A stretch of 64,000 nucleotides of DNA from the NCBI RefSeq assembly GCF_041154675.1, contig NZ_AP031322.1, forward strand, positions 2,045,812-2,109,811. Direction: 5' to 3'. Every line of letters begins with the position of its first letter. Positions within the stretch are counted from its first letter, which is position 1. A program made the translations under genes and the position numbers. Shown in pieces: positions 1-64,000 of the stretch. The notes beneath the pieces are model-generated. The model searched no databases, had not been told where the DNA came from, and saw only the letters and a list, made by a program, of their open reading frames with translations. The stretch is from Sulfurisphaera javensis (GTDB lineage: Archaea > Thermoproteota > Thermoprotei_A > Sulfolobales > Sulfolobaceae).

Positions 1-1
1 A

Positions 2-295
2 GCAATAAAGTCATCTAATGGTTTTGCAACTTATGTTTCTGACTCTGAAATTTTAGAAGCACAAAAGGAACTAGCAAGAAAAGAAGGAATTGGAGCAGAA
101 CCAGCCTCAGCAGCCTCTTATGCTGGATATTTGAAACTTGTAAATAATGGAAAAATAGATAAAAATGAGAGAACTGTCCTTATATTAACTGGACATGCAT
201 TGAAGGACCCGGACGCAATGGTAAAAGCAGAAGCAAGAAGAATTTTAATTAATCCAGAACACATAAACGAAATTATATTAAGTGATCTAAGATGA
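2..295 (+). CDS. thrC: Threonine synthase, C-terminal part (cut by window edge)
   Basis: The first open frame enters the window already in progress and ends with TGA at 293-295. It translates to about 97 residues including [11 protein letters not shown] and [11 protein letters not shown], both typical of the C-terminal part of PLP-dependent threonine synthase, which converts O-phosphohomoserine to threonine. The 5' part lies outside the window. Its stop overlaps the aspartate kinase ATG (ATGA), so the two are very probably co-transcribed and translationally coupled in an aspartate-family operon. Confidence 0.85.
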
Positions 296-1635
296 AAGTA
301 ATTAAAATTGGTGGATCCATTCAAAAAGATGAAAAAGATTATGAATTAATATTAGAAAAACTAAGAAAAGAAATAGATTCCAATGATAAAAACATTATAG
401 TAACTTCTGCTATTAAGAATGTCACTAACCAACTCTTAGAAATAATTAAAGAGACTGATAAATCTATGGACCTAGTTACTGATATTTATGATAGACACAT
501 TAGATTACTTTCAAAACTGACTAACGGAATTGAATTTGAACGCTCGTTTGGAGAATTATCAAAACTTACAGATGAACTTTTCAAAATAGCATGGTCAGTA
601 AGAGTACTTGATGAGGTAACACCAAGAGTTAGAGATTACATATTATCATTTGGTGAAAGATTTGCTGTGATTTTATTATCAGCATTCTTAAGATCAAATA
701 ACATTCCAGCAAATTACATAGTGGAGCCTCCTTTAATAACAGATGAAAATTACGGAGAAGCAAACGTATTACTTCAACCCTCAAAAGAAAACCTTACTAA
801 AAAGATAGACGGCATAAAAGAAAACGTCATAGTTATTCCAGGCTTTATCGGAAAAAGTAAAGAAAATAAATATACTACAATAGGTCGTGGTGGGAGCGAC
901 TATACAGCAACAGTTGTAGGAAAAATTTTAGGAGCAAAAGAAGTAAAATTAATTACTGAAGTCCCTGGCATAATGACGGCTGATCCCAAAAAGATACCAG
1001 AAGCTAGGACAATTCCCAGATTAGCATTAGAAGAGGCAATTGAACTTTCGCAGTTAGGAGCTAAAAAGTTACATCCAAGAACATTTGATCCAATATTTAA
1101 CACTAATCTAAGAGTTGTAATAGAAGGATTATATGAAGAAGGGAATACAATAATAGAAGGAAGTTGCACTAAAGAAGATATTTTAAAAGGAATTGCAACT
1201 AGAAACAATATCGAATTAATAACAATAGAAAGTACAAACATAGTTGGAAAGATAGGCTCTGCTGCTACAATAATGTCAGAAGCTAGAAACGCTAATGTAA
1301 ATCTTGTTGCTATCTCACAACCAGTATCAGAAACAGTTATACAACTAGTAATTGACTCACAAGATAAAGAGAGGCTTATAGAAAGGCTAAACAGTCTAAG
1401 TAACTTAATAGAAGATATTCAATCAACTAAAGTTAGCGCAATAAGCATCGTAGGATGTGGACTAAGAAATAAAGAAATATCAGCAAAAGTTCTAAGTAAA
1501 GCTTCTTCTTTAGATCCTATATTCATATCTAGAGGTTTGAAAGGAGTAAGCTTAACATTTATAGTTGATGAAAAAGATGAAAATAGTCTAGCTAAAGAAC
1601 TTCACGAGGTGGTTTTAGAGTGGCAGACAAAATAA
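292..1635 (+). CDS. lysC: Aspartate kinase
   Basis: 447 aa. Opens with VIKIGGS, the kinase glycine-rich motif, and carries FGERFA, a GRGGSD segment near residue 200 and [13 protein letters not shown], all typical of aspartokinase. The last 140 residues form two ACT-like repeats ([24 protein letters not shown]), which in this family sense amino-acid end products. It phosphorylates aspartate, the entry step to threonine, methionine and homoserine. The ATG overlaps the thrC stop, and the 3' end overlaps asd by 16 nt. Allosteric feedback is inferred from the ACT domains; which amino acid binds cannot be read from sequence. Confidence 0.93.
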
Positions 1636-2672
1636 AAGTCTCATTATTAGGTTCTACTGGAATGGTAGGACAAAAAATGGTAAAGATGTTAGCTAAGCAT
1701 CCTTATCTTGAACTTGTAAAGGTAAGTGCGTCTCCAAGTAAAATTGGTAAAAAATACAAAGAAGCCGTAAAGTGGATAGAACAAGGAGATATACCAGAAG
1801 AAGTACAAGATTTACCTATAGTTTCAACTAATTATGAAGATCATAAAGATGTAGATGTAGTCTTATCAGCTTTACCCAATGAGTTAGCAGAGTCAATAGA
1901 GCTTGAGCTTGTTAAAAACGGTAAAGTTGTTGTATCTAATGCTAGTCCCTTTAGAATGGATCCAGATGTTCCTCTAATAAACCCAGAAGTTAATTGGGAA
2001 CATTTAGAACTACTAAAGGTTCAAAGAGAAAGAAAGGGATGGAAAGGAATTCTCGTTAAGAATCCTAATTGTACAGCTGCAATAATGTCTATGCCAATAA
2101 AACCATTACTTGACATAGCTGTAAAATCTAAAATAATTATAACTACATTGCAAGCTGTGAGTGGTGCTGGATATAACGGAATTCCTTTTATGGCAATCGA
2201 AGGAAATATTATACCATATATAAAAGGTGAGGAAGACAAAATAGCTAAAGAACTAACAAAATTAAATGGAAAAATTACTAATGGCCAAATTATTCCAGCA
2301 AATTTAGATTCTAATATCACATCAATAAGAGTACCTACAAGAGTAGGACATATGGGAGTTATAAATATAATAACTGATGAAAAAATTAACATTGAAGAAA
2401 TAAAGAAGACATTAAAGAATTTTAAATCTTTACCTCAACAGAAAAACCTACCCACAGCTCCAAAACAACCCATAATAGTTAGAGACGAAGAAGATAGACC
2501 GCAACCTATAATAGATGTAAGTGCTGAAAACGGTATGGCAGTAACAGTTGGAAGAATAAGGCATGAAAATGGTGTGCTAAGAATGGTAGTCTTAGGTGAC
2601 AACTTAATTAGAGGTGCTGCCGGAATAACTATACTTACAGTAGAAGTCATGAAAGAATTAGGGTATATTTAA
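1620..2672 (+). CDS. asd: Aspartate-semialdehyde dehydrogenase
   Basis: 350 aa, the usual length. An N-terminal NADP-binding [11 protein letters not shown] motif (residues 11-21) is followed by the active-site segment [10 protein letters not shown] with the catalytic cysteine, and the substrate-binding stretch RVPTRVGH. It reduces aspartyl phosphate to the semialdehyde. The start is a GTG inside the last codons of aspartate kinase (16-nt overlap), and the stop overlaps the ATG of the next gene (TAATG), so this is the third member of a tightly coupled operon. No oddities seen. Confidence 0.94.
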
Positions 2673-3328
2673 TGTTAAAAATAGATTTTCATACTCATAC
2701 TTTTTATAGTGATGGAAGAGAATCTCCACAAGAAATGATAAATTATGCTTTAAAGATAGGGCTTAATGGAATTGCTATAACCGATCATGATACATCCAAA
2801 GCCCATTTAGTTTTTAAACATAAACTAGTTATTCCTGGACAGGAAGTAACAACAGAATTTGGTCATGTTGTTATTTTATGTAATTTTCCTCCAGACCCAC
2901 CAAAAAGAATCTATGAGCTCGTTGATTATTCAAAGGAAAACAATTGCATAATTTTTCCTTCTCACCCATTTGATATTTTTCGTAAAGGAATAGGAGATAA
3001 AATATTTGAATATCATTTTAATGCAATTGAGATATATAACTCAAAAGCTCCTAAATCAGCGAATGAAAAAGCTAAAAAAGTATCTATCCAACTAAACTTG
3101 CCTGGATTAGCAAATAGTGACTCTCATGTAAAATACGCATTAGGCTCCGCATACAATATTGTAAATATCTCAGAATTTAATGTAGATGAAATACTAGATT
3201 GTATAAGGAAAGGAAAAATAGAACCTGTAGGCATTGGATTAACAGTAAAGGCTAAGTTTGAAATCGCCAAATGGTATATATTGAGGAAACTAAAAATTGA
3301 GGAAAATTCCCGCAGAACTATGTATTAG
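2672..3328 (+). CDS. PHP-domain metal-dependent phosphoesterase
   Basis: 218 aa. The PHP motifs occur in order: [11 protein letters not shown] (residues 4-14), ITDHDTS, GQEVTT, PSHPFD and NSDSHV near residue 150. These His/Asp residues bind the metal centre of PHP phosphoesterases. The substrate cannot be predicted; in other organisms such stand-alone PHP proteins act on nucleotides, histidinol phosphate or RNA ends. It starts on the asd stop codon and overlaps the next gene by 32 nt, so it is part of the same transcription unit, though a role in amino-acid synthesis is not implied. Confidence 0.8.
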
Positions 3329-4526
3329 ATGTAAAGGCCATAAATACTTATGTGGATTACCCTCTTGTCCTATATTAGATAGATTTAGAAATGTTGCAAT
3401 AACAGTGGCAAAAATTAAAAATTCAGACAAAATACAAGGATCAACTCCTCCAAGCATAGTTGTTGGAGAAAAAAACTATCCAAAAGTTTCAATAATATAC
3501 AACATTCCCCCCTCAGTAATAGGAGAAGAAGCAAAAGATTACGAGAATCCAGAAGGATGGTGGGGGAAGAAAAGTTTAAGTGATATTTTATCTTTAAGAA
3601 CTTCTTTAATTTCCTCAATATTAGCTAACGTTAATGCAAATAATCCTTATGAACTCTATGATAAAGAAGTTTCAATAACTGCGGTATCTGAAAAACCAGT
3701 ACTATCTGAAGTACTAAGTGAAAGCAAAAACTTGATACCTAAACTAAAATTCGACGGGCTTTTGTTACCTAGAGGACCATCACTAAACGCTAAAGATATT
3801 AAGATTAACGAAAATCCGAAAATACCTAAACCCATAGATAAATTAATATTTGATGATATAAAAGCACAAGAAGCTATCCTGGAACTCTATAACAATAAAC
3901 AAAGTATATATACTATAATAAATGCACTTTCTCTAGGTCTTCTAGGAATCAGAAAAAACAGAAAAATAGTTCCTACTAGATGGGCAATAACTGCAGTAGA
4001 CAGTACTTTAGGAAACTTCATGCTTAACCAGATAAGAAACTTTGACACTATAAGCGAAGTTCAAGTATTTTACAATTCTTATTTAGGCAACTATTTTCAC
4101 ATAATTTTATTCCCATCAAAATTTAGGTCAGTGTGGGTAGAAATTTGGCATCCATTATCATTATGGGCTAATGAGTTAGTAATTAGTGACTTATCAGAAG
4201 ATTACTGGGGAGATTATGATTTTTTAGATGGAGGATATATGGCAGCTAGATTTTCTGTCGTAGAAAAACTCTTTGAGATGAGAAAACAATCTGGAATAAT
4301 AATCATTAGAGAGATTACTAATGAATACTATGCTCCAGTAGGAAATTGGCACATAAGAGAGACAGTAAAAAGAGCTTTTAATAACAATCCCTTAAAGTTT
4401 GATAAACTTCAAGATGCAATTATTTACGTGAATTCTAAATTAAAGGCAAAAGTTAACTTGTTAGAAATAAAAAGTATAAAGAAAATTTTAACTCAAAAAA
4501 CTATAGATGAGTTCCTAAAGAAGTAA
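3297..4526 (+). CDS. nreA: Nre family DNA repair protein (NreA-like)
   Basis: 409 aa from a TTG start overlapping the PHP gene. The N-terminus has the zinc-binding pattern of the archaeal Nre family ([18 protein letters not shown], residues 9-26), followed by the long conserved Nre core with RTSLISSI and HPLSLWANE segments. The extreme C-terminus reads QKTIDEFL, a good PCNA-interacting (PIP) box. In haloarchaea NreA is implicated in DNA damage repair with PCNA; the same role is inferred here. The 3' end overlaps convergent argF by 12 nt. Family assignment is from motif recognition and order. Confidence 0.8.
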
Positions 4527-5435
4527 AGAGAGAACAGACATCGCAGTATATAATCTATTTTCAGCCTCATCCCACACAGCACTTTGAGGACCATCAAGCA
4601 CTTCCTTATCAACTTCTTCGCCTCGTACAGCAGGCAAACAATGCATAAAAATTGCATCTTTGCTAGCATACTTCATTAGATCTGTAGTTACTTTGTAATC
4701 CTTTAGCATAGCTTTCTTCTTTTCGGCTATCTCTTCTTGTCCCATACTTACCCAAACATCAGTATAAACCACTTTTGTACCCCTCACGGCTTCATATGGA
4801 TCTTCATAAAATTCGATAATAGCACCACTTTTTTCAGCTTCTTCCTCAATCTTTTTCCAAATATCTTCTCTAGGTCTTAGTTCTTTAGGGGAGGCAATCT
4901 TTATTGTTAACCCCATCTTTGCCACAAAAGCCATTAAACTAACTAATACATTATCACCTCCATCTCCAACAAAAGTTACTGACGTATATTCACCAAATTT
5001 CTCTTTTATTGTCATAAAATCTGCTAAAGCTTGTAATGGGTGAGAAAGATCACTTAACAAATTAATGGTAGGTTTCCCAGAATATTTTGACAAGATCTCT
5101 AAGGATTCATGTTTTAAAACTCTTGCACCAATCCCATCAACATATCTGCCTAAGACTCTTGCAGTATCTTCTACTGGTTCTCCTCTACCTAGCTGAATTT
5201 CTGACTTATTCAAAACTATCGGATTTCCACCCAAAACTCTTACAGCTGTTTCAACACTGACTCTGGTCCTCGTGCTTGGTTTCTCAAAAATTAAAGCTAC
5301 ATTTTTACCGTCTAAAGACTTAGGTATAGCCTTAGTTAAGTAAAAATTCTTCATCTGAAATGAGACTTCCATCATTTTTTCAATTTCTTGCTTTGAAAAA
5401 TCCAATAGGCATAACAAGCTTTTTCCTTTTAACAT
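4515..5435 (-). CDS. argF: Ornithine carbamoyltransferase
   Basis: 306 aa, usual length. Contains the carbamoyl-phosphate site [11 protein letters not shown] (residues 50-60), HPLQALADF, the ornithine loop [12 protein letters not shown] and the catalytic [13 protein letters not shown] near residue 264. It forms citrulline from ornithine and carbamoyl phosphate in arginine synthesis. It is monocistronic on the minus strand, overlapping nreA tail to tail by 12 nt, and is divergent from the gene at 5467 with only 31 nt between them, so the two promoters must overlap. Confidence 0.95.
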
Positions 5436-5466
5436 ATTTTAAATTTTAGACCTCTTATTTAAAAAT

Positions 5467-6087
5467 GTGGAAGAACTATTAACACTTTCAAAAGTTACAA
5501 TTCCTAAAAAAGGTAATAAGCCTAACTTTGATGAGGCTCATGTACTTTTAGCTTTAAGCATTATTGAAAAAGAACAGCCTATTGGAAGACATTTATTAAT
5601 GAAAAAACTAGGATTAAGTGAAGCATCTACTAGAACTATGATAAAAAGATTAAAAGAATTAAATCTCATTAAAGTAGATAAAGTAGCTGGCATATTTTTG
5701 TCAGATATAGGAGAGAAGATACTTAGTAGTATTAGAAACAAAGCAAATATTATAGAAAATGTTAAAATTTCTAGTATTAATTGGAACAGTATGATAGTGA
5801 AAATTAAGAATGGTAGACTATTTTTAGAACGTATAGGCTTATTAAATTTAAGAGATTTAATAATAAAACAAGGAGCAACAAGAACCATAATAGCTGTAAT
5901 TAGTGAAGATGGACGATTAGAATTACCACCAAAAACTTTTGATGAAAGTGAAGAAATTAAGAAATTAAAGGAAGAATTACAGAATAAAATTAAAGATGCT
6001 GAGATAAACGACCTTATTATTATTTTTGAACCTCAGGATTTACACTTAACTTATAAAATAATTCTTACAATTCTCACAAGTGCATAA
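5467..6087 (+). CDS. Winged-helix protein, DUF4443-like
   Basis: 206 aa from GTG. Residues 20-85 form a clear winged helix ([29 protein letters not shown]), followed by an alpha/beta C-terminal part with [28 protein letters not shown]. The layout resembles the archaeal DUF4443 family of putative regulators as I remember it. The C-terminal half may bind a ligand; which one cannot be told. The stop overlaps the next gene, so it is co-transcribed with the NAD kinase homolog, which makes a regulatory link to that gene possible. An ATG two bases upstream is in another frame. Confidence 0.65.
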
Positions 6088-7177
6088 AATAGGTTTTTTA
6101 GTTAATCCGGTTGCTGGTAGTGGAGGAAAAATAGGACATAAAGGAAGTGATGATTTAGCAATTAATAATCCTGATACTCCACAAAAGGTAGCCAGATTTC
6201 TAAAATTAGCCCCTAAGGATAATATAAAATACATAACTCCTAAAGGAATAATGGGAGAAATTTATTTTGATAATAGCTTCAATGTCAAGCTAATTGATGT
6301 TAAAAACATAGAGAGAACTACAAGAGAGGACACAATTATTGCATCAAAGACTTTTCTTGAGCTAAACTGCGACATTATAGTATTTGCTGGTGGAGATGGG
6401 ACAGCAAGAGATATTTACTCAGTAGTTGGAAACAAGATTCCTCTCTTAGGAATACCAACTGGTGTAAAAATGCATAGTGGAGTATTCGCTAATACCCCAG
6501 AGGCTGCAGCTATTCTTCTGTTGAAATACATTAACAATGAAGCCTCTATAATAGATGCAGAAATCTTAGATATAGATGAAGATGAATATAGAAAAGGAAG
6601 GTATAATGTAAAGTTATACGGGATAGCAAAAACTGTCTCTTATTTAAATTATTTAACTCCTAGCAAAGAAGAGATAAAAAGCAATGAAGAGGAACTAGAT
6701 GCAATTGCTGATTATTTCATAGACACTATATTAAAAGATAATGAATACTATGTTTTCGGAAGCGGAAGTACTGTAAAATATATACTTAAGAAACTAGGTT
6801 ATGAGACCAATTTCTTATCTATTGATGTAACTTATGGAAGAAAACTACTTATTAGTTCTGCTAATTATTATGATTTACTCAATTTGACTGGGGAGTTAAA
6901 TTTAGTTTTAACCCCCATAGGAAAACAAGGATTTTTATTAGGAAGAGGAAATCAAGAAATAGGGCCTGAGGTTATCAGAAAAATTAAAAAAGATAAAATA
7001 ATTATAATTTCTACTAAATCAAAATTAAAAACAATAGATTGCTTAAGAATTGATACTGGTGATTCAGAATTAGATAAAAAATTACAAGGAGTATATAAAG
7101 TTATAGTTGGTTATGGAGAATATGTCGCGATAAAAACCTGTGATAATACCAGTGTGGTAGATAATGATAATACCTAA
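6080..7177 (+). CDS. ATP-NAD kinase family protein
   Basis: 365 aa from a GTG overlapping the previous gene. The N-terminus reads [15 protein letters not shown], and residues 97-105 give [11 protein letters not shown], the GGDG motif of the NAD kinase/diacylglycerol kinase superfamily, followed by [14 protein letters not shown]. This matches the larger archaeal/bacterial ATP-NAD kinase-like family (COG3199), longer than the compact NadK. It probably phosphorylates NAD or a related compound, but the substrate is not settled for this branch. A 49-nt gap with a TATA element separates it from whiP. Confidence 0.8.
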
Positions 7178-7193
7178 GAAATAACTGACCAAC

Positions 7194-7205
7194 CATATTA
7201 TAATC
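7194..7205 (+). promoter_or_regulatory. TATA element of whiP
   Basis: CATATTATAATC lies about 27 nt upstream of the whiP ATG at 7227, the spacing expected for a leaderless archaeal transcript. It is the only TATA-like element in the 49-nt gap after the NAD kinase gene. Confidence 0.5.
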
Positions 7206-7226
7206 TAGTTCTTCATATATAATCTG

Positions 7227-7952
7227 ATGAAAAGAGAGGATGCTGACATAAATATTGAAGAACTGAATGAGGAAATAAAACAACTAAAAACCGGGCCTAG
7301 ATCGAAGCTAATGGAAGCTATTCTTGTTCTTCTCTTAGCTAGACCATTAAGAACTTCAGAGATTGCTATTAACTTAGGATTAGAGACTAAGTATGTTAGC
7401 AGTTATTTAAGTTATTGGAGGAAGAAAGGGTTAGTATATCAGGAAGCAGGGAGATGGCATCTATCTGCTCAAGGAGAAGATCTAGCCAAGGAGATCATAG
7501 AAGAGAAAAATAATTCTAAGTTTGTTGAGTATTTAGCTTTTGCAAAACAAATACTTAATGAAAATGTTAACCAAACAATAAACAACAAAAAACAGACAAA
7601 ACAAGACAAAGATGGAAAAGAATTTTTGTCGTTTATTGTTGACTTAACCAATTCTAAGGTCAATAAACAACAAAAGTCGAATTTAACGGACTGTATCGCA
7701 GACATACTAGAAAAATTAGACGATGAAGAAAAGGAACTACTCTCCTTCTTGCTAAACAAGTATAAGCAATGGGGCTCTACTTATGTTTATATCGATCAAA
7801 TTCAAGAAGAATTTAACGCAGATACAGGTTGGTTATTTAAGGTTCTTCGAAAATTACAGACAAAACGTATTTTGTATTTATATCATGATCCTAAATTAGG
7901 ACTTAGGATAGGGTTTACTCAGCAGTTTAAGGACAAAATATCTAATTGTTAA
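7227..7952 (+). CDS. whiP: Replication initiator protein WhiP
   Basis: 241 aa. There are two winged-helix regions: residues 25-92 ([20 protein letters not shown], then the wing [13 protein letters not shown]) and residues 160-236 ([20 protein letters not shown], then [16 protein letters not shown]), joined by a polar Lys/Asn/Gln-rich linker (residues 108-150). This is the architecture of the Sulfolobales Winged-Helix Initiator Protein, a distant Cdt1-like factor that binds and specifies oriC3. In Sulfolobus the gene lies next to that origin and near the thermosome alpha gene, as here. The identity rests on remembered sequence and context. Confidence 0.8.
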
Positions 7953-8100
7953 TTCTACTACTACATTTAAATCTATTATCATTTGATATTTAGGTTTCAT
8001 ATTATGTCATTATACAAACCTTTGATTTTATTTTTATGAGAATAAGATAGGAAGTAGTAGTAGTAATATATATTAGTATTTTGTATTAAGTTTAAACTAG
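7953..8100 (+). other. oriC3: Candidate replication origin (oriC3-like dyad)
   Basis: This 148-bp gap directly after whiP is very AT-rich and contains two nested inverted repeats. The outer arms are CTACTACTAC (7955-7964) and GTAGTAGTAG (8054-8063); the inner arms are AGGTTT (7992-7997) and AAACCT (8016-8021). Their centres, about 8009 and 8006, nearly coincide, so the whole gap is one extended dyad. No ORB or mini-ORB consensus could be recognised. In Sulfolobus oriC3 is adjacent to whiP, so this is the natural candidate; function is inferred. Confidence 0.5.
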
Positions 8101-8439
8101 GTGTTAATGTTGTCTGAGTCTACCAAGTCTTCCAGAATCTCAGAAGATGAGATGAATAAGGTATTAGCAAAGGCTGAAAAAGAAGCAGAAAAAAAAGATC
8201 ATAAAAAACAATGGATTGAAAGGATGATAAAAAGTGCCAAAACTTATTATAAATTATGCCCTTATTTTGATAAGAAATCAACTAAGTGCTTTTTAACACT
8301 AGGAGATAAGTGCACAAGAGAAGGGAGATATGAAAATTGTCCAATATTTATTAATTATTTAGATCAAAAATATAACGAGATTATTCAAAAGAAAAAGATG
8401 CTTCCGATGGACTTTTTAGATTTAGCACAGATGATTTAA
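8101..8439 (+). CDS. Hypothetical Cys-rich protein downstream of whiP
   Basis: 112 aa from GTG; an in-frame ATG at 8107 is an equally likely start. The first 40 residues are a charged helix rich in Lys/Glu. The second half has four cysteines (C53, C63, C71, C80) in the pattern CPYF-x6-C-x7-C-x8-CPIF, suggesting a zinc or iron-sulfur site. It is followed after 13 nt by the next gene. I do not recognise the family. Its place between the candidate origin and a zinc-ribbon gene suggests a DNA-associated role, which is only a guess. Confidence 0.65.
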   Translation: MLMLSESTKSSRISEDEMNKVLAKAEKEAEKKDHKKQWIERMIKSAKTYYKLCPYFDKKSTKCFLTLGDKCTREGRYENCPIFINYLDQKYNEIIQKKKMLPMDFLDLAQMI

Positions 8440-8452
8440 TGGGATCAGATAA

Positions 8453-9250
8453 GTGCCTAGAAAAAAGAAGACTGAAGAATCTCAACAATCTGCAGATAAG
8501 AAACCGAAAAAGAAGTTATCTTCCAAAGAGAAATATGTTGATCCAAACGTTATAATAGATGAATATTTGGATGAGGTAATAAATTCTTTAGGATTAGCAT
8601 ATTTAAATCTAGAGAGAGAAGAATTTAAAGAGTTAATAAAGGAACCTTTTGCTGCTGCTGTAGGTGAAGTAAAAACTAAACCGAAGGCAAGGACTATAAT
8701 AAATAGATTACAAGCTAATAGAGATTCGTTAATGGAGTTTCTTGCATTAAAACTTCTCAGAATTAAAGACCTAGATAAAATGACTGATGAACAATTAGAA
8801 TTTGTAGTCTATAATATAAAATCAGCTATTAAGGACCTGGGTCCTAGGCTATATGAAGAGTTAGTTAAAAGAAACAGACAAGATCTAATCGATTTTCTAA
8901 GATCTACATGGGCTACTTATGGTATAAATTCACCAATAGAATGTCCTAGATGTAAATTTAACGCTATAATGCCTGATCTTTCTTGTTATATTTGTAAATA
9001 TATTATTTCTATGAAACAACTTAAAGAAGAAATTCATGTTATAGATTTATTAATTGATTATAGCAAAGTAGATCCAGAAGGATTTAAAGAAATTATATCA
9101 TCTGGTTATTTCTATTATAGTTGGAGTGGTGTTTCACCCCCCAGTAAAATGCCTAAAAATGATCCATTAGTTTTTGAAATAGTTCTTAATAAGGACGAGA
9201 AAGAGAAGCTAAAATCTTATTACAACGTTGGCAATACTCCCCCTCATTAA
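8453..9250 (+). CDS. Hypothetical zinc-ribbon protein
   Basis: 265 aa from GTG. Begins with a basic tail (PRKKKTEESQ, then KKPKKKLSSK), then a helical domain, and a zinc ribbon near residues 164-182 (CPRCKFN...CYICKY). The last 40 residues include YYSWSGVSPPSK. The basic tail and zinc ribbon suggest nucleic-acid binding. No function is known to me. It is separated by 13 nt from the preceding gene, and its 3' end overlaps the convergent gene at 9186-9899 by 65 nt, the largest such overlap in the window. Confidence 0.65.
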   Translation: MPRKKKTEESQQSADKKPKKKLSSKEKYVDPNVIIDEYLDEVINSLGLAYLNLEREEFKELIKEPFAAAVGEVKTKPKARTIINRLQANRDSLMEFLALKLLRIKDLDKMTDEQLEFVVYNIKSAIKDLGPRLYEELVKRNRQDLIDFLRSTWATYGINSPIECPRCKFNAIMPDLSCYICKYIISMKQLKEEIHVIDLLIDYSKVDPEGFKEIISSGYFYYSWSGVSPPSKMPKNDPLVFEIVLNKDEKEKLKSYYNVGNTPPH

Positions 9251-9899
9251 TAAAAGCGTTACATAACTTACATGTTTTCCCTTGAAATAACTTAATTGAA
9301 GAATGAAATGTGTGGAAAAGCTCATAATTCTCTTGTAAATAAGATAATGTCCATTCATATATTTTATTAAACATTTCATCTCTCCATCTGAGCTTTATCT
9401 CTGCGAATCCTTTAAGCTCATTAATAGAGGTAGAATATAATGGTATAAAGAATATATTATTGTTAAATATAGTCATAACTTTAGCAAAACTTAAATAATT
9501 AGAATCTTGTGATGAAATAGAATAAATTAAATATGATAACAAGAAATCAGATGTAAAAGGTAAGACTTTTATTTTATGTTGAAGCTTTTCAGCTTCAATT
9601 ATCATATTCCAGATAATATCATTTATATTATCTTTCTGTACGTTTACTTTTACTTCATCAATTATTAGCTTACATTTATAACATGCTTTATCTATAATAA
9701 ACTTTAATAAGGCGGATAGAGGACCGAATTCTTCTTCTATGATTATAGCCACTTTATCATTATAACTAAACTGTTTTGAGTCATAGATTTCTCTTCTTAC
9801 TCTTTTGATAATTTCATCTCTTGCACAATATTCGCATAATTTTCTGCCACCAATTACTGTTATTGCTTCTCTTTTATTGCATCGTTGACAGATTTCCAT
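9186..9899 (-). CDS. TtuA/Ncs6-like protein lacking the PP-loop
   Basis: 237 aa. The ends match tRNA 2-thiolation enzymes of the TtuA/Ncs6 family: an N-terminal zinc finger with C4, C7, C22, C25 followed by EIIKRVRREI, and a C-terminal finger with C210, C213, C223, C226. Between them, where the ATP-pyrophosphatase loop SGGKDS should follow a short strand, the sequence is KVAIIIEEEFGPLSALL, and the conserved catalytic Cys pair after it is missing. It looks like an inactive paralog, comparable to eukaryotic Ncs2/Ctu2, and might be a partner of an active Ncs6 encoded elsewhere. Homology is inferred by eye. Confidence 0.6.
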   Translation of the reverse strand: MEICQRCNKREAITVIGGRKLCEYCARDEIIKRVRREIYDSKQFSYNDKVAIIIEEEFGPLSALLKFIIDKACYKCKLIIDEVKVNVQKDNINDIIWNMIIEAEKLQHKIKVLPFTSDFLLSYLIYSISSQDSNYLSFAKVMTIFNNNIFFIPLYSTSINELKGFAEIKLRWRDEMFNKIYEWTLSYLQENYELFHTFHSSIKLFQGKTCKLCNAFINEGEYCQRCNKILASLSRPY

Positions 9900-9959
9900 A
9901 TTTAATCCTTAGATATTGTTTTTTATCCTCTTAAATTGATCACAAGAAATCATAATAGA

Positions 9960-9974
9960 AAAATTTATATATAA
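9960..9974 (+). promoter_or_regulatory. BRE/TATA box of the thermosome gene
   Basis: A strong element of the form AAAAATTTATATATAAG ends near 9974, with an A-rich BRE directly before the TATA core. Transcription should start about 26 nt downstream, near 9993. That places the TSS after the ATG at 9984 and supports translation from the ATG at 10011. Confidence 0.65.
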
Positions 9975-10010
9975 GCGATTCTAATGCAAAACCAGATACG
10001 GTGTTTAAAT

Positions 10011-11693
10011 ATGGCAAACGCCCCAGTCTTGTTATTAAAGGAAGGTACTCAAAGATCTTCTGGTAGAGATGCTTTAAAGAACAATATTTTAGCTGCAGTA
10101 ACTCTATCTGAAATGTTAAAGAGCAGTTTAGGACCTAGAGGATTAGATAAAATGTTAATCGACAGCTTTGGAGATGTAACCATAACAAATGATGGTGCAA
10201 CAATAGTTAAGGAAATGGAAATTCAACATCCAGCAGCTAAACTTTTAGTTGAAGCTGCTAAAGCGCAAGACGCTGAAGTTGGTGACGGAACAACGTCTGC
10301 TGTAGTCCTTGCAGGACTTTTATTAGATAAAGCGGATGATTTACTTGATCAAAATATTCATCCAACAATTATAATTGAAGGTTATAAGAAAGCGCTTAAT
10401 AAGGCTTTAGAAATAATCGATCAATTAGCAACTAAAATTGATGTTTCAAACTTAAACTCTCCTGCTACAAGGGATCAATTAAAGAAGATTGTTTATACTA
10501 CGATGTCGAGTAAGTTCATTGCTGGAGGAGAAGAAATGGATAAAATAATGAACATGGTAATTGATGCAGTATCTATTGTTGCTGAACCTTTGCCTGGAGG
10601 AGGTTACAACGTACCACTTGATTTAATAAAGATTGATAAAAAGAAAGGAGGAAGCATTGAGGACAGTATGCTAGTTCACGGTTTAGTATTAGACAAAGAA
10701 GTTGTTCACCCTGGAATGCCAAGGAGAGTTGAGAAAGCTAAGATTGCAGTATTAGATGCTGCTTTAGAGGTAGAAAAGCCTGAAATATCAGCAAAGATTA
10801 GTATCACGAGCCCAGAACAGATTAAAGCTTTCTTAGATGAGGAGGCAAAGTATTTAAAAGATATGGTAGATAAATTAGCTTCAATTGGCGCAAATGTTGT
10901 AATATGCCAGAAAGGTATTGATGATGTAGCTCAACATTTCTTAGCAAAGAAAGGGATACTTGCAGTAAGAAGAGTTAAGAGAAGTGATATTGAAAAACTA
11001 GAGAAAGCACTTGGTGCTAGAATTATAAGTAGCATAAAAGATGCAACTCCAGAAGACCTAGGATACGCTGAGTTAGTAGAGGAAAGAAGAGTTGGAAATG
11101 ATAAGATGGTATTCATTGAAGGAGCAAAGAATCCAAAGGCAGTGAACATCTTATTAAGAGGCTCTAACGATATGGCATTAGATGAGGCTGAAAGGAGCAT
11201 AAATGATGCCTTACATTCATTAAGGAACGTATTAATGAAGCCAATGATTGTGGCTGGCGGTGGTGCAGTAGAAACTGAATTAGCTTTAAGATTAAGAGAA
11301 TATGCAAGATCTGTAGGAGGTAAAGAGCAGTTAGCTATTGAGAAATTCGCTGAGGCATTAGAAGAAATTCCAATGATATTAGCTGAAACTGCTGGTATGG
11401 AGCCTATACAAACATTAATGGACTTAAGGGCTAAACATGCTAAAGGATTAGTTAACTCTGGAGTTGATGTTATGAATGGAAAGATTGCTGATGATATGTT
11501 AGCCATTAATGTACTTGAGCCAGTAAGAGTAAAGTCACAAGTATTAAAGAGTGCAGTAGAAGCAGCAACTGCAATATTAAAGATTGACGATTTAATTGCT
11601 GCTGCTCCATTAAAGAGTGGAGAGAAGAAGGGCGAAGAGAAGAAAGAAGGAGGAGAAGAAGGCTCTTCTTCCTCCTCTCCATCATTAGAGTAA
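10011..11693 (+). CDS. thsA: Thermosome subunit alpha (group II chaperonin)
   Basis: 560 aa from ATG at 10011 ([18 protein letters not shown]), the N-terminus typical of Sulfolobales alpha subunits. An upstream in-frame ATG at 9984 lies too close to the TATA box to be transcribed. Nucleotide-binding motifs are present ([28 protein letters not shown]), as are the apical-domain segment and GGGAVE. The C-terminal tail is Gly/Glu/Lys then Ser-rich. It assembles into the double-ring ATP-dependent protein-folding machine in the cytoplasm, and its strong promoter fits high, heat-inducible expression. Confidence 0.95.
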
Positions 11694-11700
11694 TAATTTT

Positions 11701-12045
11701 TTATTTATACATCATTAGCTGATTTGTTTCTTCTGATCCATAACCTTCAAGTTCATCAAGGATTTTTTTTGCTGCATCTTTAATTTTCTGGCTTGAGTAA
11801 TTATCATAGACTGTTATAAGTAATTTTTTAGTTAAATCTACGCCAATTATAAAAATTAAATTTGTAAAATCTGGGCTTAATAAAAAATCTGCTAATTTTT
11901 CAGGGTCTCCTCCATAGGAGGAAAATCCATATTTTGATTCAGCTTTTGCTAAAAGTTTTTGCGCTTCATCTAAACGTCTCATGTCTAAACTTACTGGAGT
12001 TAAAACCTTGCTAACGATATGTCTTAAGAAGTCTGGTTCACTCAA
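11701..12045 (-). CDS. Hypothetical conserved protein
   Basis: 114 aa from TTG. Soluble and mostly helical, with a hydrophobic stretch NLIFIIGVDLTKKLLITVYD in the middle and a C-terminal ILDELEGYGSEE segment. No motif is recognised. It converges on the thermosome gene with a 7-nt gap and is divergent from the small gene at 12170. The balanced composition and codon usage like its neighbours support a real gene; nothing more can be said about function. Confidence 0.6.
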   Translation of the reverse strand: MSEPDFLRHIVSKVLTPVSLDMRRLDEAQKLLAKAESKYGFSSYGGDPEKLADFLLSPDFTNLIFIIGVDLTKKLLITVYDNYSSQKIKDAAKKILDELEGYGSEETNQLMMYK

Positions 12046-12169
12046 TTACTTCGCCTAAAATATATTAATATAAATTGGCATATAAAAGCTGTAATTTTTA
12101 AGTTTTACATTTCATCAATACTTATAAGGATTAAAACTTGATATAATGTTAGGTATTGAGGGTTAAATA

Positions 12170-12472
12170 ATGGCCTCGTCAAAGAAGAAGAAGAGATCTG
12201 GTGAAAAAGAAGAGTCTTCCAATAAAATTGAAAGTAAGCTTAAGGTGTTGTATTCTGACAAAGAAGTAGTCGTAATGACTGCACCTAATGAAGAAGAACT
12301 AAAGCAAATTCTTTTAGATTTGTTAAGTGAAAAACCTATGAATCTTAAAGAATTACATTCTTATTTATCTGGGATAGCTAGCGAAGACAAAATTAGAAAA
12401 GCATTATCAGATTTAGCTGAGAAAAACATGGTTACTATGTTAGACGATGGAAGATATGCAAAGTTAGGTTAA
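12170..12472 (+). CDS. Small winged-helix protein
   Basis: 100 aa. A basic, disordered N-terminus (SSKKKKRSGEKEESS) precedes a compact winged helix at residues 41-98 (ELKQILLDLLSEKPMNLKEL...IRKALSDLAEKNMVTMLDDGRYAKL). Its small size and basic tail suggest a DNA- or ribosome-associated protein; it is not a convincing S25e. It has its own upstream gap of 124 nt with a weak TATA-like stretch, and overlaps the convergent Cys-rich gene by 9 nt. Confidence 0.65.
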   Translation: MASSKKKKRSGEKEESSNKIESKLKVLYSDKEVVVMTAPNEEELKQILLDLLSEKPMNLKELHSYLSGIASEDKIRKALSDLAEKNMVTMLDDGRYAKLG

Positions 12473-12847
12473 GTTTTTGAATGGGCACGTTTTCCATTGC
12501 GTTGAACATAAGTTTGCTTGTCTTTCTGTAAGTATTCTCCTAAGGACTTTACAATAGGCAACTAGTCCTTTTTCAGTCTTTATGATTTGGAAATAACTAC
12601 ACTCACTATCCAATATTTTTTCTAAAATATTTATTTTAGGATAGAAATTTACTTCTTCTTCTGTATCTTCTCCTGAAATAAACACTTCTAATCCATCCTT
12701 CTTTTCTTCTTCATCTTTATAAAATCTACAAATTCTATAATCTTTAAAGCATCTATTAGGGCTTGTTACAGTATCCGAAGGATTATCTAATAGAGGTGAT
12801 GTACAAAATCCACCCTTATAGTATGGACATACACTACGTTTCTGCAA
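12464..12847 (-). CDS. Hypothetical Cys-rich protein
   Basis: 127 aa with eight cysteines. The N-terminal set (C7, C15, C33, C40 in CPYYKGGFC ... CFKDYRICRFY) and C-terminal pair (LCSTQWKTCPF) suggest a metal or Fe-S site; the middle is acidic (EDTEEEVN). The CPY-x-C pattern resembles that of the gene at 8101. It follows the 65-aa gene at 12834 with a 14-nt overlap, so the two form a small operon divergent from argS. Function unknown. Confidence 0.6.
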   Translation of the reverse strand: MQKRSVCPYYKGGFCTSPLLDNPSDTVTSPNRCFKDYRICRFYKDEEEKKDGLEVFISGEDTEEEVNFYPKINILEKILDSECSYFQIIKTEKGLVAYCKVLRRILTERQANLCSTQWKTCPFKNLT

Positions 12848-13031
12848 TTTCTCTCACTATTACATGTACGCCAAGAAGATCATCATCCCCACTTTCTGTG
12901 GGTAATGTTATCTTATTTACTACTATTTGATCTACGTCATTTATTTTTTCTAATATTTCTGTTAGATTTTTTTCACTTATCTTCTTTTCTCCCCTTAAAT
13001 CTTCTACTATTAAGACTTCTGCTCTTTTCAT
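12834..13031 (-). CDS. Small hypothetical protein
   Basis: 65 aa: MKRAEVLIVEDLRGEKKI then a helix and two predicted strands, ending VHVIVREIAET. The alternating strand-helix-strand pattern suggests a compact alpha/beta fold. It starts 54 nt upstream of the divergent argS gene and overlaps the Cys-rich gene downstream by 14 nt. No family recognised; it is kept because of operon structure and coding-like composition. Confidence 0.55.
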   Translation of the reverse strand: MKRAEVLIVEDLRGEKKISEKNLTEILEKINDVDQIVVNKITLPTESGDDDLLGVHVIVREIAET

Positions 13032-13085
13032 AGTTTAACACTTCAGAGTGGAAAAAGATATAAAGATAGTGGCTTATGCTCTGTT

Positions 13086-14957
13086 GTGAATCCTATAAAA
13101 GAAGTAAAGCTAGAGTTTGCTAAGATTTTATCTGATGCACTTGGTGTTAGCCAAGATAAATTATATGAAAACTTTGAGTATCCTCCAAAAGAACAAATGG
13201 GAGATATATCATTACCTTTACCAACTGTAATAAAAGATAAAAGCTTGTTAAATGTTTCTAACTTTTCTTTCTCTGGTAAATTAATTAAAGAAATTAGAAA
13301 AGTAGGTATATATATAAATGGGATTATAAATGAAGGAGAATTATTTAAGCTTATTTTTTCTAATCTTTCAGAGGATTATGGAATAGAAAAAATAGATAAA
13401 CCACAAAGAATAGTCGTTGAACATACTAGCGCTAATCCTATTCATCCGCTACATGTTGGTCACTTAAGAAATGCAATATTAGGTGACACTATTGCTAGAA
13501 TGCTTAAAGCTCGCGGTCATCAAGTTAACACAAGATTTTATGTAAATGATGCTGGAAGACAAGTTGCAATACTGGCTTTAGGTTATCTTTTGCTAGGGGA
13601 ACCAAGCCCTCCTAAAGATGAAAAAATAGATCAATGGATTGGAGTAATTTATGCAATTACAAATATCTTGATAGAGATAAATCAATTAAAGAAAGAACTA
13701 AGTAATTCAAAAGAAGAAGAATATAGAGAGAAAATATCTAAATTAGATGAATTGGTTTCTTTAGCCGGAAAACATAGAGAGAGATATCCTGAGATATTCG
13801 ATAAATTAGCTGATGAAATCAGTAAGATTGAGGATATAGAGATGAAAATTCAAGAAATTATACGAAAATATGAAAGTCATAGTGATGAAAAGATAGTAAA
13901 TACTATAAGAAAGTTAGTGAGCTGGACATTAGAAGGTTTCAAGGAAAGTCTTGAAGTCCTTGGTATTACGTTTGATAACTTTGATTATGAAAGCGAGTTG
14001 TTGTGGAATAAGAAGGTTGATGAAGTAGTTAAATTAGCTATCTCTTCTGGTTTAACAAAAGAGTACAAAGGTACAACTGCTATATTTCTTGAGATAGATC
14101 CTGAAATACGTAAAAGATTAAATATTCCGTTAGGACTTGAACTTCCACCTTTAGTTTTAGTTAGATCTGATGGTACAACTCTTTATACTACAAGAGATAT
14201 CGCATATTCTCTGTTTAAATTTGAAGTTTTTTCTGCAGATAAAGTAATAAATGTGATAGCTGAACAGCAAGCAGTTCCTCAAATGCAATTAAGAGCCACT
14301 TTGTATCTTTTAGGATTTAAAGATATTGCTGAAAATCTTATACACTATTCTTATGGAATGGTAAACTTACAAGGAATGAGAATGAGCGGAAGACTAGGAA
14401 GATTTATCTCGTTAGATGAAATAATAAATGAATTAAAAGAAGTTGCTGAAAGTAAAATAAAAGAAAAAGGAGGAGATGTCACAAACTTATTTGATATAGT
14501 AAACTCAGCAATAAGATATGCAATTTTGTTAGTATCTGCAAATAAACCAGTATCATTTAACATAAAAAACATTGTTGATTTTGATCAAAATAGTGGTCCT
14601 TACTTACAGTATACTTACGCAAGAGCTTACAATATATTAAATAAAAATACTGAAAATCTTCAACTTAATAAAGCAAATCTTAACGATCTAGTAGATGATA
14701 AAAGAAAGCTTTTACTTCTTATTGCTAAATTCCCAGAAATAGCTACAAAAGCTATAGATGAATTAAGACCAGAGGATCTTTTAGGCTTCTTAAGAAATGT
14801 TGCTGACGTATTTAACAGATGGTATAACTTTGAAAGAGTCTTGCAAGAGCCAGATGAAGGCAAAAGGATGACAAGATTATTTATAGTAAAAGGAGTAGAA
14901 AGAGTCCTTTATAATGGTCTTAATTTAGTTGGTATAAAGCCTCTGAAGAGAATGTAG
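13086..14957 (+). CDS. argS: Arginyl-tRNA synthetase
   Basis: 623 aa from GTG. The N-terminal Add-1 tRNA-binding domain is followed by the class I HIGH motif HPLHVGHLRNAILG (about residues 119-132), the ArgRS-specific FYVNDAGRQ, the KMSKS-equivalent GMRMSGRLG near residue 428, and a C-terminal DALR anticodon-binding domain (GPYLQYTYARAYNIL). It charges tRNA-Arg. The TAG stop directly abuts the 3' end of a convergent tRNA-Arg gene. A divergent small operon starts 54 nt upstream. Confidence 0.96.
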   Translation: MNPIKEVKLEFAKILSDALGVSQDKLYENFEYPPKEQMGDISLPLPTVIKDKSLLNVSNFSFSGKLIKEIRKVGIYINGIINEGELFKLIFSNLSEDYGIEKIDKPQRIVVEHTSANPIHPLHVGHLRNAILGDTIARMLKARGHQVNTRFYVNDAGRQVAILALGYLLLGEPSPPKDEKIDQWIGVIYAITNILIEINQLKKELSNSKEEEYREKISKLDELVSLAGKHRERYPEIFDKLADEISKIEDIEMKIQEIIRKYESHSDEKIVNTIRKLVSWTLEGFKESLEVLGITFDNFDYESELLWNKKVDEVVKLAISSGLTKEYKGTTAIFLEIDPEIRKRLNIPLGLELPPLVLVRSDGTTLYTTRDIAYSLFKFEVFSADKVINVIAEQQAVPQMQLRATLYLLGFKDIAENLIHYSYGMVNLQGMRMSGRLGRFISLDEIINELKEVAESKIKEKGGDVTNLFDIVNSAIRYAILLVSANKPVSFNIKNIVDFDQNSGPYLQYTYARAYNILNKNTENLQLNKANLNDLVDDKRKLLLLIAKFPEIATKAIDELRPEDLLGFLRNVADVFNRWYNFERVLQEPDEGKRMTRLFIVKGVERVLYNGLNLVGIKPLKRM

Positions 14958-15045
<88 letters not shown>

Positions 15046-15231
15046 TCAATATCTAATAATCTAAATCTACTATTAAATTTCCCGTTCCAAGATATTTATG
15101 AATAGAAGAAAATGAAATATGTTAGTTACATGTCTAATGGGTATTAGAAATTTCCCTTCTCTTTCTGGTAATACCATGCTGTTTACTTATAAACCTAATA
15201 TATCAATTTGACTAATATTAAATGATAGGAA

Positions 15232-17745
15232 ATGCAAAAAGCTGATATTAACATTCTTTCCCTTTCGAAGCTTAAGGTTATCAAAAGGGGTAACAAAGTA
15301 GAGGAATTTAGAGCAGAAAAAATAATTTCTAAACTAGGTCTTGTGCCGGAGGAAGTTTTTGATGGAATATTGAACGACATTTCGCAAAATGCAAAAGATA
15401 ATGCTATCGATACAAGGACAATTGCTGACATAGTTGAAAGGAACCTAATTGAACATTCACTTGATCATCCAGAATTAATGGAATTAGCTAAAAAGTACGT
15501 TTTAGCTAGGATTTATAACCACGTTTATGGTAAGGGTAAGTGGAAGGAGTTTGACAAAAGGGATTTACTCCTTACATATAATGCATTAAAGGTTCTTGAG
15601 GCTAGGTATTTGCTAAAAGATCCTAACACACTTAGATACATAGAAACTCCACAAATGATGTTCAGAAGGGTAGCTAAGTTCTTAGCATCTGTAGAAAAGA
15701 GTTACGGTAAATCTGATAATGATGCAAAGCAACTTGAAGAGAAGTTTTATGAGATAATGAGTGAGTTAAAGTTCTTACCAAACACACCAACTTTAATGAA
15801 TAGCGGGACACGTCTCGGTATTCTTTCAGCTTGTTTTGTTATCCCAGTCAGAGATTCAATGATTACATCAAATGGTGAAGGTATTTATGATGCTTTAAGA
15901 GCTATGGCTGTTGTTCACCAACAAGGTGGTGGTACTGGTTTTGATTTTTCTGAATTAAGACCAAAGGGTGATATTGTTGCATCAACTGCTGGTGTTGCCT
16001 CTGGTCCAGTATCTTTCATGAGAATATTTGATGTTTCTACAGACGTGGTAAAGCAAGGTGGTAAAAGAAGAGGGGCTAATATGGGTGTTATGCATGTTTG
16101 GCATCCAGACATTGATGACTTCATTAAAGCTAAGACTGGACAATTAAAAGATACTCAATTACAGAATTTCAACATTTCTGTTGGTGTTTATGATTACTTT
16201 ATGAATGCTGTTGAGAGGAGTGATGTTGTGCCGTTAGTTAATCCTAGGAAGACTAAAATACCAGGCAAGGAGTGGGAGTACTATATTGCTAAGGCAAGGG
16301 GTTACATTACGGAAGATTGGATACAAGAAGTTATCCTTTCAGAACTTGAAGAGAAGGGCGGTGCGGTTTATCTTGATGAGAGTAAGATAATAACTGTAGA
16401 TGAAGCATTAGTAATTGCTGAAAAAGAGGGAGCAATAACTCAATGGGTTAATGCTAGACAACTCTTCGAAGAAATTGTTAAAGGTGCATGGGACAGTGGT
16501 GATCCTGGACTTCTTTTCATAGATACAATAAATAGGAGGCATCCAACTTGGTACCTTGGAAAAATAAATGCTACTAACCCATGTGGTGAAGAACCATTAT
16601 TACCCTGGGAATCTTGCAACTTAGGTTCGATCAACTTAGAAAAGTTTGTAATCGAGAGGGACGGCAAGCCTACAATTGATTGGGATGGTTTAGCTGAGAC
16701 TATTAAGTATGCTGTTAGACTTTTAGATAATGTTATTGATGCTAATCGCTATCCATTAAAGCAAATTGAAGAAGCTACTAAGAGGACTAGGAAGGTTGGT
16801 CTTGGTGTAATGGGTTTGGCTAGAATGTTAATAAAGCTAGGTATACCTTATGACTCAGTTGATGCTGTATATTTATCTTATCAATTGGCTAAGTTCATTT
16901 ATTATCAAGCTTTCAAAGAGTCTATTGAGATTGCAAAAGAGAAAGGCTCATTCCCTGCTTATGACTCTAAGTTGTATAGAGATATTTGGGAGAGTGCAAA
17001 ATCATTTGATGAAATCCTTGAAATTGTAGGTATTAAAGATAAGCCCAGTGAATATATAAAGAGACTAACGTTTATCGTAGACAAATTGGATTTTGATAAG
17101 TTAAAGGAGGATAGGATTAAGTATGGTTTAAGAAACGCTACTGTAGTTTCAGTTGCCCCAACTGGTACAATATCAATAATTGCTGGTACGTCCTCTTCTA
17201 TTGAACCATTATTCGCATTAGCTTTCATAAGAAATGTTGCAGTTGGAAAATTCATGGAAATTGATCCGCTCTTCCTTGAATATCTGAGAAAGTACGAATT
17301 AGATAATCCAGAGGTTGTTAAGAAGGTAGCTGAGACTGGTATGATTGGTGATAATCTATTCATGCCAAAAACAATGAGAAAAATATTCAGAACAGCACAT
17401 GAAGTACCACCAGAATATCATTTATTACATCAAGCAGTATGGCAACAGTGGAACGATTCTGGCACATCAAAGACTATAAACTTAAAATCAGAAGAACCGC
17501 CAGAAACTGTTGAAAAAGTGTATTTACTAGCTTGGAAACTTGGAATCAAAGGAGTAACTGTGTATAGGGATAAATCAAAATCACAACAAGTAATCTACTT
17601 CGGAATAAAGAAGGAAAGAGAAGAAGTAAAGAAACAAGAAGAGAAAAAGATCCAACAATTAATACCATCAAGTTTCAGAATGCAACAAAAGTTTGTTGAA
17701 GTAAGCGAAACATATGCTGGTGGATGCAAGACTTGTGAGTTATAA
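15232..17745 (+). CDS. nrdJ: Ribonucleotide reductase, adenosylcobalamin-dependent (class II)
   Basis: 837 aa. An N-terminal ATP-cone region ([19 protein letters not shown], residues 14-100) is followed by the large catalytic barrel. Motifs include [55 protein letters not shown] with the catalytic NxCxE, and VAPTGTIS. The C-terminus ends in the redox pair GGCKTCEL. No small-subunit gene is adjacent and the NPCGEE form is typical of B12-dependent NrdJ. It makes deoxyribonucleotides for DNA synthesis. It is preceded by a 186-nt gap after tRNA-Arg with AT-rich promoter-like sequence. Confidence 0.9.
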
Positions 17746-17792
17746 AGATTTTTATTTTTATTTTCCGATACTTCTATTGTAGTGTGTTTATT

Positions 17793-18185
17793 ATGCAACT
17801 AACCCTACCATGCGAGTATTCAGTAAAGGAAATTTTACCAGCTATTAGAGCTCTTATCGCAGAGAAATTAGTAGAAGAGAAGAATCTTTCAATATATAAA
17901 GCCGCTGATCTTATGGGTTTAACTCCGGCTGCAGTCGAAAATTATTTAAAGAAAAGAAGAGGAACTGCAGTTAAAGAGTTATTAAAGAGAGATAAAGAAT
18001 TCATGGATTACCTAGAGGATTTCAGTGAAAAAGTGATCAAGCAAAAGGATTCTGTTTCTTTATCTTCATATTATTGTATACTATGTGCTGAAGGAAAGAA
18101 AGTACTTAATAAAAACGGATATAGGTTATCCCATTGTATTGTAGAGAGTGCTTTAACTACTTATAATTTTTCGCTTAAGGAATGA
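17793..18185 (+). CDS. HTH transcriptional regulator with C-terminal Cys motif
   Basis: 130 aa from the ATG at 17793 (MQLTLPCEYSVKEILPAIRALIAE); an in-frame GTG at 17784 would add three residues. A helix-turn-helix (IYKAADLMGLTPAAVENYLKK) is followed by a C-terminal CILCAEG-x13-C pattern, the arrangement of the archaeal COG2522 predicted regulators. The cysteines may bind metal or sense redox state. It lies 47 nt after nrdJ, so it could be its regulator, but this is inference. The 3' end overlaps the convergent gene by 33 nt. Confidence 0.75.
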   Translation: MQLTLPCEYSVKEILPAIRALIAEKLVEEKNLSIYKAADLMGLTPAAVENYLKKRRGTAVKELLKRDKEFMDYLEDFSEKVIKQKDSVSLSSYYCILCAEGKKVLNKNGYRLSHCIVESALTTYNFSLKE

Positions 18186-19205
18186 TTCTAATAATCTTTT
18201 TATTTTCAATTTAACATAAATTATACCGAATTTTCTCATAGGAATTTTTATTCTGTCAAATTCTGGATTAAGTTTTTCAATTTCTTTTCCTTGGGGTGAT
18301 AAAATGTATGCATCTTCTATTCTAGCTGATAATAATAGATTAGCTATTGCTGGAAAGTCATTAAGGTTTACTAAGCCTAAAATTAACTGATTATTATCAT
18401 ATTTTATAAAAAACGGTATTATGCCACTAGGATATGCTTTATATAATGATATAGGAAATGGAAGTTTACAGTCAATCTTCAATACTTTATTTTTTAGATT
18501 CCAAGTAACTTCATATGGTTTAGCTTCTTTCCACGTTTTAGATTTTACTACTACAATTCTTCCTAAAGTTTCTACTTTTAAGAGTCCTTTATCATTAATT
18601 AATTTAAGCTTATTTTCCCCAACTATATTAAACGTTTCCTTCAGAGAAACGCTGAAAAATTCTGATTTCCCATGCAATTCTTTACTTTGATTTATAATAA
18701 ATGGGTTAAGATAGACGTAGAATGGATTTATGTAACCTGTATCTAGTGTAAGATTGTTTTCATAAAAAGAAAGTGTATGCTCTTTCTCTCTCAGTTTTTC
18801 ATTTATCTCTCCACTCTCCATAAATATCTTTTTACCGTCAAATATATCTTCTCTATTCCAAAATGAAGGATTAAAGTAACTTTCTCCTTCTTTACATGGT
18901 AATATATCATAAATTAGCTTAACTAGCTCATTAGTATTTACTTTTAAGTCCCAACCTATTTGTAATTCGTTAATTGGGGATAGGTAAAAGTATTTACTGG
19001 TATTTTCTTTTCCTATTGTTTCAATTTGTGTTCCATCTGGGCCAATAATAATTGAGTTATATTTCCAAAATATTTGATCTGGGTTTAATAATGAAAGAAG
19101 TTGTGGTGACTGCTCTAAGTAAAAAATATCGTCATCTACATATATTTTCTTTATTTCTGGAAGAGGAAAATCAGCGGCTACCTTTAATAAATCATCTAGT
19201 TTCAT
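18153..19205 (-). CDS. Hypothetical protein, beta-rich
   Basis: 350 aa; I do not recognise the family. The sequence is rich in aromatic residues and predicted strands, with no transmembrane segment or signal peptide. The C-terminal 120 residues (PISLYKAYPSG ... RIKIPMRKFGIIYVKLKI) resemble in style the beta-sandwich tail of some glycoside hydrolases, but this is weak. It starts 72 nt downstream of gatE on the same strand, with a candidate C/D sRNA in between. The 3' end overlaps the HTH gene by 33 nt. Confidence 0.6.
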   Translation of the reverse strand: MKLDDLLKVAADFPLPEIKKIYVDDDIFYLEQSPQLLSLLNPDQIFWKYNSIIIGPDGTQIETIGKENTSKYFYLSPINELQIGWDLKVNTNELVKLIYDILPCKEGESYFNPSFWNREDIFDGKKIFMESGEINEKLREKEHTLSFYENNLTLDTGYINPFYVYLNPFIINQSKELHGKSEFFSVSLKETFNIVGENKLKLINDKGLLKVETLGRIVVVKSKTWKEAKPYEVTWNLKNKVLKIDCKLPFPISLYKAYPSGIIPFFIKYDNNQLILGLVNLNDFPAIANLLLSARIEDAYILSPQGKEIEKLNPEFDRIKIPMRKFGIIYVKLKIKRLLESFLKRKIISS

Positions 19206-19229
19206 AAGCGGTCAAGCTCATCATTTTTA

Positions 19230-19285
19230 GATCCGCCAAATGCCTTTTCTTCATCACTCAGTCTCGGGGGTAATTCTTCATCCTA
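19230..19285 (-). ncRNA. Candidate C/D box sRNA between gatE and the 350-aa gene
   Basis: On the minus strand: C-like ATGAAGA (19275-19281), a 13-nt guide, D' CTGA (19258-19261), C' GTGATGA (19251-19257), then a guide ending AAGGCATTTGG and a D-like CGGA (19232-19235). The last guide is complementary to CCAAAUGCCUU, a conserved 23S/25S rRNA segment. The fifth nucleotide from the D box falls on the A that yeast snR13/human U15 methylate (yeast Am2281). The C box overlaps the gatE stop. C and D boxes deviate by one base and D'/C' abut without spacer. Confidence 0.55.
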
Positions 19286-21164
19286 AATGTTCCTTTATTA
19301 TTTCAATAACTTTTCTGCTATCTGCTCTTCCTCTAACTTTACTCATTACTTTACTCATTACTATATTAAATGCTTTATCCCTTCTAGCTTCAATTTCTTT
19401 TTTGTTTTCTTCTATTGTTTGTATCACTATCTTTTCTATTTCAGAGTCACTTAATGGTATATAGTTTTTAATTATGTCACCTAATGGCCTTTTAGACGTT
19501 GCCAATTCTAATAATATTTCTTGAACAGCATCTTTAGTTATTTTATCTTCATATACATACTTTATTAACTCTTCTATTACATCATCACTTATTACTGAAA
19601 TATCACCGCCTTTACTTTTTACGTATTTTAGTGTAACCTCCAGTGTAGATGCAATAAATGTTGGTGGAACTTTAGGAGAGTATTTTTTAACTAGTTCATC
19701 AAATAAATCAAGTCTAATACTATTTAATATCGTATTTGCGAGATCTTTGCTTAATCCTAACTCTATTAATTTCTTTAATTTCACTTCTGGTTGTTCAGGC
19801 ATAAATTGTTTTGCTAACTGTAATATTCTTTCATCTATTCTTCTTGGAGGTATATCAGTTTCTGGATACATTCTAGCCGATCCAGGCTGAGGTCTCATAA
19901 ACTTTGTGGTACCATCATCTAATGCGGCCCTTGTTTCTTTAGGTACACCATCAAATGCTTGTAATACTCTGTCTAGTATCGTATTTTGTGCTATATCTAA
20001 TTTTTCCTTAGGGCCTACAATTAGAACAAATGCGTCATTCTCCTTTATTTCTAGTATTTTTTTCACTTTTTCTACTTCTTCTTTAGTTATCCCATAATTA
20101 GGAAGTTCATCCGAATGGAATAATCCTCCAAGTCCTGCTAAAGATCTTACATAGTCAGCAACTTCTGTTCCAAATCTTCTATTAGGCATTAGTTGCCATC
20201 CGAAGATTCCTTTAAATCCAACTACTTTTAAGCCATATATTCTTCCTCCTTTTTCTACTTCCTTCTTTATAATTTTGCTATTGCTATCCTTTAATTCTTC
20301 TGTTAAATCTTCTACTTTGAAAGAGTTCCTAATGTTGTCCTTAGTTAGATTTCTTTTCTTTAATTCTTCTTTAATTCTTAATAATTCATACTGTCTTTTA
20401 GCCTCATTTTTTATAATCTCAGGAATAAGTTCTAGCATTTGAACCCCTTTTATTTCAGTTTTTACTCCTCCTTCAATTGAAACGTTAAGGTCTTGCCTAA
20501 TTGTTCCTATACCTCTTTTTACTTTTCCAGTTAATCTCAATAGTTGCCCTATCTTAAATGCTACTCTTTCAGCTTGTTCTGGTGTTCTTATATCTGGAGC
20601 AGTAGAAATTTCAATCAAGGGAATTCCAAGTCTATCTAAATTGTAAATAACTTCAGTTCCAGTATCAGATATTTTCCTAGAAGCATCTTCCTCTAAGGCT
20701 AATGTTTGAATTCCTATTTTCTGATTATCAACTTCAATATATCCTCCTAAACTTATTATTGCAGTTCTTTGAAATCCTGATGTATTTGATCCATCAATTA
20801 CTATTTTTCTCATAACATAAACTTCATCTACTAGTGTAGAATGTAATGCTAAAGATACTGCTACAGCTATGCCTAGTGCCTCGTCATCTATAATGTGAGG
20901 AGGCTCTTCATCACATTCAACTAGGCAGGAACTCGGTGGGACTCTATAAATATATTTTTTGCCTTTCTGCCATTCAAATAGAGCCGCTATATCAACCTCT
21001 CCTAATTCGCTAAATGATGGCCTTAAATATCTTTCTAATTGAGTATGAAAGTCTTCACTTAGCGTTGTTGGACAGTTGCAGAAGAGTTTATGCGAAGTAT
21101 TTAATTGTTGATGTATTTCTAATCCTACTTTTAATCCTAATTTACTGTAATCTAATTCTGTCAT
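19278..21164 (-). CDS. gatE: Glu-tRNA(Gln) amidotransferase subunit E
   Basis: 628 aa. N-terminal [13 protein letters not shown] and [15 protein letters not shown] segments belong to the GatB/GatE cradle, with [11 protein letters not shown] and an inserted GAD-type domain in the middle, then a GatB/YqeY-like helical tail. With GatD it converts Glu-tRNA(Gln) to Gln-tRNA(Gln) by kinase and amide transfer, the archaeal route to Gln-tRNA. It overlaps gatD by 23 nt, and gatD is upstream, so they form an operon. Confidence 0.95.
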
Positions 21165-22485
21165 GGTACCACCTGGGAAAATATTCTGGTATATGTCTAT
21201 AATTCATCTCTCCAGCTAAGTTTGTAAGCATTAACTTTCTAATATTATCTAAATCTGACTCATGAGCCAATACCCACATGAGCTTAACGATTGCTGTTTC
21301 TGGTAGCATGTCTTCTAATGGAGTTACGCCAACTTCTTGTAATTGTCTTCCTGTAGTATATACATTCATGTTAACTCTTCCAAATAAGCATTGGGAAGTC
21401 ATGCCTATAAATATGCCATCTTTGCTTGCCTTTCTAAAGGCTTCAAGGAGTTCGGTTGATGTATGTCCTAATCCAGTTCCTTCAATTATTATTCCCCTAA
21501 TACCAGAAGCGATTAGATAATCTATTATATCTGCTCTCATACCAGGGTAATATTTTAATAAGAAAACTCTGGTGTCAAATTTTGCGTCTAGTTCGTTCTT
21601 TTCCCTTCTTGTAAAATAATCATCTCTAAGAAGTTTAATTTCCTTATCTTTCCAATAGACTTTAGCTATAGGGATATCATTTATAGATTGAAAAGAATCT
21701 CTTCTACTAGTATGCATTTTTCTAACTTTTACACCTCTATGCACTAAAGTATAAGTATCAGAACTTTCACCATGCATATTAACTGTAACTTCAGCAAAGG
21801 GTGCATTTTTAGCAACTAAAATTGCAGAGTATAAATTTATAGGAGAATCGCTACTAGGTCTATCACTACTCCTTTGGGAACCTACAAGAACAATAGGACC
21901 AGTTAATGATTTAAAAGAGAAAGCTAAGGCTGAGGCTGTATAAGCCATTGTGTCAGTTCCATGTGCTATTACAACACCTAAGTTTCCATTATCTAATGCT
22001 TTTTTTGCACTCTCAGCTATCTTAATCCAATATTCGGGCTTCATATTTTCACTAAGAATTGAGAATAGTACTTCAGCATCTATTTTTGCAATTTCTTTAA
22101 TTTCTGGCATAAAGTTAATAATCTCTTCTGTGGTTAATGCTGGTCTCACTGCACCAGTTTCGTATTCAATTTTGCTAACTATAGTGCCTCCTGTACTTAT
22201 TATCTTTACCTCACTTTTTTCTTCTTTTTTCTTTTCTTCAGCTTTAGTTGTAGGAGGAACAGTTTTCTTTTCTATTATTCTAAAGTTATTAATTCCTTTT
22301 AAAGAAATGCCTACATTGTATCCATTATCTAACTTTATAACTATTATATCGTCATCTTTCGAGTAACTCGGCATTAAAACTCCTTTTATTGTTATATTAT
22401 CTTTTTGAATTTCAATTATATCTCCTAAATCAGCATTGTGAAAAGACAAAAATTCTAATGCCTTTCCTTTATATCCCTCTAACAT
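21142..22485 (-). CDS. gatD: Glu-tRNA(Gln) amidotransferase subunit D
   Basis: 447 aa. An N-terminal GatD-specific domain of about 85 residues precedes an L-asparaginase-type glutaminase domain. Its catalytic threonines lie in [12 protein letters not shown] (about residue 97) and [14 protein letters not shown] (about residue 174), with the Lys-containing HTSRRDSF later. It releases ammonia from glutamine or asparagine for GatE. Together with GatA/GatC at 35.6-37.3 kb, the cell appears to use separate amidotransferases for Gln-tRNA and Asn-tRNA. Confidence 0.95.
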
Positions 22486-22518
22486 TAAAATAAAAGAGAT
22501 AATGTTAATTAAAAACGT

Positions 22519-22686
22519 TTATCTAGCAGCAACTGCTTGTTTTGATTGACGCGCTTTTACAACCCTTTTCTCATATTCAATTCTGTTTCTAACTCTTGGG
22601 ACTTCTTTATGTTTCTCTTTTTTAGGCATTTTTGGTGTTGCATTTCTTACTTTTCCAGCTTTTGTGAGCGAACCGTGAGATGGCAT
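22519..22686 (-). CDS. rps30e: Ribosomal protein eS30
   Basis: Short gene found by translating the gap: 55 aa starting [19 protein letters not shown] and containing [19 protein letters not shown], a near match to remembered archaeal S30e sequences. It is very basic, as expected for a small-subunit ribosomal protein. The ATG is at 22686 and TAA at 22519-22521. It is divergent from nop5 with a 62-nt gap that must hold both promoters, and lies upstream of gatD on the same strand. Confidence 0.93.
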
Positions 22687-22748
22687 ATTATGTTATATAT
22701 GATGGGGAAAAATTTAAACTTAAATGCTAATAGTTGTTTTGAATACTG

Positions 22749-23978
22749 ATGAAAGTATATATCGTTGAACATGCGATAGGTTCATTTGCATATGATGAGC
22801 AAGGAAAACTTGTAGACTTTGTGCTAAGTAGTAAAGATTTAGGGAAAGTTGTTGATGCATTAATCGAGAACGAAAAAGGGATTCCATTACCTACTACTGT
22901 AGAATTAATAAAGAAAATAAAAACAGAAGAAGTTATAGTAGAAAATGAAGCTGAAATTCCTTATTTACAACAATTAGGTGTGAAAGCTTCATATGAAATT
23001 CATAATTTAGGAAGCAAAGTATTCAGAGAATCTTTGCCTAAAGTTGCCGTAGAAACTAAATTTGTCTCCTCAGAAAACGAATTGTATTCTTTTCTATATG
23101 ATGTTTCTTTTGAATATACTAGAAGAAAATTAAGGAGTGCAGCTAGTAAAAGAGATCTATTAGCTATACAAGCTATAAGGGCTATTGATGATATAGACAA
23201 GACGATAAATCTGTTCTCAGAAAGATTAAGGGAATGGTATAGTATTCATTTTCCAGAACTAAATAAGTTAGTAGAGGATCATGAGCTATATTCCACTATA
23301 GTATCTAAGTTTGGGTATAGGAATGAAATAACTAAAGAAGGATTAGAAGAGATGAGTGTAAACAAAGATCTAAGTACAAAAATTTTGGATGCTGCTAAGA
23401 AAAGTATTGGAGCAGATATAACAGATGTAGATATAAGATCTATTAGAATGCTAAGTGATACTATATTAGAACTTTATAAAATAAGATCAGAACTTACTGA
23501 TTATGTTGAATCAGTAATGAAAGAAGTCGCCCCAAATATTACGGCATTAGTAGGTCCAACTCTAGGTGCAAGATTATTAAGTATTGCAGGTAGCCTAGAA
23601 GATTTAGCAAAGATGCCAGCAAGTACTATTCAAGTTTTAGGAGCAGAGAAGGCTTTATTTAGAGCCTTAAGAAAGGGCGGAAGACCACCAAAACATGGTG
23701 TTATATTTCAATACCCGGCAATTCACTCTTCACCTAGATGGCAAAGAGGTAAAATAGCTAGAGCATTAGCAGCAAAATTAGCTATTGCAGCTAGAATTGA
23801 TGCATTCAGTGGTAGATTTATAGGGGATAGACTTAATGAGGAATTAAAGAAGAGAATAGAAGAAATTAAGACGAAATATGCTCAGCCTCCGCCTAGAAAA
23901 CCTCAAGAGCAAAAGAAAAAAGAAGAAGAGAGAAAAAGTAAAAAAGGAGGAAAAGAAAAAAGAAGAGGTAGGAGATGA
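22749..23978 (+). CDS. nop5: Nop5 (Nop56/58 homolog), C/D RNP scaffold
   Basis: 409 aa. N-terminal fibrillarin-binding domain, a coiled coil in the middle (residues 120-260), then the NOP domain with [39 protein letters not shown] and [16 protein letters not shown]. The tail is Lys/Glu-rich ([13 protein letters not shown]). It bridges L7Ae-bound C/D guide RNA and fibrillarin in 2'-O-methylation complexes. The stop is coupled to the fibrillarin start region, and the candidate C/D sRNAs in this window would be its partners. Confidence 0.95.
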
Positions 23979-23983
23979 CAATT

Positions 23984-24685
23984 ATGTCAGAATTAGTTAA
24001 AATATCAAAGACTCAGTTTGAAAATGTATATCAGTGTGAATTTAATGACGGTACTACAAGGTTATGTACTAAAAATCTAGCTCCAGGCTTTAGTGTGTAC
24101 GGGGAAAGATTATTTAAAGTAGAAGGAATAGAATATAGAGAATGGAATGCATTTAGAAGCAAATTAGGAGGGGCTATTTTAAAAGGTTTAAAGCAAAATC
24201 CAATCGTTAAAGGCACAAAAGTACTTTACCTTGGTGCAGCATCTGGTACAACTCCTAGTCATATATCAGATATTGTAGAATTAGAAGGTAAAGTTTATGG
24301 TGTTGAATTCTCTCCAAGAGTTGTAAGGGAGTTCTTATTAGTTGCTCAACATAGACCTAATTTATTCCCAATTTTAGCTGATGCTAGGTTTCCTCAATAT
24401 TATAGGACATTAGTAGAGGACGTTGACGTATTGTATGTAGATATTGCACAACCAGATGAAACAGATATAGCTATTTACAACGCTAGATTTTTCTTAAAAG
24501 AAAATGGTTATATGCTCTTAGCTATAAAGGCTAGAAGTATTGATGTTACGAAAGAACCTACGGAGATTTATGAAATGGAAGTAAATAAATTAAAAGAGGC
24601 TAACTTTGATGTGTTACAAGTAGTTCAATTAGACCCGTATGATAAAGATCATGCTATGGTGTTATCAAAATATAAGGGAAAGTGA
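23984..24685 (+). CDS. flpA: Fibrillarin, rRNA/tRNA 2'-O-methyltransferase
   Basis: 233 aa from ATG at 23984 (MSELVKISK); an in-frame ATG at 23975 is nearer the nop5 stop. Contains the SAM-binding [19 protein letters not shown] (about residue 80), [10 protein letters not shown], and the motif [16 protein letters not shown], with the catalytic Lys in LAIKARSID. It is the methyltransferase of archaeal C/D RNPs. The gene follows nop5 and is followed without a gap by a DUF61 gene. Confidence 0.95.
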
Positions 24686-25105
24686 ATGATAGATAAAATA
24701 TTTGAAATTGGTTTAAAGAATTTTTTAAGTTTTTATCCACAAGAATTTGTTAGCTTAAGAGATGCACTTAATGGAAAATTAAGTATAAAATTGTCTGACG
24801 GATATTCTCACACTATGAAGATAGAAGAAATTAAAAAACTTTCTAATATTATTCCTATATATTTATGGTCTTTAGTAAAGATACCTTTTGTAATAGTAAA
24901 GACGTTAGATCCTGGAGAATATTTGGTTAATGGAAGTGAGTGGGAGATTAAGGCATTATCGATCTTACTTAATAAAGATGTAAGCAAGGGACTAAGGACT
25001 GGAGATGTTGAAAAAATAATAAAAGAATATAAATCTTTAATAATTATAACATTAAGTCCTATAAGTATTGCGAAAGAGGATGAGGAAGATGGTTACTATT
25101 ACTGA
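24686..25105 (+). CDS. DUF61 (UPF0216) family protein
   Basis: 139 aa. Contains LRDALNGKLSIKLSDG, FVIVKTLDPGEYLVNGSEWEIKALS and a C-terminal VSKGLRTGDVEKIIKEY, the signature of archaeal UPF0216/DUF61 proteins. Function is unknown in the family. It starts directly after the fibrillarin stop and overlaps the next gene, so it belongs to an RNA-modification operon (nop5, flpA, this gene, HTH gene, trm1), which makes an RNA-related role plausible but unproven. Confidence 0.75.
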   Translation: MIDKIFEIGLKNFLSFYPQEFVSLRDALNGKLSIKLSDGYSHTMKIEEIKKLSNIIPIYLWSLVKIPFVIVKTLDPGEYLVNGSEWEIKALSILLNKDVSKGLRTGDVEKIIKEYKSLIIITLSPISIAKEDEEDGYYY

Positions 25106-25964
25106 TGTTGCTGAATTGCTTTCAAAAAGATCATTAGAGTATTCTATGATTAATTACCCAGATAAAAAAGAGAAATCCATAGATATAATAGCTGTTAATA
25201 GAAATAGTAGAATGATAGTTAAGATAGTAGAAAGTAAAAAATCATTAAAAGTTAAATCTGATCTGAAAAATATTGCTAAAATTGGTCTTGGTATTCCTGT
25301 TATTATAGATGAGTCAACTGAAGAAGAGATAATAAATGACAAAGGAAACATTCTTGGAATGAATATAGAAACATTTCAGAAAATATTAGATGGAGAAAAA
25401 GTTTTCTTATACAAGACAAGGGGAGGACTTTTCGTTAAAATAAATTCAAAAGAGTTAAAAAAGAAAAGAGAAGAAATGGGGTTAAGTCTAGGAGAAGTCG
25501 CTCAAGCTCTTGGAGTTTCCAGGATTTCGATATATGATTATGAAAGGGAAGATTCTTATGTTTCTATTGATATAGCTGAGAAATTAGTAGAGTTATTTGG
25601 AGAAGAAATTTTAGGTGATGTTTTAAGTAATTTTAAGGTTGAGGAAAAAACTGATACAGAGTCTTACGATACAACTGATAAGATGAGTATAAGCTTAACT
25701 GAAAAAGGGTTTAAAGTTGTAAGAATGAACTTTACGGCTGTTGATATTATTGCATTAAAGGGAGATAGAAAAATTATGTTTTCAATGGAAGATGAGAATG
25801 TAAACAAATCTTTAAAGAAATTTAGCGAAGCGAAAAAGATTACTAATAAAATGAGGGCGGAACTAATAGTAATAGTGAAAGAGAGTAAAAGTAAAAAAAT
25901 ATATGAAAAAGAGGACTTTAATACTCTTACTGAAAACGAAATTATGAGCTATGAATTTGATTGA
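25089..25964 (+). CDS. Putative HTH-type transcriptional regulator (COG1395-like)
   Basis: 291 aa from the ATG at 25089, which has a purine-rich ribosome-binding stretch just before it; an earlier in-frame ATG at 25068 adds seven residues. An N-terminal nuclease-fold-like domain (residues 1-110) precedes a Cro/C1-type helix-turn-helix (KKREEMGLSLGEVAQALGVS, then SIYDYERE), and a further alpha/beta domain follows. This three-part layout matches a conserved archaeal family of putative regulators. It overlaps DUF61 upstream and trm1 downstream by about 15 nt each. Confidence 0.8.
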   Translation: MVTITDVAELLSKRSLEYSMINYPDKKEKSIDIIAVNRNSRMIVKIVESKKSLKVKSDLKNIAKIGLGIPVIIDESTEEEIINDKGNILGMNIETFQKILDGEKVFLYKTRGGLFVKINSKELKKKREEMGLSLGEVAQALGVSRISIYDYEREDSYVSIDIAEKLVELFGEEILGDVLSNFKVEEKTDTESYDTTDKMSISLTEKGFKVVRMNFTAVDIIALKGDRKIMFSMEDENVNKSLKKFSEAKKITNKMRAELIVIVKESKSKKIYEKEDFNTLTENEIMSYEFD

Positions 25965-27081
25965 GATAAAAGAAGGAAAGGTTTCTTTATTAGTGCCAAA
26001 TCCTAAAGATTACGAGAAGAATGGAAAATTTGACCCTAGTTGGGCTCCAGTGTTTTATAATCCTAGGATGAAATTAAATAGGGATATCAGTGTTTTAATA
26101 GTAAGTGTAATAAAGCCTAAAAGTATAATTGATGCGTTGTCGGCATCTGGGATCAGGGGACTACGTTATTATATTGAAGTGGGTGGAGTTGAAAAATTAA
26201 TATTAAATGATAAGAATCCACTAGCAACAGAATTAATAAGAAAAAACATTGAAAAAAATAAAGTAGAAGCTCAAATTACCACAAGAGATGCAAATTCATT
26301 ACTATATGAGGTCAAAGCAGAATTTGTAGATATTGATCCTTTTGGATCTCCTTCTCCTTTTATATTATCATCTATAAATAGCGTAATTAATAAAGGATAT
26401 GTTGCATTTACAGCTACTGATTTGTCTGCATTAGAATGTTCTTCTAAATCCTCAGCTAGGAGAAAATATGATTTAATTTGCGATAAATTAAGCTTTTCAA
26501 AAGAGGCTGGAATTAGAGGTCTTATAGCTAAGGTAATCAGAGAATCTGCTATACTAGAAAAAGCTGCTTATCCAGTATTTTCGTTTTATTTTGACTATTA
26601 TTATAGGGTAGTTTTTAGAGTAGAGAGTGGAGCAAAAAAGGCCGATAATTTATTATCAAAACAAGGCTATTATTATGAGTGTCCTAAATGCGGATTAAGA
26701 GAAGCTAGCGAGTATTTAGAAAAGAAAAAATGTCCTAAATGTGGGATAGATATGAAAAAATATGGGCCGGCTTGGTTAGGCACATTGTGGGAAAAAGATT
26801 TCGTAGAAAAAATGAGAGATAAACTAAATGACTTTTCTTATTTAGATAATTATTTTACTATAAATAAACTTTTGGATATAATAATAAAAGAATCTAAATA
26901 TGATAATCCTTATTATAGAATAGATATTCTTTCTTCCTATCTAAAAAGAAATATTCCAAAAAGAGAATATATAATAAAATGTTTAGGTTCAGCTTCAGTT
27001 ACTCATTTTGACTATAGGGGTATAAAAAGCGATAAAGGAATGGATGAAGTGAATGAATGTATTAAAAAATTAACTAGCTGA
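25951..27081 (+). CDS. trm1: tRNA (guanine-26-N2)-dimethyltransferase
   Basis: 376 aa. An N-terminal substrate segment (FYNPRMKLNRDIS), SAM-binding LSASGIRGLRY, catalytic VDIDPFGSPSPF, TATDLSALE, and a C-terminal zinc site with two CPKCG knuckles (about residues 246 and 264). It methylates G26 of tRNAs to m2,2G. It is last in the nop5 operon and overlaps the convergent TFE-beta gene by 12 nt. The three tRNAs in this window all have G at position 26. Confidence 0.93.
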   Translation: MNLIEIKEGKVSLLVPNPKDYEKNGKFDPSWAPVFYNPRMKLNRDISVLIVSVIKPKSIIDALSASGIRGLRYYIEVGGVEKLILNDKNPLATELIRKNIEKNKVEAQITTRDANSLLYEVKAEFVDIDPFGSPSPFILSSINSVINKGYVAFTATDLSALECSSKSSARRKYDLICDKLSFSKEAGIRGLIAKVIRESAILEKAAYPVFSFYFDYYYRVVFRVESGAKKADNLLSKQGYYYECPKCGLREASEYLEKKKCPKCGIDMKKYGPAWLGTLWEKDFVEKMRDKLNDFSYLDNYFTINKLLDIIIKESKYDNPYYRIDILSSYLKRNIPKREYIIKCLGSASVTHFDYRGIKSDKGMDEVNECIKKLTS

Positions 27082-27447
27082 GTTTGAATTAGATAAAAGA
27101 TATTTTGATAACTGGGGACAAGTAGAGGGCGAAATATAGCTTCCATTACCGCATTTCTTTAGGTTCTTACAAGTATAACAAGGAATTTCTATAATAGAAG
27201 ATAAACTAACATATATATCTATTCCATCATCATCTATGGCAAATAACTTTATAATACTTTTCCCATTTTCTTTTACAGATCTTTTAATTATCTTTTTTTT
27301 CTCGATAAGCTTTTTAATTATCAAACTTGCTTCTTTAGTAGATAAGCCCAATTCCTTAATCAAATCTTTTTGAGGAATTCCATTATCTCCAGCTTCCTTT
27401 ATCTTTTGATAAGCGAGATCTTCATATGATGATGTAGTTGATTCCAT
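27070..27447 (-). CDS. Transcription factor TFE beta (RPC34/hRPC39 homolog)
   Basis: 125 aa. One winged helix (residues 10-57, IPQKDLIKELGLSTKEASLII) is followed by a C-terminal cysteine set C90, C93, C99, C110. That matches the crenarchaeal RPC34-like subunit, in which four cysteines hold a 4Fe-4S cluster. It pairs with TFE-alpha to help open promoter DNA at initiation. The gene lies just upstream of the TFB gene on the same strand order, 61 nt apart, each with its own TATA-like sequence. It overlaps trm1 by 12 nt at the 3' end. Confidence 0.85.
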   Translation of the reverse strand: MESTTSSYEDLAYQKIKEAGDNGIPQKDLIKELGLSTKEASLIIKKLIEKKKIIKRSVKENGKSIIKLFAIDDDGIDIYVSLSSIIEIPCYTCKNLKKCGNGSYISPSTCPQLSKYLLSNSNSAS

Positions 27448-27508
27448 ACAACCACCGTGTTGGCTATAATAATATATTGTTAAACTTGCTTATTTATTTT
27501 ATTGTCTC

Positions 27509-28387
27509 TTAAAGTTTTACCTCTATTTCGAAATTAGATATAATTTCCTTATATCTATTTCTTATTGTAACTTCTGTTATATTCAATGCATTTGCAATAT
27601 CTTTTTGAGTTTTCTTTACGTCCATAAGAGTACTCATTAAATATACGCTAGCTGCAGCTAATGCAGTATATCCTTTACCGCTTGTTAGTCCATACCTATG
27701 CATGAGATCAACTAATTCTGATGCTTTTGTGGATACAAATGGGGGAAGACTCAATTTTTCTACGATTTTAGGAATATATTCTGTTGGCCTAATGTTGGGC
27801 CTGAACTCTAATGAACTTTTAGCAACTTTTTGAACTCTTTCCAAAGCTTTCCATAATTCGCTAGATGAAATACCATAATTGGCTTTTATTTCCTGAAGAG
27901 ACTTCGGTATTTTATTAACTTGACAAGAATAATAAAGCACGGCTGCTATAAGAGTGTACATATCTATTCTTTTTGCTTTACCCTCTTCAATGATTTTTCT
28001 AATAAGAAGAGAGGCTGTTTCTTTTACATATTCTGGCAAATTTAATTTTGCTGCTTCATTGTTTAATACAGATAAGTAAGTTACTAATTTCCTATCTTTA
28101 GGAGAAACTCTAAGCTTATTTTGAATTGCCCTTAACTTTTCAATTTTGGCCCTATTGTTTACCTTTGAATAACCGATTTTTGTGGTTAATCCATAATCAT
28201 GTACTTTCGCAGTAATTGGTGATCCTGTTCTTTCTCTCTCTAACCTATCTTCTTCAGTATATGCTCTCCATTCAGGTCCTTGGTCAATGACGTAATCATC
28301 AATAACGAATCCACAGTTTGTACAAATATATGTTCCTCTATTAACATCTACTCTAACACTCTCACTTCCACAGTTGGGGCACTTCAT
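27509..28387 (-). CDS. tfb2: Transcription initiation factor B (TFB2-like)
   Basis: 292 aa. Zinc ribbon C3, C6, C22, C25, then the B-finger/reader region ([21 protein letters not shown]), and two cyclin repeats ([36 protein letters not shown]) ending in the helix-turn-helix [17 protein letters not shown]. It is full-length, so it is not the truncated UV-induced TFB3. The sequence differs from TFB1 of Sulfolobus as I remember it, so TFB2 is the likelier paralog. It starts inside the gar1 tail (4-nt overlap). Confidence 0.88.
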
Positions 28388-28662
28388 TTTCTTCTTCCTC
28401 CTTTTCTCTTTTCTTTAAATTCAACGTATAATTTTCCTTCAGGTTTTGAGTTTGATATCGGCATAACAAGTACATAGGGCTCATTAACATTTCCTATAAC
28501 ATCTAGAATTTTACCTACTCTGTTGCCTTTTTCATCAATTAAGACTTTGCCTGTATATTCTTGAGATGAAAAATCTACTTTTGGATTACCCTTTAAAAGC
28601 CACTTATTATTCAGTGTATCTTTGTAAAATTCTCCAATCTCAACAAGTCTAATCTTTGTCAC
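28384..28662 (-). CDS. gar1: H/ACA RNP protein Gar1
   Basis: 92 aa. Compact beta-barrel type sequence with [20 protein letters not shown], the hallmark Gar1/Naf1 motif, and a basic C-terminus [10 protein letters not shown]. It binds Cbf5 in H/ACA pseudouridylation complexes and helps release the substrate RNA. It is translationally coupled to tfb2 by a 4-nt overlap, an arrangement linking RNA modification with transcription initiation. A divergent promoter gap separates it from the coiled-coil gene. Confidence 0.88.
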
Positions 28663-28823
28663 AAATATTATATCTCATTTGGTATATTAGTTAGTATTTA
28701 TAATAATACTCTAGGAAAAGAAGATAAGGTATTATCATGCTTAGGATTAAGATTATTGGCTTTAAAGCTTATATTGAGTATCAGAAATAACTATAATAAC
28801 TTTTGAATAGTAGTGATATACGA

Positions 28824-29759
28824 ATGAGCGACTCAGTTGAATCAGAAGAAGAGCTTCAACAAAAGCTATCAAAAGCTTCTGAGGAATTAAGAAAGCTAAG
28901 GGAAGAGAGACAAAAAGTTATAGAAAATATAAGAAAATTGAGAGATAAGAGGAGGGAAAAAGTTAGTAAACTTAAAGAAGTAAGAGAACAAATTAAGCAA
29001 TTAAGAGATGAGTTAAAGGCTAAAAGTGAAGAAATAAAGCAACTTTCTATGCAGAAACAAAGCCTTATACAGGTAATAAACGAGATAAAGAAAGAGTTTG
29101 AGCAGATAAAGAATATAGATAAGGTTAAAGAAAAATTAGACCCATCTCAAATTTTACGAAGAATTGAGCAATTGGAATGGAAGTTACAAACTTCAAGCTT
29201 AACATTAGAAGAGGAAAAAAAGATAATATTAAGAATAGCTAGTTTGGAGAAAAAATTGGAAGTTGCTAAGAAATTAGCTCAATTAAAAGAAAAGAATACT
29301 GAGAGTAGAGCAGAGCTTTTAGCTAAAAGAGTTGAGTTATCTACTATTAGACAAAGAATAGTTGAATTAAGAAATCAGATTTCAGAGAAGATTAAGATTT
29401 ATCAACAGTTAAAAAGCGAGAGAGATTCCTTAAAGAAAGAAATAGAAACATTAAATAATCAAATTAATGATCTAGTAAATAAAAATAATGAACTTAAGAA
29501 TAAGATAAATGAAAAGAAGGAGGAGCTAAGAAAATATAGAGAGGAATTGAAAAAAATAAGAGATATGTTAAAATCTAGAAATGTTACCGAAGTTTATGAA
29601 CAACAACTCAAAAATGTTAATAAGGAGATAATTGAGAATAAACGTAAGAAAGTTGAGGAGAAATTAAAGAATAATAAGAGATTGACATTTGATGAACTTT
29701 TAATATTATACTACAATGATAAAGATAATAATGAGCAAGATTCTAATAATTTACGTTGA
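28824..29759 (+). CDS. Long coiled-coil protein
   Basis: 311 aa from ATG at 28824; an upstream in-frame TTG at 28803 is less likely. Almost the whole length is a heptad-rich helix with alternating Leu/Ile and Lys/Glu/Arg (ELRKLREERQKVIENIRKL; LKKEIETLNNQINDLVNK), broken near residue 100 by DPSQIL. It resembles the archaeal coiled-coil family COG1340. Function unknown; it may be a scaffold or filament. It overlaps the DUF373 membrane protein by 29 nt, and this pairing suggests a shared role. Confidence 0.75.
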   Translation: MSDSVESEEELQQKLSKASEELRKLREERQKVIENIRKLRDKRREKVSKLKEVREQIKQLRDELKAKSEEIKQLSMQKQSLIQVINEIKKEFEQIKNIDKVKEKLDPSQILRRIEQLEWKLQTSSLTLEEEKKIILRIASLEKKLEVAKKLAQLKEKNTESRAELLAKRVELSTIRQRIVELRNQISEKIKIYQQLKSERDSLKKEIETLNNQINDLVNKNNELKNKINEKKEELRKYREELKKIRDMLKSRNVTEVYEQQLKNVNKEIIENKRKKVEEKLKNNKRLTFDELLILYYNDKDNNEQDSNNLR

Positions 29760-30771
29760 TATTGATGACGATTTAGGCAAAATAGGAGTAGATACTCCTG
29801 CAATAGGTGAAGAAAAAGTAAAAAAAGCAATTGAAATAGCATCAGAGACTATTCCAACGGACTCCGATTTCAATACAATGGTAGTAGCATATAATATATA
29901 TAAGAAGCTTCGTAAAGAAAACAATAATGTAGAAATAGCCTTTATTTCTGGATCTGAGAAAAGTAATGTAGAAAGTCAAATTGACTTTGCTAAAAAATTA
30001 GATAAAGCAATAGAAATCACTAATGCTGAAGAAGCAATAATAGTATATGATAGCCCAGAAGATGCCAAAGCAATACCAATTATTCAGTCTAAGTTAAAAG
30101 TTATTGGCATAGAAAGAGTTATTGTTGAACAGTATAGAGGGGTAGAAGAGACTTATGTTCTCTTAGGTAGATATATTAGAAAAGCCATTTCTGATCCTAG
30201 ATTTGCAAGAATTTTTTTAGGCGTGCCTGGGATTATATTAATAATTATAGGTATTTTCTCTTTGTTAAATTTAACAATATATGCAACTCCAGCAATACTT
30301 ATTGTTGTTGGGCTTGCATTGCTTGTTAGAGGTTTAAGAATTGATGAGTACATAGAACAATGGTGGGAAAACTCTACTATTATGGTTATAGCTGCTATAA
30401 TTTCTATTATTTCAACAATAATAGGGATTGTAGAAGGCTATTACGTTGGTATAACAATAAAAGTATACGATGTTTCTTCTGTTTTCGAAATATTAACTGT
30501 AATCTTGCCATTTATAGTATTTGCTGTAGTTGTATTGTTTGGAGCAAAAGCGATAAGTAAAGTAATGAATAAAGACATAAAGGTATGGCATGATATTTTT
30601 AGAATAATATCAATAATTATAATCTATTATATGATCGTGCTAATATCTAAAAACTTTGAGGAAAATATAATAGGAGTTCAATTACAGACAATGTACACTT
30701 TATCAATAATAACAATGGTCTTAGTATCTCTTTATGTTGTATTTTCAATAATAGAAAAACGTTTAACATAA
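29731..30771 (+). CDS. DUF373 family membrane protein
   Basis: 346 aa from ATG at 29731 (MSKILIIYVDIDDDLGKIG), reached after an earlier in-frame ATG at 29716. The soluble N-terminal half has the DUF373 signature (VDIDDDLG, DTPAIG, YDSPEDAKAIPII, YRGVEETYVLLGRY). The C-terminal half has about five hydrophobic segments from residue 168 on. It is an integral membrane protein with a cytosolic domain; the family function is unknown. Co-transcribed with the coiled-coil protein and convergent, 1 nt apart, with the gene at 30773. Confidence 0.8.
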   Translation: MSKILIIYVDIDDDLGKIGVDTPAIGEEKVKKAIEIASETIPTDSDFNTMVVAYNIYKKLRKENNNVEIAFISGSEKSNVESQIDFAKKLDKAIEITNAEEAIIVYDSPEDAKAIPIIQSKLKVIGIERVIVEQYRGVEETYVLLGRYIRKAISDPRFARIFLGVPGIILIIIGIFSLLNLTIYATPAILIVVGLALLVRGLRIDEYIEQWWENSTIMVIAAIISIISTIIGIVEGYYVGITIKVYDVSSVFEILTVILPFIVFAVVVLFGAKAISKVMNKDIKVWHDIFRIISIIIIYYMIVLISKNFEENIIGVQLQTMYTLSIITMVLVSLYVVFSIIEKRLT

Positions 30772-30772
30772 A

Positions 30773-30988
30773 TTATTTAGGTAATTTATCTCTTAATTCT
30801 ACTGGTAAATCTTCTTTCTTTAAAATCTTAGCCTTCTTGCTTACTCTTGTTACTACTTTACCTAGAATAATATATGCATTTACGTCATTTGCTTTTTCTG
30901 CTTTTTCATATGATTTTAGATATCTTATTTTAGCATATTTATTTTTGTCTAATTGTACATAAACGTATTTTTTATGTTTTAAAGTCAT
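30773..30988 (-). CDS. Small basic hypothetical protein (DUF5622-like)
   Basis: 71 aa from the ATG at 30988 (MTLKHKKYVYVQLDKNKYAK); an ATG three codons upstream is possible. It is basic, with alternating strands and a C-terminal KKEDLPVELRDKLPK. It resembles a small Sulfolobales-specific family that I recall as DUF5622, with low certainty. It follows tbp on the same strand after 24 nt and has a short SD-like GGTGAT just before the start. Function unknown. Confidence 0.6.
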   Translation of the reverse strand: MTLKHKKYVYVQLDKNKYAKIRYLKSYEKAEKANDVNAYIILGKVVTRVSKKAKILKKEDLPVELRDKLPK

Positions 30989-31012
30989 GTTTATCACCTA
31001 ATGTTTAATAAC

Positions 31013-31636
<624 letters not shown>

Positions 31637-31650
31637 TTATAAATTGCTAT

Positions 31651-32403
31651 TTAAAGTAGAATGTCCTTAAGCAATCCTAGTTCTGGGAATTCCATTATTC
31701 CTTCTTTTTCGATAATAACATATGGTTTAGCTTTTTCTAGAATTGAGTATTCACGCATAATTTGTGACATATAGTTAGAATGAATTAACGATATATCATT
31801 TCCAGCCTGATAGATTCCTATAGCCGGTAAAACTATTACTTTAGAGTTATTTTTAAGGGGAGTTACGAGGAAGCATTGCATTCTTCTGATAAATCCTAAT
31901 TTATCTCTTAATCCTAATCTTGGATGCTCATGTCCTATTATGTAAACTTTGTTTTCTTCTATTGGTATGTTTAAGTGACCATGAAAGATAGTTAGGTTAT
32001 CTACTGTTAATGAGTCTACAAGCTTAATATTATCAAATTTTTCTGTAACTAAAGAGAGATAGTTATCATGATTTCCTTTAACAATAGTAATTTCTGTTCC
32101 ATCATCTTTCAACTCTTGGAAAATTTCAGTAAGCTCGTTTTTCTCTTGCTTGGTTAGTCTGTTAAACGTATGTTTTAGATCTCCATTAATAATTAATTTA
32201 TTAGTTTTAAATACTTCTCTTGCTCTTCTAAAAATAGTTAGGAACCTCTTCTTTTGTACTTTAGGTATAAATATTCCTTTTGATGCCATTTCTTCCTCAT
32301 AACCTATGTGAACGTCAGAAAGTACAATAGAATTTAATCTCTTAATATATATAACAGGTAAATCTTCATCAATGAAAATATCCTCAGTTAGACTTATCAT
32401 CAT
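31651..32403 (-). CDS. Calcineurin-like metallophosphoesterase
   Basis: 250 aa. The motifs occur in order: [31 protein letters not shown] and GHEHPRLG, all supplying metal ligands of the calcineurin-like fold. The arrangement fits the archaeal COG1407 group of putative phosphoesterases that often lie near helicase genes. Substrate unknown. It is divergent from dphB (43-nt gap) and followed by tbp 14 nt later, so it may be co-transcribed with tbp. Confidence 0.85.
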
Positions 32404-32446
32404 TTTATAGTCTAATTTAATACTAATAAATGTCAGTTTAGATACA

Positions 32447-33211
32447 ATGGCAACACTTAAACTTATAGGTTTAGGATTGTCTAAAAGATTTTTAACAGAA
32501 AAAGCAATAAATGAGATAAAATCTTGTGATATTGTCCTATTCGAGACTTATACATCATTATCATGCGATCTAACTCCAGATTTTATCAAAACTTTAAATA
32601 GTAACTTGCTTACTGTAGATAGAAAGTACATAGAGAATAATAGTAAAGAAATAATCAAATTATTATCTGAAAAAAATAATGTATGCATAGTGACTATAGG
32701 AGATCCAATGATAGCTACAACTCACGTTAGTCTTATCGTTGAGGCTAAAGTGAAAGGACATGAGTTCGTAGTTGTACCAGCAATATCGGTACATTGTTAT
32801 ATTATGTCAAAGTCTATGCTATCTTCATATAAATTTGGAAAATCTGTTACGATAGCTTATCCTTACGGTGAGAAAATTGATACAACCCCTTATAACGTGA
32901 TTTATGATAACTTCGTAAGAGGTTTACATACCATATTATATCTTGATTTAAAGGAGGGTAAAGCAATGTCAGCAAAAGAAGCTATTGAGTTGTTAATAGA
33001 AATGGAAAGAATTGAAAAGAAGGGTTTAATTACTGATGAGAGAGTTATTATTATAGGTCAGAGATTAGGTTGTGAAGATGAAGAGGTAGTTGCTCTTAAG
33101 GTTAAAGATATATCAAATTATAAATTTAAGGAACCACCTCATATTATTGTATTCCCTACAGATAAATTGCACTTCATGGAGGTTGAAGCTATAAAATGTC
33201 TAATGAAATAA
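32447..33211 (+). CDS. dphB: Diphthine synthase
   Basis: 254 aa. An SAM-dependent tetrapyrrole-methylase-type fold with [17 protein letters not shown] at the N-terminus, [41 protein letters not shown] and a C-terminal PPHIIVFP. It methylates the modified histidine of elongation factor 2 during diphthamide synthesis. It overlaps the next gene by 16 nt, so the two form an operon, although no functional link between diphthamide and flavin synthesis is known. Confidence 0.93.
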
Positions 33212-33882
33212 GAAGTAGAGTAGAAAAATATATAAAAGGGATGGAAGAGAGGTTGCAGAAAATACCTGGCAATATATGTGATAAATATAGGAAAATACTT
33301 GATCTAGCGAGGCAATACACTGATGATGCAAAATATTATTTAGAAAAAGGAGACGAAGTAACTGCGTTAGTAGACGTGGTGTATGCAGAAGGTCTTTTAG
33401 ATTCTGTTATATTTAATGAAAACCTTGATATTGATTCTCAGATATCAAAAAAAGTATTTGTTGGTGGCACTTTTGACATTATTCATCCTGGTCACATTGA
33501 GTTTTTAAGAGAAGCATCAAGGTTAGGAAGAGTTTATGTTTCAGTTGCTAGAGATACTAATTCAGAAAAAATTAAGGGCAGAAAGCCCATAAATAATGAG
33601 AATCAAAGATTAGAAGTTGTTAAGAGTATTAGATATGTTTATGATGCCTTTTTAGGAGATGAAAAAGATTTTCTAAAAAGTGTCGAAAGAGTTAAACCAG
33701 ATATATTGTTTTTAGGCCCAGATCAGAAAGTTGATGAAAATAAACTGAAAGAAGAATTAAGGAAAAGAGGAATAGAGAATATTGAAATCGTAAGATTAAA
33801 AGAAAGAATAAATAAATGGCCTCACTCTAGTACTACGTCTATAATCCAAGAAGTTATAAAAAGATATTGTAGTCAGAGATAA
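33196..33882 (+). CDS. DUF357-cytidylyltransferase fusion, FAD synthetase-like
   Basis: 228 aa. Residues 1-80 are a helical DUF357 domain ([20 protein letters not shown]) and residues 86-225 a nucleotidyltransferase with [19 protein letters not shown] (HxGH site), then [12 protein letters not shown] and [10 protein letters not shown] (ISSSxI-like). The second domain resembles archaeal FAD synthetase RibL and related adenylyl/cytidylyltransferases. Its 3' end overlaps convergent ribK by 10 nt, which supports a role in turning FMN into FAD. The substrate is not proven from sequence. Confidence 0.8.
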
Positions 33883-34523
33883 ACTTCAACTTCTACTTCA
33901 TCTCCATCTTTAAGATTTAATTTTTCTCTTAGATAATATGGTGAAATTATCTCTACTACACTTTTAGGATGGGTTGTTCTTGCTGGTATAACTATTGCAG
34001 CTGGTGAGATAGAGTTGATAGAAGAAGGAAATGCCTTAACACTCCCTAATACTCTGTTAGGTTCTTTATGTTCTGGTATAATTATTCCCTTAGCAATGTC
34101 CAAAATTAACCTATTTTCTAGTGAAATTCTGTCATAAATTATTATATTTAAGGTGCCAGCATAAGGTTCAAACCCTAAATATTTCTTAAAGGATTCTGTA
34201 TAATAAGGTATTGATAAGAATATTCTTCCCTCTCCTAATCCAGCCGTAACTTTACCCCTAATATGAACTACTTTTGTTCTCATTATCAGTTGTAGCACAT
34301 CTTCAATACATTTTTTTAGTTCGTCTTCTCCCTTATCAGTAAGTTTAATATATTCTCCATCCTTTGTTATAATTCTTTGAATAAAGCCATCATCTTCAAG
34401 TTCCTTCAATTTTCTTGATATAGTCTGTTGGGAAAGTCCAGTTTCTTTAGAAATTTCTGATTGAGTTATTAATCTATCATTATTTAGTAGTTTGAATAGT
34501 TTACATGCAAATAGTGTGTCTTT
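33873..34523 (-). CDS. ribK: Riboflavin kinase (CTP-dependent), start codon unclear
   Basis: The C-terminal kinase domain is clear: [60 protein letters not shown] and [13 protein letters not shown], as in archaeal CTP-dependent RibK, which makes FMN. Upstream the frame encodes a good winged helix ([21 protein letters not shown]), as in RibK homologs, and stays open to the taw1 stop at 34524. No ATG, GTG or TTG occurs in that extension; the first in-frame start is TTG at 34409, inside the helix-turn-helix. A TTG at 34527-34525 would be in frame if one A of the A4 run at 34521-34524 were absent. Confidence 0.75.
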
Positions 34524-35600
34524 TCAAGTCTCTCCCTCCGTACAACCTAATTCTGCCTCTTTATATTCTCCATTTATATCGTCTTCAATATCTTTAGTGG
34601 CCCAATTCCAATCATTTGTCCAAGCATTTCCGATTTGTATGGGTCTATTTAATTTACTTAAAAGAACTATTCTACTCGGAACATGCTCAGATAGAATCTT
34701 ATAGCCAGTATATTCAGCTAATTTATAAGCAAATTCTTTAATTTCAGAGTGTCTAGGCATTGCATCCTTACTTAGTCTATAAGTTGAAGGACCTACATGC
34801 ATGTATGCTTTAACTTCTATATAAGTAGGTTGTGCAATTTCCATTAGCTTAGCAAACTCCTTAGCATCTTCATCACTCATATTAAATCCTTTTATCATTG
34901 TCATTCTTATTACAGTAGGCGAACTAAAGCTAGGTAAAATTTCTAATGTTCTCATGACTAAATTCCATGAATTTGCAACAATAGGTCTATTTATTAATTT
35001 ATGCTTAAACTCGTTAGGAGCCTGAAGAGACACAAATAATTGTGTTGGTTCTTCATCTAGGTTTGCTAAAATGTCTGGCCTAACTCCACTAGTTACTAAA
35101 AACGTTGTCATTCCTCTCTTATGATACTCTTTTATGAGTTCTCCTAACCTTTCATAGAGGGTGGGTTCACCAGTAAGGCTAATTGCAACATGTCTAGGTG
35201 TCATTGCTTCTCTGACTTTTTCTTTATCTACTCCTTCTCTTCCAAAATACCCAGATACTGCTCTTTTATGTTCTTCAATACTTTTCTCAGCTATAATATC
35301 TGGGTCATCCTGAACAGGCATTTTAGTTTCATCCCATTCGATGCCTATATCTTCTGGTTCTAGTCTCCAGCAATGAATACATCTAAACCAGCACCAAGCT
35401 GCTGTAGGTGACATCTGTACACATCTATGACTTTCTATACCGTAGAATTTTCCTTTATAGCAATATCTTCCAGATGTTAATGCTTCATGTGTCCAGTGAC
35501 ATTTTTTATATACGCTATGATTTCCTACTATGTGGTATTTTTCTTTCTCTAACTCTTTCATTATTAAGCTTAAAGTGTCAATTCTAAGATTACTTACCAT
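34524..35600 (-). CDS. taw1: tRNA 4-demethylwyosine synthase
   Basis: 358 aa. Radical SAM motif C70-x3-C74-x2-C77 (CWFRCIHC) preceded by the second cluster triad C34, C47, C60 with 13-residue spacing as in TYW1/Taw1. Further motifs are [23 protein letters not shown] and SLQAPNEF. It forms the tricyclic wyosine base at G37 of tRNA-Phe using SAM and pyruvate. The stop TGA is followed in the same frame by the ribK helix-turn-helix, so the two are co-transcribed and possibly translationally coupled. Confidence 0.93.
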
Positions 35601-35632
35601 CTACTACATTTCAGAGTGTTGGATTAAAAACT

Positions 35633-37060
35633 TTAACTTAATGGTGCAGTTAAATCATAAAGCTTTAAGACTTTTTCTATTTCAGCAGATAAAGTCATAA
35701 GATAGTAATCTGATAGATACTTTCCCATAAGCTGTAAACCTACTGGCAAATCATTATAGAATCCGGCTGGTTGAGATAAAGCAGGAACACCGGCTAAATT
35801 GGCAATTACAGTATTTACATCCATGGCATACATTTTTACTGGGTCATCAATTACTTCTCCGATTTTGGGAGGAAGTACAGTCATTGTAGGAGAAATAATA
35901 ACATCAAATTCTTTCAGTAAGTTATCTATGCTATCCTTTATTAATCTCCTAATTTTTAAGGCTTTTATATAGAATTCCTCATAATAACCAGCACTTAATA
36001 TAAAACTACCTAGTAATATCCTTCGTTTAACTTCTATTCCAAATCCTTCTCCCCTATTTTTTGCAAATGTCTCTCTCCAATTTCCTTCAGAATACTTACT
36101 ATAGCCATATCTTACACCATCGTATCTAGCTAAATTCGAACTAGCTTCTGACATTGCTATTATGTAATATGCTGGTAAAGCATAGTCCGTATAACCTAAT
36201 TTTACTTCTTTAATTATAGCACCTTCAGAGCTTAGTTTATCCAAAGCTGTGTTAAAGACTGAAATTACTGGTTTATCAGAGGCATCAACAATATCCTTTA
36301 ATACTCCTATTTTTGTATTTTTCAAGTTTACTTTTTCTACAATTTTTTGTTCAAATGGGATAGTAGTAGCATCTTTAGGATCGTCACCAGAAATTATCGA
36401 ATAAAGAACAGCAAGATCTTCAGCGTTTTTTGCCATAGGTCCTATTTGTTCTAAGCTATTGGCATAGGCTACTAAACCAAATCTGCTAACTGTTCCATAA
36501 GAGGGCTTTAATCCAAATACTGCATTAAATGCTGCTGGAGCTCTGATAGAACCTCCAGTATCACTTCCTAGTGCTATATCAACAATTCCAGAAGCTAAAG
36601 CAGCTCCACTACCACCGGAACTTCCACCTGGAGTCCTTTCTAAATCCCAAGGATTTCTAGTTGGACCAAAATAACTTGTTTCTGTCGTTGATCCCATTGC
36701 AAATTCATCCATATTGGTTTTGCCTAAAATTACAGCTCCTTCTTGTTTTAATTTCTCTATAACAGTGGCATCATAAGGTGGTATATAATCTTCCAACATT
36801 TTTGAGGCACAAGTAGTTCTTATTCCTTTAGTGGAGATGTTATCTTTTATTGCAATCAATATCCCGGCTAATTTTCCTTTACTTCTTATTTTTTCTTTAA
36901 TTTCTTTCTTTACTTCTTCTTTTTCTCTTATAGTAATAAAAGCCCTTATTTTTGGCTCTAATCTGTTAATTTTTTCATAAGTTTTTTCTACGTACTCTTC
37001 TGGATCGAGTGTACCATTACGTAGATCTTCAATAAGTTTAGAGATCATTTTATTCACCAT
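35633..37060 (-). CDS. gatA: Asp-tRNA(Asn)/Glu-tRNA(Gln) amidotransferase subunit A
   Basis: 475 aa amidase-signature enzyme. Contains the catalytic Lys in LIAIKDNIS, the Ser-rich [17 protein letters not shown] with the cis-Ser/Ser nucleophile pair, and [11 protein letters not shown]. It releases ammonia from glutamine for transamidation. It overlaps gatC by 11 nt (gatC upstream); an in-frame ATG at 37048 is an alternative start. The gatB partner is not in the window. With GatDE also present, this complex probably serves Asn-tRNA formation. Confidence 0.95.
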
Positions 37061-37343
37061 AAGTCGCTGGTCCTATAATATATCCATCTTCTTTCCTTTT
37101 TACATTCTTTAATGCCTCTTCTCTGCCTAACGGCTTTATTATTTCATCTTTTCTTAACTTACCAGTAGAAATTGGATGAAACAACGGTTCTACTCCAGTT
37201 AAGTCAAGTTGATTTATTTTATCAAAAAAGTCTAAAATATTTTTTATATCTTTCTTTATTCTTTCTTTTTCTTTTTCATTCAGCTCAAGCAATGCTAGGG
37301 TTTGCAATTTAGAAATAAGTTCATCATTAACTTCAATTTTCAT
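37050..37343 (-). CDS. gatC: Amidotransferase subunit C
   Basis: 97 aa. Shows the GatC pattern: [31 protein letters not shown], then GVEPLFHPI and a C-terminal [12 protein letters not shown] (cf. the usual R-D-D and P-x-V motifs). It is a small stabilising belt for GatA/GatB. Overlaps gatA downstream by 11 nt and cutA upstream by 11 nt, making a three-gene operon cutA-gatC-gatA. Confidence 0.88.
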
Positions 37344-37659
37344 TTCTTTTCACACTCTCACTAATCCATTTTAAATATTCAGGTAGCCCATCATTAAAGT
37401 TTATTATAATAATTTCTGGCACTGTATAGGGATGTAGTTCCCTTATCCTTCTTATTAAATTTTCTTTTTCTTTTATGTGAGTTTTTATTATAAGTAAACA
37501 CTCATCATCCTCTGTTGTTTTTCCTTCCCAAACATAGAAGGATTTTACATAAGGTATAATATTTACACAAGCAGCCAATCTTTCATCTACTAATGTTTTT
37601 GCTATTTTCTTTGCAGTTTCCATTCCACTAGTGGTAGTTAATGCCAGTATATATGACAT
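37333..37659 (-). CDS. cutA: CutA divalent-cation tolerance protein
   Basis: 108 aa. Contains DERLAACVNIIPYVKSFYVWEGK and ELHPYTVPEIIIINFNDGLPEYLKWI, the conserved CutA1 sequence. CutA forms a very stable trimer of ferredoxin-like subunits; a role in metal tolerance is reported in bacteria but is uncertain in archaea. It is first in the operon with gatC and gatA. The gene at 37693 is divergent, 33 nt away. Confidence 0.93.
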   Translation of the reverse strand: MSYILALTTTSGMETAKKIAKTLVDERLAACVNIIPYVKSFYVWEGKTTEDDECLLIIKTHIKEKENLIRRIRELHPYTVPEIIIINFNDGLPEYLKWISESVKRNEN

Positions 37660-37692
37660 AATTAATTAATGTCTTTTAATCATTAAAAGTCA

Positions 37693-38073
37693 ATGAGAGC
37701 TGAAGAGTTACTTGATATTATTAACTGGGAAGGGTTTAGGGAAGCATTATTTTACGGAATTAGTGAGTGTGAAGAATTAGGAAAAGAATTCATTGGAATT
37801 ACGCTAAGTACTGGAGATGGGTTAATTTTAAGAGTGAATCCTTACGAAAATGAAGTTTTGTATATATTCTTATATTCTGATAGAAAGTATCCATTAGATG
37901 ATCTAAAAGTAGTAGGCATTTTTAAGCCAAGTGATGATAGTAATACCTATTTTATATACCAAATAACTAATTTAAGGAATTTTTTAAATAAGTATGGTAG
38001 TGATATTAAAGTCATTTATGTTGAAGTGATCAAAGGTGCTCTTGAAGACTTTTTATATTCAGCGATGGCTTGA
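37693..38073 (+). CDS. Hypothetical protein upstream of XPB
   Basis: 126 aa, acidic, mixed alpha/beta, with no cysteines beyond one and no recognised motif ([19 protein letters not shown] ... [15 protein letters not shown]). It overlaps the XPB helicase gene by 38 nt, so it is co-translated with it. It is far shorter than the nuclease Bax1, the usual XPB partner, and does not resemble it. It may be a small XPB accessory factor; this is inferred from position only. Confidence 0.65.
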
Positions 38074-39670
38074 TGAGAATACATTTAAGAGATTATTAAC
38101 CTTTTCTAGATTTATATCCAGAACTGAGAGGGGTTCTCAATTTGTTATAGACATAGATAGAGCTAGGAAAAATAAAGTAAAGTTAGATGATATAATTTCT
38201 ACTCTTTCTGATTTAGGAATTAAATTAGAGGAAAATGAGATAAAGGAAATATCAAAGTATTTGCCAGAGTACGACATAGAATTTGAATTAAAGGATGGTA
38301 AACTTCTCATAAAGCCTCACATCTTTATGTTAGATATAGTGAAAGATCTTAAGGAAAAAGAAATTTTAAAGTATGATAAAGTGAATAAGGTTTATGTTAC
38401 TTATCCTTACTACTATTATATCTTAAAAAATAGATTAGAAGAATATGGATTAAAAATAAGGGAATTAAAGTTAGATATAAAAGAACTAAATGTTAATTTC
38501 AAAGGGGAATTAAGAGATTATCAAAAAGAAGCTATAGAAACATGGAAACAAAAAGATGGTTCCGGCGTAATTGCTTTGCCAACTGGTGCTGGGAAAACTG
38601 TTATTGGAATTGCTATTTTAGCAGAAGTTAAGAGATCTACATTAATAGTTACATTTACAAAAGATCAAATGATACAATGGAGAGACTCACTATTTAAATT
38701 TACGGATTTAAGCAAAAGCGATGTAGGTCTTTACTATTCACAAGAAAAAACTATAAGGCCAGTTACTATAACAACGTATCACACAGCATATAGGCATATG
38801 AAAGAATTATCAGGAAAGTTTAATCTTCTTATAATAGATGAGGCTCATCATTTACCAGCAGAGAAATTTAAGCAAATAGCTTTACAGTGTATAGCTGCTA
38901 AAAGACTCGCTCTTTCTGCTACTCCAGTAAGAGAAGACGGTAAACATGAAGAATTGTTTAAATTAATGGGCGGCTTAATATATTTCAAAACTCCTCAAGA
39001 GTTAATACAGAAAGGTTATCTGGCTCCTTATGAATTAATTCAGTTAAGAGTAGATTTAACTCCGAAAGAAAAAATGAAATATTCATCTCTTCTTTCACAA
39101 TTTAGAAAGCTATCTGGAGGGAAGAAAGTTTCTGAGTTACTTCAATTGATGAAAGAAGGGAATCAGAATGCTATTGAAGCAATGAAAATATATAATGAAA
39201 TGAAGAAAATAGTAAATTTGGCTGAAAATAAACTAAAGGTACTGGACGATATAATAAAGAAAGAAAATGGAAGCAAAATATTGATTTTTACACAATATGT
39301 GGAGCAAGCAGAAGAAATTGCGAAAAAATATAACGCTTATTTAATAACAGGCAAAACAAATAAGAATGAAAGAGAGAGAATTCTAAAAATATTCAAAACT
39401 TTAAAGTCTGGAATTCTAGTATTAACAACAGTTGGGGATGAAGGATTAGATATACCAGATGCTAATGTAGGTATAATTGTAACGGGTACGGGATCAAGAA
39501 GACAATTTATTCAAAGGTTAGGAAGATTACTCAGACCTAGTAATGGAAAAGTAGCTAAATTATATGAAATAGTTACCAGAGGCACCGCAGAAGAGTATCA
39601 AGCTTCAAAGAGAAAAGATATTACTTTCGGTATAACTTCCTATTCAAGTTCTGAAGACGATCTTATGTAA
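38036..39670 (+). CDS. xpb: XPB-type DNA helicase
   Basis: 544 aa from GTG. An N-terminal damage-recognition-like domain (residues 1-155) is followed by RecA-like domain 1 with [22 protein letters not shown] (motif I), IIDEAHH (motif II), and SATPVREDG. Domain 2 has [35 protein letters not shown] and [12 protein letters not shown] (motif VI). This is an SF2 3'-5' translocase as in transcription/repair. No bax1 neighbour is present, so it matches the Bax1-less XPB1 form of Sulfolobus. It overlaps a convergent gene by 31 nt. Confidence 0.9.
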
Positions 39671-40137
39671 TAGAAAAGGGAATATGCAAAAGTTCGTATA
39701 ATAGGTGTTGTGGGTTTTGAGTAAATAATTACCTTATCCTTATCTATTGAAACTAGTGGTATATCGTTAATTGTAACTATAGGATATCCTTTAGTGTTTA
39801 CTTTACTTAATGGTATCTCTAAGTTATCAAGAAATTTCTTTAAAGTGAAAGCTGTTAAAATTTTACTACATTTTATGTTTAGTTCTCCTTTCACTACTGT
39901 AATATTTTCAGAAACAAACTCTATTTTTTCGTCTCCTTTAATCTTATACCCATCTATCCATGAAGGACTTTCTATAATTTCTCCACACGAATCTGAGATT
40001 TTTGAGAGAGGAGGATAAACTATAAGATTTTTATTTATTTTTAATAATGCAGGATAAGTTATTATTATGTCTCCTATTTGAGCATCTAAGTTAATGTTTG
40101 CTTTACATATTCGAGCTCCTTTATCAACATAAGGCAT
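39640..40137 (-). CDS. Hypothetical protein
   Basis: 165 aa with many predicted strands ([46 protein letters not shown]) and four cysteines without zinc-finger spacing. No known domain is seen. It lies tail to tail with XPB (31-nt overlap) and divergent from the small HTH gene at 40219, with a TATA-like element in the 81-nt gap. Function unknown. Confidence 0.55.
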
Positions 40138-40218
40138 TTTAACTCTTGTTATATATTAACTTTTGAATGATATAACCTTGTAAGGTCTGATAAATGATGA
40201 GTAACTAGGCTGTTGATT

Positions 40219-40494
40219 ATGAGATGGTTAAAGAAAAGAGAAATAGTCATTTATTATTTACTTTATAAAAAATTTAAGTATAATGAGTTTAATATTGGAT
40301 TAGCAATAGATCTTCTTTCGCCATATTTTAGCAAGAAAACGATAAAAAACACTATAAAATATATGACAAAAATAGGAATTATTAATAAGTTAAACGAAAC
40401 CGAATATAGATTAATTCCTTTTGAGGACTATTTATCTACAATTTCTTTCCAATATTTAAAAAGAAGAGCTACTCTTCGTCGTAAAATTCAATAG
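40219..40494 (+). CDS. Small winged-helix protein
   Basis: 91 aa from ATG at 40219 (MRWLKKREIVIYYLLYKKF); a TTG two codons upstream is possible. A single winged helix: NIGLAIDLLSPYFSKKTIKNTIKYMTKIGIINKLNETEYRLIP, with a basic tail. The promoter gap has a TATA-like TTATATATTAA (40149-40159) and a 12-bp inverted repeat ACCTTGTAAGGT (about 40174-40185) near the expected start site, a possible operator. It overlaps the convergent 109-aa gene by 26 nt. Confidence 0.6.
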   Translation: MRWLKKREIVIYYLLYKKFKYNEFNIGLAIDLLSPYFSKKTIKNTIKYMTKIGIINKLNETEYRLIPFEDYLSTISFQYLKRRATLRRKIQ

Positions 40495-40798
40495 TGATTT
40501 TTACTTTTACATCTTTTTTGCTTATTGGTGGTATTTTGTCTCCGAAGTCTACTCCTACTACTACTGGATTTCCCATTGAATCGTTAAATTTGACTTCAGC
40601 AACATAGTGAAGTTTTGGTTGTTGCTGCATCATGTTTAGGACTTCATTGTAAATCCTTGTCAATGCCATTTGAAACGCTAATGGGCTTGATAAATCTTCT
40701 GGCTTAAGTTGAATTGAAACTAAATTACCCATAACTTCTCCTATTTTTGCTCTTCCTTCAAATTCTACCTTATAAGAAGGTTGAGTATTTTCTGGCAT
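40469..40798 (-). CDS. Hypothetical conserved protein
   Basis: 109 aa. Acidic, soluble, with a helical middle (SSPLAFQMALTRIYNEVLNMMQQQ) between two beta-rich parts (YKVEFEGRAKIGEVMGNLVSIQLKP; LHYVAEVKFNDSMGNPVVVGVDFG). It lacks cysteines and motifs. It sits 86 nt downstream of alba1 on the same strand. I do not recognise it; good codon usage and an SD-less TATA-led start support it as a real gene. Confidence 0.6.
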   Translation of the reverse strand: MPENTQPSYKVEFEGRAKIGEVMGNLVSIQLKPEDLSSPLAFQMALTRIYNEVLNMMQQQPKLHYVAEVKFNDSMGNPVVVGVDFGDKIPPISKKDVKVKITIEFYDEE

Positions 40799-40884
40799 TA
40801 TCTCACATAAGTATATAATAAGTTATTGCTAATTAATCTATTGCTTAAAGAAAAGAGACTAATAAAAAGGCTTTATCTTTGCTT

Positions 40885-41184
40885 TTATGCTTTCTTCCTA
40901 ATTGCTATCTCTATTGTTGATACTCTAGACTGTCTACCGTCTTGGCTTGTTACTACTTGGCTACCAATCCTTATTTCTTTAACTTCTATTTTGTCTGGTA
41001 GGAATCTGTTTCTTACTATTTCTACAGTATCAACAGCTTTGCTTATTGCTCTTCCTCTTGCTTTTATTATTATTTCGCTAACACCTTGGTTTAATAGTGT
41101 TAAAGCTGCTAATACGTAATTCATTACTGGCTTTTTACCTACTAATACTACATTGCTTGGAGTTGGGGTTGCAGTGCTGCTCAT
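40885..41184 (-). CDS. albA1: DNA/RNA-binding protein Alba 1
   Basis: 99 aa from ATG at 41184 ([34 protein letters not shown]); an in-frame GTG three codons upstream belongs to an SD-like GGGTGG. The sequence is almost that of Sulfolobus Alba1, including the acetylatable Lys pair in VGKKPVMNY and [21 protein letters not shown]. It is an abundant chromatin protein that coats DNA and RNA and is deacetylated by Sir2. It is divergent from reverse gyrase. Confidence 0.96.
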
Positions 41185-41285
41185 TTTTTCCACCCAAGTG
41201 GTCGGATATTAGAATATGAACAAGGATAATAAAGTTATCTTAAAGTTCTTGTTAAAAGAATTCACAAAGTATCACTTAGATTTTT

Positions 41286-41298
41286 GATTTTTAAAATC
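41286..41298 (+). promoter_or_regulatory. TATA region of reverse gyrase inside a short palindrome
   Basis: GATTTTTAAAATC is a near-perfect 13-nt palindrome centred on a TATA-like core, 27 nt upstream of the reverse gyrase ATG. Spacing predicts a start site near 41319 and a very short leader. The symmetry may simply reflect the TATA core; operator function is unproven. Confidence 0.5.
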
Positions 41299-41324
41299 AT
41301 ACTAGCACAATCTATTACTTCAGC

Positions 41325-44300
41325 ATGTTGAAGATTAATTATCTCTTTGGTTGCCCTAACTGTGGAGGTCCTATTGATGAAGATCGTCTTTTCGCTGGAA
41401 TTCCTTGCAGTAAATGTTTGCCTGGTAAAGTAGAAAATTTAGATTATAGAGTAATTTATGATTTACTTGTAAAAAATTCTACCTTGAAAGGATATGCTGA
41501 GTATTATTACGAGAACGAGACATACGAGGAAATTTTAGAACTATTTAAAAAGGTGATTAAAAATGAACCTTGGAATCTTCAAAAATATTGGATAAAAAGA
41601 CTAGCAAAGAACGAAAGTTTTTCTCTATCTGCTCCAACTGGATTAGGTAAGACAACAACACTATTAGTCTACTCATTATATTTTGGTAATACATCATTGT
41701 ACATAGTTCCTACAAATTCTTTAAAAGATCAAATATGTGAAAGATTAAAACAAATAGGCGCAAAGGTTTCTTGTGACAAAGCTAATGATAATTATGTTAA
41801 TGTGGCAACCTTTAATAGAATTTTACGGCATTATGAAGAATATCAAGCGTTAAGACCAAGATTAGTTATTGTAGATGATTCTGATATGATATTAAAAAGT
41901 GGTAAAACTACTGAAGTTATAGCCAAGGTTTTAGGTATTAATAATGAGGTTTTCCAAGACGCAATTAATCTTGTAAAACTAAGGAAATTACTAAGATTTA
42001 ATAAAGATGATAAAGAATTAAAAGATAAGATAAATGAATTAGAATATAAAATCTCAAGTTGGAAACCATTAGTTCAGTTTCTTGTTGCTAGTGCAACTCT
42101 AAAACCTAAAGGGACTAAACAACAAGCCTTAAGATTATTAATAGGATTTGAGCCTTCTACTATTCAGACATACTTAAGGAATATTGCTGATCTTTATTAT
42201 CCATCAACTGATCTAAAACACGTTATTGAAAAGATTTCAGATAAAGGTGGCTTGATATTAGTTTCTAAGGAATATGGGAAAGAAAAAATGAAAGAATTAA
42301 AAGATTTAATAGAAAAATTAGGATATACTGCTAGTTTAGCAATTGCTGGAAGAAAGTTTTTAGATAAGTTTAGTGAGGGGAAAGTTGATTTCCTTATAGG
42401 CTCAGCTAGTTATTATGGTGTTGCTGTTAGAGGATTAGATGAACCAAAAAAACTAAAGTATGTGATATTTTACGGAGTACCAAAAATCAGGTTAAATCTG
42501 AAAGACGCTCTTTACAATCCATCAATGATAGTTAAGATAGCTGAAAAGATAGGCATCGATGTAAAAGACATTAGAAGAAAGTTAGTTTTCCTTTCTCCTT
42601 CGGAAATTCAATTATTAAAAATAGGTTTACTTAAGAATGAAAAATTAAATGGAAAGATAGAAGAAATCAGGAATTATTTAATGAAATTAAGAGAAGAAAT
42701 TCTAAATACTTTAGAGGATAAGAAGATAGAGAGAATTAAAACAGAATCTTTCCTTGTGGCAGAATCTAACAACAAATATTATGTTTATGTTCCGGATGCT
42801 GTAACTTACATTCAAGCATCTGGTAGGAGTAGCAGAATCATACATAATGGATTAACATTTGGTGTGAGCATAGTACTAGTTGACGATATAGATTTATTAG
42901 ATATTTTAATACAAAAATTAAGAAAAATAGTAACTAGTGTAAATTTCATAAATATAGAGAATATTAATATGGATAAGATAAGAGAAACTGTTAAGAAAAG
43001 CAGAGAAGAGAGTGCTGTTCAAAAGAAAATTGTTACAAAGACTGTACTTTTGGTAGTAGAATCACCAACGAAAGCTAAAACGATTGCTAGACTTTTTGGA
43101 AGACCAAGTAAAAGGGAAGTATACGGTATTCCAGTTTATGAGACAATAATAATGGTTAATGATACTATACTAATTGTAAATATTATAGCTACTAAAGGTC
43201 ACATAACTGATCTCACTACTGAAAACATTGGGTACTATGGTGTTGATATAAAAGATTCCGATTTTATAGCTAATTATTCTCCTATTTATAAATGTTACAA
43301 TTGTGGCAAAACATTTACATCTAAATCTGACTCTTGTCCTTACTGTGGTTCTATATTCATTTCTTCAACAGAGAAGATAATTGCTGCTTTAAGGAAATTA
43401 AGTATGGAAGTAGATGAAGTGTATATTGCATCGGATCCTGACCAAGAAGGAGAAAAGATTGCATTTGATGTTGCCTCAATGACTAGTCCTTATAACAGAA
43501 ATATTTATAGAATTAAATATCACGAAGTTACTAGAAATGGAATACTTGAAGCAATTGTGAATAAAGGGAAAATTGATTTAAACCTTGTGAGGTCTCAAGT
43601 CGTAAGAAGAATAGAGGATAGATGGATTGGGTTTGAGTTAAGCTCAGCGCTAAAATCAGTATTTTATGAAAGAAACCATGGCAGTGGAAGAGTTCAAGGG
43701 CCAGTATTAGGATGGGTAGTTGAAAGAACTAAACAATATAAGAATAATCTTGGTTGGATAGTTAACATAAAGCTAGGAGATTATAATATAAGAAAATTCT
43801 TTAAAACGAAAGAGGAGGCGGAAAAGTTTGTATCAAATTTAAGAGTAAAAATTAATGCTTTATCTGAAAGGGAAGAGATACAAAATCCTTTACCGCCATT
43901 TACCACAGACACTTTACTAATGGAGGTATTTAATAAATATGGAATAAACGCTCAAATTACCATGAAAATAACACAAGAGTTATTTGAATCTGGCTTAATA
44001 ACATATCATAGAACTGATAGCACTCACGTTTCTAATGTTGGTGTATCTATAGCAAAAGAGTACTTAGAATCTAAAGGTCTCAAAAATGACTTTATTGGTA
44101 GAAGTTGGGGAGAAGAAGGTACACATGAAGCAATTAGACCTACTACTACTATGGATGTTGAGGCTCTCATTAAAGATATTGAGGAGAATCCTAACAAATA
44201 CTTCATTAGATTTACAAAATATCATTTCAAGATTTATGATTTGATATTCAGAAGATTTATAGCTAGTCAGATGAAGCCAGCTAATATAAAATATATCAAA

Positions 44301-44792
44301 TACGAAATATTGATTAACGACGAAAAAATTGAGGTAGAAATACCAGTAAAGGTTGAAGGAGGGTTTTCAATTATTTATCCTCTAAAAGTCTATACTTTAT
44401 CTGATAACTTTACAACTTATGTAGGGAAAGGTTCCACTGTTCTGTTATTGGGATACGCTGATGTTATAAAAAGCATGAAAGAGAAAGAAATTGGTAGACC
44501 AAGTACTTATGCAAAGATAATCTCTACTTTAATTAAGCATGGTTATATAGTTGAAAGTAAAAGGAGGTCTTTCCTTATTGCTACTAACAGAGGTATAAAA
44601 GCTTATGAGTTTCTATCAAATTGCTGTAGCGATTTAATTAGTGAAAATAGAACAAAATCATTACTACAAAAGGTTGACAAAATCGCTAATGGGAATGTTA
44701 GTGCTGATGAAGTACTGTTTGAACTACATAGAGAAATTACAATTTTATCAGATAAGCTAGTAAACTCTCTTAAGTCTTATACTAATATATGA
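41325..44792 (+). CDS. topR2: Reverse gyrase (TopR2-like)
   Basis: 1155 aa. N-terminal zinc finger C10, C13, C28, C31; helicase-like half with [10 protein letters not shown] (residues 102-111), motif II DDSD and QASGRSSR; then topoisomerase IA half starting [18 protein letters not shown], an internal zinc finger (CYNCGKTF ... CPYCGS), [13 protein letters not shown] and the active-site tyrosine Y894 in [11 protein letters not shown]. It introduces positive supercoils in hyperthermophiles. Its place between alba1 and alba2 matches the TopR2 locus of Sulfolobus as I remember it. Its 3' end overlaps alba2 by 36 nt. Confidence 0.95.
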
Positions 44793-45029
44793 TATTCTTC
44801 TTCTATCTTTAACTTCGCTTCCTATATCTGTTTTTTCAAGTTTTATTCCATCGCCTAGTCTATCTTTAAGTAAGTTATAAACTTCTACAGCTTTATATAT
44901 ACTATTTCCGACCCCTTTTAGTTCTACTTCATCATATCCTTGATTAAACATTACTATTACATCTAAAACGTAATCTTCAGTTCTTTTAGCTCTACTAATT
45001 AAAATTTCATTGGGCTTTTTTGTGGTCAT
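44757..45029 (-). CDS. albA2: DNA/RNA-binding protein Alba 2
   Basis: 90 aa. [51 protein letters not shown] aligns with the Alba fold but lacks the KK acetylation motif of Alba1, as in the second Sulfolobus paralog (Sso10b2). It can form heterodimers with Alba1 and alter DNA bridging. It converges on reverse gyrase with a 36-nt overlap, so expression of the two is mutually antisense at their ends. Confidence 0.9.
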
Positions 45030-45071
45030 TTTGTATCGTTAGTGGATAAGAGAGAAGAAAAATAAATCTGT

Positions 45072-45124
45072 CTATCAGTAACACGGGCCTTTATCACCGC
45101 TCATATTTAAGGGCTTCATCATCC
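45072..45124 (-). ncRNA. Candidate C/D box sRNA after the Lhr helicase gene
   Basis: Minus strand: C box ATGATGA (45116-45122), guide AGCCCTTAAAT, D' ATGA (45101-45104), 3-nt spacer, C' GTGATAA (45091-45097), guide AGGCCCGTGTTA, D box CTGA (45075-45078). Guide lengths of 11 and 12 nt and the 3-nt D'-C' spacer are typical of archaeal sRNAs. The C box overlaps the stop codon of the Lhr gene, suggesting processing from its 3' UTR. Expected targets are AUUUAAGGGCU and UAACACGGGCCU; their location was not determined. Confidence 0.6.
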
Positions 45125-47911
45125 AAATTTTTTACTTTGAATATAACTAACAGCATTTAGTACTAAAAATCCAATGCTGCTCTTATTAACATAATAATAT
45201 TTTGGTGATATTGAATATACTAGCGCATCATTTGGATCTTTAAGTCTTAATTCCATTATCTCATTATAAGGAACTTTTTTGATAAAATAATTGGGATTTT
45301 CAACTAAGTCTTTTACTCTAAAAACAATTTCTGTACTTCCCTCTGATTGTATCGGTCTAAGCACGGCAATATAAGTTTCGTCTAGATTAATAGGATTAAA
45401 TGAATTGTAATAATCTCCAGATTCAACAATTTCCTTTAGGTCCTCCATAAGACACCATCTATTTTCTCCATTATCTATATCGATAAAGGATACGGTCCTA
45501 TATTTTGAGCATGGCTTTCTCATCTTCTTTAGTTTAAGTTCCAATGTTTTCTTTGAAATTCCTATAAATTCTGAAAGTTCTTCTATCGTATAAGCTCCTC
45601 CTTTTAATGCTTGGTATATCTTTAATTGTAAATCTGATATCCACGGTCTTATGGGTGTATGAGATAATACAGCTTTTCCTAATGGTGTTAAACCTTCAAT
45701 TTCTATTATTTTTATCTTCCCTTCTTTTATTTTCTTTATATATTCGAAAGTCCTCTTTATACTAAAATATTTTGATACTGTTTGTCTTAGTGCTTCTTTG
45801 AGAATAACATAATCTTCTTTTATATTTAACTTACCCAATTTACCGAAACTATATTGTATTTCCTTTGCTGTAGCTAAAAATAGTGGTGATCTATATATTG
45901 ATCTTATGATTAGTTGTTTTATTTCTTTATCTTTGAGAGATAGTATTTCCTTAAATAAATCTTCTTTTACTCCCTTAATAGAGAAGCCATAGATTGATGC
46001 GCGAGAAGACACATTAAGGTTATATTTCTTTGTGGCAAGATATAGTAACATGTGAGATATTGTATTTGCAATCTTCTCTGGAATTATAGTAGAATATACT
46101 ATTTCATCACTTGTTTTCTCTACATACATTATTTTTTCAGATGGTAAGGGTAAATTATGTATTGTATAATATTTAATAAAACTTAATAAGGATTCATACG
46201 CTTCATTATCTATAATCTCTTTATACTTGTCAAAATCTGCAATTATATTTCCTAATTCTGATACGAGTAATGATGATTTAGATATGTTTTCTCCTTTCCA
46301 AATTGGTATTTCTCCTTCTCCGTTATTAGCTGGAACAACATTAATGAGATGCTTATTAAAATCTATGTTAATTATTTTCCATATTTTTCCACTAATCCTA
46401 ATTGTATCGTTATTTCTTAAGTGTCTATATACATAGATAGCATCGATTTCTCCCACTGGCGTATTTTCATAGCGTATAGTAAAAGTATCATCAGTATTTA
46501 TAAAAGAGAAAAACTCAGAGAACTCTTTAGCCCAACTAATCTTATTATCTTTTTCAAATCTCCATATTTTGAAGAAGGATTTTCCTAGCTTTACTTTATT
46601 ATTTTCTACTTTTATTACTTCTTTTTTTCTTAAATAATTAATTAGTCTATCGAACTCAGTCCTAGAAAGATTTCTATAGTAATATGAAGATGAAATAATT
46701 TCATAAATTTTATCTAAACTAATTTCATCATATTGTAATGCTAATCCTATTATTTCCCTCGAAGCAACATCAAGATAAGGAAACACAAAGGGTTCTTCTA
46801 TTCTCCCATCTTTAGCTAATTTGTATAGTGTTAATCCCTCTAGTATATCAAAATCATAAAGACATAAGATTTCGCCTCTAGATATAGCATTTATTGCATG
46901 TCCACTCCTTCCTAACCTTTGCAAGAACGATGCGACAGAAGGAGGAGGCCTATATAAAATTACTTTTTTAATATCTCCAACATGAATTCCCAATTCTAAT
47001 GTTCTTGTACAAATAACTAGATTTGCCTTTCCTTCTCTAAGGCTAGTTTCCACTTTTATTTTCTCTTCTTTTGATATTGATGAGTGATGCACATAAATAT
47101 CCTTAGCTTTCATTTTCTCTAGCTCTTCATAAAGCCTTTCGGTCGTAAATCTAGAGTTAGTAAATAAAAGTGTAGGCTTTTCAATCTTAGATAATATGCT
47201 TTTTGCGGCAGACTCCCAAAGATCTTTATCTGAAGATATTTTAGAGATCTTTACATCTATAGACCTAGAAGAATTTATTCTAATTATTTGAAATTTCCTT
47301 TGTGAAGATCCAAAAATAAGTTTAGCAACTAATTCTTCATTATTTATTGTTGCCGATAATCCTATTCGCTGGAAATCATAATTAATAAAATCCTTTAATC
47401 TTTCAAGGAGTATTGACAGTTGTGCACCTCTTTTCGAATTAACTAATTCATGAACTTCATCAATTATTACCCATCTTAAATTCTTATAATACTCTCTAAA
47501 TCTAGTAGCCCAATCTAAATCAATTTCTAATCCTTCTGGAGTTGTAACTAATATATGTGGTGCTTTTTTTAATCTAGAGCTCTTTTCTTTTTGTGGAACT
47601 TCACCATGTTTTCTACTTACTATAAAGCCTAATTTGTTAGCCCACCATTCTATCCTTAGAGTTAAATCATTAATTAATGCCTTTAGAGGTGTTATGTATA
47701 AAACCGAAACTGGCTTAACATTTTCATGTAGCATTAAGTTAAAAACAGGCAGAAGAGCTGCTTCAGTTTTTCCATATCCTGTAGGAGCAATTACAAGCGT
47801 GTTATATCCTTCTAGTATTGGCGCTAAAGTTTGCTTTTGAACTGGAGTTAATTCATCCCATCCCTTTTCTTTTATTAATGTCATCAGTTTTGCATGTAAT
47901 CTATTATTCAC
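45119..47911 (-). CDS. Lhr-type superfamily 2 helicase
   Basis: 930 aa from a GTG preceded by an SD-like GGTGAT. The helicase core has LTPVQKQTLAPI (Q motif), APTGYGKTEA (motif I), IIDEVHEL (motif II), GLSATINN, and QRLGRSGHA (motif VI). The C-terminal half holds the winged-helix and beta-barrel regions of Lhr proteins (for example PLGKAVLSHTPIRPW and TIEELSEFIGISKKTLELKLKKM). Lhr helicases act in DNA repair or annealing in archaea. Which Lhr subgroup it is cannot be fixed by eye. It runs towards alba2 on the same strand. Confidence 0.88.
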   Translation of the reverse strand: MNNRLHAKLMTLIKEKGWDELTPVQKQTLAPILEGYNTLVIAPTGYGKTEAALLPVFNLMLHENVKPVSVLYITPLKALINDLTLRIEWWANKLGFIVSRKHGEVPQKEKSSRLKKAPHILVTTPEGLEIDLDWATRFREYYKNLRWVIIDEVHELVNSKRGAQLSILLERLKDFINYDFQRIGLSATINNEELVAKLIFGSSQRKFQIIRINSSRSIDVKISKISSDKDLWESAAKSILSKIEKPTLLFTNSRFTTERLYEELEKMKAKDIYVHHSSISKEEKIKVETSLREGKANLVICTRTLELGIHVGDIKKVILYRPPPSVASFLQRLGRSGHAINAISRGEILCLYDFDILEGLTLYKLAKDGRIEEPFVFPYLDVASREIIGLALQYDEISLDKIYEIISSSYYYRNLSRTEFDRLINYLRKKEVIKVENNKVKLGKSFFKIWRFEKDNKISWAKEFSEFFSFINTDDTFTIRYENTPVGEIDAIYVYRHLRNNDTIRISGKIWKIINIDFNKHLINVVPANNGEGEIPIWKGENISKSSLLVSELGNIIADFDKYKEIIDNEAYESLLSFIKYYTIHNLPLPSEKIMYVEKTSDEIVYSTIIPEKIANTISHMLLYLATKKYNLNVSSRASIYGFSIKGVKEDLFKEILSLKDKEIKQLIIRSIYRSPLFLATAKEIQYSFGKLGKLNIKEDYVILKEALRQTVSKYFSIKRTFEYIKKIKEGKIKIIEIEGLTPLGKAVLSHTPIRPWISDLQLKIYQALKGGAYTIEELSEFIGISKKTLELKLKKMRKPCSKYRTVSFIDIDNGENRWCLMEDLKEIVESGDYYNSFNPINLDETYIAVLRPIQSEGSTEIVFRVKDLVENPNYFIKKVPYNEIMELRLKDPNDALVYSISPKYYYVNKSSIGFLVLNAVSYIQSKKFG

Positions 47912-47983
47912 TAATTATCACCGCAATGTTTAAATGCACATTATACCGCTATTTTTAAAAATTTAAACTCTACGATTCAAAAC

Positions 47984-48223
47984 ATGATTGAAAAACACGT
48001 TTGTATTGTTTGCGGTAGAATGTTTCCAGAGGGACAAGGTATTAAACTTTCTATTCAAGGAAATGAATATTACTTTCATAGCAAGGATTGTGCATATAAG
48101 TTCTTACGTGAAGTTATTTTAACAGCAGACTCAGATTGTATTTCTAGTGTAATAAAAGATATTAAAAGAAAATACGATGATTTAACAAAAAAGAAGAAAG
48201 AAGCTTCAAAAAAAGTTATATGA
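47984..48223 (+). CDS. TRASH-type zinc-finger protein
   Basis: 79 aa. HVCIVCGRMFPEGQGIKLSIQGNEYYFHSKDCAYKFL gives a C-x2-C ... H-x3-C site, the treble-clef pattern of TRASH/L24e-like fingers, followed by a basic helix (KRKYDDLTKKKKEASKKV). TRASH domains often sense or deliver metals, and similar ones occur in ribosomal L24e; here the role is open. Divergent from the Lhr gene (72-nt gap). A candidate sRNA on the opposite strand abuts its stop. Confidence 0.75.
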   Translation: MIEKHVCIVCGRMFPEGQGIKLSIQGNEYYFHSKDCAYKFLREVILTADSDCISSVIKDIKRKYDDLTKKKKEASKKVI

Positions 48224-48277
48224 TCAGTGCTCAGCCAGAGTGCATCATTTTTCAGCGTCCGCTATTGTCATCATCAA
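48222..48277 (-). ncRNA. Candidate C/D box sRNA between the TRASH gene and rtcB
   Basis: Minus strand: C box ATGATGA (48268-48274), 12-nt guide CAATAGCGGACG, D' CTGA (48252-48255), 3-nt spacer, C' ATGATGC (48242-48248), 14-nt second guide, D box CTGA (48224-48227). A TATA-like AAAATATATAATG lies about 26 nt upstream of the C box on the same strand, so it has its own promoter. Both neighbouring genes are on the other strand, so it is not a coding by-product of them. The second guide is complementary to GCTCAGCCAG, found in tRNA D arms. Confidence 0.62.
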
Positions 48278-48317
48278 AACAGATTTATTAACAATTCATT
48301 ATATATTTTCATTTGGT

Positions 48318-50701
<2,384 letters not shown>

Positions 50702-50731
50702 GCGAATAAAATATTTGTATTGTGATGATTT

Positions 50732-52330
50732 ATGTCCACTGAGAAGTTTACTAGTATTTCTCCTGCAGAATTCTTTAAAAGAAATCCAGAATTGGCTGGG
50801 TTTAGTAATCCAGCAAGAGCTTTATATCAAACAGTCAGAGAATTAGTTGAGAATGCTTTAGATGCAACTGACGTTCATAATATTCTACCGTCTATTAAAA
50901 TACTTATTGAATTAATTGATCAGCAAAAACAAATATATAAGGTTAATGTTGAAGATAATGGAATTGGTATTCCTCCACACGTGGTTCCAAATGCTTTTGG
51001 TAAAGTTCTATATAGTTCTAAATATGTTTTAAGGCAAACTAGAGGGATGTTCGGGCTTGGTGTAAAGGCAGCAGTACTTTATAGCCAAATGTATCAAGAA
51101 AGACCAGTTGAAATAATAACATCCCCATTAAATTCGAAGAGAATATACATGTTTAAATTGAAGATTGATGTAGTTAAGAACGAGCCTGTAATATTGCAAA
51201 GAACTTCAATAGTTAATGAGAAAGGTTGGCATGGGACTTCTGTTACTTTATATTTATATGCTGATTGGGCAAGAGCTAAACAAAAGATATATGAGTACAT
51301 AAAGAAGACTTATATTATTTCTCCTTATGCAGAATTTTTCTTCAAGGATCCAGATAATAACGTAGTTTACTACAAGAGACTTACTGATAAAATACCAGAG
51401 CCTCCAAGAGAAGTAAAACCTCACCCTTATGGTGTTGATATTGAACTAATAAAATTCATGATAGCAAGGAAAGAGAAACCTATGCCAATAAGAGATTTTC
51501 TTATAAACGAATTCCAAAGTGTAGGAGATGTTACAGCCGATAAAATTTTAGAATTAGCTAAAATTCCTAAAGATAAAAAGACAACAGAACTCACAGATGA
51601 AGAAATTTCAAGATTAGTTGAAGTAATGAAGAAATTTGAAGATTTTAGACCACCTTCTGCTGAAGCATTATCAGTTATAGGGGAAGATCTTATAGAACTA
51701 GGCTTAAAGAGTATATTTAATCCAGAGTTTGTAGGTGCTATCACTAGAAAGCCTAAAGCTTATCAAGGTCACCCATTTATCGTTGAGGCTGGAATAGCTT
51801 ATGGAGGATCAATTCAGCCATCTCCTGAACCTATTGTTTTAAGGTATGCTAACAAAATTCCTTTAATCTATGATGAAAAATCTGATGTAATTTGGAAAGT
51901 TGTCACTGAAGAGATGGACTGGAAAAGGTACGGAATAGAAGAAGAACAACCTCCATTAGTTGTTATGGTTCATTTATGTAGTACTAAAGTTCCTTATAAG
52001 AGTGCAGGAAAAGAGAGTATAGCTGACGTAGAAGAAATTGAGAAAGAAATAAAATTAGCATTAATGGACGTAGCAAGGAAATTAAAGAAGTACATCACGG
52101 AAAAGAGGAAAGAAGAAGAGGCTAAAAAGAGGTTAATAACTTACCTAAAGTACATCCCAGAGGTAAGCAGAGGACTTGCTTTATTTTTAGTTAATGGAGA
52201 CAAGCAAAAAATAGCAGATGCGTATTCCGATTTGAGAGAAAAATTGCTAAAGATCGCGTTAAATAAGCTCGAAGTCAATGATAAAAAATTAGAGGAAGAG
52301 ATTCGTAGCTATAAAGTTGAGGAGTTATGA
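50732..52330 (+). CDS. top6B: DNA topoisomerase VI subunit B
   Basis: 532 aa. GHKL ATPase motifs: LVENALDATD, VEDNGIGIP and TRGMFGLGVKAAVLYSQM, then a helix-two-turn-helix region and a transducer domain with the switch Lys near GGSIQPSPEPIVLRYANKIPL. With TopVIA it forms the type IIB enzyme that decatenates and relaxes DNA using ATP. Overlaps top6A by 4 nt. Confidence 0.96.
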   Translation: MSTEKFTSISPAEFFKRNPELAGFSNPARALYQTVRELVENALDATDVHNILPSIKILIELIDQQKQIYKVNVEDNGIGIPPHVVPNAFGKVLYSSKYVLRQTRGMFGLGVKAAVLYSQMYQERPVEIITSPLNSKRIYMFKLKIDVVKNEPVILQRTSIVNEKGWHGTSVTLYLYADWARAKQKIYEYIKKTYIISPYAEFFFKDPDNNVVYYKRLTDKIPEPPREVKPHPYGVDIELIKFMIARKEKPMPIRDFLINEFQSVGDVTADKILELAKIPKDKKTTELTDEEISRLVEVMKKFEDFRPPSAEALSVIGEDLIELGLKSIFNPEFVGAITRKPKAYQGHPFIVEAGIAYGGSIQPSPEPIVLRYANKIPLIYDEKSDVIWKVVTEEMDWKRYGIEEEQPPLVVMVHLCSTKVPYKSAGKESIADVEEIEKEIKLALMDVARKLKKYITEKRKEEEAKKRLITYLKYIPEVSRGLALFLVNGDKQKIADAYSDLREKLLKIALNKLEVNDKKLEEEIRSYKVEEL

Positions 52331-53490
52331 GTAACGAGTTAACATCAAAGGTTGATAAAGAAGCAAGAAGAAGAGCGGCTGATATACTTAGGCAAACATT
52401 TCTTAAACTTATAGAACAAGTTAACAATTCAGAATCACCAGTTATGGAAATTCCAAAGAGAACTTTAGGAAACACAATTTATGATGAGAAAAAGAAATTG
52501 CTTTTATTAGGAGAAGAAAAATTAAAAAGGAATTTCTTTGACCTTAATGAGTCTAAAAGATTCATGCAGACTGTTTTGATGGCAAGCATAATATATGATG
52601 CATTAATAAACGATGAGTATCCTACTATACGTGATTTATATTATAGGGGTAAGCATTCTATTATACTTAAAGATCCTAGGGGCAAAGCTTATGAAGAAAA
52701 CACATGGGATGAGCAAAAAGAGTCAGACAGTGTAATAATGGACATTGAAGTTTTCACTTCCCTTCTTAGAGAAGATATGTTAATACTGAGTAAGGAGAAA
52801 GGAAAAGTTGTTGGTGATATGAGAATTAGGAGTGGAAATGATATTATAGACTTAAGTAAAATGGGACACGGAGCTTATTCTATTGAGCCTACTCCAGATT
52901 TAATTGAGTTTGTTGATGTAAATGCAGAATTTGTATTGGTTGTAGAGAAAGACGCAGTTTTTCAACAACTTCATAGAGCAGGATTTTGGAAGCAATACAA
53001 AGCAATATTAGTTACAAGTGCTGGACAACCAGATAGAGCTACAAGAAGATTCGTTAGAAGGTTAAATGAAGAGCTAAAATTACCCGTTTATATATTAACT
53101 GATGCTGATCCTTACGGGTGGTATATCTATAGTGTATTTAGAATAGGCTCTATTTCATTATCTTACGAAAGTGAGAGACTAGCAACTCCTAATGCAAAAT
53201 TCTTAGGAGTTTCAATGACTGACATATTCGGAGACCAGGGTAAGAGGCCTTATCTTTCAGATCAAGAAAGAAGAAACTATATTATTAAAGCTAAAGATGC
53301 TGATATAAAGAGAGCTAACGAGATAAAGAATTATAAATGGTTTAAGACAAAAGCGTGGCAACACGAAATTGAGATTTTCTTGAACAAGAAATCAAAGCTT
53401 GAAATAGAAGCTATGGCGAGTAAAGGATTAAAGTTCTTAGCTTTTCAATATATTCCAGACAAAATTAAGTCAAAAGATTATATTGAGTAA
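52327..53490 (+). CDS. top6A: DNA topoisomerase VI subunit A
   Basis: 387 aa. The catalytic tyrosine Y106 lies in PTIRDLYYRGKHSI within the winged helix; the Toprim acidic residues are in VLVVEKDAVFQQL and LTDADPYGWYIYSVFRIGS. It is the Spo11-related cleavage subunit that makes double-strand breaks with 2-nt overhangs. ATGA overlap with top6B. It ends 47 nt before the convergent zinc-ribbon gene. Confidence 0.96.
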   Translation: MSNELTSKVDKEARRRAADILRQTFLKLIEQVNNSESPVMEIPKRTLGNTIYDEKKKLLLLGEEKLKRNFFDLNESKRFMQTVLMASIIYDALINDEYPTIRDLYYRGKHSIILKDPRGKAYEENTWDEQKESDSVIMDIEVFTSLLREDMLILSKEKGKVVGDMRIRSGNDIIDLSKMGHGAYSIEPTPDLIEFVDVNAEFVLVVEKDAVFQQLHRAGFWKQYKAILVTSAGQPDRATRRFVRRLNEELKLPVYILTDADPYGWYIYSVFRIGSISLSYESERLATPNAKFLGVSMTDIFGDQGKRPYLSDQERRNYIIKAKDADIKRANEIKNYKWFKTKAWQHEIEIFLNKKSKLEIEAMASKGLKFLAFQYIPDKIKSKDYIE

Positions 53491-53545
53491 TCCGCCGAGA
53501 CAGGTCATTTCATCGTTCAAAACATGGGGTCTCTTCATCATTCAT
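53489..53545 (-). ncRNA. Weak candidate C/D box sRNA after the zinc-ribbon gene
   Basis: Minus strand: C box ATGATGA (53535-53541) overlapping the zinc-ribbon stop codon, D'-like TTGA immediately followed by C' ACGATGA, a 15-nt guide with GACCTGTCTC, and a D-like CGGA (53491-53494). The guide core is complementary to GAGACAGGUC, which I recall from the 23S rRNA peptidyl-transferase region. D and D' boxes are poor and the D'-C' spacer is zero, so confidence is low. Confidence 0.3.
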
Positions 53546-53684
53546 AATATCCTAAGATGTCATTAAAAGTATTTCTTTTACAAACTTTACAATATTGATA
53601 AATTGCTGGTTGTTTACTAATGTCGAAGCTAATGTTAATTGTCCATTCTGTGCCACAATTTCTACATTTCAGTTTCCAAGGCAT
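53538..53684 (-). CDS. 48-aa zinc-ribbon protein
   Basis: Short gene read directly from the gap between top6A and the aIF5A gene. ATG at 53684 and TGA at 53538-53540 enclose 48 codons: MPWKLKCRNCGTEWTI ... QYCKVCKRNTF. Cysteines C7, C10, C32, C35 make a zinc ribbon, preceded by basic residues. It is like a minimal nucleic-acid-binding zinc protein. It is convergent with top6A. Function unknown; coding is supported by the paired CxxC knuckles. Confidence 0.7.
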   Translation of the reverse strand: MPWKLKCRNCGTEWTINISFDISKQPAIYQYCKVCKRNTFNDILGYYE

Positions 53685-53718
53685 AATGCTTTTTATATTT
53701 TTAAGTTAAATAAGATTT

Positions 53719-53772
53719 GCTATGAAGATGTTAGACTATCTGATTACATGATGAAGGGCCAAAGCTCGGAGC
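53719..53772 (+). ncRNA. Candidate C/D box sRNA upstream of the aIF5A gene
   Basis: Plus strand: C-like ATGAAGA (53722-53728), guide TGTTAGACTAT, D' CTGA (53740-53743), 4-nt spacer, C' ATGATGA (53748-53754), guide AGGGCCAAAGCT, D-like CGGA (53767-53770), with short terminal pairing GCT/AGC. A TATA-like TTTTATATT (53691-53699) is about 26 nt upstream of the predicted 5' end. Spacing is typical; the C and D boxes each deviate by one base. The aIF5A promoter (GTTTAAAGC near 53777-53785) follows directly. Confidence 0.5.
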
Positions 53773-53818
53773 AAAGAGTTTAAAGCTTTGCCTTAATTAG
53801 GATATTTTGGGAAACTAT

Positions 53819-54214
53819 ATGAGCATTCAGTACACAACAGTCGGAGATTTAAAAGTAGGTAATTATGTAGTTATTGATGGAGAACCTTGTAGAGTTGTAG
53901 AAATTAGTAAAGCTAAAACTGGCAAACATGGTAGTGCAAAAGCAAACATTGTAGCTATAGGACTTTTTACTGGTCAAAAAAGAACTTTAATGGCTCCAGT
54001 GGATCAGCAAGTTGAGGTACCAATTATAGAGAAGCATGTAGGCCAAATTTTAGCTGATAAAGGCGATAGTATAACTATTATGGACATGGAGTCATATGAA
54101 ACTTTTGATATAGAAAAACCTAATGAAACGGATATCGTAGACAAAATAAGGCCGGGTGCAGAGGTAGAATATTGGGAAATTATGGGGAGAAAGAAAATTG
54201 TTAGGGTAAAGTAA
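53819..54214 (+). CDS. eif5A: Translation initiation factor 5A
   Basis: 131 aa from ATG at 53819 ([21 protein letters not shown]); the frame is open to a TTG at 53807 but the ATG matches the family start. The hypusine loop [12 protein letters not shown] places the modified lysine at K36. The N-terminal SH3-like domain and C-terminal OB fold are of usual length. It promotes peptide bond formation at difficult sequences after modification by deoxyhypusine synthase (this window, 49766). Followed by srp54 after 1 nt. Confidence 0.95.
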
Positions 54215-54215
54215 A

Positions 54216-55553
54216 TTGCTTGACAATTTAAAAGATGCTGTAAGAAAGTTTTTAGGTTCATCTAGTTATGATAAAGCTGTAAATGATTTCATAAAGGAAC
54301 TTCAAATTTCTTTAATTAAATCTGATGTTAACGTTAAACTTGTAAGCAATTTAACTCAAAAAATAAAGGAAAGGCTCGAGAAAGAAAAACCACCTACAGC
54401 AATAGAAAGGAGAGAATGGTTTATATCAATAGTTTATGATGAACTATCTAAACTATTTGGTGGGGATGTAAACCCAGATGTAATGCCAAAGAAAATACCA
54501 TATGTAATAATGTTAGTAGGAGTACAGGGTAGCGGAAAAACAACCACTGCTGGCAAATTAGCCTATTTTTATAAAAAGAAAGGTTATAAAGTCGGTTTAG
54601 TTGCTGCTGATGTTTATAGACCGGCTGCTTATGATCAATTAGTTCAAATTGGAGAGCAAATTAAAGTTCCAGTTTATGGAGAACCTGGAAATATTGATGC
54701 TGTTGGAATAGCAAAAAGAGGAGTCGAAAAGTTCTTGAACGAGAAAACTGATATTATTATTGTAGACACAGCTGGTAGGCATGGATATGGAGAGGAAGCA
54801 AAACTACTAGAAGAAATGAAAAATATGTATGATGAAATTAAGCCGGATGAAGTAATGTTAGTTATAGATGCCTCAATTGGTCAAAAGGCCTATGATTTAG
54901 CCTACAGATTTCATCAAGCAAGTCCTATAGGGTCAATAATTATTACTAAAATGGATGGGACAGCTAAAGGTGGCGGTGCACTTTCTGCTGTAGCAGCAAC
55001 TGGTGCTATTATAAAATTTATAGGAACTGGAGAAAAGATAGATGAACTAGAAGTATTTAATCCAAAAAGATTTGTATCTAGAATATTAGGAATGGGTGAC
55101 ATAGAAAGCATTGTTGAAAAAATAAAAGGTGTTGAAGAATACGAGAGAATCCAAAAGAAAATGGAAGATATAATGGCTGGAAAAGCTAAGCTTACTTTAA
55201 GAGATATTTATAACCAACTTATAGCCTTAAGGAAAATGGGTCCTTTGAATAAGATTTTGCAAATGATTCCAGGGATTAATATATTCTCTCAAATCCCAGA
55301 AGAGCAATTAAAATTAGGTGAAGAGAAGATTAAGAAATTTCTTGCAATTATGAATTCTATGACATATAAGGAATTAGATAATCCCTCAATTATCGATAAA
55401 TCTAGAATAAGAAGAATTGCTAAAGGGTCTGGTTCTACACCAGAAGAAGTAAAAGAATTGTTAAAGCAATATCAAATGACTAATAATTTGCTTAAAATGG
55501 TGAAGAGGAAGAAAGGCCTTGCTAAACTCTTTGAAGACAGAACTTCTAAATAA
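54216..55553 (+). CDS. srp54: Signal recognition particle 54-kDa protein
   Basis: 445 aa from TTG directly after the aIF5A stop. N domain (residues 1-90), G domain with [35 protein letters not shown] and [14 protein letters not shown], then the Met-rich M domain ending [13 protein letters not shown] that binds 7S RNA and signal peptides. It is the GTPase that targets ribosomes to the membrane. Its 3' end overlaps the Pus10-like gene by 35 nt. Confidence 0.95.
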
Positions 55554-56586
55554 ATCATTAGAATTACTCTCTAAATACCCTCTTTGTGATAGTTGTTTAG
55601 GTAGATGTTTTGCTAGGCTTAGTTTAGGCCATACAAATGAAGAGAGAGGTAAGGCTATAAAAATATTGCTACTAATGGAGATAGACAAAGCAATAAAAGA
55701 GCATCAAATAGAGGATCTATCTCAAATAAAAGAATTATTATATAATATGGGCGAAATAGCAAAGACATTCTACCATAACTACTTTAATGATGAATTTCAA
55801 AATAGAAGTTGTTATATTTGTGATAATAGAATAAAGGAATTTAAGGAAAGTTTTGAGAAAAAAGCACTAGAAAAACTTGTTAACTATAAAACCTTTGTTT
55901 TAGGTGTAAGACTTACTGATGAATTAAAAAACAGAGAAGAGAAATTCATGGTAGAAAATCAACTATTTTATTATGAAAGTATAAAAAATGAAATAAAACG
56001 AGATGTAGGTAAAAAGCTTGCGAGTTTAGGTTATATTCCAGAATTTGACAATCCACAAGTAGAGTTAGTGTATGATATGGAATATGATGCTGTAATTCTA
56101 TTTACTAAAACTGTTAGGTATTTAGCATTTTATAATAGACTTAGTCGTGGTATACCAATATCTAGCTGGGTTTCAAAAGGAGGAGAATCGTTAGAAGGTT
56201 TGTTAAACACACAATTAGTAGCTCCATATTCTGAGGCTTCAGAGTATAGGATTCTTGATGACTATCCTTTAATCGCAGAGAATTTGGTCAAGAATGAAAT
56301 TAATATTAAAGGTTTTCATATTCGTAAGGTTTCAAAAATTGCTGGAAAAGAACTTTCAACAATTTTTACAATAAGACCCTCTAAAAGATTGTATAGAGTT
56401 ACCATATATTCTGAGAAAGAAATTAAAGACGCTGTTAAGCTTCATGATAATATTTATGATATATTTGTGGAAGCAAAAGATTTTAAAGAACTTAGGGAGA
56501 AGGTAAAGGATTTGTTAGTTATTTCTGTAGACTTACTTTCTATGTCCGGCAAAAGTAAATTAATAGCCGATACATATATTAAATAG
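55519..56586 (+). CDS. Pus10-like protein without the catalytic motif
   Basis: 355 aa from TTG. The N-terminal PLCDSCLGRCFARLSLGHTNEERG and CYICDNR zinc residues, a THUMP-like middle, and FYNRLSRGIPISSW match archaeal Pus10 (tRNA pseudouridine 54/55 synthase). Pus10 should continue with a CxxC ribbon and GREDxDVRMLGxGRPF holding the catalytic Asp. Here the aligned stretch is SEASEYRILDDYPLIAEN, with no Asp at the expected place, and the protein is shorter than most Pus10. It may be inactive or work differently. Co-transcribed with srp54. Confidence 0.65.
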   Translation: MLNSLKTELLNKSLELLSKYPLCDSCLGRCFARLSLGHTNEERGKAIKILLLMEIDKAIKEHQIEDLSQIKELLYNMGEIAKTFYHNYFNDEFQNRSCYICDNRIKEFKESFEKKALEKLVNYKTFVLGVRLTDELKNREEKFMVENQLFYYESIKNEIKRDVGKKLASLGYIPEFDNPQVELVYDMEYDAVILFTKTVRYLAFYNRLSRGIPISSWVSKGGESLEGLLNTQLVAPYSEASEYRILDDYPLIAENLVKNEINIKGFHIRKVSKIAGKELSTIFTIRPSKRLYRVTIYSEKEIKDAVKLHDNIYDIFVEAKDFKELREKVKDLLVISVDLLSMSGKSKLIADTYIK

Positions 56587-56606
56587 ATTTTTTCATAACT
56601 AACGCA

Positions 56607-57404
56607 ATGAATATTGATATAAATGGTAAACGTGTATTGATAACAGCCTCTACAGATGGAATAGGTAAAGGAATCGCTAAAGCTCTGGCAAGAGAGGGAT
56701 GTAAATTAGTAATTACTTCTAGGACAACAGAAAAAGTATACAATACAGTTAAAGAATTAAAATTCTATAACCCAGAAGTTTATGGAATTGTGTCAGATTT
56801 AACAGATTATAATAGCCTAGACGAGTTAGTGAATTTTAGTATAGAGAAACTTGGAGGAATAGATGTCTTTATTTTTAATACTGGAAACCCTTCAAATGAA
56901 CCTTCTTATTTTGATGAGACATCTTTGAAGGATTGGGAATACTCAGTAAAACTTTATCTTTTAAGTGCAATAAAATTAACTAAGTTAGTTATCCCTTTTA
57001 TGGAAAAACAAAAATGGGGCAGAATTATATATTTATCTTCATGGACTGTTAAGCAACCTCAAAGGATTTTTGTACTAGCTGATGTTTCAAGATCTCCAAT
57101 AATACAGCTAACTAAAATTCTTTCTAAAGAATTAGGGATATACAACATTACTGTAAATACTATTTTAATGGGAAGTTTTGAAACCGAAGGAGCGAAAAGA
57201 AGTTTAACTAAGCTAGCTCAAAAACTAAATCTTAACTTTAACGAACTATGGAAGAAGGAAGTAATTGAGAGATCATCGTTAAAGAGAACTGGCGATATTG
57301 AAAAAGAGTTAGGATCTCTTATAATTTACTTGATTTCTGACTATTCTTCATATATAACTGGCTCCGTAATACCAATTGATGGAGGAACAAGTGATGCAAT
57401 ATAA
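56607..57404 (+). CDS. SDR family oxidoreductase with altered active site
   Basis: 265 aa Rossmann-fold SDR. NAD(P)-binding TASTDGIGKGIAKAL (residues 13-27), the NAG-equivalent FNTGNPS, the catalytic-Ser region YLSSWTV, and C-terminal SSYITGSVIPIDGG are present. At the place of the usual YxxxK pair the sequence reads LADVSRSP, so both Tyr and Lys are replaced. A comparable Tyr/Lys-less subgroup with Ser/Arg exists in SDRs. The substrate is unknown. It starts 20 nt after the Pus10-like gene. Confidence 0.8.
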   Translation: MNIDINGKRVLITASTDGIGKGIAKALAREGCKLVITSRTTEKVYNTVKELKFYNPEVYGIVSDLTDYNSLDELVNFSIEKLGGIDVFIFNTGNPSNEPSYFDETSLKDWEYSVKLYLLSAIKLTKLVIPFMEKQKWGRIIYLSSWTVKQPQRIFVLADVSRSPIIQLTKILSKELGIYNITVNTILMGSFETEGAKRSLTKLAQKLNLNFNELWKKEVIERSSLKRTGDIEKELGSLIIYLISDYSSYITGSVIPIDGGTSDAI

Positions 57405-57473
57405 GAATTAAAGGAATCCTTTAACATTAACTTATGTTACTAATGGTATTATACCTTACAATACTTGACAAAA

Positions 57474-57485
57474 TGTTTATAAAAT
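57474..57485 (+). promoter_or_regulatory. TATA region of cren7 flanked by inverted GACAA/TTGTC
   Basis: TGTTTATAAAAT sits 35-40 nt upstream of the cren7 ATG. It is bracketed by GACAA (57467-57471) and TTGTC (57485-57489), an inverted pair 13 nt apart that would place a dimeric regulator over the TATA box. The TATA call is strong; regulation is speculative. Confidence 0.5.
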
Positions 57486-57514
57486 TGTCTAAACTAGTAT
57501 TATAGTGAGTAGGT

Positions 57515-57691
57515 ATGGCTGAGAAAAAGGTAAAAGTTAAAACTCCTAGTGGTAAGGAAGCGGAACTATCGCCGGAAAAAGTTTGGGTATTGGCGCCTAA
57601 GGGAAGAAAAGGAGTTAAAATAGGACTATTTAAAGATCCAGAAACTGGTAAGTACTTTAGGCATAAATTACCAGATGATTATCCAGTCTAA
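57515..57691 (+). CDS. creN7: Chromatin protein Cren7
   Basis: Short gene read from the gap: 58 aa, [24 protein letters not shown] then [20 protein letters not shown] and [13 protein letters not shown]. This is nearly identical to Sulfolobus Cren7 as remembered. Cren7 is a small beta-barrel (SH3-like) protein that binds the DNA minor groove, kinks it and constrains supercoils; several lysines are methylated. It is monocistronic with its own promoter, 32 nt upstream of pyrH. Confidence 0.96.
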
Positions 57692-57708
57692 CTTTTTAAT
57701 AAAGCTAA

Positions 57709-58404
<696 letters not shown>

Positions 58405-58409
58405 TAAGA

Positions 58410-58685
58410 ATGTCGATATTAAACGAAGAAGAATTTAGGACATTAAGGGAATATAAAGGAAAAGTAGACCTTGATTTAGTTATTAAAATTCTTAATGAAA
58501 TAGAAGATGATTTTGAAAAAAGTAACAACTTAACCTCGTCCTTAATTTTTGTTTACTCTAATTATATTGCTATAGTAAAGCAAAATAAGGACTTTTTTGA
58601 TTTGATATTAAAAATTTTGCAAAAATATTCTCCAAAAATAGGGACGGAAAATGTTATTCAACTTATAATAAATTCTCTTAAATAG
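58410..58685 (+). CDS. Small hypothetical protein
   Basis: 91 aa from ATG at 58410 (MSILNEEEFRTLREYKGKVD); an in-frame GTG at 58401 overlaps the pyrH stop. It looks all-helical (LVIKILNEIEDDFEKSNNLTSS; FFDLILKILQKYSPKIGTEN) without cysteines or recognised motif. Co-transcribed with pyrH. Function unknown. Confidence 0.6.
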   Translation: MSILNEEEFRTLREYKGKVDLDLVIKILNEIEDDFEKSNNLTSSLIFVYSNYIAIVKQNKDFFDLILKILQKYSPKIGTENVIQLIINSLK

Positions 58686-58752
58686 TTTTTTATTCGAACC
58701 TATTCTTTACCGATCTATTTATAAGGGAATTACTAAAAGAGAAACTACTAGT

Positions 58753-60135
58753 ATGAAAGTAGGAATACTTGATTCGACATTAAGGGAAGGAGAACAAACA
58801 CCGGGAGTAGTATTTACAATAGATCAAAGAGTAGAAATAGCTAAGGCTTTATCTGATATAGGAGTTCAAATGATTGAAGCTGGCCATCCAGCAGTTTCTT
58901 CGGACATTTATGAGGGGATAAAAAGGATAATGAAATTAAAAAGAGAAGGGATAATTACTTCAGAGATAGTTGGGCATAGTAGAGCTGTAAAAAAGGACAT
59001 AGAAGTCGCGGCAGAGCTAGAAGTAGATAGAATAGCTATCTTTTATGGTGTTAGTGATATCCATTTAAAGGCAAAACATCATGTAACTAGAGAAGAAGCA
59101 CTTAACATAATAGCTGAAACAATTAGTTATGCGAGAAGTCATGGTGTTAAAGTAAGATTTACAGCAGAAGATGGAAGCAGGACAGATTTAAATTATCTTA
59201 TACAAGTATGTAAAACTGCAAGAGACTCTGGGGCTGATAGAGTAAGTATAGCTGATACGGTTGGTATTTTGTATCCTACTAAAACTAGAGAACTTTTTAG
59301 CACTTTAGTAAGAGAAGTTCCTGGATTAGAATTCGATATACATGCCCACAATGATTTAGGTTTAGCAGTAGCAAACGCATTAGCTGCAGTAGAAGGTGGT
59401 GCTACAATAATTCATACTACCGTGAATGGTTTAGGGGAAAGGGTCGGTATAGTACCCTTACAAGTAATAGCTGCAGCATTAAAGTATCATTTCGGAATTG
59501 AAGTTGTTAAGCTTAATAAATTACAACAATTAGCAAGTTTAATTGAGAAATATAGCGGAATACCTATGCCGCCTAACTATCCTATTACTGGTGACTATGC
59601 ATTTATTCACAAGGCTGGTATACATGTTGCTGGAGTTCTTAATGATCCATCCACTTATGAGTTTATGCCACCTGAAACATTTGGAAGAAGTAGGGATTAT
59701 GTAATAGATAAATATACAGGTAAACATGCATTAAAAGATAGATTTGAGAAATTAGGAGTTAAGCTTAGCGATATAGAATTAGATCAAGTTCTAGCAAAAA
59801 TAAAATCAAATCCAAATGTAAGATTCTACAGAGATGTTGATTTACTAGAGATTGCTGAATCAGTTACGGGTAGAGTTTTAAAGCCAAAACCCCCAGAAAA
59901 TATTGAAGCATTAATATCTGTAAAATGTGATTCAAACGTTTACACAACTGCTGTTACAAGAAGATTAGCAGTTATACCAGGCGTAAAAGAAGTCATGGAA
60001 ATTTCTGGTGATTATGACGTCCTTGTAAAAGTTGAGGCGAAAGATACTAATGAGCTAAATCAGATTATAGAGAATATTAGAGCTGTTAAAGGGGTAAATT
60101 CTACTTTAACGTCTTTAGTCCTAAAGAAAATGTAA
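58753..60135 (+). CDS. hcs: Homocitrate synthase with C-terminal RAM domain
   Basis: 460 aa. The HMGL-like barrel opens ILDSTLREGEQTPGVVF, with HAHNDLGLAVANALAAVEGGA and TVNGLGERVG as in homocitrate/isopropylmalate synthases; HKAGIHVAGV and a middle linker follow. The last 75 residues (ISVKCDSNVYTTAVTRRLAVIPGVKEVMEISGDYDVLVKVEAKD) are an Lrp/AsnC-type RAM ligand-binding domain. That fusion is characteristic of the Sulfolobales homocitrate synthase of alpha-aminoadipate lysine synthesis, presumably lysine-sensitive. TATA-like CTATTTATAAG lies about 35 nt upstream. Confidence 0.85.
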   Translation: MKVGILDSTLREGEQTPGVVFTIDQRVEIAKALSDIGVQMIEAGHPAVSSDIYEGIKRIMKLKREGIITSEIVGHSRAVKKDIEVAAELEVDRIAIFYGVSDIHLKAKHHVTREEALNIIAETISYARSHGVKVRFTAEDGSRTDLNYLIQVCKTARDSGADRVSIADTVGILYPTKTRELFSTLVREVPGLEFDIHAHNDLGLAVANALAAVEGGATIIHTTVNGLGERVGIVPLQVIAAALKYHFGIEVVKLNKLQQLASLIEKYSGIPMPPNYPITGDYAFIHKAGIHVAGVLNDPSTYEFMPPETFGRSRDYVIDKYTGKHALKDRFEKLGVKLSDIELDQVLAKIKSNPNVRFYRDVDLLEIAESVTGRVLKPKPPENIEALISVKCDSNVYTTAVTRRLAVIPGVKEVMEISGDYDVLVKVEAKDTNELNQIIENIRAVKGVNSTLTSLVLKKM

Positions 60136-60298
60136 TTTTTATTCATAGGTGAAAAGTTTAATGCTAGATAAAACCAGAAAATCATAGCTTCTTCTATAAA
60201 AATCTAGAAAATTATAAATTTAATACTAAAAACTATTTTATTATGACATTGGCATATTTTCCTTGATTAATAAACGTAACAGTAATGGGATTTTAGGA

Positions 60299-60395
60299 TG
60301 CGGGGGGTGGGCTTTGAACCCACGCAGGCCTTCGCCAGCGGATATCCCCTCGGGGTCTTGAGTCCGCCCCCTTTGACCAGCTCGGGCACCCCCGC
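60299..60395 (-). tRNA. tRNA-Leu (CAA) with intron
   Basis: Minus strand: acceptor GCGGGGG/CCCCCGC with discriminator A, anticodon stem GCGGA/TCCGC, long class II variable arm, T arm GTGGG-TTCAAAG-CCCAC. The loop is CT-CAA-G-A with a 13-nt intron after position 37 (60344-60356). The intron contains CCCC and GGGG, which can pair with each other or with CTC of the loop to make a relaxed bulge-helix-bulge. 97 nt with intron; CCA is not encoded. It is followed on the other side by the rpiA promoter. Confidence 0.93.
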
Positions 60396-60479
60396 TTAAA
60401 TAATTATAATAATTATATGCTTAAATAGGTTTTGATCTTGTCTTAAACCTTTTATTTAGTTTAGTAGAATTTTCTCATC

Positions 60480-61139
60480 ATGGATCCAAAAGAGGTAGTT
60501 TCTCAGTTTGTTGTTAACAAGTTAAAGGAGTATCAGATAATAGGCTTAGGCACTGGCAGGACAGTAAAGAAACTTATAGAAATATTAGAGAAAGAAAAAT
60601 TAATACAAGGAAAGTATTTTGTAGCTAGTTCCATAGATACAGAATTAGAAATATCGAAGAGAGATGGAGTTGTGCTTAGCCTTTTTTCTGGTGTTAAGCC
60701 TCAAATATATATAGATAGTTTTGACTATGTAACTTCCGATAAAATAATGATAAAGGGTGGAGGAGCTGCATTGCTTAGAGAGAAGATGCTTTATTACTTT
60801 TCTAGCACGAAAATCTTTATTGGAGAGGAAACTAAGCTTAAAGACCAAAAGGAGTATTTAGTTCCTCTTGAAGTTGTCCATGTAGGTTTGTCTTATGTGA
60901 TTTCTGATTTAAAGAAACAAGGATATGAGATAAAAATCAGAGAAAGTAATGGAAAGATAGGTCCTATAATATCTGATAACGGAAATCCTATTCTTGATGT
61001 GAAGGTTAAAAGAGAAGAATTATGTGAATTTGAAAAGAAAATTAAATTTATTCCTTCAGTTATAGAAAGTGGAATTTTTTGTGGAAAGGACTATGAAATA
61101 TACTTAGCCAACGAAGACGGAAGAGTAACCATATTATAA
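60480..61139 (+). CDS. rpiA: Ribose-5-phosphate isomerase A
   Basis: 219 aa. GLGTGRTVKKLIEIL, a DSFDYVTSDKIMIKGGGAALLREKML segment with the substrate-binding Lys, and SVIESGIFCG near the C-terminus match RpiA. It interconverts ribose-5-phosphate and ribulose-5-phosphate, needed for nucleotide and archaeal pentose supply through the RuMP route. A TATA element CCTTTTATTTAG near 60447 gives an almost leaderless transcript. Confidence 0.9.
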   Translation: MDPKEVVSQFVVNKLKEYQIIGLGTGRTVKKLIEILEKEKLIQGKYFVASSIDTELEISKRDGVVLSLFSGVKPQIYIDSFDYVTSDKIMIKGGGAALLREKMLYYFSSTKIFIGEETKLKDQKEYLVPLEVVHVGLSYVISDLKKQGYEIKIRESNGKIGPIISDNGNPILDVKVKREELCEFEKKIKFIPSVIESGIFCGKDYEIYLANEDGRVTIL

Positions 61140-61687
61140 AAAGTGTTTTTATGAGAATTATTATCTGCAAGGATTAGTTCTTTAAACACACTGAATCTAA
61201 TACTTTTTAATTATCTTAGACGATTTATATTTTTCTTTTTTAGAAAAATAAGTGAAATTAGTACCTTTATTATTTTATCTACAAGATCCTTTATGATTCA
61301 TTATTTCCTTTAATTTTAAGAATTTCTTAAATAAATATTTAGATCAATATTTAAGGTAAAAGGAGCTTAAGGGAATTTTACCTAGCCAATACTTGTTTCC
61401 CATAATTACGCTAAAAAAAGAGCTAATCATTAGGAACTAATAAACTAGAAATAATCATTAAATTACATTTAAATAAGACTCTTAATATTCAGGAATTCAG
61501 CGACTTACCTTATATCTCCTAAAAGAAGCAAAATAATGCATGAAAGTATTAATACGGATCCGTGATATTCAAACCTTTAACTATTTGAGGATATACTTGA
61601 GCGTTAAATGATTTATCAATTTGCGTTAATTTCGTTCTCCATCTAAGAACATAAAAACCGTAAAATTTAGGAAGAATTCACAGGAGG
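61140..61687. other. Long non-coding stretch with hairpin-forming repeats
   Basis: 548 bp between rpiA and tRNA-Met with no convincing protein gene on either strand. It is strongly AT-rich. Two adjacent inverted repeats occur: CTTAAATA (61326-61333) with TATTTAAG (61348-61355), and AGGTAAAA (61354-61361) with TTTTACCT (61376-61383), each with a 14-nt loop. A palindrome ACGGATCCGT lies near 61554. No copy of the tRNA-Met 3' end was seen, so there is no evidence for an att site. It could be a decayed gene, an ncRNA or a spacer. Confidence 0.5.
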
Positions 61688-61777
<90 letters not shown>

Positions 61778-61824
61778 GCATAAATAAATATTCTTATATG
61801 CTTATAAAGTTTAATCCCTTGTCT

Positions 61825-62664
61825 TTACTGGAAAGGATATATTGAGATAGTAAACATGGTTAAGTATGTTTCTGCATTATTCTTTAGTATCACTGTAACG
61901 TTCGCGATGTATTCTGAATCCTTATTCATAGGCGGCGTGCTTAATATATGAGCAAAAATATAGTTGCCACTATATGGTATGCTAACTGTGCTATTATATA
62001 CTGTAGACGAATTAGTTTTTATCTGCAAAGCATAAGTTCCACTTTTAATATTTAGTAAACTAGGGTAAATAAATAAATACCAACTAGAACTTATTGATCC
62101 ATTCGAGTATATTGTAATGTATATTGGGTATACTGGAAATGGTGAAGCGCCAGATTGTTTTAATGTTATATTATCATATTTTAATGTTATGTGATAATTA
62201 ATATAACTGGAAACATTTGAAATCATGTGATTTAATTCATTTATTAAGCTTGTAGTTCCTTCTTGTGTAACCTTATAATTATAATACCCGTTGCCAGTTA
62301 ATATAATGCTTGATATGAATCTAAGTTTTAAAGGCATGTAATAAGTTATTATTACTGACTTTTTACCAAATGGGCCCACATAAATTGTAGTGGTATTAGA
62401 ATAAGTTTTTTCACCCCCTATCAATGAAGAAGTAGATGCTAAATTTGCTTGGACTTCCACGTTTAAATTCAAATTCATAGGCAAAAATCCATCATTAATT
62501 GCCGTTACGTTTAGTTTTATTATATATCCTCCATTTTGTTGGTTTACATATGTCGTAGAAAAAGGTGTAATGATAACATGGAAATTAATATCTTCATAAT
62601 AAAATAATACACCAAGTATTATAATTAATATTATTGCAATTGATAAAATATAAATTCCTTTCAT
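61825..62664 (-). CDS. Secreted or membrane-anchored beta-rich protein
   Basis: 279 aa. Residues 3-22 form one hydrophobic segment (IYILSIAIILIIILGVLF), a signal anchor, and the rest is extracellular-looking: Ser/Thr/Tyr/Asn-rich with alternating strands and about eight N-glycosylation sequons (for example NVTA, NTTT, NGSI, NSTV). Only one charged-poor core and no cysteines after the anchor, as is usual for glycosylated Sulfolobales surface proteins. Function unknown. Starts divergent from the arginine decarboxylase gene. Confidence 0.65.
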   Translation of the reverse strand: MKGIYILSIAIILIIILGVLFYYEDINFHVIITPFSTTYVNQQNGGYIIKLNVTAINDGFLPMNLNLNVEVQANLASTSSLIGGEKTYSNTTTIYVGPFGKKSVIITYYMPLKLRFISSIILTGNGYYNYKVTQEGTTSLINELNHMISNVSSYINYHITLKYDNITLKQSGASPFPVYPIYITIYSNGSISSSWYLFIYPSLLNIKSGTYALQIKTNSSTVYNSTVSIPYSGNYIFAHILSTPPMNKDSEYIANVTVILKNNAETYLTMFTISIYPFQ

Positions 62665-62777
62665 CAGTGGTAATTCTTAAGCGTGGTATTTGAGTTTAAT
62701 TCAAAGAGCTATAGGAATAGATTACTTTATTAATCTCTATTTTATCAAAAGACTATTGGAGGGCCTTAGGAAAAGAG

Positions 62778-63164
62778 ATGGAAACCCAAACTATTTCTCT
62801 AATTTCAGAAGATAGAATAATAGGAAAACATGTTTTTGGAAATCTATACGATATAGATCCAAAGATATTAAGCGACAAAGAATTTTTACATGAAATAGTA
62901 TTAGAAGCTGTAAAAATAGCTAACATGAAATTAGTAGAAAGCAAAGCATGGGAATTTGGAGGAAGGAAAGGCGGAGTTTCAGTTATAGCTCTCGTGGAAG
63001 AAAGCCATATAGCATTACATACATGGACTGAATATAACTATGCAACCCTTGACGTTTATACTTGTGGCGAAAATAGTAATCCTCAAGCTGCTTTTGAATA
63101 TATAGTCTCTAAACTAAAGCCTAAGCGGTATCAAATGTTTTACGCTGATAGGAGTTCAGAGTGA
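62778..63164 (+). CDS. Pyruvoyl-dependent arginine decarboxylase (AdoMetDC family)
   Basis: 128 aa proenzyme. [27 protein letters not shown] is the AdoMetDC-family core; self-cleavage between E75 and S76 would make the pyruvoyl group, with C96 as catalytic acid. The [12 protein letters not shown] start and [12 protein letters not shown] end fit the crenarchaeal branch that became an arginine decarboxylase making agmatine, rather than true AdoMet decarboxylase. Adjacency to HMG-CoA synthase also agrees with the Sulfolobus arginine decarboxylase locus as I remember it. Substrate choice is not proven by sequence. Confidence 0.75.
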
Positions 63165-63242
63165 GCTGAGCAAATCATCTTTCATACGTTTTTTCTCATC
63201 ATCTAAATTGAGATATTTTTTTGATTTTTAAATTGATATTCG

Positions 63243-63272
63243 ACAAATGTCTATGAATTCATAGACATTTGT
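63243..63272. promoter_or_regulatory. Perfect 30-bp palindrome upstream of HMG-CoA synthase
   Basis: A perfect inverted repeat of two 15-bp halves, with half-site ACAAATGTCTATGAA (63243-63257) and centre GAATTC. Symmetry ends exactly at 63242/63273. It lies about 10 nt upstream of the BRE/TATA of the downstream gene and 78 nt after the arginine decarboxylase stop. This is a likely operator for a dimeric or tetrameric regulator; as RNA it would be an uncapped loopless hairpin. Confidence 0.7.
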
Positions 63273-63279
63273 AGAAACT

Positions 63280-63293
63280 CTTTTTATTTTAAA
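63280..63293 (+). promoter_or_regulatory. TATA region of HMG-CoA synthase
   Basis: CTTTTTATTTTAAA, with the core centred near 63285, about 26 nt upstream of the ATG at 63312, predicts a leaderless transcript. The 30-bp palindrome ends 8 nt before it. Confidence 0.55.
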
Positions 63294-63311
63294 TACTCCT
63301 TAGTATAGCTG

Positions 63312-64000
63312 ATGAGTTCTGGTATAATAGGATGGGGAGCGTATGTTCCTCGTTATAGATTAAATGTCTTAGAGATAGCAAAATTATGGGGATATGATGA
63401 AGGTGTAGTAAAAAGTTTAGGCTTAACCGAAAAAGCTGTTCCTTCATTTGATGAGGATTCTACTACTATGGCATGGGAGGCAGCTAAAAATGCACTAAGT
63501 AGGGCAAGAGTAAATCCATCAGAGATAAAGGCTGTACTTTTTGGATCAGAATCAAAAGTTTATGCTGTTAAGCCTACTTCTACAATAATAATTGATTCGC
63601 TAGGAATTTCACATGAGACATTAAGTGCAGACTTGGAATTTGCATGTAGGGCAGCATCTGTAGGTTTAAGGCTGATAGCTGGTATGGTAGACTCAAATAA
63701 AATTAAATATGGTTTAGTTATAGGTAGTGATGTAGCTCAATCTAATCCAGGAGATGTACTTGAATTAAGCTCTGCTGCAGCTTCTGTAGCTTATGTAGTA
63801 GGTCCAGCTAGCGAATCTTCAGCCATAATTGAGTATTCTACCTCATATACTACTGATACTCCAGACTTTTGGAGAAGGGATGGTATGCCTTATCCACTTC
63901 ATGGAGAATCGTTTACTGGAGAACCTGCTTACTTTGCTCATATTATTTCGGCAGTTCAACTCTTGTTAAAAGAGGGAGGATATAGCATTTCCGATTTTGA
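63312..64000 (+). CDS. Hydroxymethylglutaryl-CoA synthase, N-terminal part (cut by window edge)
   Basis: 229 codons before the window ends. [23 protein letters not shown] starts the thiolase-like fold; [10 protein letters not shown] gives the catalytic Cys C112, and PFWRRDGM-like [21 protein letters not shown] follows, as in archaeal HMG-CoA synthases. It condenses acetyl-CoA and acetoacetyl-CoA for the mevalonate route to isoprenoid lipids. The start is the first ATG after the TATA box. Thiolase and DUF35 genes usually follow in archaea but lie outside this window. Confidence 0.92.

Follow-up and report, generated by a model that had tools for sequence, protein, structure and literature searches.

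The operon for HMG-CoA synthase (HMGS) in Sulfurisphaera javensis is preceded by a 38-bp element composed of two 14-bp dyads with the unit TMGACANNTGTCKA. The element adjoins the BRE/TATA of HMGS and is almost certainly a DNA operator site. It is very probably the operator of the HMGS operon, with two dimers of the COG1709 protein binding the dyads and setting entry into the mevalonate pathway.

Anatomy of the element upstream of HMGS

The window analysed here is a stretch of DNA of 64,000 nucleotides, and positions are those of the window unless given as genome positions. The features concerned are the following.

62778–63164, plus strand: gene for S-adenosylmethionine decarboxylase (speD), the upstream gene, outside the unit formed by operator and HMGS
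63239–63276, plus strand: 38-bp two-dyad element, almost certainly an operator, TTCGACAAATGTCTAT-GAATTC-ATAGACATTTGTAGAA, conserved before HMGS (profile match E 8e-8)
63240–63253, no strand: dyad A, the distal site, TCGACAAATGTCTA, an exact match to TMGACANNTGTCKA
63243–63272, no strand: perfect 30-bp palindrome, the core of the 38-bp element, as read from the sequence
63262–63275, no strand: dyad B, the promoter-proximal site, TAGACATTTGTAGA, with one mismatch to TMGACANNTGTCKA and touching the BRE
63274–63293, plus strand: putative BRE and TATA region (gaaactc / TTTTTATTTTAAA), placed from the sequence by archaeal promoter rules
63312–63998, plus strand: 5' part of HMGS, with its ATG at 63312; the window ends inside the gene (full length 348 aa)

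An earlier note on this DNA had reported a perfect 30-bp palindrome 8 nt upstream of the TATA element, and its coordinates are borne out. The sequence ACAAATGTCTATGAATTCATAGACATTTGT (63243–63272) is a spacer-free, exact palindrome, and 8 nt separate its end from a TATA-like T/A-rich stretch starting at 63281. The second-longest perfect palindrome within the 64-kb window measures 16 bp, while the longest seen in 20 simulated first-order Markov windows is 22 bp. A perfect palindrome of 30 bp is expected 0.0004 times per window, or ~0.016 times per 2.57-Mb genome. The same note described two exact 15-bp half-sites of one dyad; the sequence is indeed exact, but each half is better read as a complete predicted binding site, the pair being arranged face to face.

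The dyad centres are 22 bp apart (two helical turns), or 23 bp in some genera, and the consensus form among relatives is TTCGACAAYTGTCTAT-N6-ATAGACAATTGTCGAA. Exact 30-bp symmetry is peculiar to the Sulfurisphaera javensis genome, the element being imperfectly symmetrical in close relatives, and arose because both dyads and the GAATTC spacer became mirror images in this species. When four genomes of the genus were compared, the operator had 32 invariant positions out of 38, and the sequence upstream of it 56 out of 96. The TATA is located ~26 nt before the HMGS ATG, a distance from which the HMGS transcript is probably leaderless.

The identity of HMGS is given by two equivalog models, NF003274 and TIGR00748, both scoring above cut-off. 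Together with genes for a thiolase, a DUF35 protein and HMG-CoA reductase, it forms a tight operon with overlapping genes (genome positions 2109123–2112889). A single operator would therefore cover the first two committed enzymes as well as the thiolase feeding them. The original proposal of a regulator on the first committed step of the mevalonate pathway had the correct target in HMGS, but understated the reach of the control, as the thiolase and HMG-CoA reductase would be co-governed.

The perfect palindrome could in principle fold as RNA, and given its location downstream of speD it might be a transcribed hairpin, either a speD terminator or another RNA element. We consider this very improbable. 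T-rich tracts (63187–63231) are already present between speD and the element, the distance to the HMGS TATA/ATG is fixed while the upstream gene varies (COG1709 or others), and conservation tracks the dyad positions and their helical spacing. An Rfam search with the palindrome returned no family at gathering score and sub-threshold chance matches only. Since the element is tied to HMGS and not to the upstream gene, a terminator or RNA element is disfavoured, and the earlier preference for an operator over a speD terminator holds.

A C/D-box sRNA-like sequence (GATGATGA...CTGA) was observed at 63154–63206 on the minus strand, antisense to the 3' end of speD. Within it, the stretch CTCAGCTCACT is kept across many Sulfolobaceae. 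The sequence gives a weak match to Rfam sR17, under the gathering score.

Conservation and target range of the element

Each of the 31 Sulfolobaceae genomes examined has the element directly before its HMGS gene (recognised by eye in L023 and L027), at a constant position before the TATA. The earlier note had named absence of the dyad upstream of orthologous HMGS genes as the observation that would speak against it; the dyad is present there in 31 of 31 Sulfolobaceae and in other phyla. A chance origin of the palindrome might be argued from the confinement of its perfect form to the Sulfurisphaera javensis genome, with odds slightly raised by an AT-rich genome. Against the low expectation per genome given above, and the retention of the element before HMGS throughout the 31 genomes, the probability of this explanation is negligible. 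The earlier judgement that chance was improbable can hence be sharpened: as far as comparison of sequences goes, chance is already refuted by conservation.

Genome-wide sites were counted by pattern and profile searches. In 60 whole genomes, the operator profile reaches E<1e-3 at HMGS promoters only, and the sole outlier at E<0.01 (G011:C1:941396) falls within an 899-aa ORF. Single TMGACANNTGTCKA dyads with one mismatch number 7 in the Sulfurisphaera javensis genome versus 12 for the reversed control, and secondary profile matches are mostly within coding regions or not common to genera. A larger regulon was rejected, given that single dyads are no commoner than the control and that the secondary matches are coding or unshared. 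By these searches, the element is a single-target operator, the HMGS operon being effectively its sole site per genome. The near absence of other sites, together with the strong candidate COG1709, supports the dedicated regulator that had been proposed.

Two single dyads were observed elsewhere. One, TTCGAYAATTGTCTAAAACTTTCGAAAA, is intergenic and conserved in at least two genomes of genus g5 (L097 and L105, ~position 2000), where it lies upstream of a PIN-like gene and is possibly a second target. The other (TAGTCAACTGTCTA / TAGACAAATGTCTA) is located in L053 and L092 (genomes G000 and G001), flanked by two small genes of opposite strand (minus and plus), and is a possible minor target.

COG1709 as the predicted reader

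One of the genome's XRE proteins has 236 aa and is encoded outside the window, at genome positions 490306–491013; from its make-up we identified it as a member of COG1709. This group, listed as a 'regulator' among archaea-specific proteins (PMC1852104), is nearly archaea-wide, and mere co-occurrence with the element is therefore weak evidence. The prediction of COG1709 as the reader is well supported by three lines: adjacency to HMGS, presence of the operator at the junction, and co-loss.

Of 200 genomes of the phylum, ten from family f14 (Methanomethylicota) and one from family f36 have COG1709 immediately upstream of HMGS and in the same orientation. When 80 COG1709 loci were fetched from genome records, HMGS was present in 12, in every case as the next gene downstream and on the same strand; these adjacent loci include Archaeoglobales, Theionarchaea, Thermoplasmata and Altiarchaeales. 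We take MJ1545-MJ1546 of Methanocaldococcus to be a further case of this adjacency, and MJ1545 is mentioned in no paper of the open-access literature searched. COG1709 does not adjoin HMGS in most genomes, Sulfurisphaera javensis included, and the two are far apart in Sulfolobaceae. Separately, an apparent tRNA gene in divergent orientation, recognised as a reverse-complement tRNA sequence, was observed next to COG1709 in nearly every Sulfolobaceae genome as well as in several more distant lineages (L119-L129, L149-L167, L142-L146).

In the eleven f14 and f36 genomes with this gene order, COG1709 and HMGS are ~115 bp apart, and the gap holds the two-dyad element before a TATA box, with 22-bp spacing; the element at the L168 junction reads TCGTCTTTTGTCGA-TATATAAA-AAGTCAACAAACGA. 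A two-dyad element, also with 22-bp spacing, lies between COG1709 and HMGS in L261 and L266. For the Archaeoglobales locus L251 this gap is too short, and the element is found before COG1709 (TCGATAAATGTCGA-TTTTAATT-TAGACAATCAGTTA). Theionarchaea carry the element at both the COG1709 and HMGS promoters, a partial element precedes the gene pair in L274, L279 and L285, and none was found at the COG1709-HMGS locus L272. A scanning matrix trained on Sulfolobaceae HMGS promoters alone picked the element as the best place of the entire locus in L212, L214, L215, L228, L251, L261 and L279. With this matrix, the element is also detected at the HMGS promoters of two Thermococcus genomes (p<=0.01; a third at 0.027), of Methanofastidiosum and of two Bathyarchaeota.

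Single dyads abut the TATA of COG1709's own gene in several Thermococcus loci, and one is likewise present at its promoter in G040, which suggests that COG1709 may be autoregulated in some lineages. No site was found at COG1709's own promoter in Sulfolobaceae.

Co-loss is apparent in Sulfolobales outside Sulfolobaceae, where the element (p<=0.05 per promoter, uncorrected) precedes HMGS in 18/25 genomes with COG1709 and in 0/10 without. Fisher's test for association of the two gives 1e-4 with kinship ignored, and the COG1709 losses lie in two families (f10 and f3), hence few independent events. No significant element was found in the other seven COG1709-bearing genomes of this set, nor in most Thermoproteaceae-like genomes, in which HMGS is inside another operon.

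A second long XRE protein was considered as reader. The window encodes a COG1395-type (PRK04140-like) XRE regulator at 25068–25964, and this type is present in 59 of 60 relatives. COG1395 is like COG1709 in its XRE HTH, its archaea-wide occurrence and in being uncharacterised, but differs in domain order, and its presence does not follow the operator: four operator-less genomes were tested, and three of them encode it. As it is present where the operator is missing, and no HMGS adjacency was noticed, COG1395 was set aside. COG1709 itself scores 20.9 bits against the PRK04140 model NF003162, far below the cut-off of 263.

The element could still be a true operator of the mevalonate operon with a different reader, the link between COG1709 and HMGS having another cause. 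COG1709 as binder is a prediction, made for a protein encoded far from HMGS in Sulfolobaceae, and the GACANNTGTC dyad presumably resembles the TACANNTGTA operators of the BlaI/MecI/CopY winged-helix repressors. It also resembles the Tar site TGGACA-N8-TGTCCA (PMC6737238). We regard a different reader as unlikely, as it would require the repeated adjacency with a junction element in several phyla to be coincidence, and likewise the co-loss and the dyads at COG1709's own promoter.

The features of COG1709 are consistent with the role of reader. Its HTH_3 domain matches PF01381 with 48.2 bits (cut-off 23), and PF01381 also matches all 37 aligned homologues. Across archaea the recognition-helix region SVISDYE.GRR hardly varies, which is what a conserved operator would lead one to expect. 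In the structure model (pLDDT 91.5, pTM 0.77), residues 20–77 adopt a five-helix Cro/CI fold that matches many XRE structures at Z 6.6–8.2. The C-terminal domain has a DRTGG fold: it matches AF1212 (2ioj) at Z 12.0 and an rmsd of 2.8 Å across 116 residues, well clear of the unrelated matches. The regulatory region of the Clostridium perfringens pyrophosphatase (3l31) is a further DRTGG structure of this fold; sequence identity is 16%. By sequence, the DRTGG family is hardly recognised: its Pfam profile (PF07085) matches weakly in 2 of 37 members, with a best E of 0.013. In known enzymes, DRTGG domains serve as regulatory modules, and we therefore infer a sensor role from the fold. The C-terminal domain may sense a metabolite or nucleotide of acetyl-CoA/isoprenoid metabolism.

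Predicted mode of action and place of the circuit

COG1709 is predicted to act as a one-component regulator; its Cro/CI (XRE) HTH is N-terminal and its DRTGG-like domain C-terminal. Both dyads would present the same helix face directly upstream of the BRE/TATA, and two COG1709 dimers would occupy them, probably cooperatively as a tetramer. Bound beside TFB, COG1709 would set the output of the HMGS promoter, and with it the flux into archaeal membrane lipids. XRE folds on two-dyad operators are known among the controller proteins of restriction-modification systems; in the present element, most lineages have a centre-to-centre distance of 22 or 23 bp between the dyads. C.Esp1396I (3clc) shares the XRE fold, its tetramer (two dimers) sits on two adjacent dyads over ~35 bp, and the HTH part of the COG1709 model matches it at Z 6.7. 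Controller proteins are nevertheless single-domain proteins of ~80 aa encoded beside restriction genes, whereas COG1709, at 236 aa, has a second domain and is associated with a metabolic operon.

The same regulator might act as a repressor, with COG1709 blocking TFB/TBP at the BRE until released by a ligand. Both activation and repression are known for controller proteins with comparable double operators, and in Thermococcus loci the single dyad lies against the TATA box of the gene for COG1709 itself. In addition, dyad B touches the BRE, making repression nearly as likely as activation, and we place its probability somewhat short of even. Sites upstream of the BRE/TATA are, however, typical of archaeal activators, Tar and others (PMC6737238). 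From this position alone, COG1709 as an activator is slightly favoured over repression.

Tar (TK0271) of Thermococcus kodakarensis, an activator of aromatic amino acid operons (PMC6737238), is one of the closest known systems: an archaeal one-component regulator with a palindromic site directly upstream of the BRE/TATA of biosynthetic operons. It differs in using a single palindrome at three operons, in contrast to the paired GACANNTGTC dyads that precede one operon here. The HhcR (TrmB family) regulon of Sulfolobales likewise has a conserved palindromic box found by comparative genomics. HhcR differs in having many carbon-fixation targets, in belonging to another protein family, and in not being known outside Sulfolobales. 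As an XRE one-component regulator, COG1709 would stand out by its DRTGG-like sensor, its double dyad and its one target conserved across phyla.

In the open-access literature searched, neither a regulator of the archaeal mevalonate pathway nor a function for COG1709 was found described. For gene-level control of the isoprenoid membrane-lipid supply of archaea, the present work provides a site, one target operon with the rate-setting HMG-CoA reductase among its genes, and a near archaea-wide candidate protein. The candidate system is accessible in the genetically tractable Sulfolobus acidocaldarius and Thermococcus kodakarensis. Apparently the cis-regulatory element can still be recognised from one phylum to another, an uncommon property among prokaryotic operators. 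We see an even chance that COG1709 and the two-dyad operator constitute a circuit for membrane-lipid synthesis that goes back to an early ancestor of the archaea. The sequence and spacing of the operator would then have stayed recognisable between Thermoproteota and euryarchaeal lineages, and the DRTGG-like sensor would report a metabolite state. If true, this ancestral circuit would fill in archaea the role that control of HMG-CoA synthase and reductase by sterols has in animals.
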